From: Tetrahymena thermophila SB210
Lineage: Eukaryota > Ciliophora > Oligohymenophorea > Hymenostomatida > Tetrahymenidae
Direction of reading: 5' to 3'
DNA length: 64,000 nucleotides
NCBI RefSeq assembly: GCF_000189635.1
Contig: NW_002476379.1
Location: 434,001-498,000 of the forward strand
Shown: positions 1 to 64,000 of the stretch, in pieces
Numbering within the stretch: the stretch's first letter is position 1
Layout: the number at the start of each line of letters is the position of its first letter
The notes under the pieces: model-generated
The model's input: only the letters and a program-made list of their open reading frames with translations
Databases searched by the model: none
What the model was told of the DNA's origin: nothing
Position numbers and translations under genes: made by a program

Positions 1-431
1 ATAAATTGAAGATACTTCTATTTATGATGCTAATATTTACTCCTTTATAAAAGAAACCCTTATTTTTATAGCAATTGGTTGTTGAGCCACTAGTAACAGA
101 GAAAGAGTGAAATAAAGTACTAAATAATATATTTAAAGAATAGGTGGAAGTTAAATCAAAAAAAAAATTCATAAAACTAATTAGGTCATAGGTAACCACT
201 TCAAGATAGTAAAATACAGATGAACAGTATCTATATTTATTCGTTCTTTGCAATTTGATTAGATAAGATAGATAAACGATTGCAAAATTTAATTTATAAA
301 TAAATAAATAAAAACGAAAAAACTCAAGATTAATTTTTGATGTTTTAAAAATATATTTTCAGACAATTTATTTATAATATTTATTTAGTTTAAATAATTA
401 AAAAAGAAAAGCAAAGTAATACACTTAGGTC
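1..431. other. Upstream flank of the EF-hand kinase gene
   Basis: AT-rich non-coding sequence before the first gene, with short A/T homopolymer runs and a TAAATAAATAAATA tract near 297-311. It presumably holds the promoter and 5' leader of the kinase gene at 432. I see no RNA gene or conserved coding stretch. Confidence 0.5.
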
Positions 432-2555
432 ATGTCAAGATAAATTGGCAATTACGTCTGGGACAACTCAGGTTTCCTAGGAGAAGGCTCTTATGGTAAA
501 GTATACAAGGGCAAAGATGTGAAAACAGGTGAGCTTGTGGCTGTAAAGTGCATGGATATGTCACAATTCACTGATTAGTTTATGAAGGAGTCACTTGAAA
601 ACGAAATTGGAGTTATGAAAATTTTACATTCTAATAATGTAGTTAGAATGCTTCACTGTGAATAAGACAAAGTAATTTCAATACTTATATTTTTACAAAC
701 AATTAAATAATTAACTCAACATATCATTCCTTAATTACTCTTACTCTCCCTCCTTTTTTGGTATATTCTTTCTTTTGATCTTTGATTACCATTTTAAATG
801 TACATCAAAAAATCTAAAATAATTGAAAAACTATGAAAACTAAACCTTTCAGTTATAATAGAATATTAATTTACTAACTCTTTAAAATTATAAATTCTTA
901 GAAAACTACCTATATCATTTTAGAACTATGTCCAGATGGAGATTTACGTAAATTCATTCACTCAAATGGAGGACACCTTAATGAAACTCTCTCATTGGAG
1001 ATTTTGAATTAGTTGATGTTCGGATTTAAGGAATTAGTTGATCATGGATTTATCCACAGAGACATTAAGCCTGAAAATACTCTCATTAAAAATAAGGTTT
1101 ATAAGGTTGCTGATTTTGGTTTTGCTTGCAAAGCTGACATTTCTGGAAAGAAATTGATCAAAGAATGTGTTGGTACTCCTTTATATATGGCTCCTTAGCT
1201 CCTTGAAAACACTCCCTATACTTCTAAGTCTGATTTATGGAGTATTGGTATGATGTTCTATGAAATGCTCTTTGGTAAAACGTAAGAATTTAAAATTTAT
1301 TAAAGCGATTGAAAATATCTTTTAGATAGATTATATTTTATGAGATTCTTTATATTTTTTAAAAAATAAGCTAGTTAAATAGTTAAATATTTAATTGTAG
1401 ATAGATATTTTAAAAAAATAATTAGATTAATTAGTATGTATTAGAATAAGAAACGCCAAAAAAAAAAATAATAAAGAATTAAAGATATTTTTTTAAGATT
1501 AACAAAATAATTTATTAATAATTAGACCCTGGCCTGCTAGAGATATCAACAGTTACTTACGTAACATGAAGAATAGTCCTTTGAGATTCCCATATGATAA
1601 ACCTATTGGTAAAAATACTAAAGATTTTATCACCAGATGCCTTACCATTAATGAAAAGTCACGTATTAGTTGGGAAGAAGTTTTCTAGCATCCCATATTG
1701 AAGTCAATAAGTGGCAAGCAAGAAGGTCCCGCTTTTAATTTTGATGATAAAGCAAAACAAATTATTAGAAGTATGCAACAAATAGTATAAACAAGAAACT
1801 TGAACACTGAATAAATCTTTTACAAGTTTGATTCTGACCATTAAGGTGGCCTTAACCCTTAAGAGTTCCATTTACTCTTATAGAATATAGACCCTCGTAT
1901 TACCTACTATGAATCTGAGCATCTCTTTTAAATAGTAGATTCCTCAAAAGATGGTAGAATTTCTCTTTAGGAATTCAAAGCTATTTTCAACGAATGGGAC
2001 TTCAGTGACATTAATGATGTTGGTGCCCAAGTTATTGTTGATCTTAAGGAAATTATAAAACACAATAAACTCTCTCTTAAGCAAATTTTCCAAAACTTCG
2101 ATAAGGATAAATAAGGAACCTTAGACTTACAAGAATTCTAAAAGCTCATTCGTGTTGTTGCTCCTCGTTTGAAAGATTATGAAATCGTTCCAGTTTTCAA
2201 GAAATTCGACACAAATGGAGATAATTAGGTATCCTTTGAAGAATTTTATAGAGTCTTGGCCTACGGAATGGAAGAACAAGATTCTAAGTTCAACCCTTCC
2301 TATGAAAAAGGTAAAAAGCTTATTGGTGAGCTCAAGCGTATTATCAAAAACCACAACTTAAACTTAAAGTAAATTTTCAATAATTTCGATAAGAGTAAAG
2401 ATGGAAAACTCAACTTAGAAGAATTTACAAAACTTGTTCTTGTTATTGATAAGAATCTCCCAAGCGCAGAAATTAAGACTATTTTTGATTTATTCAATTC
2501 AGATGGAGATAATGAAATCACATTTGAAGAATTTTCTAACACTTTAGCAAATTGA
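432..2555 (+). CDS. Protein kinase with six C-terminal EF-hands (CDPK-like)
   Basis: Three exons, 432-671, 902-1281 and 1526-2555, join in phase to 549 residues and end at TGA. The N-terminal kinase domain has the glycine loop (LGEGSYGKVY), the ATP-binding lysine (VAVK), HRDIKPEN, DFG and GTPLYMAPQ. The activation-loop style and the segment around PLRFP look closer to ULK/Fused-type kinases than to classical CDPKs. Six EF-hand loops of 12 residues follow, for example DSSKDGRISLQE, DKDKQGTLDLQE and DKSKDGKLNLEE; the last begins with Asn instead of Asp. Ordinary CDPKs carry four. Known: EF-hand kinases transduce Ca2+ signals, which in ciliates concern ciliary beat and exocytosis. Inferred: Ca2+-regulated Ser/Thr kinase. 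The start is the first in-frame ATG before the glycine loop. Confidence 0.88.
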
Positions 2556-4043
2556 GTCATACTAAACAAAAATATCTATATGAAAGAAATAAATTGATAT
2601 TTTACATGTAGTCAATCAATCATCTTGTTAGCTTTTTGTTTAATATTTTACATGTTAAAATTATTTTTTCAAATTAAATTTTCTGAATTTCATTAATTCT
2701 CATCAATTTAAAATAACAATTAATTAATTAATTAATTATTATTTTATATTATATTATTAAATAATATTATTTATTGATTGATTAACTAAATAATTAAAAT
2801 TGTTAATTTATTAAAAGCAAGATTCAGTCATTTATTTCATAACAAAAAAATTCACAAATTAAATTTTGTAAATTAAAAATAAAAAAAAATTTTATCTTTC
2901 CAATTTCTGATTTATTGATTTATTTATTTTGTATTTTTTGTAATGTAAGGAGATACTGTTTGATTATCTTAAGTAAAACTAATGAGATTCATTTATTTTT
3001 AATAAATTGATTAAAAACAGTAGTTGAAGCATAAATGAATGATTATAAATATTATACTACAATATTTCATATGGCTGATATCACGAAATAAATTTAGCTT
3101 AGATTATAGATTTTTAAACGAATTTATGGTTACAAAAAATTAAATTTAAAAAATACATTTTGAAATAAATAAAAATACTTGATAAAAATATGAAAAAAAA
3201 CTTAGTTATATTATTCTGACTATTTATGAAGTAAATAAAAAAGTCATTAATGTACGTACGTTTTTTCTAACTTATTAATGGTGAATTTAATATTATAAAA
3301 TTTAACTTTTAATTTTTATAAAATTTTTTATTGCGCAGATTATATATTAGATTATTTTTAAAGTGTTCTCAAAACTGAAATACTAAATAAATATTTATAA
3401 CTTAGTAATGTATTTAGCAATTACCATAAAAATAATTGATTGAATTTTTAGATATAAATAAATCATAAAATCAAAAAAATAATAAATTTTAGTCTGTTAA
3501 GTTTAATAAAAGCTAAACCAATATTAATTTATTTATTACTTTCGAAAATTAATAATATCTTCGATTTCACTGTTGTTTATGACAATCTAAAATTGTTCTT
3601 ACATTAACAAACAATTTTATTAATAAAATAATTTCAATTTATATAAAGGCTTTAAATTATAAAATTTAAATAAACTAGATTTTTTATCAAACAAAAATAA
3701 TTTTTATGAATTTTAAAGCTTAATTGTAATTATTAAATATTGAAAATACTTCATAAAATAAATGAGGGGATTTTATGTTTACAGTATGCGAAAGGAATTA
3801 GTAAACATATATTTTGTTTAGAATTAGAAATAACCTCAAAACAAGCATGCTATCTAAAAAAAAAGCAGTTTATGGAATAAGCAACCAATACTCATGTTAA
3901 TTAAAAACAAAGGTTTTTTATCATTTATTTGTATATTTTAATCTCTTAAAATATTAAGTATTATCATTGATTTTACTATAATTTGTAATTTAATATTACA
4001 AAGAAGAAAATTTAAAAAAGAAATTTAGAGACTGGAGAAGTAG
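2556..4043. other. Intergenic region between kinase and guanylyl cyclase genes
   Basis: About 1.5 kb of very AT-rich sequence with TTAATTAATTAATTA-type simple tracts near 2720-2740 and no frame with conserved protein features. It should contain the kinase 3' end and the promoter of the guanylyl cyclase gene. No repeat family or RNA gene was recognised. Confidence 0.5.
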
Positions 4044-7000
4044 ATGATTCAAAGTGTCTTGAAATATTTAAATGAAGTATACGGAAAGCAAAAAAAGTAT
4101 GGATTTAAAATCATCGAAAGCGACAATAGCCAGGATACAGATAGATATGTATACGAAATTTTGATATTTATGCAGAGGAAAATTAACTTAAAAATAGAAA
4201 TTGTTCACTTATTTTCAAAATAATAGAGCTTAATGGCTCTTTAAAAAATAAAAGAAATGAAATAATTAATAATTTTATAAATTATAGATAGAATTAGAAA
4301 ACGGCGATTGCGTAAATATCGTTGGGTATAATTAAGGAAATAGATGTCTTAAAAATAATATTCAAAGCTTTTAAGTAAATTTATTTGTTTTAAATAGGCA
4401 GTCATATTTTAATATCTTTGCTAAAAAATCAAAATTTTTTTTAGCACATTTTGCCTACAATTTCTAAAATACTCAAATGGTAATTTAATCTCAATAATTT
4501 AAAAGTGGAAATAATTATTTTTCAGCATCTATGGGTTTTTCACAAGAGTTTAGAACATATTTTTATGCATTACTATATTGATTTGTATTTCACTTGACTA
4601 AGAAAATCTTCCAACAGCATACAATTAGTACTATTTCTACTTTAAATCTTAGCTATTAGATGGATGCATCATTTTGTATTTTCACAAGATGATGCATGGA
4701 TGTCCTTTTTTTTTTTAGTAAAAATTAACTTATAATATTTTTATTTAGGAGTGAAATCGTAGTCTGTCTTTCTATACCTCTTCTATTAGATATTTTTGTT
4801 ATTCTTTTTAAAGAAGCTAACTACTATAGTAAATAAAGAAAATACGATTCGTAAATAAACGACTCTAATGAATGTCAAAAGCTAGTTAGGTTTAAAAATG
4901 CGAAATTTTAAAATTAAGAAAACATTGAAATTTTATAAAATGTTAAATGGGGTAACCTGTAAGTTGGAGATATTATTTTTTTAAAAAGAGACGATTACTG
5001 TCCTGCTGATATACTTATTTTAGATATGTGGGATTAAAAATGCACCATAAAGACATCTTTTCTTGATGACCAATCAAAAGATTCAATTAAATATGCACCT
5101 TTATTGACAACAAGTAAAATAGATAAGATTATTTTATATCTAAAAAACTATTTTTATTAAACAAACTTAACTTATTAACTTACTTTATTGGAAATTGAAT
5201 CTATAAAAAAACGTTTCAAATAAATATTTATGAATTGTCTAAAAATACTTTAAATTTATTTAGACAAATTTAATAAATTTTTTCGTTCTTACCAATAAAA
5301 GAAAAATTAAATAGATTCTTACTTTTTAATAAATATTTTGAAATTAATTGATGCAAATATTAAATTAAAGTAACTATTTATTTTTAACAAAATTTGTAAA
5401 AATTAAAAGCACAAAAATTTTCAAAGTTTCTTAAAATACCTTACAACTGTGTTTTTTTTTTGTCATTTTAATGAAATAAACTTCATACATTATCAAAAAA
5501 AATCAATTTAATTATGGAAAACATAAATAAATTTATTACTTTGTCTTGATTACACACTATATCTTTTAGAAGAATTTTTATCATTAAAATTTCTTTTTGA
5601 TTGTATTAATTTTTCTGATGAGAAAAAAAGCTATTAAGATTATTTTTATATAACGAGAGTGGATGAGTTTATTTCAATTTATTTTGAAGTATAATAATAA
5701 ATATCAATATTTAGAAATTTTTAAAAATAATAGTATCAAAGGGCTCATCGATTAAAGGAAATTTGTTAGAATATAGACGTATCCTAAGTGGTAGAATTGA
5801 TATAAAAAAAACTAATGACATCTATAATTTTAGGGGTTATTTAAGCTTAAAAAAGGATCCTATAAGCGAAAAGTTTGGAAGCAGCAACCTTATACAAAAA
5901 TATTCTTAGATAAAATTTACAGATTGGTTAGTAGGAATAGTTGTTTTGTGTGGTAATGATAGCTATTCTTTTAGAAAATCTGCATTTGATTAAAAAGAAA
6001 AAATAAGAAGAAATAGCTCTTTTTTTAAAAGAAAGTGGGATCTTTAGACTGCAATTTAAATATTAATGATATGTTTTTTTAGCATAATAGTAATAATTTT
6101 AAGAATAAGTATGGTTTGCTTTAAAAGCTTACAGTTCAAGGGATAAATGATCCCAATAGCAATTGATTTTGTCTTCACTTTTCCTCTTTACTATAGTGTT
6201 ATCAATACACTTTGTTTTATATTTTATACAATATTAAGTAGTTATTTATATAAAGTATCAAACACAACTCTTAACTAGAACAAAAGTTTTGACCTGAATT
6301 TCTTAAATTCTTATAGTGAGATGACATTAACAAGCCACGTGATTTTTAATTCTTTTAAAATATAAAATTCTAAGTTAAAAAACATTTCAACAATATGTCT
6401 AAAAGATCGTTATTTTAAAATGAATGAAGAAAATTATAGCAATTAAATTATTAAAAGCAATAATACAGTATTTAGAGCTAAATAATCAAATACCAAAAAC
6501 GATTTCTCTGATGAATTTTCTTTACTTCAGTCTCCTATATCAAGTGTATAGTAAAAATCTAATTCAAACAAGATTAATTTAGGATCAAACTACAGTAATC
6601 CTGAATGTTTACTTTAAAATCAAAGCAAGAGAAATAAAAGTTATACAAATTTCAATCAAACAGCTTCATCTCAAGTAGACGACTCTCCCTAGAATAGTAT
6701 GAATGGTACTTAGCCTTCTAATGGGCATAATGCTCCTCTCTCTACATTTAAAAAGCATTTTAATAAGGATAAATCTCCTCTTTCAAAAATAGTTGAGTTA
6801 GATAGTAAATCTGTAATCCCTTTGGATAATGAAAGCCAAAAAGATAAAGATGAAATTCAAAATGACATAATTAGTAAATATGGATCAAAAAATGAAATAA
6901 AATCATAAAAAAGTTAAAAGAAAAAGTCTATTAATAAAGTTGATTCATTGATAGAATTCGATGATTAAAGTAACTTTTAAACGTTCGCAGAAAATTTTGA

Positions 7001-10000
7001 TAGCTATGATGTACCAGTTAAAACAAAATTGGAATCTCATGCAACAAAAAGAAATGTTTCTATTACTTAATTGAATGTAACAGAAAATAATACAAGTTAT
7101 GACCATGCGATTACTGCTAACTCTAATACAAAAACAATTGATTAAGATGCAACATTCAACAATATATCTCAGAGAGGTTTGCTGAATGATGCAGATTTAT
7201 AACAGAATAAAATACTACATTCAGTATCTCAAAATAATAGTCCTAAAAATAAAAAATATGTGCAATAGCAATCTTTGTAAAACTCAAACACACCATTTTC
7301 TAATTCTAAAAATCTTCATGATTTTAATGAAAATGATGCAATGGCTTTTATGAAAGGAAGTTTTGCACCTATTGGAATTATGTAGAACTACAATTCATTT
7401 GTTAAAGCAAAAAGTGGTAGTTAGTGCGATTCCTCTCTAGTTTAAAAAAATTCATCAATTAAAGAGAATACATAAAAAAACCCTATGCTTTTTAGCTTTG
7501 ACATTGTGAGCTTCTAAGACAAAGAAATTCTTAAGAAATAAGATTAAAAGTCTCCTACAAAAACATTTTATCCTCATCCTTTGCTATCAAATGCTCCTAC
7601 AAATATGTCTTTTTTTGGATACTCTCCTAGATGGAAGAATCCATCTATAATTATGTAAAATGGGATAAGTGGGAATTAAAATAATAAGAATGTTAATATA
7701 AAAGAATTTTAAAATGATATTTTTTAAAGCAACACTGAACAGAGCTAGTAAGTAAATATTGAATTATCTCAAAGTTAACAAACAATTTAAGTTGAAGGAA
7801 GAAATCATGAGTTGAAGAGCTTTTCAAATGAAAACTTATACAGCCATCTTCATCTCAAAAATAATCATAAAGATATTTCGCCTAACAAATTCAAAACAAA
7901 TCAAACTGGCAAGCCTTAATAAAAATCTATCATTGATAATTTTTAAGAAATAGAGATTAAATCAGAAAGTAGCTATGGTAGCAATAATGATAGTGATAAT
8001 GAAGATATCATTTATTAGCAATTTACACATGAAGACAACAGTAAAAACTATCCATATAATGAGCCCTCCTACAACAATTTAATATCCAAACAGTTTAACT
8101 CATCAGCTATTGAACCAACAGAAAAAAGTTTTAGAAAAACTGAAGAAAATTAAGAAATTTATAGAATTAACTCTCCAAATTAAAGAAGAAATAGTGAACA
8201 CAGGACAAGTTTAAAGCAAAGGTATATTTTTATTTATCCAAAATATTTTAAGCAAAAAACAGATTTAAAATCATAAAAAAATAAAATTTAAATATATTTT
8301 ATAATTAAAAATTATCATTTTGATGTTTCATTTTTTTTATTTAATCTTAAAAGAATAAATGGTGTATCTCATGATGATAAGGAATCTTAGGCCAGCAAAT
8401 AAAAAATTTTAAATGGAAATATTGAAAATTTGAATTTACTTTCAAGTGAAATTTAATCTACTAATATTCATACAAAAGTAGATAAAATACTTGATGAATT
8501 ATAGAATTCAAACCAAATTCCTACCCATAATATTTAATCAAGCTAATACTAGGAAGATAATATTAAAAATAAAAATGGATTCTTTTTATCAGAATAAAAA
8601 TTTATTAGATTAAAAAAATAAAAGAGTTTTACAAACAAAGACGCTGCAACAATGAACGAAGATAATTAAAATGAAATATCTAATTTTTAAGAAATATAAG
8701 ATGAATCAAACCCTAAAAATTTAATATTTCATTCAGGGGATTAAACAAATTAATCGAAGATAGCATAAATGAGGGGAGTTACTGTTAATCCATTAATTCA
8801 AAGATTTAAACAAACAAATCATACAGCAATAGATGATATTAATAGTGCAGAATCCCTCCAAAAAAGACTTTCTGTGTCAAGTATGCTTCCTTCTTCAAAC
8901 ACAATACTTTAAAAATAACCAGAATCTTTTCGTAACTTAAATGGAATGAAAAAATCAAATAACCCACAGTTTGAAAATCAATAAGGATTTGCAAAAAGTT
9001 TGGTGGATAAAAACAAAAATGCTAAAGAATTACTTCTAGCAATGACTGTTTGTCATGATACAAAAACTAAAGGAGATAGATTTAAGCAAGGCTAGAGCGT
9101 AAGCCATGTTCATTTCGATGATGATACTTAATTTATTTTAGAATTTGCAAAAAGTCATAGCTTCAGTTTTGAATGTTCTTGCTTTATTTAAGATTAAAAT
9201 TACTATATAATTAAAACAGAGGAAGGTTAAGAGAAATTTTAAGTTTTATAAAGGTTTTAGTCTTTGTCTAATAAGAAATTAATTACAATTGTATAAAATC
9301 AATAAGACTATATTCTTTATATTAAAGACTATGAAAATTTATTTCCAGACTATTTAACAAATTCTGTTTCTAATGAAAAAAAATAAAAACTAGAAAATCT
9401 TATTTCGAAAATTGTCAAGCAGGGAGAAAAAATTATTTTTTACAGCAAAATAATATTAACTGAATAGCAAGTGCTAGATTTAACTAATGCTATCAGATTG
9501 GAAACTTCATAAGAAAAAATATAGCTAATTTATAGATAACTTATCTATTAAAAAGCTGAGGAACCTAGTGAGATTTAAATGCTTGGATTTATAGGTAAGC
9601 AAATTTTTAATCAATCAATCACTTCAACTTAATTAAATTTTAAATAGCTTCAAATTAAATTTTAAAAAATATTTTAACTTAATTTTAAAGAAAGATAATT
9701 TTTTTTATTATTGTGTAGGTCTTTAGGAAGAAAGTGACTTACTTATTCATTAAATGATCAAAGACTTGAGAGGATTTGGATAAAAAATATGGGTTTTAAC
9801 ATCAGATACTTAGTAAAGTACCTTAGAAAGCTGTTATAACTATTCAGTTCTATAAGATAAAGGAATGGATGTAGTTGATTTCTCTTCTTCTAACTTTGAT
9901 GAATTATTTTACAAAACAAGAAATCATCTTTAAAATTTGAAAAAATATCTACAAAAAGAAATGAAATCTCAAAATAATAACAATAATAACATGGCTATTT

Positions 10001-13000
10001 CATAAAGCGTATTTGATAATAACTAAAAAGAAAATATTCCAACTTTATCAAATGTAAAAAATGAAATTTAAACTCCAATAGCTCTAAATAGTTAAAATAA
10101 CCAAAAATTAGTTATTGAAAGAAAAAGTACATTTGCAGATTTTACAAATTCTTCTAAAAAAGGAGGCCTTGTAAGAATGCAAAGTGAAAAGAATATCCCT
10201 AAGAAAACACCTTAAACACCACAAGCAATCGAAGAAAGCACTCCTTTTAACATATCTGCTTCAAATAATGCTTAGTTTATCAACACTCATAATGATAATA
10301 AAGAAATAAATTATTATGTTTTGATTAGTGGTGAGAGTTTAAATACAATTAGAAATAATGCTTATTTATGGGATCACTTTTGTTTAATAGCCTTCTTTGC
10401 TAGTGGCGTAGTTGGGTATGAAATTACTGACGAACAAAAGTGTATTTTAGGTCAAATTATTACGAAACGTTTCCATAAATCCTAATCTAATGTTGTTAAT
10501 ATTATATCAAGCTTAAATGATATTGAGAGTTTAAATTATGAACAAATTAGTGTTTACTTAAGAAGTTAAAGCGACACAAATCCTGAAAATTAAAACTAAA
10601 TTATTAGTCAGCATGCTGATTTAAATACCAAAGATGCTTTATCATTTCTAAATATTTTGACAAAGGAGAGTAGATTATAATCTGAGATAGTCGAAGAAAC
10701 TATCTATTTAGCTATACACAGAAGTTATTTAATGTCTCTAGCTATTATTATATGGAATATATACACTTGTGCATGCAACTACCCTCTTTTTACTCCATAC
10801 TAGACTATAATTTTTCATGGAGTCTAATATTTTATCAGTTTTTTCTTTTATCTAATTCGAAAAAAAAGAAAATTTAATAAAGATAACTAAAACGCAAACC
10901 AAGCAGGTGGATCTCTCTATAATCATTTCATAAATTTGAAAAGTCAATACAGTAGATAGTAATTACCTATACTAAACTTAAAGGTTATAATATCCTCAAT
11001 AATTGATGCTGTTTTCATTTTCATGTATTTTACCATTTTATATAATTTTTAGAATGGTATGGAAATAGATATTGAAACACTAAGATGTGTGATTTAATGG
11101 GGAATAAGTATAGCAGCTTTTTGTAGAGTTTTTGATCTCCATTTCATAAGATTTGATAAATTTTCATTAGTTTATGTTCTTCTTTTTTCAGCTATCTTAG
11201 AAATTCAAACATTAATACACAAAGGAGGAGATGTTGGAGCAGCTCTTTTTATGCATACATTTAAAAGCGGATATATTCTCAATTTTCTCTTGTTTTTATT
11301 CTTTTGTATCATAAAAAATGTAATTGAAAGCAATTTTATTAGGACAGCTCCTCGTGCTATCGTAGGTTTCAGTAAATACTTTTTAAATTAGCAAAAACAA
11401 TAAAAGAAATAGAAGAAAAGGAATAGTTTAATTGAATTAAAATCCGTGATAACTTCAAATAAAACTAGCAAAAAGCAACTATCAGATAACGCAGATTAAG
11501 ATAATAAAAATCAAGAATAAACGATCAACAAATAAGGACAAATTAGTCCAGAATAAAAAGATAACAAGACTCTATATATAGGAAATACTAATATCATTAA
11601 TATTCAAAAAAGTGAGTTTACAAGTATGAATTCTCTTTCTACACCTCCTGCTTTTTCATTAAGCAATTTAAAAAGCTTAAACATAAAAATTAACCCAGCA
11701 CAAGTTATAAGAAGCATATTCAAGGATAAAGAGATGGATATAATTCTATCTTAGATGCTTATGTAAGAAGAAATAAACATTACATCTACCCAAATGCAAA
11801 AATTTACACTAAGATTCTAATTCAGAGAAATAGAAAGGCTATTCATAAAAGGTTGGGAACTGTTAATACCTAACTCTAATCGTATATTTTATGTAATTAA
11901 TTTCGTTGCTTTTGATATTGCTTATGATGTTCTAGTTCTCAGCAAAGTCACAAATGAATTCTCTTCTGCAGATGGAGGTTACATTATTACATATGCGATT
12001 ACAGCTTCTACTATTTTTATCTTTACAGCTCTCTCTTTGACTAAATATTATCAGAAAAAAAATATTCTCATCTTCTCATCAACAGTAAATTTTTATTTAT
12101 TTTCTTCATCCTAATCATTTAATAAAATAATCTTTGGATAATTCTCAATCAATCAATAAACAAATTGAATTAGAGTTTAATTGGTTAAATATTTATTTTT
12201 TGAAAATAATATATTAGTTAGTCATAGTCAGATCAATAAAGTTTATTTTATTAGGTATCTTTAAGCAAATTATTATATACCCTACTGAATTAATCATGCA
12301 TACTGCAGTTGCATCTTCTTGCTTAAGATTTTCACACCACAATGTTCTAATTTAAGGACTAATTCTATTTTTTTCATTCATTGTTTTGTAAAATTTATAA
12401 TTAAATTTAATTATATGATAACCATGATATAATTTTTAATTAATTAGGACTGAGACTAATATCAAGAAGTGGAATCTTTAAAGATTTTTAGATGAAATAG
12501 GATATGTATATGAAGGAAGTTAGGGATAATAAGACTCTATATACATAGTTAGAATATGCTTCTATATTTCCTTTTTTATAATACTTGCTTAATTTGTAGC
12601 TACAAAATATAATGTATTTATTATTTAATTTGATTTTTTCTCTTTGTGTCTTAATTTTTATTTTTAATATTTAATTTTTAGATGATTTTTACAATAAGAA
12701 CAAACTATTTATCAGAGCATAACTTATTTAAGGCAACGCTTAAAGTTAAGGATATACTTTCTATACTTCTTCCTAAATTTATTCGTGAAAAAATAGAAAC
12801 CATGAAGCAAGGACAATATAGAGTTGCTGAAAAATAGGATGAAGTTATAATAGTATTCTGCGACATATGCAATTTCGATGATATAATTTTTAACGAAAAA
12901 ATAAATACAGTTAAAATCCTTGATAAGCTTTATCGTTAATTCGATTTGGCTTGCTAATAAAATGGTCTTTAAAAGATAGAAACAGTAAAAAAAATATTAA

Positions 13001-15872
13001 TAAATATTCAGTTCATTTAATTTTATGTATAAAATAGGTGGGAAAAACGTATTTAGCAGCTGCAGGGATAAGCGATGTAGAAAAATTATTAAAGGCTGAA
13101 GGTAGACTTCAAGATGTATCACCAGCAAAAAGAGCTTTATAATTTGCTTTTGATCTGTAAAGGATTGTGAAGAGTAAGTAATTGTACCTAGCTTCTAATA
13201 AAAAGATAATAATTAAAGTTGGAATTCATCTAGGTCCTGCCATCTCAGGTGTTATAGGATATCATAAGCCATAGTTTTCTTTAATAGGTGATACAGTTAA
13301 CACGACAAGTAGAGTTTGCTCTACAGGTCTTTCAGATCATATCATTATTTCTAAAGAAGTTTATGATAAAGTCTATTAATTAAGCTAGTATAAATTTCAA
13401 CAAAGAGATGTTGAAGCAAAAGGTAAAGGAATTATGGTCACATTTTAAGTATTTGACAAAAGACACATAAGGAACAATGCGGCGAAAAAGCAAACCTTAA
13501 GTATATTTTTGTTTTTCTTATACTTACAAAGCTAAACATTATTTTTAATTTTAATAGATTTCTTGGATGATACGGCCATAATAAATAATTAAAATACAAA
13601 TCCTACACTAACTTCAAACTTATCATCTGTATTTTAAATAGGATCAGGTATTCATAATTTCCTATCTAGCCATAACTAGATCCACTAGCTAACCCTAGAA
13701 AACAGTAGTGAAAAAAATACATAAGAGCAAAGCAATTAAATTAAAAAAAATAATAGCAATAAATTCATTCCATTGAAGTCAATTCCAGAAAGCCCAAATA
13801 ATTATTCGAATGCATCTTAAATATAAATTAAAGATTAAAAAATGAGTTTGGTTAATGGCGAGGATACTAATTGCTCTATAAAATAAATCTTAGTATAGCC
13901 TCTTTCAGATTAGTTAATATAAAAATCAACACCTTCAAATATAAATTTAAGAATCAAAAATACTTCTTTTGGAGGTGCTTTGGAAGATTTAAATTAAAAG
14001 CAAAAAGCTGGTGGCTCAAATTAAGAAATAGGTTAAAGAAGAAGAATGCTTAAAAAATCTAGCTCAATGACCGTAGTAAATCTAAAGCCTCGCTTCAAAA
14101 ATGACTCACAATAAAGTAATTAAAATAAAATTGTTGGAAGCAGAGAGGAAAATATAGATGAGTAGTCTTCACCCCTTGCTCCAAGTAGAAACGAATTCAT
14201 AAGGCAAATTGAAAAAGACCTACTGTAAAGAATTGAATTAGAGCCAGTGTAAATATAGATGAAGGAGTTAACCTTGCCCTTAGAAAAAATAAAAATGCAT
14301 ATTAATCACTAAGATCATGGTGGAGATAAAAGTCTAGCCAGCTCAAGAGATGAAGTAGGAAGTTCACATTCTTCACACTTAAGGTTAGGAATATGCTCCA
14401 CAAACAGTAAGTCCACAGCTGAATAAAAGTAACTTCATACAGAATTCCTCAAACAAATAATGAAATAGTAAATACCAACCATAATAGCATGGATGTGTAT
14501 TATATCTCTATACTATTTAATTAAGGCAGGTAGTGTAATTTATTTTATCAATAACAAAGGACAACTACAATTATCTCAAGAGATTTAGCTTAATCTCACT
14601 ATATATTTAGTATTAATGCTCCTTTTGTATTTACCTCTTGCCTGTGCTTTTAGAAAGCTTCATAATTATCTATCTTGGAAGAATATGCGTATTTTCATCT
14701 ACACATTTTACTTTTTATCTTTAGCTTTTTAGCTAATTCATAATCTGTTTCTTGATGACTATCTAAATGAAGTAACAAAATACAATCTTGATATGATAAG
14801 CAATTCGTATAGAGCTACTGTCAATTCAGTAACGGCTGTTATCTTACCAAGCACATTAATATATGCTATGGAGCTATAGTTTATCTTTATCTTTTTCACA
14901 ACATTTAAATCATTATACTTTATGGAAAAAGTTGGAGCTATGATTGCATAAGTGGTTACTTGCTTTCTTTATATTACTTTTAAAAATAGATTTGATGTTC
15001 TAATCATCTTTTTCGTTGTTTTGGTTGGTATTATACACCTAAGAATTTAGTACAATCATATGTAAAACGAGGTACGCAATTTCAATAACCTAAAAACTCT
15101 TGAATCTAAAAAAGATGAATTAGATTCGCTTCTCAAAAATCTGCTGCCAGCTCATATTTTAGACACATTTTTAAATTCTATGAAAAAAGAAATTCCTTTA
15201 ATTTGTGAAGAGCTTCATGATGTTACTTTGCTGTTTGCAGATATAGCAGGATTTACAAAATATTCAAGTACAACAGATCCAATTGTTGTTGTGAATATGC
15301 TACGTAGGCTTTTTACAGATTTTGATGATCATTGCTTAAATTAAAATGTCTATAAGCTTTATACAATCGGTGATTGTTATGTTTGCTTTGGATTAACAAA
15401 CAAAAATGAAAGAAATCCTGCTTAAGAAGCACATAATGTAGTTAGATTTGCTTTTGACATGATAAGAATAATAGAAAATGTTCGTTAATATACAGATTGT
15501 AATTTACAAATGAGAATAGGAGTCCACACAGTAATCTATCTACTTTTTTTAATTATTATTTTAAATTAAAATTATTTACTAAATAAATAGGGAAAATTAT
15601 ATGGAGGAATAGTTGGAACTGAGATTGTGAGATATGATATATATGGCTAAGATGTAATAATAGCAAATAAAATGGAGTCAAATGGTGAAAGTGGCCACGT
15701 TATGGTTAGTGAAACAACAAAAAAGCTACTTGAAGATAATTTTCCTAATGAATTCCTATTTGATTTTAAAGAGCATGTCCATATCAAATAAACAAATAAA
15801 GATATTGATGGCTTTTTAATAAGATTTAATTAAAACACTTCAGTTTACTATGATAACTCTCCTGAAAACTGA
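4044..15872 (+). CDS. Guanylyl cyclase fused to a P4-ATPase-like module
   Basis: Fourteen exons keep phase to about 3,587 residues: 4044-4148, 4288-4374, 4445-4479, 4526-4675, 4749-5688, 5715-8221, 8354-9594, 9719-12084, 12242-12387, 12448-12613, 12682-12984, 13038-13500, 13558-15530, 15591-15872. The N-terminal half follows P4-ATPase order: TM1-2, actuator (GDIIFLKRDDYCPAD), TM3-4, an N domain at about 9010-9590, a P domain (KIWVLTSDT) and TM5-10. The phosphorylation motif DKTGTLT is replaced by YSEMTLT. A Ser/Asn/Lys-rich insert of about 840 residues lies at 6350-9000. Then come membrane set 1, cyclase C1 (FCDICNF; QKIET; QFSLIGDT), a polar linker, membrane set 2 and cyclase C2 (FADIAGFT; IGDCYVC). 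This architecture is known for ciliate and apicomplexan membrane guanylyl cyclases, which make cGMP from GTP. Exons 1-3 and the 26-nt intron at 5689-5714 are the least certain parts. Confidence 0.93.
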
Positions 15873-16724
15873 CTGAGCAAGCAAACTATTAAGCAAATAA
15901 ATAAATAAAAAATAAATTTGAGTAGAAATCTTAAAATATTTTTTCCTAAATAAATTTTACTCATTTTGATAATTTTAATTTAACCAAAAAAAAAAAACCA
16001 AACTATAAAAATAAATTTTTATACATGTTTATAAATTAGAAATCAACTTTTAAAATTACTTAATAATATAGTAAATTATTATTTTATCTGTATCCTAAAT
16101 AATTTAAGTATATTTAAAAATCACGAGAAAAAATTATTCTATGTTTAACTTTAAATTGTTTTAATTAAAGCAAATTATCAAATTATTATTAATGTTAATT
16201 TACATTTTAGCATAAAAAATACTTCATTATAAAGTAGAAAATTGAAATTTGTTTTGTTTTTATAATGATTATTCGATTTAATTAAAAAAATTAAGTTATT
16301 TTTTAATTTTTTTTATTTAAAATGAAAAAAAAATAATTGATTTTTATATTTAAATTAAATTTTTGTTAAAACTTTTAATTATTAATTAAAATATTTTGTT
16401 TGTTATAATTTATCATTTATTTTTAAGTTTATTTTTAAAAGATTTGAATCGTATTATTTTAATATAGCAAAGAAAGTTTTCTTTATAGGAAAAAAGAAAT
16501 TATAACTGATAAGACCAATTAGGTTGAGATAATTAATATATAGATATAATATGCAGTTAAAAAATATAAAGTTATTCAGTTTAATAATCTAAATTCTCTA
16601 TCATCTCTCCTAATCATTTCTTCCTATTTCCTATTTCAATCATTTTGCTTTATCTAATATTATTAAACCTGCTCATCGTGATATATACATTCGTGTAAAT
16701 TTTTGAATTAGATATTAGTTAGAG
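15873..16724. other. Convergent intergenic region
   Basis: Extremely AT-rich sequence between the 3' ends of the guanylyl cyclase and LC8 genes, full of A and T homopolymers. No supported gene is seen; it should hold both polyadenylation regions. Confidence 0.55.
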
Positions 16725-17257
16725 TCAACCAGACTTAAATAGTAAAATGGATTTTCTAGAAGGTAGTAAATCAAAAAAGGCTAACACATTTGCATCGAAA
16801 GTTAATGAGCATCCAAAATTTTTACCAATTATACATTACCATTCTCCATCGCCTAATTTAATAAAAAATTTAGCCAAAATATTACAACAAGAAATTAAAT
16901 TAGCAAAAATGAAATTGGAGTTAATAAAAAAACATATGATTACCAATTTTAAATTCTGGCTAACTCTTTACAAATTTAACTAAATTCAAAGCAATATCCT
17001 TTTCTAGCCCTTAAGGATTTTCTTTAATTAATACATCTGCCTCTTTATTTTTTAAAAAAAGTAATCATTAAAACAATTGTTACATAAAATGGACAATGCA
17101 CCAAATCAAAATAAGTTAAATTTGGCTAAACTGAAAATGTATTCTTACATCTAATAACTTTTTTTAATAAATGCTAAGCCATATCGTTGAATCTAATAAT
17201 ATGAGGAGGTAAAGGCTCTTCAACAACTCTCCCTTCATCCGAATCTGAGTCACTCAT
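16725..17257 (-). CDS. Dynein light chain, LC8 (DYNLL) type
   Basis: Three exons on the minus strand, 17257-17149, 17042-16944 and 16852-16725, join in phase to 111 residues ending in TGA. The C-terminal half is the LC8 fold: WQCIIGKNFG corresponds to WHCIVGRNFG of LC8, and the last residues, ILLFKSG, match the LC8 C-terminus. The helix with LEKDIALNLVKF matches the IEKDIAAYIKKEF region. About 20 acidic or proline-containing residues (start MSDSDSDEGR) extend the N-terminus beyond the usual 89-residue protein, and the core is diverged. Known: LC8 proteins are dimeric hub subunits of axonemal and cytoplasmic dyneins. Inferred: a dynein-associated light chain, possibly axonemal. The plus-strand open frame starting at 16747 is a shadow of exon 3. 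Confidence 0.87.
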
Positions 17258-17633
17258 GTCTTTTAAGTATGTGCTATTTTACTTTTAATTTCAAAACTGT
17301 TTTTAATTATTCGATAATAAAAATTTATAAATCAAAATTTCAATGTTTTTTAATATTTGATGATCTAAACAAATAAACAAACAAATACGATTAAGATAGA
17401 TATCATTCTTATTTAGTAAGTTTCTAAAATTAAATAATGAATTTTTTTAAATATTTACAAATTTATTTAAAATCTAAACATTTTAATAAAAATTAAAATA
17501 AAAAAATAAATTTTCAATTTCAAACAAAAAATATTTTAAAATAAAAAAAAATATATTTTCACATTTTTCGTTTTTGCTTATTTAAAATTATAAATCAGGT
17601 TTGAAATAATTGATATAAATTTTTTGGCAAATA
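17258..17633. other. Short spacer upstream of LC8 gene, downstream of otubain gene
   Basis: 376 nt of AT-rich sequence between two minus-strand genes. It should carry the otubain 3' end and the LC8 promoter. No gene is visible. Confidence 0.5.
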
Positions 17634-19145
17634 TCATAGTTTACTTTTTATAAATTTAAAGGGTCTATAAACAAAAATAACCAATAACCCAATTCCTATT
17701 GCAAAATTAATATGAAATAAAAATTTGAATATGCTAAATGGGCCTTTGAAAAATGAAAAATCTTTATTATTATCTTCTTCTTATTTTGTTTGCTTTTTAG
17801 ATTAGCTTATGTCATTTGTTTTTTGATGATGTTTAGTACCTTCTTTTTTTTATTGACCAACAGGATTTATTTTAGGATTTCTATTAATTCCAAATATTTT
17901 ATCTAATTATTGATCTGTTTTTAACAATTTTTTATCTTTATCTTCTTGTACTTCATTTTGGTATTATTAAAACTATTCTAGTTCTAAATTATCATCTTAT
18001 TATTAATATTATTGTATTTATTATTCTACTTGAACTACTTCTTCTATAGGCCAGTTGAATTTTTCTATACTCTATTCAAGTAATTATTTTTCAAATAAAC
18101 AATTGTAATGGCCTTTTGTAAATAACACCGAAACAACATTAGATACTTTGTTTTCATCAAATTTATATTCGAATTAATCTGTAAAAATGCCTTCATGATT
18201 TCTATAAATATTTTTAACTTTCAAATCTACTTAGAAAGCTTTAGCTGCTATTGATATTATAACATCTTCAGCTTCTTACCCGTACTATAAAAGATATTTA
18301 GGTGAATTTGCTTTAGATTCTTCAGTAATGAAATATTAATAACTTGGATCTTTTAAAAGAAAATTAAATTTATTTAATATGATGTTCCTACATATAACCA
18401 CTGTAGATACATCTACAAAAGGATGTTAATTATATTCTTCAAAAAGTTTTTTTAGATCATACTTCTATTAAAGTCTTAAAACTCTATGACAATCAATGAA
18501 TTTGCTCATCCAGAAATGCAAAAAGTGCAATTTAAATTCAGGAGTTAAATCAATCTAGTTTTCATTAAATTTTTCTAGTTTATATTATACTTATTTTAAT
18601 TTGAAAACTTTTTAAAAAATTTTGAGTGCATCTTCAATATTTTGCTAAATAATAACCATAAACATGATGTTTATCATGAATGACCTATAAAAACAATTTC
18701 CATCACCTCTAATTTATATATGATAAGGGAAGTTTTCATCAGATTTATGATATGCGTCCTTAAGTTATTAATTGTTGATGTTTGAGTCAGCGTATTAGCT
18801 AAGTTTTCCAAATGATTGTAAGGAGCTATGCTTAAAATCAAAATGTTTCATATTAATTTCTAGTTTATGTTAATCTAAATCTTTGTTAGTATGTTCTATA
18901 AAATCTAAAATAGGAGAAATTTATTCATTGAATATTTCTAGTGCAATTTTTGAATTTAACTCTACCTTGCTTAATTTTATAGTTATGTTGTTATTTATTT
19001 TATTTTAGTTATCGCTTGAGATAGCTTGGGTCTCTTCGGGTTTCAGAATTTAATTTTAGCTAGCTTCTTCAGCTTTATCTTAAATTGTCTAATCAGTCAA
19101 GTCAGTATTAGTTTATAATTAATGAGTTTAACCAATATCGCTCAT
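17634..19145 (-). CDS. Otubain-like deubiquitinase (peptidase C65) with C-terminal TM
   Basis: A single-exon frame of 503 residues on the minus strand, from ATG at 19145 to TGA at 17636-17634. Residues 147-153 read GDGNCFY, the otubain catalytic Asp/Cys loop, with the nucleophile at Cys151. The catalytic His is at about residue 346 in KGHYNCLF, comparable with PGHYDILY of OTUB1. Known: otubains cleave ubiquitin chains. Unusual here: after a Gln/Lys-rich stretch the last 35 residues hold one hydrophobic segment (FAIGIGLLVIFVY) followed by a short basic tail, as in a tail-anchored protein. Typical otubains are soluble. Inferred: an active deubiquitinase tethered with its catalytic domain in the cytosol, perhaps on ER or mitochondria. 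The N-terminal 130 residues are polar and not recognised. Confidence 0.82.
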
Positions 19146-19973
19146 TCAATTGACACTATGTGAACCTTAATTCTCTTCAAAAATAAATATATTAAAAATG
19201 AGATATTAAAATTTGAAACGCTCTATTTTACAAATTTGTAAATTAAAAATGTTCTTCACTTTCCTGTTTTTATTGCTGAAATTTATTTATTTACTTATAT
19301 TTATTGAAATCTTTATGATAAATAGAATGTTGTTTGTTAATTTTATTAATTTTTGAAAATATCCAATTGCTTATGTTATTAGAATATTTTTATTAAATTG
19401 ATGTTAGACTTTTTTAAAACAAATAAAACAAAATTTTTTTATTTCTCAAAATTAAAACGATTAATTCAATTTCTTAAAATTATTTTAAACTGTAAATATA
19501 TTTTTAAAGAATTTCTTTGATTATTGAAAAAAAAAAATTACTTAGGATTAGTATTGAAGTTAGTTATTATAAATATTAAAAATAATAAATTAATATCAAT
19601 ATAATATAAAATATTAGTGGCCTATATGTTAAATTAATATCTTAGATTCAAAAATATTTTTTAATTTATTTAGTTATTAATATAAAAATTAATAAAAACA
19701 TTTTACTAAAATTGGTTTTTAGTTATTGTTCTATCTGCTAACAGATGGATAATACTTTATCTAAAAATTGAGTTATATATTTATTTGTTTATTAACATCA
19801 GACTAACCTGATAAAATCTCTTATTTTTAGATTATAATTAATAATCATAGATAATAAATTATAGATTGTAGATTATAAATTTTAGTTATAGTAATCCAGT
19901 TAAATAAAAAAAAAATAAATTAGTTAAGAACTTCTAAAGTAAACAATTCATAAGTATTTTAATCAATAGATAG
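19146..19973. other. Divergent promoter region (otubain / DCX-kinase)
   Basis: About 830 nt between two genes that point away from each other, so both promoters should be here. It is AT-rich with runs of TTTTTAATTTATTT type. A cluster of near-repeated short words (AGATTATAAATT/AGATTGTAGATTATAA) lies at about 19830-19885. No gene is visible. Confidence 0.5.
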
Positions 19974-21880
19974 ATGTTTGGAGACTACGATGAGCTTGAC
20001 TCTACCTTTCAAAAAGAAAAGAAAGTAAAATTTTATTCTTTGATTTTTGTTGAAAAGGATTTTATAGTAAGCATTTTCAGCTGTTGTACTCTTCGAGAGA
20101 GCTAAGCTTTACATACATATTTAAGAAATTTTAAAACAAAAATCATAATGAACCACAATTTATACCAAAATTAAAAAAATACTATGTTTTTATAAAAATA
20201 AGATCAAAATATTCATTAATGGAAACCCTCTTTCTAATCCTATGCAATTAAAAATAACAAATTCAGTGAGATTTAAAGATATTCATAGACAGCTTGATGA
20301 GAAGTATCCTGGTTATTTTAAGGAGCTTAAATTATTCAATTAAGAAGGTGTAGAATTAAATTCTGATGATCTTTAGTATATCAAAAATGGTGCACAGCTA
20401 TTTGCATCTGCAGGTAATATTAAATAGACTGATGTTGAGAAGATTCATGCTTATATATTTTTAATTTATATATCTATACAAAATTTAGGAGAAGATTTTG
20501 ATTCAAATTCTACTTTTTCAGAGTATGATATGGTTAAGGAATTAGGATAAGGTGGCTTTGGTAAAGTACTTCTTGGTGTTCATAGGGCAACAAAAGATAA
20601 GGTGGCAATAAAAGTAGTCAAAACAAATTTGATAGGTATGACTATGATTGTTATTTGATCTTATTTTTCTTATGATATAAATATTTTTAAAAAATAATCT
20701 GGTCATATTAAAAAATAGGAAATGCATAGGATATAGACATGGTATTTCGTGAAGCAGAAATCATGAAATCCTTAAACCATAAAAATATAGTTAAGATAAA
20801 AAATTGCTTTACTCTATAAAATATGCAGGTTGTATTTATTATGGAATATTTAGAAGGAGGTGAATTACTAGCAAGGTTAGAGGAGCAGAAGAGGTTCACT
20901 GAATAAGAAGCAAAAGGTTATTTTCGTTAAATAGCTGATGCGATGTCATACTGCCATAGAAATAAGCTAATTCATAGAGATTTGAAATTAGAAAACATTT
21001 TGTTAACAAGTAGCTAATCTAATGAAGTCAAGGTAAAAATTTTACTTAAGAAGATTTGCTTGCTATCTTTATTCATAATTAATACTTTTAAAATTTAACC
21101 TTTTTAATTTTCCAGCCAGTATCTTTTTTTTTAATTTAGATAATTGATTTTGGTATAGCAGGAAGTATTGCTAATGTAAATATTGATAACTTGGATGCTG
21201 GTTCTTTGAGATATATGGCTCCAGAAGTTCTTTCATAAAAAATAACAAAATTAACAAGTGCAATTGATGTTTGGGCTATGGGAATCATCTTGTATTGCAT
21301 GCTGGTTGGAGAGCTCCCATTTTATGCAGAATCAAATTCTGTAAGTAGAGATCTGATTTGTGAAGGAAATTACACAATTCCACCTTAGATATCAAAAACA
21401 CTTTCTCCTGAATGTAAAAATTGTCTTAAATCTATGCTAGACACTAATCCAGAAACTCGTATTTCTACTGTTGATTTGGTGAACCATCCTTGGTTATCTG
21501 AAAAAAAACTCTATGAGTAGTTTGAAGAACACAAAGAAAGCTCCTTAAATGAAGAAGAAGTATCCAATAATAAAAAGCAAAACGAGATACCTTAGATGCT
21601 CAAATAAACTGCAGCATAAAAATCAGCTAATAGATAAAGTGGCTCATTAAATTCCAAAACAGTTTACTAAAATAAAATAAATGTACTCCCCAATCCTAAA
21701 CCTGCATCATCCTTTAGATCTAATTCAAACAATCACTTTGCTGCAAAAAGTAATTAATTATTCAATAAAAAGCTCCCAAAAATAAATTTTTTTTAAATAC
21801 TAATGAATTTAGATTTAGGATCATCATCGACTCAAGTAAATACTAGAATCCCAACAAAATCTACATTTTTAAAAAAATGA
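19974..21880 (+). CDS. Doublecortin-domain protein kinase (DCLK-like, CAMK group)
   Basis: Five exons, 19974-20024, 20203-20413, 20489-20635, 20719-21032 and 21140-21880, give 487 residues in phase. Residues about 17-90 resemble a doublecortin domain: KIFINGNPL, then LFNQEGVEL, then IKNGAQLFASAGEDF, the last matching the family's gXXYVAsGxExF close. A kinase domain follows with LGQGGFGKV, VAIKVV, HRDLKLENIL, DFGIAGS and RYMAPEV. The MAPEV and IDVWAMGIILYCM style is CAMK/SNF1-like. The C-terminal 150 residues are polar and low in complexity. Known: DCX-kinases bind and regulate microtubules, and protist relatives act in ciliogenesis. Inferred: a cortical or ciliary microtubule kinase. Only one DCX unit is present, whereas animal DCLKs have two; the DCX call is weaker than the kinase call. 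Confidence 0.85.
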
Positions 21881-22641
21881 AAAATAAAAAGATAAATAAA
21901 TAAATATCATATTGTAAAAATCCTTACTTAAAGAATATAAAAATGTTAATATAAACAATAATTAATTATTTACTACTTTTGTAAGTATATATTTATGTAA
22001 ATTATTACAAAAAATTAAGCATGAAACTAAAAAGTAAAAATAAATTCTTTTTTTTTCTTACAAATATTTTAATTTTAATTAATCAAATGATTCCTTTTTA
22101 TTTTTAAATTAATTTTAATAAATAAAAATAATATTTTAAATTACTTTTTGGATTTTCTATTATTTTTACTATTAATAAGAATGAATTTCACAATAAATTT
22201 AATTATTTAAATGAATCCTTTCTATTTTTAAATTAATTTTAATAAATAAAAATAATATTTTAAATTACTTTTTGATTTTCTATAATTTTTACTATTAATA
22301 AGAATGAATTACACAATACATTTTCTTTAATTTAATTATTTAAATGATTCCTTTCTATTTTTAAATTAATTTTAATAAATAAAAATAATATTTTAAATTA
22401 TTTTTGGATTTTCTATTATTTTTACTATTAAAAAGAATGAATTACACAATATATTTTCTTTAATTAATTATTCAAATATATAATGAAAAAAAATAACTTT
22501 TGCTGGACTTAATCACAATAATTACTAATATTATTATTATTATCAAGATTTACAAGTAGTAGTTATTTTTGATATTTATCTATAACAAATTATTTTAAAA
22601 GGAATCAGCAAGTAAATACAGAAAAAGAGCTCTTAATTTAT
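21881..22641. other. Intergenic region containing a three-copy tandem repeat
   Basis: AT-rich spacer between two plus-strand genes. Most of it is taken up by the tandem repeat annotated separately at about 22080-22470. The rest (22471-22641) is presumably promoter and 5' leader of the next gene. Confidence 0.5.
22080..22470 (+). repeat. Tandem repeat, three copies of about 125 bp
   Basis: Three successive copies, starting near 22080, 22205 and 22335, share ATTCCTTT, then TATTTTTAAATTAATTTTAA, AATAATATTTTAAATTA, GATTTTCTAT and AAGAATGAATT in the same order. Differences are few (single bases and small indels), so the duplication is recent. The repeat has no terminal inverted ends, no coding capacity and no spacers, so it is neither a transposon nor a CRISPR array. 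Confidence 0.85.
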
Positions 22642-25087
22642 ATGAGCTAAAGTAGCATAGATTTCAAGGAATATCAGGTTTTTGAAGAGCATCTATTTGA
22701 AGAAATAGAGCTCGAAAGCATAGTAAAATTGCAGTTCAATGAGGAAACATTAAAAAAGAACTTTGAAGTACTCATAAAAATCTTAAAAGACTTAAAAATT
22801 GGAGTTGCTAAATCAAATTAAAGATCTGCCTAAAATGAGAAAGAAATTAAAGAACTTCAAAAAGATAATTAACAATTAAAAAAAGATGTTGATGGATTAA
22901 AAGACTAAAATTAAAATTTATTAGATGAAATACAAAAATTAAAAGAAAAAGATGAGCTATAGTAATAGGAAATAAATCAGCTAAAGGTGATCAATTTAGA
23001 TTACTTATAAAAAAAAAACATTAAATATTTTTTAAATTGATTTTTTCTAAAACTTTAGGATGAAAATAAAGCAAATCAAGAGAAAATAGAATAATAACAG
23101 AAGACAATTGATGAACTCTCTAAAGATAATTAAAAGAATAAAGAAGATATTGCATATTTGATGGATGAATTAAAAAAGCTTAAAAGCGAAATTGATTCTA
23201 TCAAGCTTCAAATGAGCTTGCTAAGTGGTAATGGAATAGACCGTAAATAAATAAATAATACAAAAAAAATCTAAGTTAATGATTGATTTTATATAAAATT
23301 AAATAGAGGATGCATTATCTAAGCTTCTGAAAGAAATTTAAAAGATCAAAGATGAATACGTAAATTGCATTATTACAAAAAATATAGAATTGAAACTAGA
23401 TTATTTATTTATTTATTTGTTGTTTTTTCTTAATTAATTAATCAATGATCTTACGTAATTTAAAGGTAACTAAAATAGAATATAGATAATAAGTCACAAT
23501 ATTTTAAGAAGATATTGAATGGATTAAAGAAGAATTGGAAAAACTTAGAAAGCAACTAGAGTAATTAAAAAACGAAATGGCTGAACTCTAGGGAGTTAAA
23601 GATTTAAGTAACTTAAAAGACTAAATTTCTTCTATACTTAACAGATTAAAAGTGATAGAAGCCTCTCTTAAAGATAAAGTTGATTATGAAATATTTGAAC
23701 AACAAATAAATTATCTCAAACAGTTAATTTCTAGTTTAGGGTATGAAAATTAATTCATTTTTACTTTAAAATATATTTATTTACTTTATAAAATTAGTGG
23801 AAAAGAAATAACATAACAAATAATTCAACCAGGACTTTCAGCCAAAGAAGCTGCCTTGTTAAAAGAACTTGATAAGAGAGTTTCAGATTTGGAAGATGCT
23901 ATCAGAGAGCTCAGAAGAGATCTAAAAGAGCACAAAAATGATTATGCTGATTATACTTAAAAAACGAATGGTAGACTTGATAAAATCGAAGATTTACTTT
24001 CATAACTTTAAAAATAAAGTAATTTTTATTAAACTCAAAATCATACATTTAATTCGTGTGTATAAAAAATTAGTTGCTCTAATGAAATAACTTAAGGATT
24101 AATTAGATAAACTTACTTCAGCACACTAGGAAACAAATAACATTGTAAAAAATTTTAGCTAATTAAATAGAATATTTTTTTAATTAAATTTTAATAAAAT
24201 TAGGCACTTACCAATTAGTAAAAGATTAAAGAACTTTAGAAATTGCTTGATCAATTATATTAGCTTTTCAGAGAAAATAAACCTGAAGTTACACTAAATT
24301 AAGGTGGTGGTATTTCTGAAGAGTATTTAGAATCAAGATTAAATTAGTTAAGAGATGAGCTTTTAAGACTTATAAAAGACTTAAGAGATTAATTAAATGA
24401 TAAAGTCAGCTTTTCAGATCTCTATAAATCTGAAGCTCTAATAATGAGTAAGCTTGACTAAGTAGCAGAAGCCATTCTCAAAAAATGTGCTGATAAATCT
24501 GAAACTAAAAAAGCTCTAATATATTTAGAGAAAAAAGTAAATAAAATAAATGAGTATTCCGTTTTTATAAGTTAAATTTAATAAAACTAGATTAATTAGC
24601 TGTTTTTCCTTCTGCAAGAATTAAAAGGCAACGGAAATGGTAAAGATAAACCCAGAGAAGAAGATGCTCTTTTGGCTAGAAAACAATTATGGAGCTGTGT
24701 TTCTTGCGATAAAGCTCTTGATGAATACAATGGAAGATTAGGAGATCATAAATATTGGGTAAAATAAAAATAATTTAAAATAATGTTTATGTAATTATAA
24801 TTAAATTTAGGGACAATTTCCTCCTAAAGAAACAACTCCAGAGAGACTTGGAAAGGTGAATAAATTAAAATAAAATTAAAAAATATTTAAGTTTTAAATA
24901 ATTTAAAATATAGTTTGGCAAATAATTTAGATTTATGTAAGAGAAATAACTAATGAGAGAAAAATAATTCGAAAAACAGAAACTCGCTTAAAGTACTCAC
25001 CACTTTTAATAGAGGTTTAAAAACTTGCCAGGATAGTAATTTGAAGAAGGTGAGTTACCTTAAATTAATGCAAAAGCTACTTATTGA
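22642..25087 (+). CDS. Coiled-coil protein with DUF4795 / QRICH2-like C-terminus
   Basis: A multi-exon gene beginning MSQSSIDFKEY and ending KATY before TGA; I count about nine introns, with exact borders uncertain in the middle. Most of the protein is charged coiled coil (KELQKDNQQLKKDVDGLKD; SDLEDAIRELRRDLKEHK). Near 24260-24540 the pattern ISEEYLESRLNQLRDELLRL... KCADKSETKKAL, then LLARKQLWSCVSCDKALDEY and HKYW at about 24670-24760, resembles the DUF4795 domain of QRICH2 and C16orf96. Family members are sperm-flagellum or ciliary proteins. Inferred: an axonemal structural protein, fitting the cilia-linked neighbours. The family assignment rests on remembered motif order, not on a search. 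Confidence 0.68.
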
Positions 25088-26048
25088 AAAGATTATTTGC
25101 ATTTTTGTGTAAAAATTAAGTATATACCAAAAAAATAAAATTTAAATTAAATAAAATTACATTTTTGTATCAAACCATTTTTAATTAATTTAAAAATTTA
25201 AATAAAATCATTTTTTAAAGAAAATATTATGTTAAATTAAAAGATATTAAGTATTTTACATTACAAAAAAGAATCTAATTAATAATAAAGTCTAATTCTT
25301 TTACAGAAAATAAACTCATAAAAATAAGTATTTGAATAATTACTTATCATCTTTGTTTTAACAATTTAAGTTGAAAATTTCATTTTATGATATCTGTTCT
25401 CCTAAAAAAATTAATATAAATTTGACAGATTAATTGGTTTAAAATATAGACATTATCATTGTTTTAACATTTTAGGTAGAAAATTAATTTCCTTCTATGA
25501 TATCTATTCTACTTAAAAAATAAATTTAAACTTGACAGATTAATTGATTTATTTTTTATGAATATTTTTATAATTTCAAAAAATACTTTTATTCCAATTA
25601 GAAATAAGTGATAGATTAATAATTTTTTAAAAATGTAAAATATTTATAAATTTTTAAGGCAATAATTGATTTATTACAATAAAAATTTTAACTAAATAAA
25701 TGAAAATTAAGTACAATAAAAAAGTTAGTTTTTATTTTTCAATTAAATTTAATAATTAAGAATCTTAAAATAGTGAATATGCTACATATGTAATATATTT
25801 GGGATATTTATAATCAAACAAACTTTTATTATCAATAAATCAAACTGGTTTTATATTATTTTTTATAAAGTTTTTATTTATTTTTTTATTTATTTATTTT
25901 TATTTTTGAAAATAATTTTAATAGTCATTAGTTATTTATTTATTTATTTATTCTACATTTATTAAAATACTAAATAAGTAAGTTCTTTTAGTTTAATTGT
26001 TATTTTAATTTTAATTCCAAAATAATTCAATTAATAAAGCAATTTAAT
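25088..26048. other. Convergent intergenic region with a duplicated segment
   Basis: Nearly 1 kb of AT-rich sequence between the 3' ends of the DUF4795-like and bZIP genes. It contains a two-copy direct repeat (25344-25550) and TTTATTTATTTATTT simple tracts at about 25876-25950. No gene is visible. Confidence 0.55.
25344..25550 (+). repeat. Two-copy direct repeat, about 97 bp each
   Basis: Copies at 25344-25440 and 25453-25550 both start TTATCAT and share GTTTTAACA, ATGATATCT, AAAAAA and CTTGACAGATTAATTG or TTTGACAGATTAATTG in order, with scattered substitutions. They lie in the spacer downstream of the coiled-coil gene. The repeat looks like a local tandem duplication, older than the one at 22080. 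Confidence 0.75.
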
Positions 26049-29000
26049 TCAATATTGTTTTCTCTTTTTTTAGATATTATCTTGTACAAAATAATGTTCA
26101 TTATTTTAAATCAGACTACCAATAGGTTACTTAATTGTATCTCTGTCATCGTTAGTCTGTTAAGGAATCATATCAAAAAATGTTAGGCCTGTTTAATTTT
26201 AATTATTTTAATTCAAAAATGTATTATCGCGGGCTATTGGCTGCTAGATTTGATGATTTTATAAATGTTAATTTCCTGGTTAATTCATATGATGTGGGTG
26301 ATGATGCATAGGATTATTTTAAATATCATTTTAATTTAAATTGTTAATAGGATTATTAGGCTGAGCTGCTTAATTTGGGTTTTACATTTAATTAGGGAAA
26401 TATGAAGGCTAGGAAATTTAGAATACAGGTTAATACATTCTGTAATTTTAGAATTGGATTTGGTTATAAAAATTCTGGGCAGGATCATCAGTTAAATTGC
26501 CTAGTCCATTATCGTTTCCTCCAAATTCTTGATTAGGAAAATTGTTCTTCAAATATTATGGAATACCTCCTATATTGTTACCATTATTTTGATAAGATTA
26601 AGTATTTCCTAAAGCATTATTTGCAGATAAAATTTAAGAGGGAGTCATTAATTATTAGTTGAAACTCTAGTAATTATTAACAGTTAAAGAGTGGCTACTG
26701 TTTCCTGTGTTAAACTATCCAGCAAAACTGCTTGCCATTTATTAGCTAGTAATTTAGTTGTACTTTCTTTTCATAGAATTAAGTTCAGGCTATTGTCTTT
26801 TCTATAAATTAATTTAAAAGATTTTAAATATTTTAAAGATTAATATTTATGTATGTGATTATTAAATTTAATTAAATTATCAGTAAATGAATATGAGAAT
26901 ATTTTAATTTCAAAATATAATTTATTTTAAATCATTTAATTGAAATCATTTTGCAAGCCTAAGGTGGAATAATTAAAATATTTATTTTAATTTTATGATA
27001 TTTTACCTTATCAATAAAGTCAATTAATTTTCCTACTTATGTTGCTGTTAATAAAGGAGAGATTTTATCTACTAAATTCTCAACTGAGGTTGTTTTAGTA
27101 ATCCATTCTTTCTAGATGTTCTTCATTTCTCTAAATGCTCTATTTTATTATTTTTGATTATATTTAAGATTTAATGAATAATAATTAAATTGTTTACTTT
27201 TTAAAAGATTTTCTATGCTCTAAAAACTTTTTTAAAATGGGAAGGGCACTATAAATTTGATTATCATTTTCAGGTAAACCAATGGTGTCTTTGAAAATTT
27301 CCACACATCTATTAAATTCCTCATCTATAATAAAATAAGAGATTAAGCACTTAATTTACTTTATAGAAAATATTATTTAAAATTACCGTCATCTTAATTT
27401 TGCTCGTATCCATATAAGAAATATTCATAATTATTCTCTAGGAACGATTTATACATGTGCTTAAAGAAAAGATTTATTGCATGCTATCTGATTCTTCCAG
27501 TTGCTCCAAGTCTTAGCTAAAATTAATTAACTAATAAAATATTAATAATTTAACTTAAAAATTTTACTCTAAAAGAATCAACAACTAAATTCAATTCGTC
27601 TTCATTTGGCTTAGGTTCACCAATATTTTTTTAAATTTTTTCTATGAAATTTAATCTTTCCAAAACTAATCCCCTTAACTTTATTTATATTTAAAATTCT
27701 TGAATATATTTTTTTTGACTAAAAAAGCAAAAGCAAAATTTATTTTTACATATGGATTGTGCGAGAGTATGCTAGAAATACCAGATTGGCTCTTTTCTAT
27801 ATATACACACACTTCTTCTATTTCTTTTGTTAACTCAGTAACCTAGTTGTTACAAAAATTTTAATAAACATCTAATATTCCGCTTAGTATTTTTTTTAAA
27901 TTCTGATTTGTAATTAATTCTGTTACTTTTTTTTCTAGTAAATCAATATAAATTTTCTTTCTTTGTCTTGAATTTCTTGCGGACTCTCTATTCTTTTTTA
28001 ATCTTTTATTTTCCTAAGAATCATCTCCTTTCTGGTCAAAAGACTTTGAATTAGAATCACCATCGCCATCATCGTCACTTTCTCTTATTTCTTGCTTTAT
28101 ATTTCCACTATAGAATATATTAATAAGTATTTTAGTCTTACATTTTATTATAATATTAGACAAATAAAAAATTACCTTTTTTCATTTCCCATATTCTATA
28201 AATCACCATTTGATTGAACCACATTCATTAAAGATGAAATCTTCTTGATGTAAGTATTTTTAACATTGCTTTTAATGTTAGAAATTTGTATATTAGGATT
28301 AGAAGCCAACTTTGCTAAACCTTCTGCTGAATTATTTCTAGAAATAGTTGGGTTAGAAGGAGCTTGCTACTAAGGTTATTGAGGAATATTCTGCTAACTT
28401 TTGTTTAAGATTAGAATATTAACAATTAATGAATATTTGGAATTTTTTAAAAAATGCAGGTTTAGACATTAATGTTTTGTAAATTGTCTAAAAATTATAA
28501 TTAGAGTTTTTTTAATAATAATTACTATTAAAAGCTATTTGATTGCTAGAGTAAAGGATTGTTGCTAATCAGTGCATTCATATCATTTAGGGATTTAGAT
28601 TGCTTTATTTAGTTTGCTTTGGCCTTTGAAGATTAAGCTATATTTGAAATAAAATAATTTGTTATTTTAAATTAATTACTGCATTATTTAAGAAATCATT
28701 AAAAATATTACAGTTGAATCTTTCGCCATTATTATTTTATGAGTTCTTTTTCCTATTTATTAAAGAGAAATAATTCATTATATGGGCACCATAACTAAAG
28801 CCTATATTTAGCTATTTAAATATAAAAATTCAATTTACCCATAATTTTATGATGCAGCTGCATAGTTAATATTTTATTGAACAAAATATTAGTTATTTCC
28901 ATTACTATAGTTTGAACCATTGTCTTTGTCAAGACCTAACATTTACCCATCTAAAGGATCTTACTGGTTACCCATGAAAATAATATCTTAAACACCTTAA

Positions 29001-29290
29001 TATAAATCGTTTGTGAGATGGGACCTATTTAAAAGTTTGAAAATATATTTAGCAACTTGGACATTAGTATTAATAAACTGCTAAAAATTTTTTCCATTTA
29101 TTGTTTTTTTTAAGACTTTTTTAGATGATGATGATAATAATAATATTTGAAGCAAATTGAATAAAGGTTGTTACTATTACTGTTGCTATTAATTGAGCTG
29201 ATTTCTCCTTTCTTAGGCAGAGACTTCATTACCGTCGTAAATTAGCAATGTTGGCTCAAATGTTACTTTCTTTTATTAGTTGTTAATCAT
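26049..29290 (-). CDS. bZIP transcription factor with Gln/Asn-rich regions
   Basis: A multi-exon minus-strand gene from ATG at 29290. The N-terminal part has a glutamine run (about 29165-29190) and Asn/Gln-rich stretches. The DNA-binding basic region at about 27950-28010 reads RLKKNRESARNSRQRKK, the canonical N-x7-R arrangement of bZIP proteins, followed by LEKKVTEL. A helical region follows (LRGLVLERLNFIEKI... LRLGATGRIRQHAINLFF), then near 27030-27060 SPLLTATQVGKLIDFIDK, which recalls the LTxxQxAxFL motif C-terminal to bZIPs in plants and stramenopiles. A Gln/Asn/His-rich tail (26049-26790) is joined here through an intron of about 220 nt. If that intron is not used, the gene ends at TGA 26932 and the tail is a separate gene. 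Inferred: a sequence-specific nuclear transcription factor. Confidence 0.8.
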
Positions 29291-31598
29291 CTTGTTGGCT
29301 CAGATTTTACTATGCAAAGTGATAAATGAATTTTATTTTTCTATCTTATTACTATTGTTGTATGTATATATCTTCTTGCTCACAAAAAGTATTATTACTT
29401 TTAATTTTTGGTTTTAATAATTTTTTTTTAATTTTTTTTGTTTTTTGCTTTCGTATATTGTACTTAGTTTTTATTTAAGAGTGACGTCTCCAATACAAAT
29501 AATAAAAAAGCAAATTCAATGTGATTGATTCTCTTGTAATTTGATCACTTTTTGTTTAAATAAAAAGTAAAATAAATAAAGATAAGAAATTCATTTAGAT
29601 GGAGCTAATAGTAATTAATCTTTTCTATTATTATCAAATTTCAAAAACTTTCTTAATAGAACTCATGCATGTTTTTAGATCTATAAAAATTATTAATTTT
29701 GTAAAGTGAAATTTCTACGAAACTAATATTAAGAGATAAATAGATAATTTAGATGCACTATTTGCCTAACATTATAGTGATATTTTTTAAAAAAAGTTGC
29801 CTCTAATTTGTGTCAAAACAAGCCATTGGAGCAAATAAATAAATAATTTTGAAATTGTATTATAAAATAATACTAGAGCTCTCTGTTATCTTACTCTCTA
29901 TTCATGAACAAAAAAATTATAATTATTTTACAAACATATTTATTTATTGTTTTAAAATTATATTAATAAATAAATAAATGAATAAAAGATAAGCATATTA
30001 ACTAGAAGTTACAACAAAAATTCATATTAATTCTGAAAAATATTTTAATTTGATTCTTAAACTAGAATGAATCAAAGCTTTTTTGAATAAAGCATAGTGG
30101 TATGTTAAAAAATACATTTTAGAAAAATCCATTAAATTTAATTTATGATTTCTTCATATTTAGTGTTTGGTTCATATATTCATTAGTATTTTGATATTAT
30201 ATCATTATACTCGTAAATACAAAGCTTTATTATTTACTTTTTTAATAGTATATCAAAAGACTTTAATTATTGTAAGAATAATTAAGACTATTGTCAAATT
30301 TATTACTTTTAATAATTAATGCATTAATCTAAATAATATTTAATAAATTTTGCTATTTATAGCAAGTATATTAGAACTAGAACTACTGCTTTTATAACTT
30401 AGTAATTATCTTTTTATACTAATTTGTAACACACTTAAATTGTAAAAGAATACAAATTTAAGCTAATTTAATTACAGTTTGCATATATATAAAGCTATTT
30501 ATATTCTGTAAGTAAAAATCAATAAATAAATCCATATTTTATTAACTTCTAAATCTTCTTTTGACTTCTTTCAGTGATTAGTGTTGAAATAAAATATCTC
30601 TTTGAAGATATCGATTAAATTAGTAAGTAACAATTAATATTTGTATGATAGAAATCTGAATTAAAGTAAGAATACCAATCAATTGATTATTTATTTACAT
30701 TAGATATTTCCTATTTATATTAATAAATAATTAGGATACTAATCCAATTATAACCTAAAAATATTACAAACCCAAGTCAATCTCCTGATGATCTGAACAA
30801 TTTTTAATCACTATCAATAGTAATTTATAAAATTCATTAATGCATCATCATAATACCTAATGAAAATATTGATCAAAAAGCATCAAAAAATAGAAAGACC
30901 ATAAGAAATATCTTCTTATTTATTTTATATGCTTTACGGTTTTTAAATATTTAAAGGTGTAAATAAAAATAAGATTTTGTTTATAAATTTTATTAAAAAA
31001 ATTTTTTAAAATTATTTATTTATAAAAATAAATTGTAAAATAATATAAAAATAAATGTATTTCTTTATTATTTATAAAACTAAAGGAAATTATAAACAAA
31101 TTATAAGACACAAAGTTAAAGAAATTTAAAACAATTAATTTTACTTTGAAAAAAAAAAATTTTTTTATTAGAAAAAATATAAAAATAAAATTTATTGATA
31201 AAATATTTTTTACTTTTTAAAAAATTTTTAACTATTTGTTTGTTTTAAGAATAAATTTTTATAGCAAAAATAAATTGGCTTTGCTATAATAATAAAACAT
31301 GTTTTAAGTGTATTATTTATTTCAGTTTGAATTTAAATATTTTATTAATTGGTTTGAAATATCAGTGAATTTTTTTAGAAATAAAGATTTGATCATTTGA
31401 TTCAATCATTCAATATTTAGGAAATTTGATAGATGACAGCCTCAAATTAATTGAATAATTAACAAATATTTAATAATTCCACTAAATTTGTAATTAAAAA
31501 ATAAAAAATTTGATAACAAAATTTTAGAAATCAAAGCTAGCTAGCACATTCACTTAAAATATTAGTCTTGCACTGACAATATATAGTTTTGTTATATA
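29291..31598. other. Long divergent intergenic region
   Basis: 2.3 kb between the bZIP start (minus) and the MGCC gene (plus), with both promoters expected. It is AT-rich, with scattered TTATTTATT tracts. One plus frame from about 30656 to 31150 is open for about 165 codons and its first half has protein-like composition (SQSPDDLNN). However, with TGA as the only stop such lengths arise by chance, and I found no start or matching exon, so it is not called a gene. Confidence 0.45.
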
Positions 31599-32351
31599 AT
31601 GGGTTGTTGCCAAAGTGAGAATAGGTTAGAAGATTTAGGATATATCAAGCCTGATATGATTGATAAAAAGATGTACATGTATTCTAAATAGCCAGTATTC
31701 TTTTATTTTTCATTAAATTAAATTACTCTACATTTATACATTTAGTGATCTTAAAATTATTTTTTTCAAAATTAGCAAGTAATTAATTAAAATTTAGCTA
31801 AAATCCAGCTTTAAAATATGGTAACAGATGATTTAATATTAAACATTGTGGAAAATATCCATATACTTCTAAACTGATTTAGTTATTGATCAATCTGGCG
31901 AAGTAGATTATTTTTATTTTAATTAAAATAGAATGGAGGTAGCATATAGAGTTAAGATTAAGTTTATTAAGAAAGAGTAGCAATAAACTTTAGGTATAGC
32001 AAAAAGTAGCTATCAGAAATAAGGGAATAGGATCCTCATATGGAATCATCACTTCATTATGATGGAAGTTAAACAAAATCAGCGAAGAGCAATAGAATTA
32101 ATGACTAGTTCAGTGAAGGTCCAGATACTGGAGTAAAAGAATAATCTTTTTACAGATCATATCAACAGCAATTAGCAACAGTCTAGCCCTTTATTTATTA
32201 AGAATAAAAGTTTTACAATAGTCCTAAGGCAAACAATTAAAGTCCTAGAGAAAAAAATAATTACATTTTGAGTACAATTCCTGAAGACCAGGTCTATTAA
32301 TTAAGAAACGAAGATATGCTCTATCAAAAATAGCAAATAATTTAAATTTGA
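31599..32351 (+). CDS. Small protein with MGCC acylation signal
   Basis: The gene starts MGCCQSENRLEDLGY. Met-Gly followed by two cysteines is the classic signal for N-myristoylation of Gly2 plus palmitoylation of Cys3/Cys4, which would hold the product on the inner face of a membrane. A long intron follows codon 32 or so. The 3' part (about 32015-32351) is a Gln/Ser-rich frame with PHMESSLHYDG, SNRINDQFSEGPDTGVKE and LSTIPEDQVYQLRNED, ending in TGA. The middle exon borders (31850-32010) could not be settled: two frames are open. No domain is recognised. Inferred: a ciliate-specific peripheral membrane or signalling adaptor protein. Confidence 0.5.
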
Positions 32352-33244
32352 AGGTAAAGACATATAAGAGTGTTTTTCATTTAACTTAAACACTAACACC
32401 ACCAATTAATTTTATAGCAATCAAATCATAGTTAAACATAATACAATTCTCTTTATTATCTTTATTTACAATATTTCTACGTTATAATTACTATTAAAAA
32501 TCAATGAGATACAAGTTTAAGACTAAAAGTACCTTATTGATTATATAATTAAGGATTAAGATCGTTAATTAATTAAAATATTAATTTATACTATATTAAA
32601 AAAAAAGATTTCTGTTATTATATTAATTTATATATCATTCTTGCATGCTTGAACTTTATTACATATTTTGTCTCTATTTTAAGCAAGTATTCTCTTTTAA
32701 TTTCTAAATATCACTTGGTCAGTAATTTGTTGTTTTTAATATTTTCGTTTTAAAAAATTAACTGTTTACTAAATTATAAGTTAGCTATTTTTACTAATTT
32801 TAACAGTTATAAGACTTCAATATTTTTTGAAATACTCAAAAATACTTTGGTAATTGATTTTGAAAAAAAATTAAATTAAAGAGGATTCTTTACTAGCTTT
32901 TATATAAATAATTAAATTATTAAATTTCTTCTCGATCTAATTTAATTATTTGACAAAAAAAATATGGCTATAAAGCAAAAGATATTTTAATTTTTTTATT
33001 TATTCATTTCTATCAAAAAATATATTTTCTATACATTTTGTGATAATTTAAATAATTTAAATTAGTTAATTAATTAATTATTTAAAATAAGTCTTAACAA
33101 CTATCACTACTTTAATATATAAAACATTCTTAGTTTTATTTTCAATAATAAATATATAAAAGTATATTTTACTATCTACAAGGCTCAAGAATATTAAAAA
33201 TATTTTAGGAATTAAGCTCAAAAGGAAATTAAAAATTAAAAAAA
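32352..33244. other. Intergenic region
   Basis: About 890 nt of AT-rich sequence between two plus-strand genes, with TTAATTAATTAATTATT near 33065. No coding feature or repeat was recognised. It should contain the 3' end of the MGCC gene and the promoter of the coiled-coil gene. Confidence 0.5.
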
Positions 33245-36200
33245 ATGAACGACAAAAGATTGACTGATTAGCAAAGGTAAGGAATGAGTGAACGCATCAA
33301 TCAGATAGTTTAAATCAAGTTCAGAGAGTCTCAAAATTCTCAAAATAAAAGCAATCAAAATTATAGTTCATATGGATTAAAAGAAAATAGTGGTTAAAAA
33401 TCTGCAAGCAAATCAAATGTGAGTATATTTTTTATGAAACAAACATGTTAAAATAATAATTTATAAATTAGATTTGGAATGGTTAAAGCTAAATTTATTA
33501 TAGTACTTAGCAGAATTCTGAATCTAAAATGTCTAATAAAATAAGTAGAATCAAAGCTGCATAAACAAGAATAGGTTCCAGCTCTTCACAAATTTCAGTA
33601 AAGAGAGAAAAATCATACAACTCACATGAATGTATTTATTCAAATTATCAAATATTTAAAATTTGTTAAAATGAGGAGTTTCATTAAGGCCTAAATATTT
33701 TTTATTATTAAATTAGAAAGTGAAAGTTTTAATGGAGGAAATTCTATAAATTTAAGTGTTAGCAATGCTTCTAAATAGCTAAGAACAAACCACTACCAGT
33801 AAATAAATGCATTTGCTGACAAGAAAAAAAGCTTAGGCCTACATCCCTATTCATCGCAAAGCTAGTCTAAAAACTTCTTTTCTCCTCATTCATAAGCTAA
33901 ATCTTATAACCTTTTTAGTTAACACCCTTATGGTTAAGTAAACCATAACTAATATAAGTAGCCTTATACAAACAATTTTATCTAGTAAAAAGAAGAAAAT
34001 TTTATGGAAAATAACATAGATAATATTAACATAGATCTACAACAAATGCAATAGGGGGATTAGTAATATGATTCAAATTTATATTTGGAATAAATCAAAA
34101 TTCAAGAGTTAAGAATAGCTTAATTAGAAGATTTGTTAAAATAGGAAACATTAAATTGTGAGTAATTTCGTTCATAGATTAGTATTTTAAAATAGTAAAT
34201 GCTCAAAAGTGTCAGCGATTCTGGATTAATAAACTTATTCGAAGAAGCTTACATAGTTTCAGTAGATAAATAGATTGATATTCTTGTTTAATTAAAGGAA
34301 ATATAATAGAAAATAGAGCAAGATATATCATCCAGTTAGGCAATAATTATTGATTAAGATAACAGCTTAAAAAGTTTGATAGAATAAAATTAATAATAGT
34401 AAATTTAGATATAAGAGCTTTTTACAATAAATTAAAAAATAAAAGAGGACTTAACACAAAGTTTAGATGGCAAAAAAAAGCATGACTAAGAAAAATTTTA
34501 TTTAATAGAGTCTAATAACAAGTTAGTCAATGATATTGAAAATGCAATCTAATAAAATTCTATTTTGATAGAAGAAAATCAACACTACATTAAATAAATT
34601 GATGAAAAGAATAATGTCATTTCTCAACTTGAAACTCTCCTTAAGGATTAAAATGAAAATAAATCTGAGGTAATTTAGATGATTTTTTATATATATTTTA
34701 CTGCTTTCATAAATTATTAGATTTTAATTATTATTTATTAAAAATTAAAAGTAAGAAGCAATCTTAGAAGAAAAAGATCAAGTAATTTAGAAGTAAATCT
34801 AAGACATTTATGAACTGAATGAAGAGCTAAAGGAAATCAAAAATCAAAATGAAGATTTAGAATGCCTATTAAAAGAATATGAAGAAAAAATTTAATAGAT
34901 TAGCGAATACTAATTAGATAATAATTTATAAAATAGTCAAGAAAAGAAGAATGCAATTAAACAAAGAGAGTTGGAAGATCTGAGAGAACTTAGTGCTTAG
35001 TAATAAAGTCAAGAAGAAGAGGAAGATAAGCAAAATCAATTCGAAGCAATACAAGCAAATATCAATAACTTAGAAAGATAAGTAGATATCTTAGAACAAA
35101 AAAACAATCATCTCACTCAGTAATTAGAGAAAAACTAAACTTCGATTATTTAAAAGGATAGCTAAATAATTGAGAAAGATAAATTGCTTAATAAAAAAGA
35201 TGAATAAATTAAAGAATTATAAATGTAATTTTAGGATAAGTAACATAAAGCAGACACCTTTTAGAAATAACTAGATATTCTGCAAAATTAACTTCTCGAA
35301 ACAAAGCAAACTAATAACACATAGAATAAATAAGAGGAATTTGCTAAAATTGTATAAGAAAATATTGGCTTAAAGGCAAATTTATCTGAAATTTAGATTT
35401 AATTTGAACAATTAAAACAACAGAACATTATACATATTACAGCTAATAATAAACTCCAAGAATTAGTTGAAGAAAATCAACAATTACTGAAAAAGGCTAA
35501 CTTAGAATTATCTCGCTAAAATTAATCTTAATAAGTAGATCCTGAAATTTTGCAATAGTATGAGCAAAACTTTGAAGAATTAAACAATAGAGTTATAGAA
35601 TTTCATTAAAAATATTAGCAATCTGAAGAAGAAAAAGAAAAGCTGTAAGAAGAAATTGCTTTACTTAAAAATGTAAATAGAAAAAATAGTTTAATTTTAA
35701 ATAATTTTTTGTATTAATTATTTTAAGGGAATGGAAAATGATGAGAAAATACAATAGCTTTAATATATGTAGATGAAAGCAAATTTCTTTTCAACTCAAG
35801 TAGTTATAATGAGTAAACTATTATAGATCATAGATCAAGAGGATGAATGTATAGAATAAGACTAGTATGAGCCTATTGTCTTATAGATAAAGTAAAAAAT
35901 CGAAGAATTATTAAAAGAGAATCAGCTATTGAAGGAGTAGCAAAATAATAATGAATAAGACGAAAAGGATTCATAAATATCTCCTAAGCAAGTGAAAATT
36001 TCGTAGATTTAAAGCCTTGAAAATTCATTCAGTCTTAGGAATAGAGAATAAAGTTATCAATAAAATGATTAAATATAAATTGATTAAAAAGTTATGGAAT
36101 AATTTGAATAAAAGTATGAAAAACAAATTGAAGAAATTACTCTTTAAGTGCAAGAATTACAACAAAGATTAGCAGAAGTTTATGAGTAAAAATTCATACT

Positions 36201-37003
36201 TGAAACTTACATCTCTCAAATAAAAGAATTCGTGCCTAATTAAGATGTCTAAGAGTTAGTTAATAAATATTGTGAAACAATACAAGAACTTATCACAAAC
36301 GAGCATTGTAAATAATTTAAAAATAATCATTATTTATCAAAATTAATTCTATAAAAAGGTTAAAAAAGACTTAAAGAAAATATAGAAGAGTTAGAATAAA
36401 CTTAAACAGATCAAACTGAAAAAACTAATGATGAAAATGAATCACAAGAAACTGAGAGATAAAAAAATCTATAATAACTTTTCCATACTTTTGAATAAAT
36501 AATATAGTAATATAAAGAACTAATTGTTAATAGAGATTAACTTGGCTAAGAATTAGCATTTTTAAGTGAAAAAGAAAACGAAAAGTATTTGATGGTAGAT
36601 GAATTATAATAATAAAATTAACAAGTAATTAATTACTCATTTAAAAAGTCATATTTTATAAAATATTATTTTATTTAAAGTTATATTAAGAGATTTTAAT
36701 TCTAAGGAATGAGTATAGCTAACAAGATGAGAATGATCCAAACTTGGATTAGATGAGAGATCATTCATTAGGAGATTAATAATTTCAGTATAATTTATTT
36801 CGATTTATGATAGTTATTTATTAATTTAATTTTAAAAACTAGATAATAATAAAATACTTAAATGCTATCCTAATTTATGAATCAATGTATTTTTTATTAT
36901 TATTTTTAAATATTTTATTTATGATTTTAAAAAAATAGAAATGAGAGTTAGTGAGGAAAGCGAAGGTCAATTTGAAGAATAAAATTAGGAAAGTTTTAAA
37001 TGA
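33245..37003 (+). CDS. Long coiled-coil protein
   Basis: A multi-exon gene beginning MNDKRLTDQQRQGMSERINQ and ending QESFK before TGA at 37001-37003; at least seven introns of 50-130 nt. The first third is polar, rich in Ser, Asn and Gln. From about 34070 to 36600 the product is almost continuous heptad-type coiled coil (KIQELRIAQLEDLLKQE; ISQLETLLKDQNEN; LEEKDQVIQKQIQDIYEL; NELNDEELKEIKN-like stretches). The C-terminus is acidic (SEESEGQFEEQNQESF). No motor, enzyme or membrane domain is seen. Inferred: a structural or scaffold protein of the cytoskeleton, cortex or basal body, of which ciliates have many. The family cannot be fixed from coiled coil alone. Confidence 0.7.
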
Positions 37004-37356
37004 CTATTTTCTAAATAAATCAATTAATAAATTTTTATAAAAATAATATTTCTATAAAAATAATTTATTTCTTAAAGTTTTAAATTAAATCACTTAAAAA
37101 ATAAATATTCTTAAATAAATCTATGTAAGAAAGATGTGCTAATTAATTTATACCTATTGTTATATTAAAGCTATATAATAAATAAATTGAAATATATTGA
37201 AAATTATGTGGATATTATTTAATTAAGAGATATCCAAAATCTTATAATTTAGTTATACTAAAATATTGTTAGATAGCTTTCAATATATTTATTCATTAAT
37301 TAATTACTATAACTTTTGTTAATTTAATTATATATTTTGGTTTTGCTTACTTCCTC
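37004..37356. other. Short intergenic spacer
   Basis: 353 nt of AT-rich sequence between two plus-strand genes. No feature is recognised beyond simple TAATTAATTAAT words. Confidence 0.5.
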
Positions 37357-39567
37357 ATGAATTTGTATAGTAGTAACTTGATAAAACTTTAGCATATCCG
37401 TTAAAGGAATTAAGCTGAAGAGATACAAAGAAAAATACAAAAAGATCTTGAGTTTCTAAAAGACCTCATGTCTAGACCTATAAGCGAACAATCGGAAAAG
37501 CCATTTATATCAAGAGCAAATTCAGTGGCTTTTAAAGAATAAGAATTTTTAATGGATGATTATTTTAACAAATACTTTGATGAACTTAACCTAAAAAGCT
37601 AATAAATAAATACGAAAAGATCTAAGACTACAAATTCTATGAATAAGACTTTAAATGGTACAAATTAACCATTAGAAAAATGGATAAACAATTAAAATTA
37701 AAATAGGTATAAACTTAGAAGTAGGAGTCTTAATTAAGAAAAGGAAAGATTAGAGTTAGGAGAAGTTTATCGCTTGTAAGATAAAATCGATTAAATCATA
37801 TGTGAAAATTAATAAAAGAGAAATAATCATTTGAGTAGAGTATTAAGTGAGAGTGATTTTTACACTTTGAAAAAGTTAAACTTTTCAAATTATTCTTTTG
37901 TGAAGGTTAAGAAGCAAAATGTTTAAATGGGTGACTATTTAGATAAAAGCACTATGATGATTGATGAAATGAGCACTAGCTACAAATATATTTACAAACT
38001 TTCAAAAAAATTCTGTAATATTGATAAAGAAATGACTGAAAAAGTATCCAAAAAAATTAAAGAAAAAACAAATCTAAAGAAACAATAAGAAAATCAGAAT
38101 ATCTTGGAAAAAATCGACTCAAATGCTATCGATAAAAACAAAAATCACTCATCACTTTTAGATTTTATTATTAATTATAAACCAATAGATCCAGTTCACC
38201 GTAAATAATAAATATAAAAAAAATTAAGTGACTTTAACATAAAGAGAAGATAGAAATCTTTTGAAAGCATCTAATAGTAAAGGCTAAACAGAGTAAACAG
38301 TGATTATACTAATTTAAATATAAATCAATCAGGATATAATGATAATAATTAGGATCCTTAACAAATATTATAAAAATAATATGGATCTTAATCAATTGTC
38401 TCAAATAACGGTATTGATGGCTAAGAAAAGTTTTCCCCTAAAAAAAGATCAATATCATCAAAATCGCTCCTTAATTCAAAGGAAAAAAATCATGATAAAC
38501 ATTTTTTACAGTAAATAAATAAATAAGCCAAATTAAAATTTTTATTAAAATCAAATACATTAAATTAAAAAATGCAAACTGAAGAGTCTACAAATGAAAG
38601 TAAAAATCCCTTATAAAATACCTAATATTTATAATCTAAAGATGTTAATACCTTTTAGTAAATGTAGAATTTTAATGGCATATAAAAAATAACAAGCCAG
38701 TAATAAGATAAGTTAAAAAATAAAAATACTAGCTTTTTGTAAACCCTAAAAAATATTAATCTTTCGTAAAGCTTTTAATTTAACACATTGATACCTAATA
38801 ACGAAATGCTTCTTAATAAGAATGAAAAGGAATAAAAAATAAATAGTAACAATTTAAAAGAATCAACTTTAAAAGCCTACACTCTGTTTTAAAATAAAAA
38901 TCTTAGATAAAAAATGCAATAATAAAATAATTTAACAAAGCCAAAATACCTAGATCAACAGTCAGCACAAACAAAAGAAATGCAAAATTAATAAAATATT
39001 CCAAAATACTTAAATTAAAATAAAATTCCACCTATAAATGAATAATTTGATGTAAAAAATGAATAGGAATAAGAAAAATTAAATCAAGAATAAAATTAAC
39101 TTTAAGTGTAACCTCCATTAAAAAGGAAAAGCATAGACAAGAATACTCTTTTAAAAATTAGGAATGATAATGGTATCAAAGATGAGGTGCTTAAAATTAT
39201 AATAAGAGAAAGGATAGATATAAAAAAGATTTTTGAGTTTAATTACAATCAAAATAATGAATTTATTTAAGATATAATCAAATTTTATACAAAACTTGTT
39301 ATGAAAGGAAATAATAAAATTTCTACTACTTAATTATATGAATTTTTAAATTAAATTTTAGATTATTAAAGCAATTAATCTTAAAACCATATTGAAAATT
39401 AAGAGAGTAACTTATAAAATTAAGATTTTGCATTGCATATTACAAAATAAATCATCCTAAAATATCCTAATTGTATAAATGATTTATTAGATGAGTCTCA
39501 AATACGAATCTTTTTTTCACAAAACTTGTAATATCTAGAGGCAATTAAAGAAAAGCTGTTCATCTGA
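37357..39567 (+). CDS. Unassigned polar protein, single exon
   Basis: An uninterrupted frame of 736 residues from ATG 37357 to TGA 39565-39567. The N-terminus (KLQHIRQRNQAEEIQRKIQKD) is a short coiled coil. The body is very rich in Gln, Asn, Lys and Ser with little predicted order. The last 150 residues look folded again (KDEVLKIIIRERIDIKKI; FIQDIIKFYTKLVMKG; QIILKYPNCINDLLDES). No family is recognised, and no signal peptide or membrane segment is present. A frame this long with in-frame TAA/TAG Gln codons and a consistent Lys/Asn/Gln composition supports a real gene. Function unknown; probably ciliate-specific. Confidence 0.75.
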
Positions 39568-40033
39568 ACTTATTAATCTGAGAATAAAATATTTTAATAT
39601 GTAAAAATACATTAAAATTATTAAATTTATATAAAAAGAAATAAATTATTGGAATAAAAAATTCAATTTTATTGAAATTGTAAAAATCCTAAATTTTAGA
39701 TTTTATTTTTTCAATATTTAAAATTGATAAAAAAATGTTTTTTATTGAGTGTTTATTTTAGATGTTAATTTTTTTAATATTTAATGATTTAACTATGATA
39801 AAATTAATGTAAAATTTATCTATTATTTTGTTTTCATTAATTATAATAGAAAATAGCTTTTCTGATTAACAGATAAATAATGTTTTTTCAAATTTTGCTA
39901 ATTGATAGCGTACGTATTCTTTCTTCAAACTTAAAATTTAACACAATTCTAAATTATTGAAAAAAAAAAACATAATTCGAATTATAAAATCAAATTTATA
40001 AAAAATTAAAAGCAATTTAGTTAAAAAAATAAT
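39568..40033. other. Intergenic spacer
   Basis: 466 nt of AT-rich sequence between two plus-strand genes, with no coding feature seen. It should contain the promoter of the SAS-6-like gene. Confidence 0.5.
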
Positions 40034-41114
40034 ATGAATTAGTAAAGTCAAACATCATCTTCGATCTCCAACTCTGAAAAATCAAAGACGCCTAACAAAG
40101 CTCCTAGCATATTAAATTAATTTGATTTGAATCCTATTAAATAAATAGATCCTATTTTTTGTAATTTAAAAATAATATAAATTTTTTGAAAAACAATTAA
40201 TAATAATCTATAAAAAATAACAGAAAATGGATATAAAGAAACATTCTCTGTGCGTCTATAATTTCTTTTGAAGTTTTTAGAGAGACAAGGGGAGGAATAA
40301 AGTCCTTCAACTATAGAATTAATTAATATAAGGCTTTTAACAAAAGTAATTAAAAAAATAAATTATTTTATAAAATAAAGGATTCATTTTATAAATCAAT
40401 AGAAACAAGGCCAGAAGCTGGAAAAATTCACTATTGAGGTTACAACAGACAATGATTTATTTTTTTATTTTTTCCACACGTAATTAATTTAAATAAAAAT
40501 AATTTCATTACATTAAATTATATTTAAATAAATTAATCATTTAATTATCATTTGCTAATCAAAAGTATAGATGCTGAAAGCTATGAAGTTCTTAAAGAAA
40601 CCTAATAATTAGATGGAACATTTTAATAGTATTATAGCTCCACTTAATAGTTCTTAGAGAAATGCAAAACAGATCCATTAAAGTATAAAAATAATAGCAT
40701 TAGAATCATTTAATTTATTATTATCAAATAAACAGGTATGCATGCATATTAAACATAAGGCCAGATACTACTGCATATCTTTAAGTTATTTAAACATTGA
40801 ATTATAAAGATTTAGAAATACTAAGATATGAAATGCTTGCTGGAGATGACGATATAGTTAGATAACATGTTTCTTTTAAATATGGCTAAAAGCGTTCTTA
40901 TCTGCACCTAGTAGATGGTAGGATAAAGGACGTAAATGAGTTAGTGAAACTGAAAAATCCTTAATTATTATTGCATATATAAAAGATTCTTTCAAGTAAT
41001 TAAGCTAATACAATCTAATAAAATGGGTATCAATATGCTGCCAATTAGAAATAATAAAATTAAAATCAACTCTAATAATCAAATGTAATTGATAACTATG
41101 CAGTCAAACAGTGA
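40034..41114 (+). CDS. SAS-6-like protein (SAS6L type, no coiled coil)
   Basis: Five exons, 40034-40160, 40224-40345, 40403-40479, 40566-40735 and 40765-41114, keep phase to 281 residues. The order of motifs follows the SAS-6 N-terminal head: FSVRLQFLL, FTIEVTTDNDLFFYFFHT (compare LTDDxDLFFLY), IDAESYEVLKETQQL (compare ISEEDFxxLKxEQxL), FLEKC, then LQVIQTLNYKDLEILRYEMLAGDDDIVRQHV (compare VETNxFKHLxHLxLxLxxGxD). Known: SAS-6 heads oligomerise into the nine-fold cartwheel of basal bodies; SAS6L is a short paralogue found in apicomplexans, trypanosomes and others. Here the head is followed only by a 60-residue Gln/Asn-rich tail, with no long coiled coil. Inferred: a SAS6L-type basal-body or cortical protein. 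The last intron would be only 29 nt. Confidence 0.68.
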
Positions 41115-41506
41115 CAAAAACTTATAAAAAAAAACAATTTTGATTTATATAAATAAATAATTGATTAATTAATTAATTATTTTGTAAACTTATGCAAATA
41201 AAATATTAATTCATTTTATATAATAAAATCTATCCAATTATTTTTACAAAGTTAAAAATCCTTCAAAATCTTAAAAATATCAAAATAGAGTTTTTTATTT
41301 AAAAGTTTTTTAATTAATTTAGATTATGCAAGCTCTTTTTTAAATAAAGTTTCTTTTTTGTATTATTTTTTATATTTCATAAATGTATCCAATCAAATTT
41401 ATAATAAAGTTATGAGTAATTATATTAAATTTTTACAAAGAGTACTTTATAGATGTTTTATAAATTTAAATAGATTTTATTTTTATAAAATTTTGAGGTA
41501 ATCAGC
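41115..41506. other. Convergent intergenic spacer
   Basis: 392 nt of AT-rich sequence between the 3' ends of the SAS-6-like and TBL2-like genes. It holds polyadenylation regions by position; nothing else is seen. Confidence 0.55.
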
Positions 41507-42904
41507 TCAATTAATGTATTTAGAAATATTAAAAACATTTAATCTTCCTTCATCGAGAGAACCAAATACCAAAAAAAGAGTAGAATCATTAGGTTAAATA
41601 AATTCTACTCTGTTGATATAGAAATCTGGAGTAAAGACATCCTTGAATAACTAAATTTTGTTGAATTCTTGATCTAGTAAGACAACATCTTCACCGTTTG
41701 ACAAAGAATAAAATACTTTTCCTTCGTAGTTATGAATAGCACCAGAAATGATAATTTAATCCTTACCATCAAATAAAGCTTTTTATTCTGCTTCTCCTTT
41801 AAATTGCTTTATAACTTTTGGATCTGCCAATGCCTAGTAGCTTTATGAAATAAAATTTTTTTATTAAAAATACATAAATAAATTCTATGTAAAATAAAAA
41901 TTTATAATTTTAATTTATTACTTCACGTTGATATCCCAAAACTTTACACATTTTTCATTCTTTGAAATAGTTATAGCTTTTTCATCGAGATTATCACTGT
42001 TGACATAATTGATAGATGCGCCATGACTTAAGCCGTAAGCTTTTGTGATTTACTTGAAATCATGTGTAGTTTTATCAGTGACAAATGTTAGTGTCTTGAA
42101 GTTAGAAGTCCATGATGCAAAGAAGTAGAATTTGCGTTATTATGAATATCTTGCCATATAATGAGTGTTATGTCCAGTGTTATAAGCGCTCAATTCCTTT
42201 CCTTAAAGAGACCAAATCTTTACAAAAGTATCGGAATTGCAAGCACTTGAGATAATAAACTTATTGTTAATGTCGAAAGAAAGCTTTTGAATTTCTTCTT
42301 TATGACAGTCCTTTGCAAAAATCTTTGGTTGTGTTGTTCTTTTTTTAACATCTGGGTTACTAAGATCAAATCCTCTCAATTCAATACTCTTATCTATGTT
42401 AATAGCATAAGCAATATACTTGGAGTCAGGAGAAATTGCTACAGCTGTAGGGTAACCGAATTCTACAGAGAAATAATAAACTTAATTAGCACAAAGGTCA
42501 TTCAATTTGAACACTCTAATATGTTTATCTTTAGATGAAACAATTAAAAATTCATGATTAAAGTCATAGTCAGTTATTTCTCCTGCAAAACCCTTAACAG
42601 CTCCCTAATATAACTCATGCTCAATATTTTTATGGTTAATTTTGGTATTAACATGGTCCTTTTTCTTTAAATTTTTAACTTTCTACTCAGGTTAAGTAGA
42701 AGGTTGAGTTTATTCTGTATGAGTAGCTGATTAAGTTGTTGAATTTTTAGAATGTTTTTCTTTTTTCGCATTCTGTTAAGCAGCTTATTTTTTGGCTAAC
42801 TCCTTTAATGATCTAGCTTTTTCATCTTACCATTTTTTCCTCAACACAGTAAAATAGTAAACTGATACACCTATTAAGGCTAAAGTAGCTAGGAATGCTA
42901 ACAT
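41507..42904 (-). CDS. TBL2-like WD-repeat protein with N-terminal membrane anchor
   Basis: Two minus-strand exons, 42904-41922 and 41840-41507, join in phase to 438 residues (human TBL2 has about 447). The first 20 residues (MLAFLATLALIGVSVYYFTV) are a hydrophobic anchor followed by a basic, Lys/Gln-rich linker. WD-repeat motifs follow: GEITDYDFNHEFLIVSSKDKHIRVF, VAISPDSKYIAYAI, LSFDINNKFIISSACNSDTFVKIW, ITISKNEKCVKFWDI. Near the end, ALFDGKDQIIISGA and INRVEFIQPN continue the propeller. Known: TBL2 is an ER membrane protein that interacts with the kinase PERK. Inferred: an ER-anchored beta-propeller facing the cytosol. Anchor plus propeller arrangement and length favour TBL2 over other WD proteins, but propellers alone are generic. 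Confidence 0.78.
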
Positions 42905-44287
42905 TTTAATCTATTTCCTTTATTACCTTAAAAAATTACAAATTTTTAAAAATTAATTAATTTATTTTTTTGAAGATATTTTTTTTCTATCAAGATTTAA
43001 AAATGATTAAATAATAATAAATAAATCTTATTAATTAAAAGAAATTTTATACAGAATTCATATTGATCCAAAATAGATTATTAGAGTTTAGTAGACAAAT
43101 TAGAGAGAGAAAAAATTGAGGTAGAACTCAATTAAATTATTTAATGAACTTTTTAGTAAATATAACAAACAATATTTTATAAAAATTTTTTTTAAATTTA
43201 AAATATTTGTTTTAAATTGATTTAAACCTTTAATTAGATAAATTTTTTTCATATAATTAAATTGTTTGATTCTGAAATTATTTTAAATAGAAAAATCTAC
43301 AACAAAAAGGAATTTTTACAATATTCTTATAATCACATAAAAAAGAATTTAATTTTTCCGTTTTTAATTAATTTTATTATAAATCATCATGAAAAAGATT
43401 TGACAGCTCCTAAGGTGATAAGATGTGAAATACTTATTTTGAGTAAAATCTAATTAGGTGATATGTTTTTAGTGTTTAAAAGCTGCTATTTCAAATTCTA
43501 TATAACTCTCCCCTTTTTTCAATTAAAAGCCATTTTTATTTTTTTAATCATAAACTGGTGATTTGTTAATTGCTATTATCTAAAGTTTTAGTATTCATAT
43601 TTTAATTAGTTTATTTTAAAACGAGCATTTATTCTCATAATAACACGATTAACAACTAAATTAAAGATAATTGAGTATTATATGTACTACTCTTAAATAA
43701 ATTAATATATTAAAGATTATAATTCTACTTATCTTTTTAAAATATGAAAAATAGGTATCTTAATTTATATGAAAGGATATCAGAAAAAAATTAAAATCTT
43801 TTGAATATATAGATCTTTTACTCTTAATTTTTTTTTTCAAAGAAGTGATGTTTTATGAATATTATCAAAGTTAATTTCCCTATATTTATAAAAAGATAGT
43901 ATTAATAAAAAGTACATATCCGAAATCAAATCTATAAAAAATTTTTGAAAAAAAATTTAACACTATTAATAGAGAATACTATCTTAAATATCACTTATTA
44001 CTGGTATATTTTTTAGAAAAAAGGATGAATAAAAGCTAATCCATTCATTATCTAGCTAGTTAGTGCTATGATATAAATAAATTAATCAAATATAGATAAT
44101 CGCCAAATATTTTACTTAAGGAATCATTATTATTGATAAAATTTGATTTCTGATCAAAGTTTTGCTTAAAGAGCTTATAAGCTATAAAAATGATAGCCAC
44201 TACAATAACTTAAATTATTTAAAAAATGAGTAACCCAAATTCAAAAAAAAAAATTATGCTTGAAAGATCTAAATAGCTTAAATAATT
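42905..44287. other. Intergenic region with unresolved open frames
   Basis: 1.4 kb of AT-rich sequence. A plus frame at 43262-43560 (start MFDSEIILNRKIY) and a minus frame at about 44290-44000 with a hydrophobic run (VIVVAIIFIAYKLF) are open, but neither has a recognised domain, convincing exon partners or length beyond chance. Divergent promoters for the TBL2-like gene and the gene at 44288 should lie here. Confidence 0.4.
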
Positions 44288-44788
44288 ATGTTGAATATAA
44301 AATCAAAAGAAACATTTATGCTATGTGTGTAAATAAAGTAAGTTATTGTATAAACTTTATATCAATTATAAAAACTTCTACATTAATTTCTTTTTATTTT
44401 ATATCATATTAATAGAAACAGCTAAGGCTTGATAAAATAAGCTATATTATTCAAAAGTATAAAAAAAAGCTTAGGAATTTATTTATTCTAAAAAATTAAC
44501 CTAATAAGTTAAATTAGTAGTGATGTTATTTTATTAACTTTTGTTATATTATTATTTATAATCTTTTATGTAAAATTTTAAGCTGTTGATTTGGCAAAAA
44601 TAAACAACCAGAATGATAACTTTAACTATTTAACTGATGTAAACAAGCTTTACTAATTCTTCAAATTAGTTATTGTAGTAATATTTGATTTTGTTCATCT
44701 ATGTGTCTACATTTATTTAATGTTCCTATTAATTTTCTTCTTCTTTTTATTATCAAAAAAATTATTAATGCTATTTTTTTTAATTTGA
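44288..44788 (+). CDS. Candidate small two-TM membrane protein
   Basis: Two exons, 44288-44337 and 44416-44788, join in phase to 140 residues ending in TGA, with a good GTAAGT donor and TTAATAG acceptor. The N-terminal 50 residues are basic and amphipathic. Two hydrophobic segments follow: VILLTFVILLFIIFYV, and after a polar loop (AKINNQNDNFNYLTDVNKLY) a longer one, VIVVIFDFVHLCVYIYLMF, that continues into LLIFFFFLLS. The upstream in-frame TGA makes the chosen ATG the first possible. No family is recognised. Being short and AT-driven (Phe/Leu/Ile from T-rich sequence), it could be a chance frame, so confidence is moderate. Confidence 0.42.
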
Positions 44789-45233
44789 AAATAGTAAATT
44801 AAATATCTTTTTTTTAAAGCAATAATTAATTCTACATAGATACAAGTTATTCTTAAATTTAAATCATATTTTCATATGTGAAATATTAAAATAATTAATT
44901 AATTAATTAGGAGCAATCTATATTTTTGATAAAAATTATTTTATTAAAAATAACTTAAAAATTTATATAGAAAATCTAGTTAAAAGATTATTTAATTATC
45001 AGTTAAATACTTATTCTGTTTAGATATAAACAATTTTAACCATTAATCTTAAATTTTAAAGTTTAGTATTCAAAATTTTAAACACTTAACAACCATCTGA
45101 GTCATATATTATGATAATATATGTACACTGTTAATTAAAAATATAGTAAGAATTATTTGTTCGTCTTAATAAATAAATATACCACAAAATTAATATCTTA
45201 AAAAAGATTTAATAACTTATCAAAGACAAATAA
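44789..45233. other. Intergenic spacer
   Basis: 445 nt of AT-rich sequence with TTAATTAATTAATTAG at about 44890. No coding feature is recognised; it should contain the promoter of the next gene. Confidence 0.5.
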
Positions 45234-48200
45234 ATGCAAAAAAATTTTGGCTAGTATGGGAATAGTAAAAATGGAGTGATTACCATTAATTCAATATAAG
45301 GCTAAATAGGATAAAAGTCAGGTTTTAATTAAAATTTTGATTTGCAAAGCCAACTTTAAGATGAATAAAGCGATCGTCAATAAACAGAAACTTTTTAACA
45401 GAATGAAGATATTAATTTTAGTATGAATTAAAGAATGGATACTAGTTAATCTGCATTCTAATAAAATCAATATGGGAATAAGACTTAAAATACTTAACAA
45501 GGATCTTCAAAATAAATAATTAGCTAATAATGGTATATTGATAATTTATTGCAAGATTAAGATAAAAAAGGAACAGATTACCAGAGACGTTAATAGAATA
45601 ATATTAGAATTGATACAAACTCTAATAGAAGCAAGATTTAAGGAAATTATAATAGTTTAGGAAGAAATGACATTAAAATCAGAAAGATAAATCAAATATA
45701 AAATAGTGGTTCGTTTATGACTTCAAATTCTCAGGATTTAAGAGCTTCACAAAAGTTTGGGTTTATAAAAGCTGAGACAATTTATGGAAGTGGTTAACAA
45801 GAAGGTGTTTTAAATTGTGAAAGCTAAATACAAGATCTGTAAAAGTTTGTAAAAGGAAAAGGTGATAAATATAGGAGCAGCAGCAGCTAATAAAATGAAA
45901 ATATTATAAATTTGATGCAGTAATATATAAGCGACACAAATCAGATTTAGAAAGAATTCATTGAATCTAATATGAACTCTGTTGATGCAGCTGCTCACTA
46001 GAGATATTTGAAATACGAAAATAACGAATAAAGTATCTTAAATAAGCTGCATGAGCATATTAATTATGTAAAGGAAAGAGATCATATAAATTAGCTCATG
46101 AAAGAAGAATTAATGAAAAATAGCTTTATTCCTTGTAAAATTGAAGACGAAGCTGATATTTCTAATCATACAAAAATTAATGTTAAAAGCAGTTAGGATA
46201 ATCATACATCATAGCATAAAAAAAGTCCCTAGAAAGATAATAAAATTCACATATCTGACTAAGATAATGATAATCCTACTAAGTTAATTGTATTATAAAA
46301 GGACACAAATAATTTTGCAAATTAACAAGCAGATAAAAACATAATAAAATTATAAGTTAATCCTCCCAGCCAGAAAAACAGCTCCTAAAATTCTCCAAGA
46401 TTTCCTCCAAGCCATAAGAATAGTTCTTAAACCTCTCCTAGATATTCTCCAAGTAAACTTTAAACATTAAGATTGCAACCCAGCAAAGACAGCCAATCAT
46501 CACCTACAAGAACTGCTTTAAAAAAGTTAGAGGTAACTCCTGAGCCTGAGATTTTGCTAGATAATATTAGGAGCTACCGAGCTCCTATAGTAGAAGAAAA
46601 TAAATCTGTACCATTCTTAAAGTAGCCAACATTAAAAGACGCTTAACAGGCTGAAGATATTGATGAAAAAAAAACAATTTTAAAAAATAAAAAGGCATTA
46701 AAGAATAAAATAGAAAAAATAATAAGTAAGCATAAATAGGTCATAAAAGATATTGATTATGCCTACTAAGAAGTGACTGAACATTTGAAAAGAAAAGAAT
46801 TATTTTAAAGGATGAGAAGTATCACAGATGCTAATTCGCCAAACTAATTTAACTTTACTGGGAACACAACAACTTAAGGTTTTTAAATAAAAGAATAAAA
46901 TGGAATTGGAGGTGGTAAGTAGAATTTGTAGCGTATTGGCAAAAAGATTATGGATAACTTAAAAAATAATAATGGAGCAGTTTAAAATTCTGGTTAAGTA
47001 TTTCAATTTTATCAATAAAAATAAATAAATAATAGTAATATAAACCCTCTCAATCAAAGCATTAATACACCTATATCTTAATCTGGTAACGTATCGTCTG
47101 CTCTTCAGTCGTTAGAATTTCAAAAGAAGCTGCTTATTGAAAATATCTAAAATACTTAAAATGAAAATAAAATATATTTTTAAGCAAAGTACAAATTGAG
47201 AGAAAAAAATTTAAATTTTGATCTCTCTAACACTAACAATAAAGAATAAGTTTTAGACAGGGTTTTAATGAATTATTTTCATCAGTAAGATTTGCTTAAT
47301 GAATAAGAAAATCTTCTCAAAAAAGCATATAGAGAAAAAAAGAGTTCAAGGTCTGTTGGAAGGACAAAAACATATAAAACAAAAGAGCTTGGATCTCTCC
47401 TGTCTAAATTTGATCCAAAGCATATGAGACTACAAATGAAAGATTTAACAAAAGGTGGTAATGGAGGATTTAGCTCTAGTATGCAAATACCATAGGGAAA
47501 ATAGCGATCCCTAACAGCAAATCCAGGATCTAGAAAGTTTGTGTTAGCTGACAAAAAGGATAATTCAGAATAAGAATAATAATAAGATTATTTTGATCAA
47601 GAAAATGTAGATTTTGATATTTATAAAGAAGATAATTAATGGAAAAAGAGGCAGTATAAGATAATAAACTCTGCCAAAATATGTTCTCCTGCAGAAATGG
47701 TTTTATAATTTATGAAGCAAGATCCAAGATATAAAAAGTAATAAAATATTGAAGCTATTGATTTCCTAGTTTAATATGATCCTTTGAAAGCTAAGGAGGA
47801 AGAGGATATGGAAGGTAAAGAATAAGACTCACCAGATAATTAAGAAAAGTATAAAAAGAGATTTGATGATTCTATTATGAGAAGGTGCTTTTTCTTTTAT
47901 TCTAACAAAAACGATGCTAATACTCAAGATAGATTCCAAAAAGTTACATTATAAAAGTTTTTAGCACTTTTTTACAATCTTAGTGGCTAGCAATACGATG
48001 AATCTGCTGAACAAGAATCAGCATAACTTTTCAACTCAACCCTCAATAATACCTAGGAGCCAGTAAGTAATTAGATTTAATTTTTTAGCCACATTAAAAA
48101 ACAGAACGTCCTACTTAACCTTAAAGGTGATTAAACTAATAAAAATAAGTAAAGTAACTCAGTTAAAATAATAACTCTGGGAGATAATTTTATAGAAATA

Positions 48201-48971
48201 CAAACACTTAAAACAATTTTTGAAAAAATTACAAGTAAAAAAGAAAAGCCTATTTTAAATTACTATGAGTTTTTGGAAGCTATAAGAAAAACTAGTATTC
48301 AATACTATCTTAAGAAGATATCTTAAGACCAAATACCTTAACCTTAAGAATTATTTGAAACATTTTTCAAAGAATTTATAAGACCTATGCACATGAGTTT
48401 TAGAGATCCAGAAGAGTAAGAATTGCTTAATATGAGGAGCCACAAACAAATAGATAGCCTTTTAAAGTTATTTGAAGACAATTTAAAAGATTTATTTGTT
48501 TTTGCAGGATCTATGAGAAGTTAAACGACATACGATTTTTCATAAATATATTTAGGATTTAATGAGATGTATGAAATTCTTCAAAAATTAGACTTTTTTC
48601 CAAATAAAATTTCTAAAACAACAATAAGATATTTATATTATTACACTTTATCTCTTGATCAAGGTTTAGATTTTTAGGATTTCTGCTAGTGCCTCCATTT
48701 AATAGGACTTAGAATAATTAGATTCCCTTTAAAAAATGTTCCTATTACTTAAACTCCACAAGATCTCTATAATTTGAAGCGTAAATGCAGAGAAATTTAA
48801 TATACCACATTTAAACTCAAATAAGAAGGGGTTCTAAATTAAAACATGTAAAAGTTTATTCAAGATATCTCTCTGTTTTATGTGCACAAAGACTATTTAG
48901 ATTATCAAAAAATCTAGCAAAAAATAATTTCAATTAAAGAATAAAACTAAAAATAAATGCAAATGATGTGA
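45234..48971 (+). CDS. Unassigned 1,245-residue protein, single exon
   Basis: An uninterrupted frame from ATG 45234 to TGA 48969-48971. Residues 1-370 are disordered, rich in Gln, Asn and Ser; a coiled-coil or helical part lies around 45990-46120 (YLKYENNEQSILNKLHEHI). At 46359-46455 a short tandem motif, PPSxKNSSQxSPR, occurs twice, followed by RYSPS; each holds Ser-Pro sites typical of proline-directed phosphorylation. The C-terminal 500 residues look folded: FLALFYNLSG, GFNEMYEILQKLDFFP, TTIRYLYYYTLSLDQGLDF, QDFCQCLHLIGLRI. This helical pattern resembles degenerate EF-hand-like pairs, but no clear Ca2+ loop is visible. Function unknown; the lack of introns over 3.7 kb contrasts with many of its neighbours. 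Confidence 0.78.
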
Positions 48972-49169
48972 TATTAAAAATGAATAAATCTAAATAATAA
49001 AATAAATTTTTAATAGATCTCAAAATAAAATAAAATAAATAAAAAATATATAAATATTTATATAAAATTTAATACTTATTGTAAATTATTAATTATTTCT
49101 TTTAGCTCAAATAATAAATACTTCTTATTCATTTTCATTTCAGATTTTTGCTTAATTTTGATTATTTAT
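48972..49169. other. Convergent 3' spacer
   Basis: 198 nt of AT-rich sequence between the 3' ends of the 1,245-residue protein gene and the DUF4604 gene. The two polyadenylation regions must be close together or overlap. Confidence 0.55.
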
Positions 49170-49772
49170 TCACTCATCCTCTTCATCTTCATTAAAAGAT
49201 AGAAAGTTTTACTAAACTACTTACTTCTTTTTTATTGTAGTTTCTTTTTCAAGGTTTTTTATTGCTTCTTCAATAGACCTTCTTTTTTAATTTAGCACGC
49301 TGCTTTAAGATGCTGATGAAGTCTTTTATTCACTTTTACTGCTTTTATCTGTGCCCTCTTTGCTACCTTTACTTTCTGTTTTGTCTTTTTTTTACTTTTC
49401 TTCATCCATTTTTTTCAATTACAATTATTTTTTTTTAAGTTCTTCTTTCTTTTTTTTTTCTATTTCTTCTTTTAGTGCTCCTAATCCATTTCTATCTTAT
49501 TTACTAACGTATTGAGGTTTAAAATTATCCATATCTACTTTTTCTATTTCTTTTTTCTCTTACTATTCCTATTACTCTCTTATAACTACCGCATTTTAAA
49601 TATCAAAATCTTCTTCTCTATTCAATCTATCTTCAAGCTCTTTAGTTTTTTTCTACTCAGAAGTTAACACCGAATCTTTTAGCTACTATAAAAATTTAGG
49701 GACAGGCATATTAAATTATAAATTTTATTTTCCTCTAGGATTTTCTCCAGCGTCTCCACCTCCTCTTCTCAT
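49170..49772 (-). CDS. DUF4604 family protein (KIAA1143-like)
   Basis: A single minus-strand frame of 200 residues from ATG 49772 to TGA 49172-49170. The N-terminal PVPKFLQQLKDSVLTSEQ, the following EDFDIQNAVVIREQ, and the C-terminal FLSFNEDEEDE correspond in order to human KIAA1143 (PAFLARFKERVG; QVVVLKKGD; LLSFDNEDENE). Between them is a highly charged Lys/Glu/Ser stretch, as in that family. Known: DUF4604 proteins are small, conserved across eukaryotes and of unknown function, probably nuclear. The short-motif order and similar size are the whole basis. A 13-nt alternative intron near the 3' end could be drawn but is not needed. Confidence 0.72.
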
Positions 49773-50482
49773 TTATATATATTTCTATAAAACTTTATGC
49801 TAATATTAATAAATAATTAGTAAATATCTAGATAATTTAATTTCTATCAACAATTTTGTTTACAATCTTAAATTATTAATATTTAAGTATGTATCAGCTA
49901 TATTAATTCTTAGACCTTAAATTAAAATTTAATTATTTTTTTAAATTAAAGAATTACTGTCTAACAATTTTACGTTTAATATTGTTTTAAAAATTTATAA
50001 ATTTCTTTTAATTTAGAAAAATAATTTTCAACAAAATCTTTATTTTTATAGAATTAAAAATCATGTAATAAATATCTGCTAAGAAATTTCAGAAGACTTA
50101 ATTTTAATTAAAGTAAGGAGTTAAAAAATTGTTAATTTATTAAATATATCAGATTAAATAAATAATTAAATGTATATAAAATTTATATTCCAGTTTAATA
50201 AATTTTTTAGAAATTAAGTAGCATAATAAAATCAAATCTGCTGAATTAAATAATTATAAATTATAAATTTTAATATCTAGGATATAACTTAGTCTAATTT
50301 AGAATTAATTTTGAAGGTAATAAATTAAAATATTTAATTAAAGAATTATTAATAATTTAATTTTAATATCTAGGATATAACTAAGTCTAATTTAGTTTTA
50401 ATTTTGAAGGTAATAAATTAAAATATTTATAGAAAATATACATTTTTGGACATAAAATTAAGTTTATTTTCAATAATTGCTT
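49773..50482. other. Intergenic region with a duplicated segment
   Basis: About 710 nt between two minus-strand genes, very AT-rich. It includes the direct repeat at 50267-50429. Nothing else is recognised; the DUF4604 promoter should be in the 49773-50200 part. Confidence 0.5.
50267..50429 (+). repeat. Two-copy direct repeat, about 69 bp each
   Basis: Copies at about 50267-50336 and 50361-50429 share TTTTAATATCTAGGATATAA, AGTCTAATTTAG, then TTAATTTTGAAGGTAATAAA and TTAAAATATTT, with only a few differences. They are separated by about 24 bp. The near-identity suggests a recent local duplication. No coding or element-like features. Confidence 0.85.
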
Positions 50483-53413
50483 TCAACTTAAGTCTCTTTA
50501 TAGTAAAAATTCGAAATTTTAATTTGGATCTTAAAATTAAAATGAGCCTGTGTTAGGAATAAAATCAAAAGTCATATTATTGTTATTATTACTATTATTA
50601 ATGCCAGCAAATTGCTACTAATATTAAACTCTATTGTTTTATTAATTATTTTAGCTTTAAAATGATTATTCTGCTTAATTTTATAGATTGCTGTTATTTT
50701 GGTATTACAAATTAGAGTATTTAGATTAATTTTATGAATGCTGATTAACATTTTAAGGTCTTTCAAATTAATTAAGTTATTATAATGAATCATTACTGTA
50801 TTATCCGATATACTACTAATTATCTTTTGAATTATTGCTATATTAATACTTATCGTATTCAAATGACTGATTACTTTAAATATTTTATAATGATGTTTAA
50901 TAGGATACATGATGTTGAACATTTTAAATAGCATCAAATTATTATTAATTTGGTAACAAGAATTAATTTTATATCATTTAATCTGCCTAATGAATGCTAT
51001 TTTTATTTATCTATTTATCTGAATACATTCTTTATTGATCTTAGAAACTTTTTGGCCTACCATCTTCACTTTTAAGATCACTTTTTTATTTATTCAAAAA
51101 TTATTGTTGCTATTAGTTTAAGAATCCACTTTAGCCCAGTTAATCTATGGAGAAGCTACACTAACTAGAGTCTAAGCTTTGTATATTATTCCTTTTGTTA
51201 TCTTATGTTTACTTCATTTTAAAATCTGGAACCAATTCTTCTTTAACTTATGTATTTGTAGAAAGAATATTGGGATTATTCTAAAATGGTCTTTCAAAGC
51301 CCTGAGCTTGAGTATTCTTCAATGGGTTAAGGGTACAGTTCTAATTAAATTTGATATTTAAAATATTATTACTTTTAAATCTACTAAATTGTTCATTTAC
51401 TTTATGTTATAGCTATTGCCAGTAACTATCGGGATAGAGATTATTTCTCTCATAAAGATTTCTTTTCTAATAAAAAAATATTTAAATCTTTCAATTCAAT
51501 ACTTATTAATTTTTTACTTTATCTAAGTCGACTAAAAATTTTGCTATGTTAATTGGAGGGAAGAAATTCCTAAGATCATCAATAAAATTTTATGCAAATT
51601 CGTTTTTTTACTACATTTTTTGCTTTAAAAAATCTAATTGATGAAGAATGTCATCATAATCTTTTTTTGATTCTAAAATTTTTTATCTTATCTCTAAAAT
51701 TTACTATTCGGTCATTCCATTATTCTAAAACCATACTCCACTATCAGTGGAATCAGTTTCTTTGTCAGTCTAAAATATGTCTAAATCTATTTTTTTCAAA
51801 TGATTTTTATTCTTTATTAGTTAAAATAGCTAATAATTTTACTTTCTGTTGCTATCCAAATCAAATATTTCATATGAAAAGGCATTATAAGCTTAACAAT
51901 TTCATCATAAAAAGAATATAGTGCTTAGTTTCTAGTTTTTCCTGATAACCCTAATCTTAACTTTATTATAATTACTTTTTAATTATTATTCAAAATTTAT
52001 TTACCCTCAAAGAATCCATAATATATTGTATTTCTATATCATCTTTTTCTTTTATCTTTTCTTCTAGCTTATCAAACAATTTTTACCTTTCCTACAGCAA
52101 TTACGTCATCTTTTAATAAAAATAAAATTTCAATCATTAATTTAAAGAGAAAATCCGTCGGTAATCATTTTAAAAATAATTTACTATTTCAGAATTTTAT
52201 CTTTGCTTTTGATTCTATTCAATACTTGATATTTTTAATTTTGCTTGATCCAATTCATCTCCAAGTTACTTTACCTATCCATTATAGAATAAAAGATCAA
52301 TTAACTTTAATTACACTACTTAAATAAACTCAAACTACCTTCTTCTCAAGTAATTAAATATATAGTTTTCTTCTTTTTCTAGTAAGTTAAGCAGAAAGCT
52401 AGCTCTTCTTTTTTTTTCTTTCTTATTAATTCATATAAAATATCAATTATAAAAAACTTTTAAATAAAAGTACCATCGTCATCATCTATGTTTTCCAAAC
52501 CTTCAATCATATCCTCTTCCTCTTAATTTAGTTCATCATCTCTATTTTGAAATAAACGTAATAAAACTAATTTAAATTTCACTTTTTACTTAAAATTATT
52601 TACTCAGAAACTATATCTTTGATCTTTTCTTTATATGTACCAGCTTTTTATTATTTTTTTGATCCAGTTTGCTTTTCAGAAACAGGAACTGACAAATTTG
52701 TACTTGAACACACTTTATCTTTCGGCTTTTTTATCTTTTTCTATTTTTATTATGCAGTTAATCCTTGACTAGTGTCGCTTTCTTTTAATTTTAAGATTTA
52801 AATACTATTTAATATTACACATTTATAAATTTGGTAATTTAGATGGAAATTTGTAATTTTAAAATTATTTAATGGATCTTGCTTGTTTAGCTTATCTAAA
52901 TTTTGAAAATTTAAATACTCACCTTCTAATTATGAATCTTTTATCATCCTACTTAATTATTTATTTTCTAAAATAAATGAAAAAACCTTTTTTATGAATA
53001 TTTCTATATTTAACTTCTATCTAAAATATATCAAATTTTTTAAAGCTTAAAAACAGTATTAATAATCAAATTCTTCTTTTAATGTTTTACAAAGTTTTTG
53101 ATAAAATCTAAACTAAAAAAATTGATAAAAAGATTAAGATAATTAGTAAATATATCCAATCAATTTAGCATTATTATTTTTAATTATTCTAAATCAATTA
53201 TAAGATATGAATAAACATATATAATCTATGTATGTATGTATCCATTATTTATGCGCAAACAAATTGCCAATTATTTTTTCTAAAATTTTACTATCATCTT
53301 TAAACTTTTTTTTCTTGAGAATTTCGTATTATTTTAAGTTTATTTAAACAACCAAGCATTTAAAAATTTAAAAAACAATAATATTTTATTTTTTTAATTA
53401 GTAAAAAGTTCAT
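50483..53413 (-). CDS. Coiled-coil protein with Gln/Asn-rich C-terminal tail
   Basis: A multi-exon minus-strand gene; the 3' end is clear (FEFLLQRDLS then TGA at 50485-50483), but the start is not. Two candidate ATGs are at 53413 and 53359, and the frames between 53100 and 53413 need an intron I cannot place. Coding character is convincing from about 53100 down: TLKEEFDYQYCFQALKNL, IKDSQLED, a Lys-rich stretch, an acidic patch at 52480-52550 (LNQEEEDMIEGLENIDDDDG), then coiled coil (LGDELDQAKLKISSIEQNQ; DYDDILHQLDFLKQKMQQK). The last 300 residues (50483-51420) are dominated by Gln and Asn. No enzyme or membrane domain is recognised. Inferred: a scaffold protein with a prion-like tail; function unknown. 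Confidence 0.55.
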
Positions 53414-53653
53414 TTTAAATATTGATAAATATATAGAATATCAAAAAAGAAAAAAGTAAACTCAGTAAATTTTTTCCTTAATTATTTGAGGTTATTTTGA
53501 TTTATAATTTAAAATAAATAAAAAATAGTAGAAAAAAATAAGAAAATTTAAATACTTTAAGTAGAATATAAAAGCAAAATATTATTAATATAATATAAAA
53601 AGACATTTAAAATAGGAATTATAAGAGTGATATATGTTAAATTAAATTATAAA

Positions 53654-56600
53654 TCATGGTAGATAAAGGTCCCAGATAGTAAATTTACTGTTGTAATGTA
53701 GAGTTTGAGATAAATAATTTTAGAATGCCATTATTTGCATACAGCATATTAGCCTTGTGATTATTGGATTGAATACATCTTTTATATTTTCTCTCCAATA
53801 TAAATTTCTTACTTCAAATGATAAAAGCTAATCAAATAAATCTATTTCTGATTATGCTATAGAATATAACCCTTTAGCTATTTGTCTATCATTGAATTCC
53901 TAATTCTCGAAGACAAATAACTCTAATTCTTTTAACTTTTTGCTTTTACTCATTGCAGCTCCCATTTTAACTAATGTGTTTTTTTAACTTATTTCGTTTT
54001 ATCTAATATCAAGAGTGACTTTTTATAACTCAGGTACTTAAAATATTCCTTCAAAGAGATTAATAATTCCTTCATTTCCCATCTAATTAAGCTATGCACA
54101 CAGAGTAAATCTTTTCAATTTTAGACAATTTTATTTTAAGGCCACTCCAAGGCTCTTTGCAGTTGCATTTTGAAGAGTATTTTCATCAAAATAAATTGAT
54201 AGATATTTTAAACATTTTTTATTTTCAAGAAACAGTGGTAAATGAGAAGATGTAAGTTAATTCAAAAGACAATGGTTAAACATAATAATTATATGAGTTA
54301 AGCTTTTCACTTATCCTATACCTTCCATTAACGATCTAAATCCTATTTCTGTAATAGTACTATTATTTCTCAGATTTAGTTCAAGGGATTAAAGATTCTA
54401 GCATTTTTCTCTAAAGAATCTTCCAAAAACCACAAGCGATTCAGATTCAATTTCTGTATTCTCTAAGTTCAAATCTAAGCATGTTATTTTATCCAAATTT
54501 AATAAACCTTAGGCAAGTGAAGCTATTCCTTCATCACCAATACTAGTGTCTTAGAGATTTATCTTAAAATTAACAATATTTTTAAGGTTATACAAGCTAT
54601 ATGTTAAGAATATCAAAGTAAACTGATTTATTTGATTTTCACCCAAGTATAAATGCAACTATCGAAGTTACTTGAGTTCACCTAAACTTAAGCACAACTT
54701 TTCAGCAGTTGCAGGAAGTATTTCACATTTCATTAAGCTGAAATCAAGTTTTTGTAAATTTAATAGACTTGCAATTGACCTAGCAAAATAAATGCCATTC
54801 TTATAAATAATTTCATTTTTATAAAACTCTAAGATTAATTCTTTTAAATATTTTTTGTTTTCAAGACTGATAGATATAAAGCTAATTTCATCCTTTCTGA
54901 GCATAGAATTAGGCAGATGTAAATTAAGCTATACCAATTCATTCATTTACTGCAACTATTTAGCAAAATACTTAATTTAGGCAGTTGAATGATCTATATT
55001 CTATTAAAAAAGAAGGTTAAATTTTTTAAATGAATGAAAGTAATTAAATTTACATGGAGATGAATAGTTAAATATTCTATTTAATTTTGAACAGCTAAGC
55101 CATTGTAGAAGAATTCTAATTATCTTGGCTATTAGATTTAAGATTACTCGAAATATAAATTAAATGACTTTAGTGTTAATCTTTTTATAGCATTTCCTAA
55201 CAATCCAAAATCTAACACAGGTTGTTAGAGGTGTCTCAGCTTGAGACCTAGATATTGTATATTTTAATTATTTGCTATAAATTATGACAGAGATTTCATA
55301 TTAATATCTATATTTTCACTTAAGCTTATATCAATATTTCTAAGCTATTATAAATTTAATAAAAACAATGAACTACATTTTTCGAAATCAAGGTCACAAT
55401 CATCAAAAGTTAATGTCAGCTCAGCAGCATTGGAATAAAACTTGTTAACTATTTAGCTAAAGTTGTAGAGCATAAGTTCTTCTAGCTATTAATTGCAAAT
55501 GTATACATTTAGGCTATTAAAATTTGGTAAAGGTTTTAATTAGCGCTTCTAAGATCCTATTTAATGCAAGATAATTATAGCAAGCTTAAAAGACCAACTG
55601 CATCTCAAGAAATTAAGACTTAATTATTTTAGTTCAGGCATATGAATATCAAAAGAAGTAATCAACTCATTTGGATCATAATATTAATCTACTGTAGGTA
55701 TGTCACTATCCTCAAATTCTAAGCACAATTCTGTTAATTTAGGCTTATTCTACAATCCAGCTATCTATTTTATTACAATAATTTTATTTTTAATAAATTT
55801 AAGTTAATTTTTTCTTGAATTAAAATTTAATTATCTTTAAATTAATAAAATCAATTTAAACATTTTTTACAATGCACTTCATCCTTAACTGTGAAAGGAA
55901 GCAATTGTGTAGAATAAGTGTATAAGATTCTAAAACATTTAATTTTGACAATGATTCACAAAGTTCTAAAAAAAAATCATTAAAAAAATGGCAGCCGGAA
56001 AAATCTAAATCTAATTCTATTAAGTTTATGAATTTTCCTATTGAAGATCCTAGTGCTTTTTACTCTTCTTCATTTAGTGTCATCAAATTTTTAGGTGCAT
56101 ATATTCTTAAATGTGTTAAGGCTTATGGATGCTGAATTTCCTCTAGCAATCTCGTCATGGCCAAAAAGCCTTCTGAGCTTAAACTGCAGCGCTACAAGTT
56201 TAGACGAATAACTTCAAATTCTTACTCTCTATTTATACTATCTAAAATCTTTGCAATACTATCTCCTTTTAATTTGGTATTGTCAAAGGATAACTCAATT
56301 TTTACCAAATTAAACTAATTTTTTAGGAATTAGCAGAAAGATTCTGTAAATTAAGCACTTGACAAGTTTGATTTTTAAAAACCTAAATCTAAAGTCAACA
56401 GCTATTTGCTATATGGGCTAAGAAGATCGAAAAAGTTAGTTATAGAATCATAAGTCAATTGATTTTTACCAACAAAGAAATGAAAATCCTACAAATTATA
56501 CATATGGGATAGACCATCGCAAAAAATATTTAAAGACTCATCATTTATATAAGAATCTTAAAAACTAATTCCTAAATATCTTAATTACTTTTAATATTTT

Positions 56601-59131
56601 AATCCCTAACCAATAATACCAAGAGCAGAGTTTAGGTTATTATCATCTAAACCAATCTCAAGCATGACTAAAAATGGCAGCTTATCTAATAAATTTTTTA
56701 AAATAACTCCAATTTAGTTAGTGACTTTGCAGTCAAGTAAACCAATTGTAACAGATGCTATATTTGTAAATTACGCTAAACAGTCGCATATTTCTTAAAC
56801 TTATTCATCACCTATTCTTGAGTTTTTCCATAAGGTCAATCCAACCTAGGTGAGCTAATCTTTAAAATGTAAGAGATGATTGCATATTTAAGTTACTTAC
56901 TTTTCATTTAAATACGAATCTTACCAACCTATTTCCAATTCTGCCAAATTTTTAAAAGCGCTTTTTAAAAATCCAAATAAAATATCAATATCTTCTTCTC
57001 TTGCATAATTTCTTTCTAAGTGTATTTCAAAGAACTCAAGTTATGGATTAGATCCTCTTTCAATAAGTTTTTGGATAATTTCTTGTATTTTTTCATTTTT
57101 AGTTTTTTATTGATTTTATTTTGATTCATCATGCATTTAATTCATTTTCTATTTTTTTAGACTATCTTTTGAAATATCATCTTGTTATGCAGTTTCATCA
57201 TCCAAATCTCCTTCTTCCCAGAATATTGGGTTGGATTAAAAGCAGCCATTTAAATTAATTCTAAGATTGCAAAGATTGGGAAAAGAAAAAATAGGAATAA
57301 TACTTTTTATCAATATTTTTGAATTTAATTTTATTGAAGTGAATAAAAGAGTCAGCGAAGTCAGATTATTCTTGTAAGGTTTTAATGCTTTATAAAGCAA
57401 ATTTACTTATTAGCTATCACTATAAATACTAAATGAAAATTTGATTGAGTTAATCTAGTGTTTTTCTTCAACAGAATTATTATCCTGAATTTCGACTTTT
57501 TCATCTTAATTATCTGGCTCATTATTTAAAATTATTCCACTGCCTTTAAAAAGTCTCCCTGTCTTTCTAGGTATTTTTATTTTTCTTTTAACATCATTTA
57601 ATTTAATTCTTTTATTTTCTTCATTTTCTTACTTTTCTTACTTTTTGATGCCTTTTTTGTTTAATTTTGATATTTGTTTTTTTACCTTGCCATTTGAAGT
57701 CTTTTTTTATAAATTTTTTTTATTTGTTAACTTTTTCTCTTCTTCTATTTCTAATTCTTCTTCATCCTTATTATGTTTATTGTCATCATTTTAACTATTT
57801 TAGTCTCTGATATCTGATTTATTTTGATTCTGATTCAGTAACTAAACGAGTTTTTTAACATTTCTTTCATCAGAAAGAGAAATCATTTATTTTTTTTTAA
57901 TATTTTTTTCAATTTAAAACTATTGCTTAAGTTGCTTATTAATTTAAATCAGATCATAATTCAATTCATTTATACTAATTATTTAATCATAAAGTGACTA
58001 ATATTCACTTTTGAAACTTTCTTTTACTCTTTTTTCTTCATTCTATTTTAGTTCTTCCCACTAATCTGAAAATTCATTGTAAATATTCTATTTTGTTTTA
58101 GAGTTTTTACTTTTACTTAATGACTTTCTTCTTCCTTTTTTTTTCCTTCTTAGTTCTAATAAATGCCATCTTTAATTTTTTTAAAAATCATCCATAACCT
58201 AATTGACATATTTACTTCTCTCTATCGAAATAGACTCCTCAATAAGCTTCAACATTAATTTTTCAATATTCTTATTTTTTTTATTAATAATCTCATTTGC
58301 AAACAAATTTCTTTGTAAAACGAGAGATAATGAAAAAAACAAACTTTAAGTGATTATATTTTAAATTGTCTCACTATATATTTCTTCATTTCCATTCATT
58401 GAGTTTGAAATATTAGCTTTAGTTTATTTATTTAACTTTGCTTATTGTTCCTAGTTATTTATTTCCTCTGAGTCTACTTTATAATTTAGACCCATTTGCA
58501 AATCTTTAGGTACAAATATCACAGGATTGATTAAAAAGTATTTCATCCTCGTTTAAACAATAGAAAATTGCTAAAGAGATCCTACGTAAAATGTAATACC
58601 ATGATTGATTAACTGCAACAAATCTAATGTAGCCTCATATAGCCAATTTATGTAATCTTTACTTGTAAATTTAAGTTTAAAATCATATTGATTAAGAAAC
58701 TGTTAAGTAATTATAACTATTTCCTTTTCTTCAATTTATTTTACTTGAAAAATGATAGGTAAAATCTTGAACTTCTAATAATTCTCCATTATTAAATTAA
58801 AATTACTATGTACTTCATTAAATAATTATTATCTATAAGGATGATCATTAAATTTTATTCTAATAATAGATAGCTTTTTTTATGGCTAATTATTTACATG
58901 ACCTTCTTCAATATTGTAATATTTATGTTCTTCAATTATCCTGACATTAGGCCAGTTTATTTCTTCGTAAAAATTAAATTTATTTAAAGAAGCTTCAATA
59001 TTTTATTTCATATCTATTATTTCAATCTAATTATTCTTTTGATTCTTTCTTGCTTAATTTTATTGCTACTAAAGCAAAAGCTCTTGCTTATCTAAAATGA
59101 TTTCCTCTTCTTAATCTATCTGCTTTTCCAT
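53654..59131 (-). CDS. Very long leucine-rich repeat protein (RNI-like)
   Basis: A minus-strand gene from ATG 59131 to TGA 53656-53654, about 1,790 residues, with one intron near 55780-55875 and otherwise continuous. Residues 1-230 are helical with two hydrophobic strands (EIVIITQQF; YFLINPVIF) around LLQLINHGITFYVGSLQQF; the spacing recalls the C-lobe of a degenerate protein kinase, a weak inference. A highly charged Lys/Glu/Asn region with coiled coil follows (about 58100-57550). From about 57450 to the end come at least 25 LRR units of the ribonuclease-inhibitor type, for example LAELEIGWQDSYLNEKQV, FLVMLEIGLDDNNLNSAL, LRYLGISFQDSYINDESL and LQKLDFSLMKCEILPATA. LRR solenoids bind other proteins; ciliates have large LRR families, some fused to kinase domains. 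No membrane segment is seen. Confidence 0.8.
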
Positions 59132-59713
59132 CCTATAAAGTCAGAAATATTTACAATCCCTTAAATTTATGAGTATTTAGAATTTGAGCAAGAAGCTTTT
59201 TATAGAAAAATTTGTATTAATAATTATTCTAATTTGCAATTAAACAAAAATTAAAAATTTAGATATAGTGATTATTATTAAGATTATTTATACTTTGATT
59301 TTTTAAAATACAATCTGAATATCTATCTATCAAGATAATCAAAAAAAATTGAATATAAGAAGTAATTATGCGAAATATAAAAAATAATTTATGAAGATAG
59401 TATTAAATTTTATCAAAATATCCAGTTAAAATTTTTAATTAAAAATATTGAAAAGAATCATTTTAATAATTTTATTAAACATTATAAAACTTTTGATGAA
59501 ATTCGACATAAGAATTTGTAATTATAAATTTTGAAATACATTAAAACCTTAAATACATAAACATCTACTAAGAATTATTCTACATTATTTAAAAAAAAAC
59601 AACTGAATAACTTAAATAATTATTACATTTAATAAAATCATCATTTTATATTGATTAATTGATATCTTATAATAAAATTTACTGAATTATATAGTTTTTT
59701 ATATAAAATTTAA
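59132..59713. other. Divergent promoter region
   Basis: 582 nt of AT-rich sequence between the LRR gene (minus) and the next gene (plus), so promoters for both are expected. No specific site was recognised. Confidence 0.5.
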
Positions 59714-62700
59714 ATGAAAAAATCTGCCAATCAATCCACTTACTCGTCTAATAAGAGCTTATAAAATAGCAAACAACAAAACAACTTGAATTCTAAAAAG
59801 CCTTAAATTAGCGAATTTTAGAAACATGACTATTTAATTGATGAAAAGCCAAATAATTCTTAATAGAATAGTGTATTGAACTCTCTAAAACCTTCTAATA
59901 ATAGTTCAAATCATAATGGTGGATAAGATTTGGAGCTTTTAATAAAAGGAAAGAAATAGTAAGATGATTTTGAATCTAAGGATAAAAGACAAAATTCATA
60001 AAAAGAAATAAATAGTTATACTTAAGATCATTTTTATGATAGAAAAATGAGTATCAACAACACAAATAAAAATTAAGACTAAAATAATAAAATGTAAAAA
60101 ATAAACTAAGGCAGATCTTCAAAAATTTATAAGCTATCTCTAGAATAAAGACAATTATTTGCCAACTTCAGAATGAAGAGAGACTTATGGATCAGAGATT
60201 TGTAGGAAGTCTTTAACAAAATATATGAAAATTTTGTAAATACGTTAAGGATTATGAAGGAAAACTAAACAAACAATATAACAAAAGAAGAAAAATTAAA
60301 ATTCCGCAAACACTTGAGGAATCAAATGAAAGAAATAAAAAAGATTGCAGAAAGTTTAAGTGATAAAAATGATGATTTTATTAATTTATATGATAATTTG
60401 CCTGTTACTCATTATTATAAAAGCAATATAATGGAAATGTATAAACTGCTTTCAACTTTACTCAAATTATAAATGGATAATAAATAATTAGATAAAATTA
60501 AATTTTAAAAGAAATATGAAAATAAATGTTCTGAACCTCTAATTTAGGAAATTAAAAGAAGTTATAGGAGAGTTTAGAGACTAAAAGCTGGAAATAGATT
60601 AGGTTAAGTTATTTCTGATGAGCTTGAGGATCCTTAAATTGCAGCCATGATTTCAAGCCACTAAAAAAAAGATGATTCTATAGCAGATAAACCTTAATCT
60701 TAATTAATATCTAAGTAAATTATTGTATCAGTTGAAGTACCAGGCTCTTCAATAATAAGCAACAAACAATAATCGCCCACTAAAGTTTAATAGATTGAAA
60801 AAAGCAAAAATAATTTAAATAAAAGCTAAAAAAATTATAACTCAAAACAAGAAATTCCTGAAAATAATGATTAAGAAAGTGAAGATGACTATGATCCTTA
60901 TTCTCTAGAATAAGAAATAGATAAAAAATATTTAGATGAAAATTAAAATGTAAATATAGATTAAGCTATTAAAGAATTTAACAAAAAGAAACAAGATCTT
61001 CAATAAATGATTTAAAAATTTGTTGAAAAAGTTGATGAAAAAGACTTTAATTTTAACGAAAAATACCTCAATTTTAAAGAATATTTTTCAAGTAAGAATT
61101 AATTTTAATCAATAATGCTTTTAATGAAAACAATATATTTTAAATTTGAAAGCATTTTTATAAATTGCAGATATTTAACTTCTTTATCTGTTTTTTATTG
61201 TAATTATTTATTTAAAAATATTATAGAAAGAAACGAACTCATAGGCATGTATTTGGGAGATCACTAACTGAATAAATTTATTGATGAAAATGAAAAGAGA
61301 GCAAGATAACCAAATTAATCAAACGAAGGAGACTTTCTTGATGATGATGAATATCAGAATTTGTATAAAGATTTAGACCCAAATAATTTTTAAATTGATG
61401 ATAGAAATATTGAAGCCTTATAAAGAATTATAAAAATCAATGAAGAAATAAGGAAAAATTTGATTGAAGAGGAGCATGCCAACAAAGTTAAAATTCTTGA
61501 TTAAATGAATGTTGAGTAGAATTAATAATTTTGGACTTCAGTTTTTGAAAAAAGAAGTGCTGGAAATTAACTTAATACCCACAGTGGTGGCTTTTTTAAC
61601 AAGAAATAGTAAAATTCTAAAACTTTTAGATAAGATAACTTATAGAGCTCATAAAGTGAGAACTAACTATTGATTAATAAAACTAGCTAAAAGTTCAATT
61701 AATTTGATAAAGAAGATGAGCTAAAAAGCAACAGGGACATAAAAAAATAACAAATGAAATTATATCATGACTACATTCATAGAAACGTAAACTATAATGT
61801 CCATCCATCAAATCCTAACTTGAAACCAATATTGACGGGCAAATATGACCCAGATAAAATTAAATTTACAAGAGTATCAGAAAATCAACCAATAAATATG
61901 GTTTCCTCTATGTCCACAGTTGAGTAAATAAATAAATATTTAATTTTATACAAAATCATATTTTTATTTATTTTATTAATAGGAAAGAATCATAAAATAA
62001 AAAATTATCAATTGTAAATAAAACTCCTTATACAAATAAGAATGGTGACGAATTTTAAAAAACTTTTTATTAAAGCACCTTTTATTCATCAGGATCTTTA
62101 CCACCTGCTAGTAAAATTCAGAATGATATGCTAATAAAATACCCATAAATGGATAAAGATTCATAGAGCCAATTTATAATACCTAAGTTTAGAGGTTAGA
62201 AACTAACTTATGAAGAGGAAATGAAATTGATTTCAAAATAAACTAGAAAAGATAATCCTCTTTATTTAAATAAATTCAATGCTCGTAATTACTAAAATAG
62301 AATAGCTCCGATGTCTTAAAAAAATGCTAGATCTTATAGCAAAGACTCTCCTAACAACTAAAAGAAGTTTATGTCACATACAAATCAAGATTTTAGTAAA
62401 AAGCAATTAAATTTGAACGAAAAATTAAAAGATTAATTCGATCCTGGTTTCTCCATCTCTAATTAAAAATATTCAGGGTAAGTGAAAATGTCTCCTCCAT
62501 TTTAAATTGATTAGCAAGTGTAATAGCCAACAGAGAACTCTTAAAATAATTATACATAAAATAAAAACAAAACAACAACTTAGTAAAATGATGAAAATTA
62601 AAATGAAAATAGGTAATAATCATAAGATTCTAGGTAAAATTTCTTTACTAAAAAGGACTATTACAAAGATGAAATATCTTAAGTATTTAGAGTATCTTAA

Positions 62701-62772
62701 AAGGATTTATTATTTAAAATTAATGGACCATTTTGGAAAAATCAGATGAATTTGAATCATTTATAATAATGA
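59714..62772 (+). CDS. Unassigned polar protein, about 980 residues
   Basis: Three exons: the first runs from ATG 59714 to a GTAAG donor at about 61092, the second from about 61228 to about 61923, the third from about 61981 to TGA 62770-62772. The N-terminal 130 residues are disordered (Ser/Asn/Gln/Lys). A helical segment at 60140-60480 (LFANFRMKRDLWIRDLQEVFN; KEEKLKFRKHLRNQMKEIK) looks folded, with another at 60900-61090 (LQQMIQKFVEKVDEKDFNF). The C-terminal third is low in complexity with a Gln run near 62500-62640. No recognised domain, signal peptide or TM segment. A plus-strand frame at 62507 in another register is only a shadow. Probably ciliate-specific. Confidence 0.72.
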
Positions 62773-63242
62773 AATTAATTTCTTACGAAATTATTTTTAT
62801 GGCTTATTTATTAAATTCTTATTTATTTTAATATATTTTAGTTTTTAAAATAAAATCAAAAATTTCTAATTTTAACTTACAAATGTTATCATTTTAATTT
62901 AGAAAAAATATAAAATTAATTATAAAACTCAAAATATACCTACCAACCTCAATAGCTCAATCTTTATTTTTTAATTAATTTTTTAAATTATAATTTCTTA
63001 ATCTTCAAATATTCTCCATATATAAATTAATTCTATATATATTATAAAAATGAGAATGGAAGGTAAGTAGATATATTAATTTCCTGTATTATGATATTTT
63101 ATAGATAATAAATTTTGAAAACTAATTCAGAAATGAAATTTTATTTAACTTTGTTGATATTTCAAAATTATCATATTTACAAATATAAAAATATTCACAA
63201 AGAAATTGAAATATTTCAATTTTAATTTAAAATTCAATTGTT
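62773..63242. other. Convergent intergenic spacer
   Basis: 470 nt of AT-rich sequence between the 3' ends of the unassigned gene (plus) and the Sec63-like gene (minus). No feature is recognised. Confidence 0.55.
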
Positions 63243-64000
63243 TCAGTTTTTCTTTTTATCATCACTCTTTTACTATTCATTTTCTGATTCTTCTTTTTCT
63301 TCTTCTTAATCATCATTAGTATTTGCTTTTCCAAGGTCTTTTGTGATATCAGGGATTTCATCCTCTTCTTCTTCTTGTTCTTACTCTTGTAATTGACCCA
63401 TTAGTTTTTAAACAAATGTAGGTTCTTTGAATTTTTCAATATCTTCAGGATGAATATCATCTTCGTTTTGGTGCTGATATTAATTTAAATTTTAATAAAT
63501 ATTACAAATTTTACTATCAAAAAATGTTTAATTTACTTTTTCAGTACGAGGAGTTACTTTCAAGTTAAATTTAAAAACTTCATCCATTCCAATATAGCAA
63601 TCTGGTTTAACATGTAATTCTAAACTAAATTCTCCTTGAGGTAATGCCATTTTCTCATTGAATTCAATATATCTAGCTTGTCCAGTTAACTTTTTTATAA
63701 ATATTTTCCATTTTAATCTACTTTTTTTATTTATTATTTATTTTTACTTGCTGGTATTAGAAAATTCTTTCTTTGTCAGTGACAAATACATGTAAATACA
63801 TGTCTTTAACGTAAGGATATTTGTGACAGATTGCAAACATTCCCTCTTCTTTTTCAGGAATATTTTCACGAGTGATGCCTACTTTAAGATTAAAAATTTA
63901 ACCTTCTTCAATAGTAAGAGAAACAGTTTTATTTTCTTATGAAGTTGCTCTATAGGTTCCACTGCTTTCTTGTTCATCTAGCAAAACATCGAATTGCATT
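63243..64000 (-). CDS. SEC63: Sec63-like ER translocation protein, C-terminal part
   Basis: A partial minus-strand gene: the 5' part lies beyond the window end, and the stop is TGA 63245-63243. At least two introns (about 63725-63760 and about 63470-63540). Visible regions are a beta-rich stretch (TVSLTIEEGQIFNLKVGI; YVKDMYLHVFVTDKERIF), then MALPQGEFSLELHVKPDCYIGMDEVFKFNLKV, which matches the Sec63-domain close (MSDSYMGLDQEVPLQVTV in animals), and an acidic Glu/Asp/Ser tail (EEEEDEIPDITKD). Known: Sec63 works with Sec61 and Hsp70 in protein import into the ER, and its acidic C-terminus contacts Sec62. The related Sec63 domain of the Brr2 helicase lacks such a tail, so Sec63 is favoured. The J domain expected upstream is outside the window. 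Confidence 0.68.

What the first reader, a model, noticed from the sequence alone, without database searches (positions are those of the whole stretch)
4044..15872. Guanylyl cyclase whose ATPase half has lost the phosphorylated Asp
The P4-ATPase-like half keeps the order of membrane segments, actuator, N and P domains, but DKTGTLT reads YSEMTLT (codons at 6312-6332), the hinge TGDK reads TSDT (about 9793-9811) and the GDGxND loop reads like SSLNDIE (about 10505-10527). All three catalytic sites are changed, so this half is probably a pseudo-pump that now regulates or localises the cyclase. The fusion itself is known in ciliates and apicomplexans; the pattern of lost motifs here is seen directly.
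Basis: partly seen in the sequence, partly recalled or inferred. Interest (0 to 1): 0.72.

Follow-up and report, generated by a model that had tools for sequence, protein, structure and literature searches.

The report
Guanylyl cyclase with dead flippase half
A ciliate gene makes a giant enzyme that should still produce the messenger cGMP, but its attached lipid-pump half has lost the residues needed for pumping, as six of its thirteen sister genes have lost at least the key one, so here the pump part is probably a sensor or anchor and not a pump.

Summary
The gene at 4044-15872 is real: a 3,391-residue model (ciliate code, 14 exons, no internal stop) with a P4-ATPase-like N half and two cyclase domains. 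Aligned with paralogues, the DKTGT site is NSFKI at 6348-6362 (Asp to Asn), not YSEMTLT at 6312-6332. TGDK=TSDT and GDGxND=ISSLND hold. Three further changes were missed: actuator DGET=DDQS, TM4 PISL=PLYY (by eye), nucleotide-site KGAD=KDYE. Cyclase active-site residues are kept. The genome holds 14 such fusions. The Asp is kept in 7 of 14 and replaced by N, S, H or G in 7. The DGET glutamate is absent in the 12 of 14 that could be read, even in members with perfect DKTGT. Best reading: a pseudo-flippase that anchors or gates the cyclase, as may hold for the degenerate P. falciparum GC-beta; the mechanism is inferred. The fusion and a degenerate ATPase half are already known in Plasmodium. The graded decay across a ciliate family was not found in the papers searched.

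The parts
4044..15872 (+). GC-ATPase fusion gene, 14-exon model, 3,391 aa (N-terminal start and small first exons unverified)
   Evidence: own Viterbi gene finder plus hand splicing; all 13 introns GT..AG, one terminal TGA
4288..4675 (+). degenerate P4 N-terminal motif and TM1 (exons 4288-4374, 4445-4479, 4526-4675)
   Evidence: weak by-eye likeness of IELENGDCVNIV to IELLNGETVS of paralogue C309_480; hydropathy peak aa 81-99
4749..5113 (+). TM2 and first half of the actuator domain
   Evidence: TIGR01652 E 2.2e-22 on a piece with two loops left out, best stretch 127-371; ATP8A1 chain 6k7g_A E 9.8e-15
5065..5076 (+). DGET of the actuator reads DDQS (Glu to Gln)
   Evidence: alignment to ATP8A1 and to 11 paralogues; place
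5734..6300 (+). rest of actuator domain, TM3, TM4
6183..6194 (+). TM4 PISL position reads PLYY
   Evidence: by-eye alignment of TM4 segments of paralogues (segments)
6312..6332 (+).
6348..6362 (+). true DKTGT position: NSFKI (Asp to Asn)
6400..9020 (+). long Q/N/S-rich insertion between the P-site strand and the N domain (intron 8222-8353 within)
   Evidence: translation
9024..9594 (+). degenerate nucleotide-binding (N) domain; KGAD reads KDYE at 9324-9335
   Evidence: ATP8A1 alignment domain 2, i-E 0.0016; alignment A1; place
9799..9810 (+). TGDK reads TSDT
   Evidence: aligned to WILTGDKQETA of ATP8A1
10504..10521 (+). GDGxND reads ISSLND
   Evidence: ungapped by-eye match to paralogue C309_480 AIGDGLNDL
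12826..13451 (+). first cyclase domain (resembles mammalian C2); E and S at the purine-selectivity positions, N and R transition-state residues kept
   Evidence: PF00211 5.9e-37; best match adenylyl cyclase C2 part; place
15207..15818 (+). second cyclase domain (resembles mammalian C1); both metal Asp kept (FADIAGF 15234-15254, IGDCY 15366-15380)
   Evidence: PF00211 8.8e-49; best match adenylyl cyclase C1 part; place

Best explanation
The gene encodes an alveolate-type guanylyl cyclase whose P4-ATPase half is a pseudo-flippase. It cannot form the aspartyl phosphate (Asp to Asn, Mg and ATP motifs changed), could not be dephosphorylated in the usual way (DGET Glu to Gln), and lacks the PISL lipid-path motif, so it does not pump (follows from the altered motifs). 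The cyclase half keeps its catalytic residues and should make cGMP (residues shown, activity inferred). The ATPase half most likely survives as a membrane module that binds a CDC50 subunit, places the cyclase in its membrane, and passes a lipid, ligand or conformational signal to the C1/C2 pair without ATP hydrolysis (inferred). In this genome it is the far end of a family of 14 fusions in various stages of losing the pump cycle.
For: Motifs. Family-wide pattern: 14 loci with at least two cyclase-domain places each and an ATPase-like region; Asp kept in 7 of 14 (DKTGTLT x3, DKTGTIT x2, DKTQTLT, DKIGVPF), lost in 7 of 14 (SKSGTLT, SQTGTIT, SLSGAFL, NTANTLT, NSFKIQN, HKNTSIS, GKTNVIS); DGET Glu absent in 12 of 12 readable, of 14; a GDGxND codon match in 4 of 14. 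Control: LDGET stands in 11 held P4 loci and KGAD in 11 distinct sequences of the same genome (found by searching for the motif, so loci lacking it would not be seen). Cyclase residues. Maintained reading frame: 2,279 codons in the first 8 exons, two exons of 829 and 788 codons, without TGA. CCCCAA repeats at both ends of contig C4, so the assembly looks macronuclear, the expressed genome. CDC50 homologues on 6 contigs. [quoted passage not shown] PMC9426505 passages say P. yoelii GC-beta binds CDC50A and is degraded without it.
Against: In P. falciparum GC-alpha the conserved Asp could not be replaced by Asn (PMC7858053 section 10), so an active ATPase half can be required in this architecture. 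GDGxND is degenerated in PfGC-alpha too (PMC6592433 section 7), so that loss alone does not mean an inactive half. No expression, ortholog or selection data were available. The fold of the N half rests on sequence: a single-sequence model of the N domain was too poor to use (pLDDT 47), and Pfam PF16209 and PF16212 do not match this gene. A crude hydropathy scan gave 19 peaks, some overlapping, with 4 between residues 1800 and 2030 where six helices (TM5-TM10) are expected, so the second half of the membrane part is not resolved.
Confidence: 0.6

Rival explanations
1. The ATPase half is simply decaying: relaxed constraint after the fusion, no present role beyond being tolerated.
For: Members differ in which motifs are lost; long end branches (median 1.11 changes per column); TM5-TM10 are poorly resolved by hydropathy.
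Against: The modelled frame is open over 2,279 codons with GT..AG introns; actuator and TM3 segments of window and C309_322 are still similar although both lost the Asp (53% over 51 aa, 33% over the next block); each of the 14 cyclase loci outside the two soluble-type ones (C36, C171) still carries the half.
Confidence: 0.17
2. Residual or altered chemistry: the half still binds nucleotide or is phosphorylated elsewhere, or works as a heteromer with an Asp-bearing paralogue.
For: Seven paralogues keep the Asp and could pair; residues needed for activity may migrate in some pseudoenzymes (PMC10211241, start of abstract in the listing).
Against: The N-domain KGAD and P-domain motifs are changed too; P-type ATPases are not known to complement in trans (recalled).
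Confidence: 0.15
3. Artefact: wrong exon choice or misassembly hides a normal DKTGT.
For: The gene model is computed, with no cDNA.
Against: No DKTG in any of six frames of the window; both flanks of the site align without need of another exon; the six altered motifs lie in four different exons.
Confidence: 0.04

Closest known systems
Ciliate and apicomplexan P4-ATPase/guanylyl cyclase fusions (Paramecium, Tetrahymena PAC1/PAC2, Toxoplasma TgATPaseP-GC, Plasmodium GC-alpha)
   Same: Same order: P4-ATPase-like half, then two cyclase domains with inverted C1/C2 residues (PMC6592433 section 7 read, sections 6 and 8 in passages)
   Different: TgGC and PfGC-alpha keep DKTGT and DGET or NGET (PMC6592433 section 7); the window gene keeps neither. 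Sequences themselves were not compared here
P. falciparum GC-beta
   Same: Described as having a degenerated ATPase domain with most signature residues not identified (PMC6592433 section 7); its P. yoelii counterpart binds CDC50A (PMC9426505, passages)
   Different: An apicomplexan case; its sequence was not compared here
Canonical P4-ATPases such as human ATP8A1
   Same: Actuator, N-domain and hinge segments align; TIGR01652 E 2.2e-22
   Different: Each of the six motifs looked at is altered; score 78.7 is below the TIGR01652 cut-off of 431

Membership tests
Alveolate GC/P4-ATPase fusion family | P4-ATPase-like half upstream of two class III cyclase domains in one gene | tested here: met
   that it is one transcript rests on the gene model
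Alveolate GC/P4-ATPase fusion family | inverted cyclase residues with GTP-type purine positions | tested here: met
   first domain matches mammalian C2, second C1; K to E and D to S at the purine positions (E with Ala or Cys is the described GTP pair, PMC6592433 section 8 passages, so S is a variant)
Active P4-ATPase | DKTGT phosphorylated Asp | tested here: not met
   NSFKI
Active P4-ATPase | DGET in the actuator | tested here: not met
   DDQS
Active P4-ATPase | TGDK and GDGxND | tested here: not met
   TSDT; ISSLND (by eye)
Active P4-ATPase | KGAD nucleotide site | tested here: not met
   KDYE
Active P4-ATPase | CDC50 partner | not testable with these tools
   CDC50 homologues exist in the genome; binding unknown
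Active guanylyl cyclase | metal Asp pair, transition-state Asn and Arg | tested here: met

The most novel reading that the evidence does not exclude
No member of this ciliate family completes a pump cycle: all 14 fusions use the flippase fold as a regulator, some (those with DKTGT and GDGxND but no DGET Glu, as C309_480) as a phospho-switch that autophosphorylates and stays phosphorylated to set cyclase activity, others (such as the window gene) as phosphate-free locked forms of the same switch.
Probability: 0.2. Interest if true: 0.85.

Novelty: new variant of a known kind. Interest (0 to 1): 0.5.

Why it matters
Whether the ATPase half of alveolate guanylyl cyclases pumps lipid, or only senses and places the enzyme, is an open question. 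One ciliate genome offers 14 natural versions, from perfect DKTGT to wholly degenerate, so activity, localisation and cGMP output could be compared member by member in what is probably a free-living laboratory-type organism.

Tried and rejected
TM4 motif first read by me as PIAI (note), then as PLYY after comparing paralogues by eye. First gene-finder settings over-split introns and were tightened. A TGA count by frame ignored exon phase and is not used. The DGET script was meant to add P4 controls but its pattern found none; the controls come. C36 and C171 cyclases are not fusions in the stretches fetched. The tree cannot fix the number of Asp losses: 4 changes on the best tree, 3-4 in bootstraps, but strongly supported branches force only 1. 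The N-domain model was too poor for a fold search, so none was run. Linder et al. 1999 is not held, so the state of the motifs in Paramecium and T. pyriformis was not checked; direct column comparison with Toxoplasma and Plasmodium sequences was not done, only what PMC6592433 and PMC7858053 say.
Full report
What the window is. The window is contig C158:434001-498000 of a 101.0 Mb, 445-contig genome with about 23% G+C. With the standard code no frame of 150 codons is open; with TAA and TAG read as Gln many are. Contig C4 carries CCCCAA repeats at both ends. This fits a Tetrahymena-like macronuclear genome; the species is inferred, not shown.

The gene. A hand-refined gene model runs from 4044 to 15872 in 14 exons, 3,391 residues, all 13 introns GT..AG, a single TGA at the end. 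The start codon and the small first exons are not verified. The ATPase half, given as one piece with two loops left out, matches TIGR01652 (phospholipid-translocating P-type ATPase) at E 2.2e-22, below that model's cut-off, and ATP8A1 in the PDB at E 9.8e-15. Pfam sees only a weak E1-E2_ATPase match there (E 0.0034, below cut-off), and the P4-specific models PF16212 and PF16209 list 47 and 23 places in the genome but none in this gene. Both cyclase domains are strong (5.9e-37 and 8.8e-49).

The catalytic sites. Alignment of 14 GC fusions and 6 P4-ATPases of the same genome shows that the strand before the site reads, for example, ISLTNHVFF-DKTGTIT in C39, MCLTTHLVF-NTANTLT in C309_322, and MTLTSHVIF-NSFKIQN in the window. 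A profile of the other 19 sequences ranks NSFKIQN first of 3,351 positions and YSEMTLT 201st. So the Asp is replaced by Asn, codon at 6348. The hinge reads TSDT and is aligned to TGDK of ATP8A1. GDGxND reads ISSLND, from an ungapped by-eye match to paralogue C309_480; its last two residues are kept. The actuator DGET reads DDQS. The KGAD of the N domain reads KDYE. The TM4 proline motif reads PLYY where active P4s have PISL (by eye on segments; PISL from PMC7858053 section 10). No DKTG, GDGxND, TGD[KN] or KGA[DS] stands in any frame of the window. Asp to Asn is a change used to stop P4 pumps (PMC7858053 section 10); that Glu to Gln in DGET does the same is recalled.

The cyclase half. The first cyclase domain matches mammalian adenylyl cyclase C2, the second C1, the inverted order described for TgGC (PMC6592433 section 8, passages). 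Both metal Asp are in the second domain, Asn and Arg of the transition state in the first, and the purine positions carry E and S in place of the adenylyl cyclase K and D. A working guanylyl cyclase is the plain prediction; the whole Paramecium enzyme was active in insect cells (PMC5746546, passages).

The family. Fourteen loci carry at least two cyclase-domain places and an ATPase-like region. Asp state, 14 of 14 read: DKTGTLT in C99, C262, C309_480; DKTGTIT in C39, C122; DKTQTLT in C422; DKIGVPF in C269; SKSGTLT in C4; SQTGTIT in C261; SLSGAFL in C187; NTANTLT in C309_322; NSFKIQN in the window; HKNTSIS in C309_105; GKTNVIS in C309_99. An exact search for DKTGTLT codons gives 57 places in the genome, of which the three named lie in fusions. 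DGET, 12 of 14 readable (C262 and C122 not fetched): DDQS, DDKS, NGKT, DGVL, KGIC, SESN, DGVS, DGKE, EGLT, NGDT, NGNT, DGKS; in this alignment the Glu column never holds E, and only NGDT has an acid there; SESN, EGLT and DGKE have a Glu one or two columns off, so their register is less sure. A GDGxND codon match is found in 4 of 14 (C122, C262, C309_480, C422); an intron inside the motif would be missed. C99 and C39 thus have DKTGT without a GDGxND match. In C269 the loop is GDGYKD and the hinge SYEN. P4 loci of the genome show LDGET in 11 cases and KGAD in 11 distinct sequences; these were found by looking for the motif, so this shows presence, not frequency.

Descent. On a tree of 14 rows and 257 columns with the site's seven residues left out, the window gene pairs with C309_322 (97/96), the other Asp-to-Asn member. 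Asp state needs 4 changes on the best tree (3-4 in bootstraps), but starred branches alone force 1, so repeated loss is likely and not proven.

What it does. The half cannot run the usual pump cycle. The simplest reading that keeps the open frame is a pseudo-flippase that anchors, chaperones or gates the cyclase, perhaps through CDC50, of which the genome has homologues on 6 contigs. Hydropathy shows TM1-TM4 clearly but only 4 peaks, two of them overlapping, between residues 1800 and 2030, so TM5-TM10 are not confirmed. The precedent is Plasmodium GC-beta: degenerate ATPase half in P. falciparum (PMC6592433 section 7), CDC50A-bound and unstable without it in P. yoelii (PMC9426505, passages). 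Against a general scaffold view, PfGC-alpha did not tolerate D756N (PMC7858053 section 10), although its own GDGxND is degenerated (PMC6592433 section 7). Both may be true of different members, and this genome may hold both sorts.

Known or new. The fusion is known since Linder et al. 1999 (not held; known here from passages and reference lists of other papers). A survey of fused genes in T. thermophila lists two such genes, PAC1 and PAC2 (PMC3143110, passages). Searches for guanylate cyclase with P4-ATPase and Toxoplasma or ciliate, guanylyl cyclase with Tetrahymena and Paramecium, DKTG with alveolate, Tetrahymena guanylyl cyclase gene family, and pseudo P-type ATPase showed no report of the loss pattern in ciliates; the library is partial and most papers were seen only as listings. 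The degenerate ATPase half as such is known from PfGC-beta, so this is a variant of a known kind.

Noticed in passing
window 389-2555 (+): A predicted gene for a protein kinase with C-terminal EF-hands (calcium-dependent kinase type) lies just upstream of the cyclase.
   Followed up: partly
window 17637-19145 (-): Otubain-like peptidase C65 frame downstream.
   Followed up: no
G000 contig C309 (L062-L065, L073, L080): Four of the 14 fusions lie on one contig; the predicted starts of two of them (near 101.7 kb and 103.4 kb) stand head to head.
   Followed up: partly
L068-L071: Two more genes (C36, C171) carry, by eye, paired cyclase domains of soluble adenylyl cyclase type and a P-loop-like stretch, without a P4 half in the fetched stretch.
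   Followed up: no
window 6400-9020 (+): A Q/N/S-rich insertion of some 800 residues sits between the P-site strand and the N domain; C422 and C309_105 have long ones at the same place.
   Followed up: no
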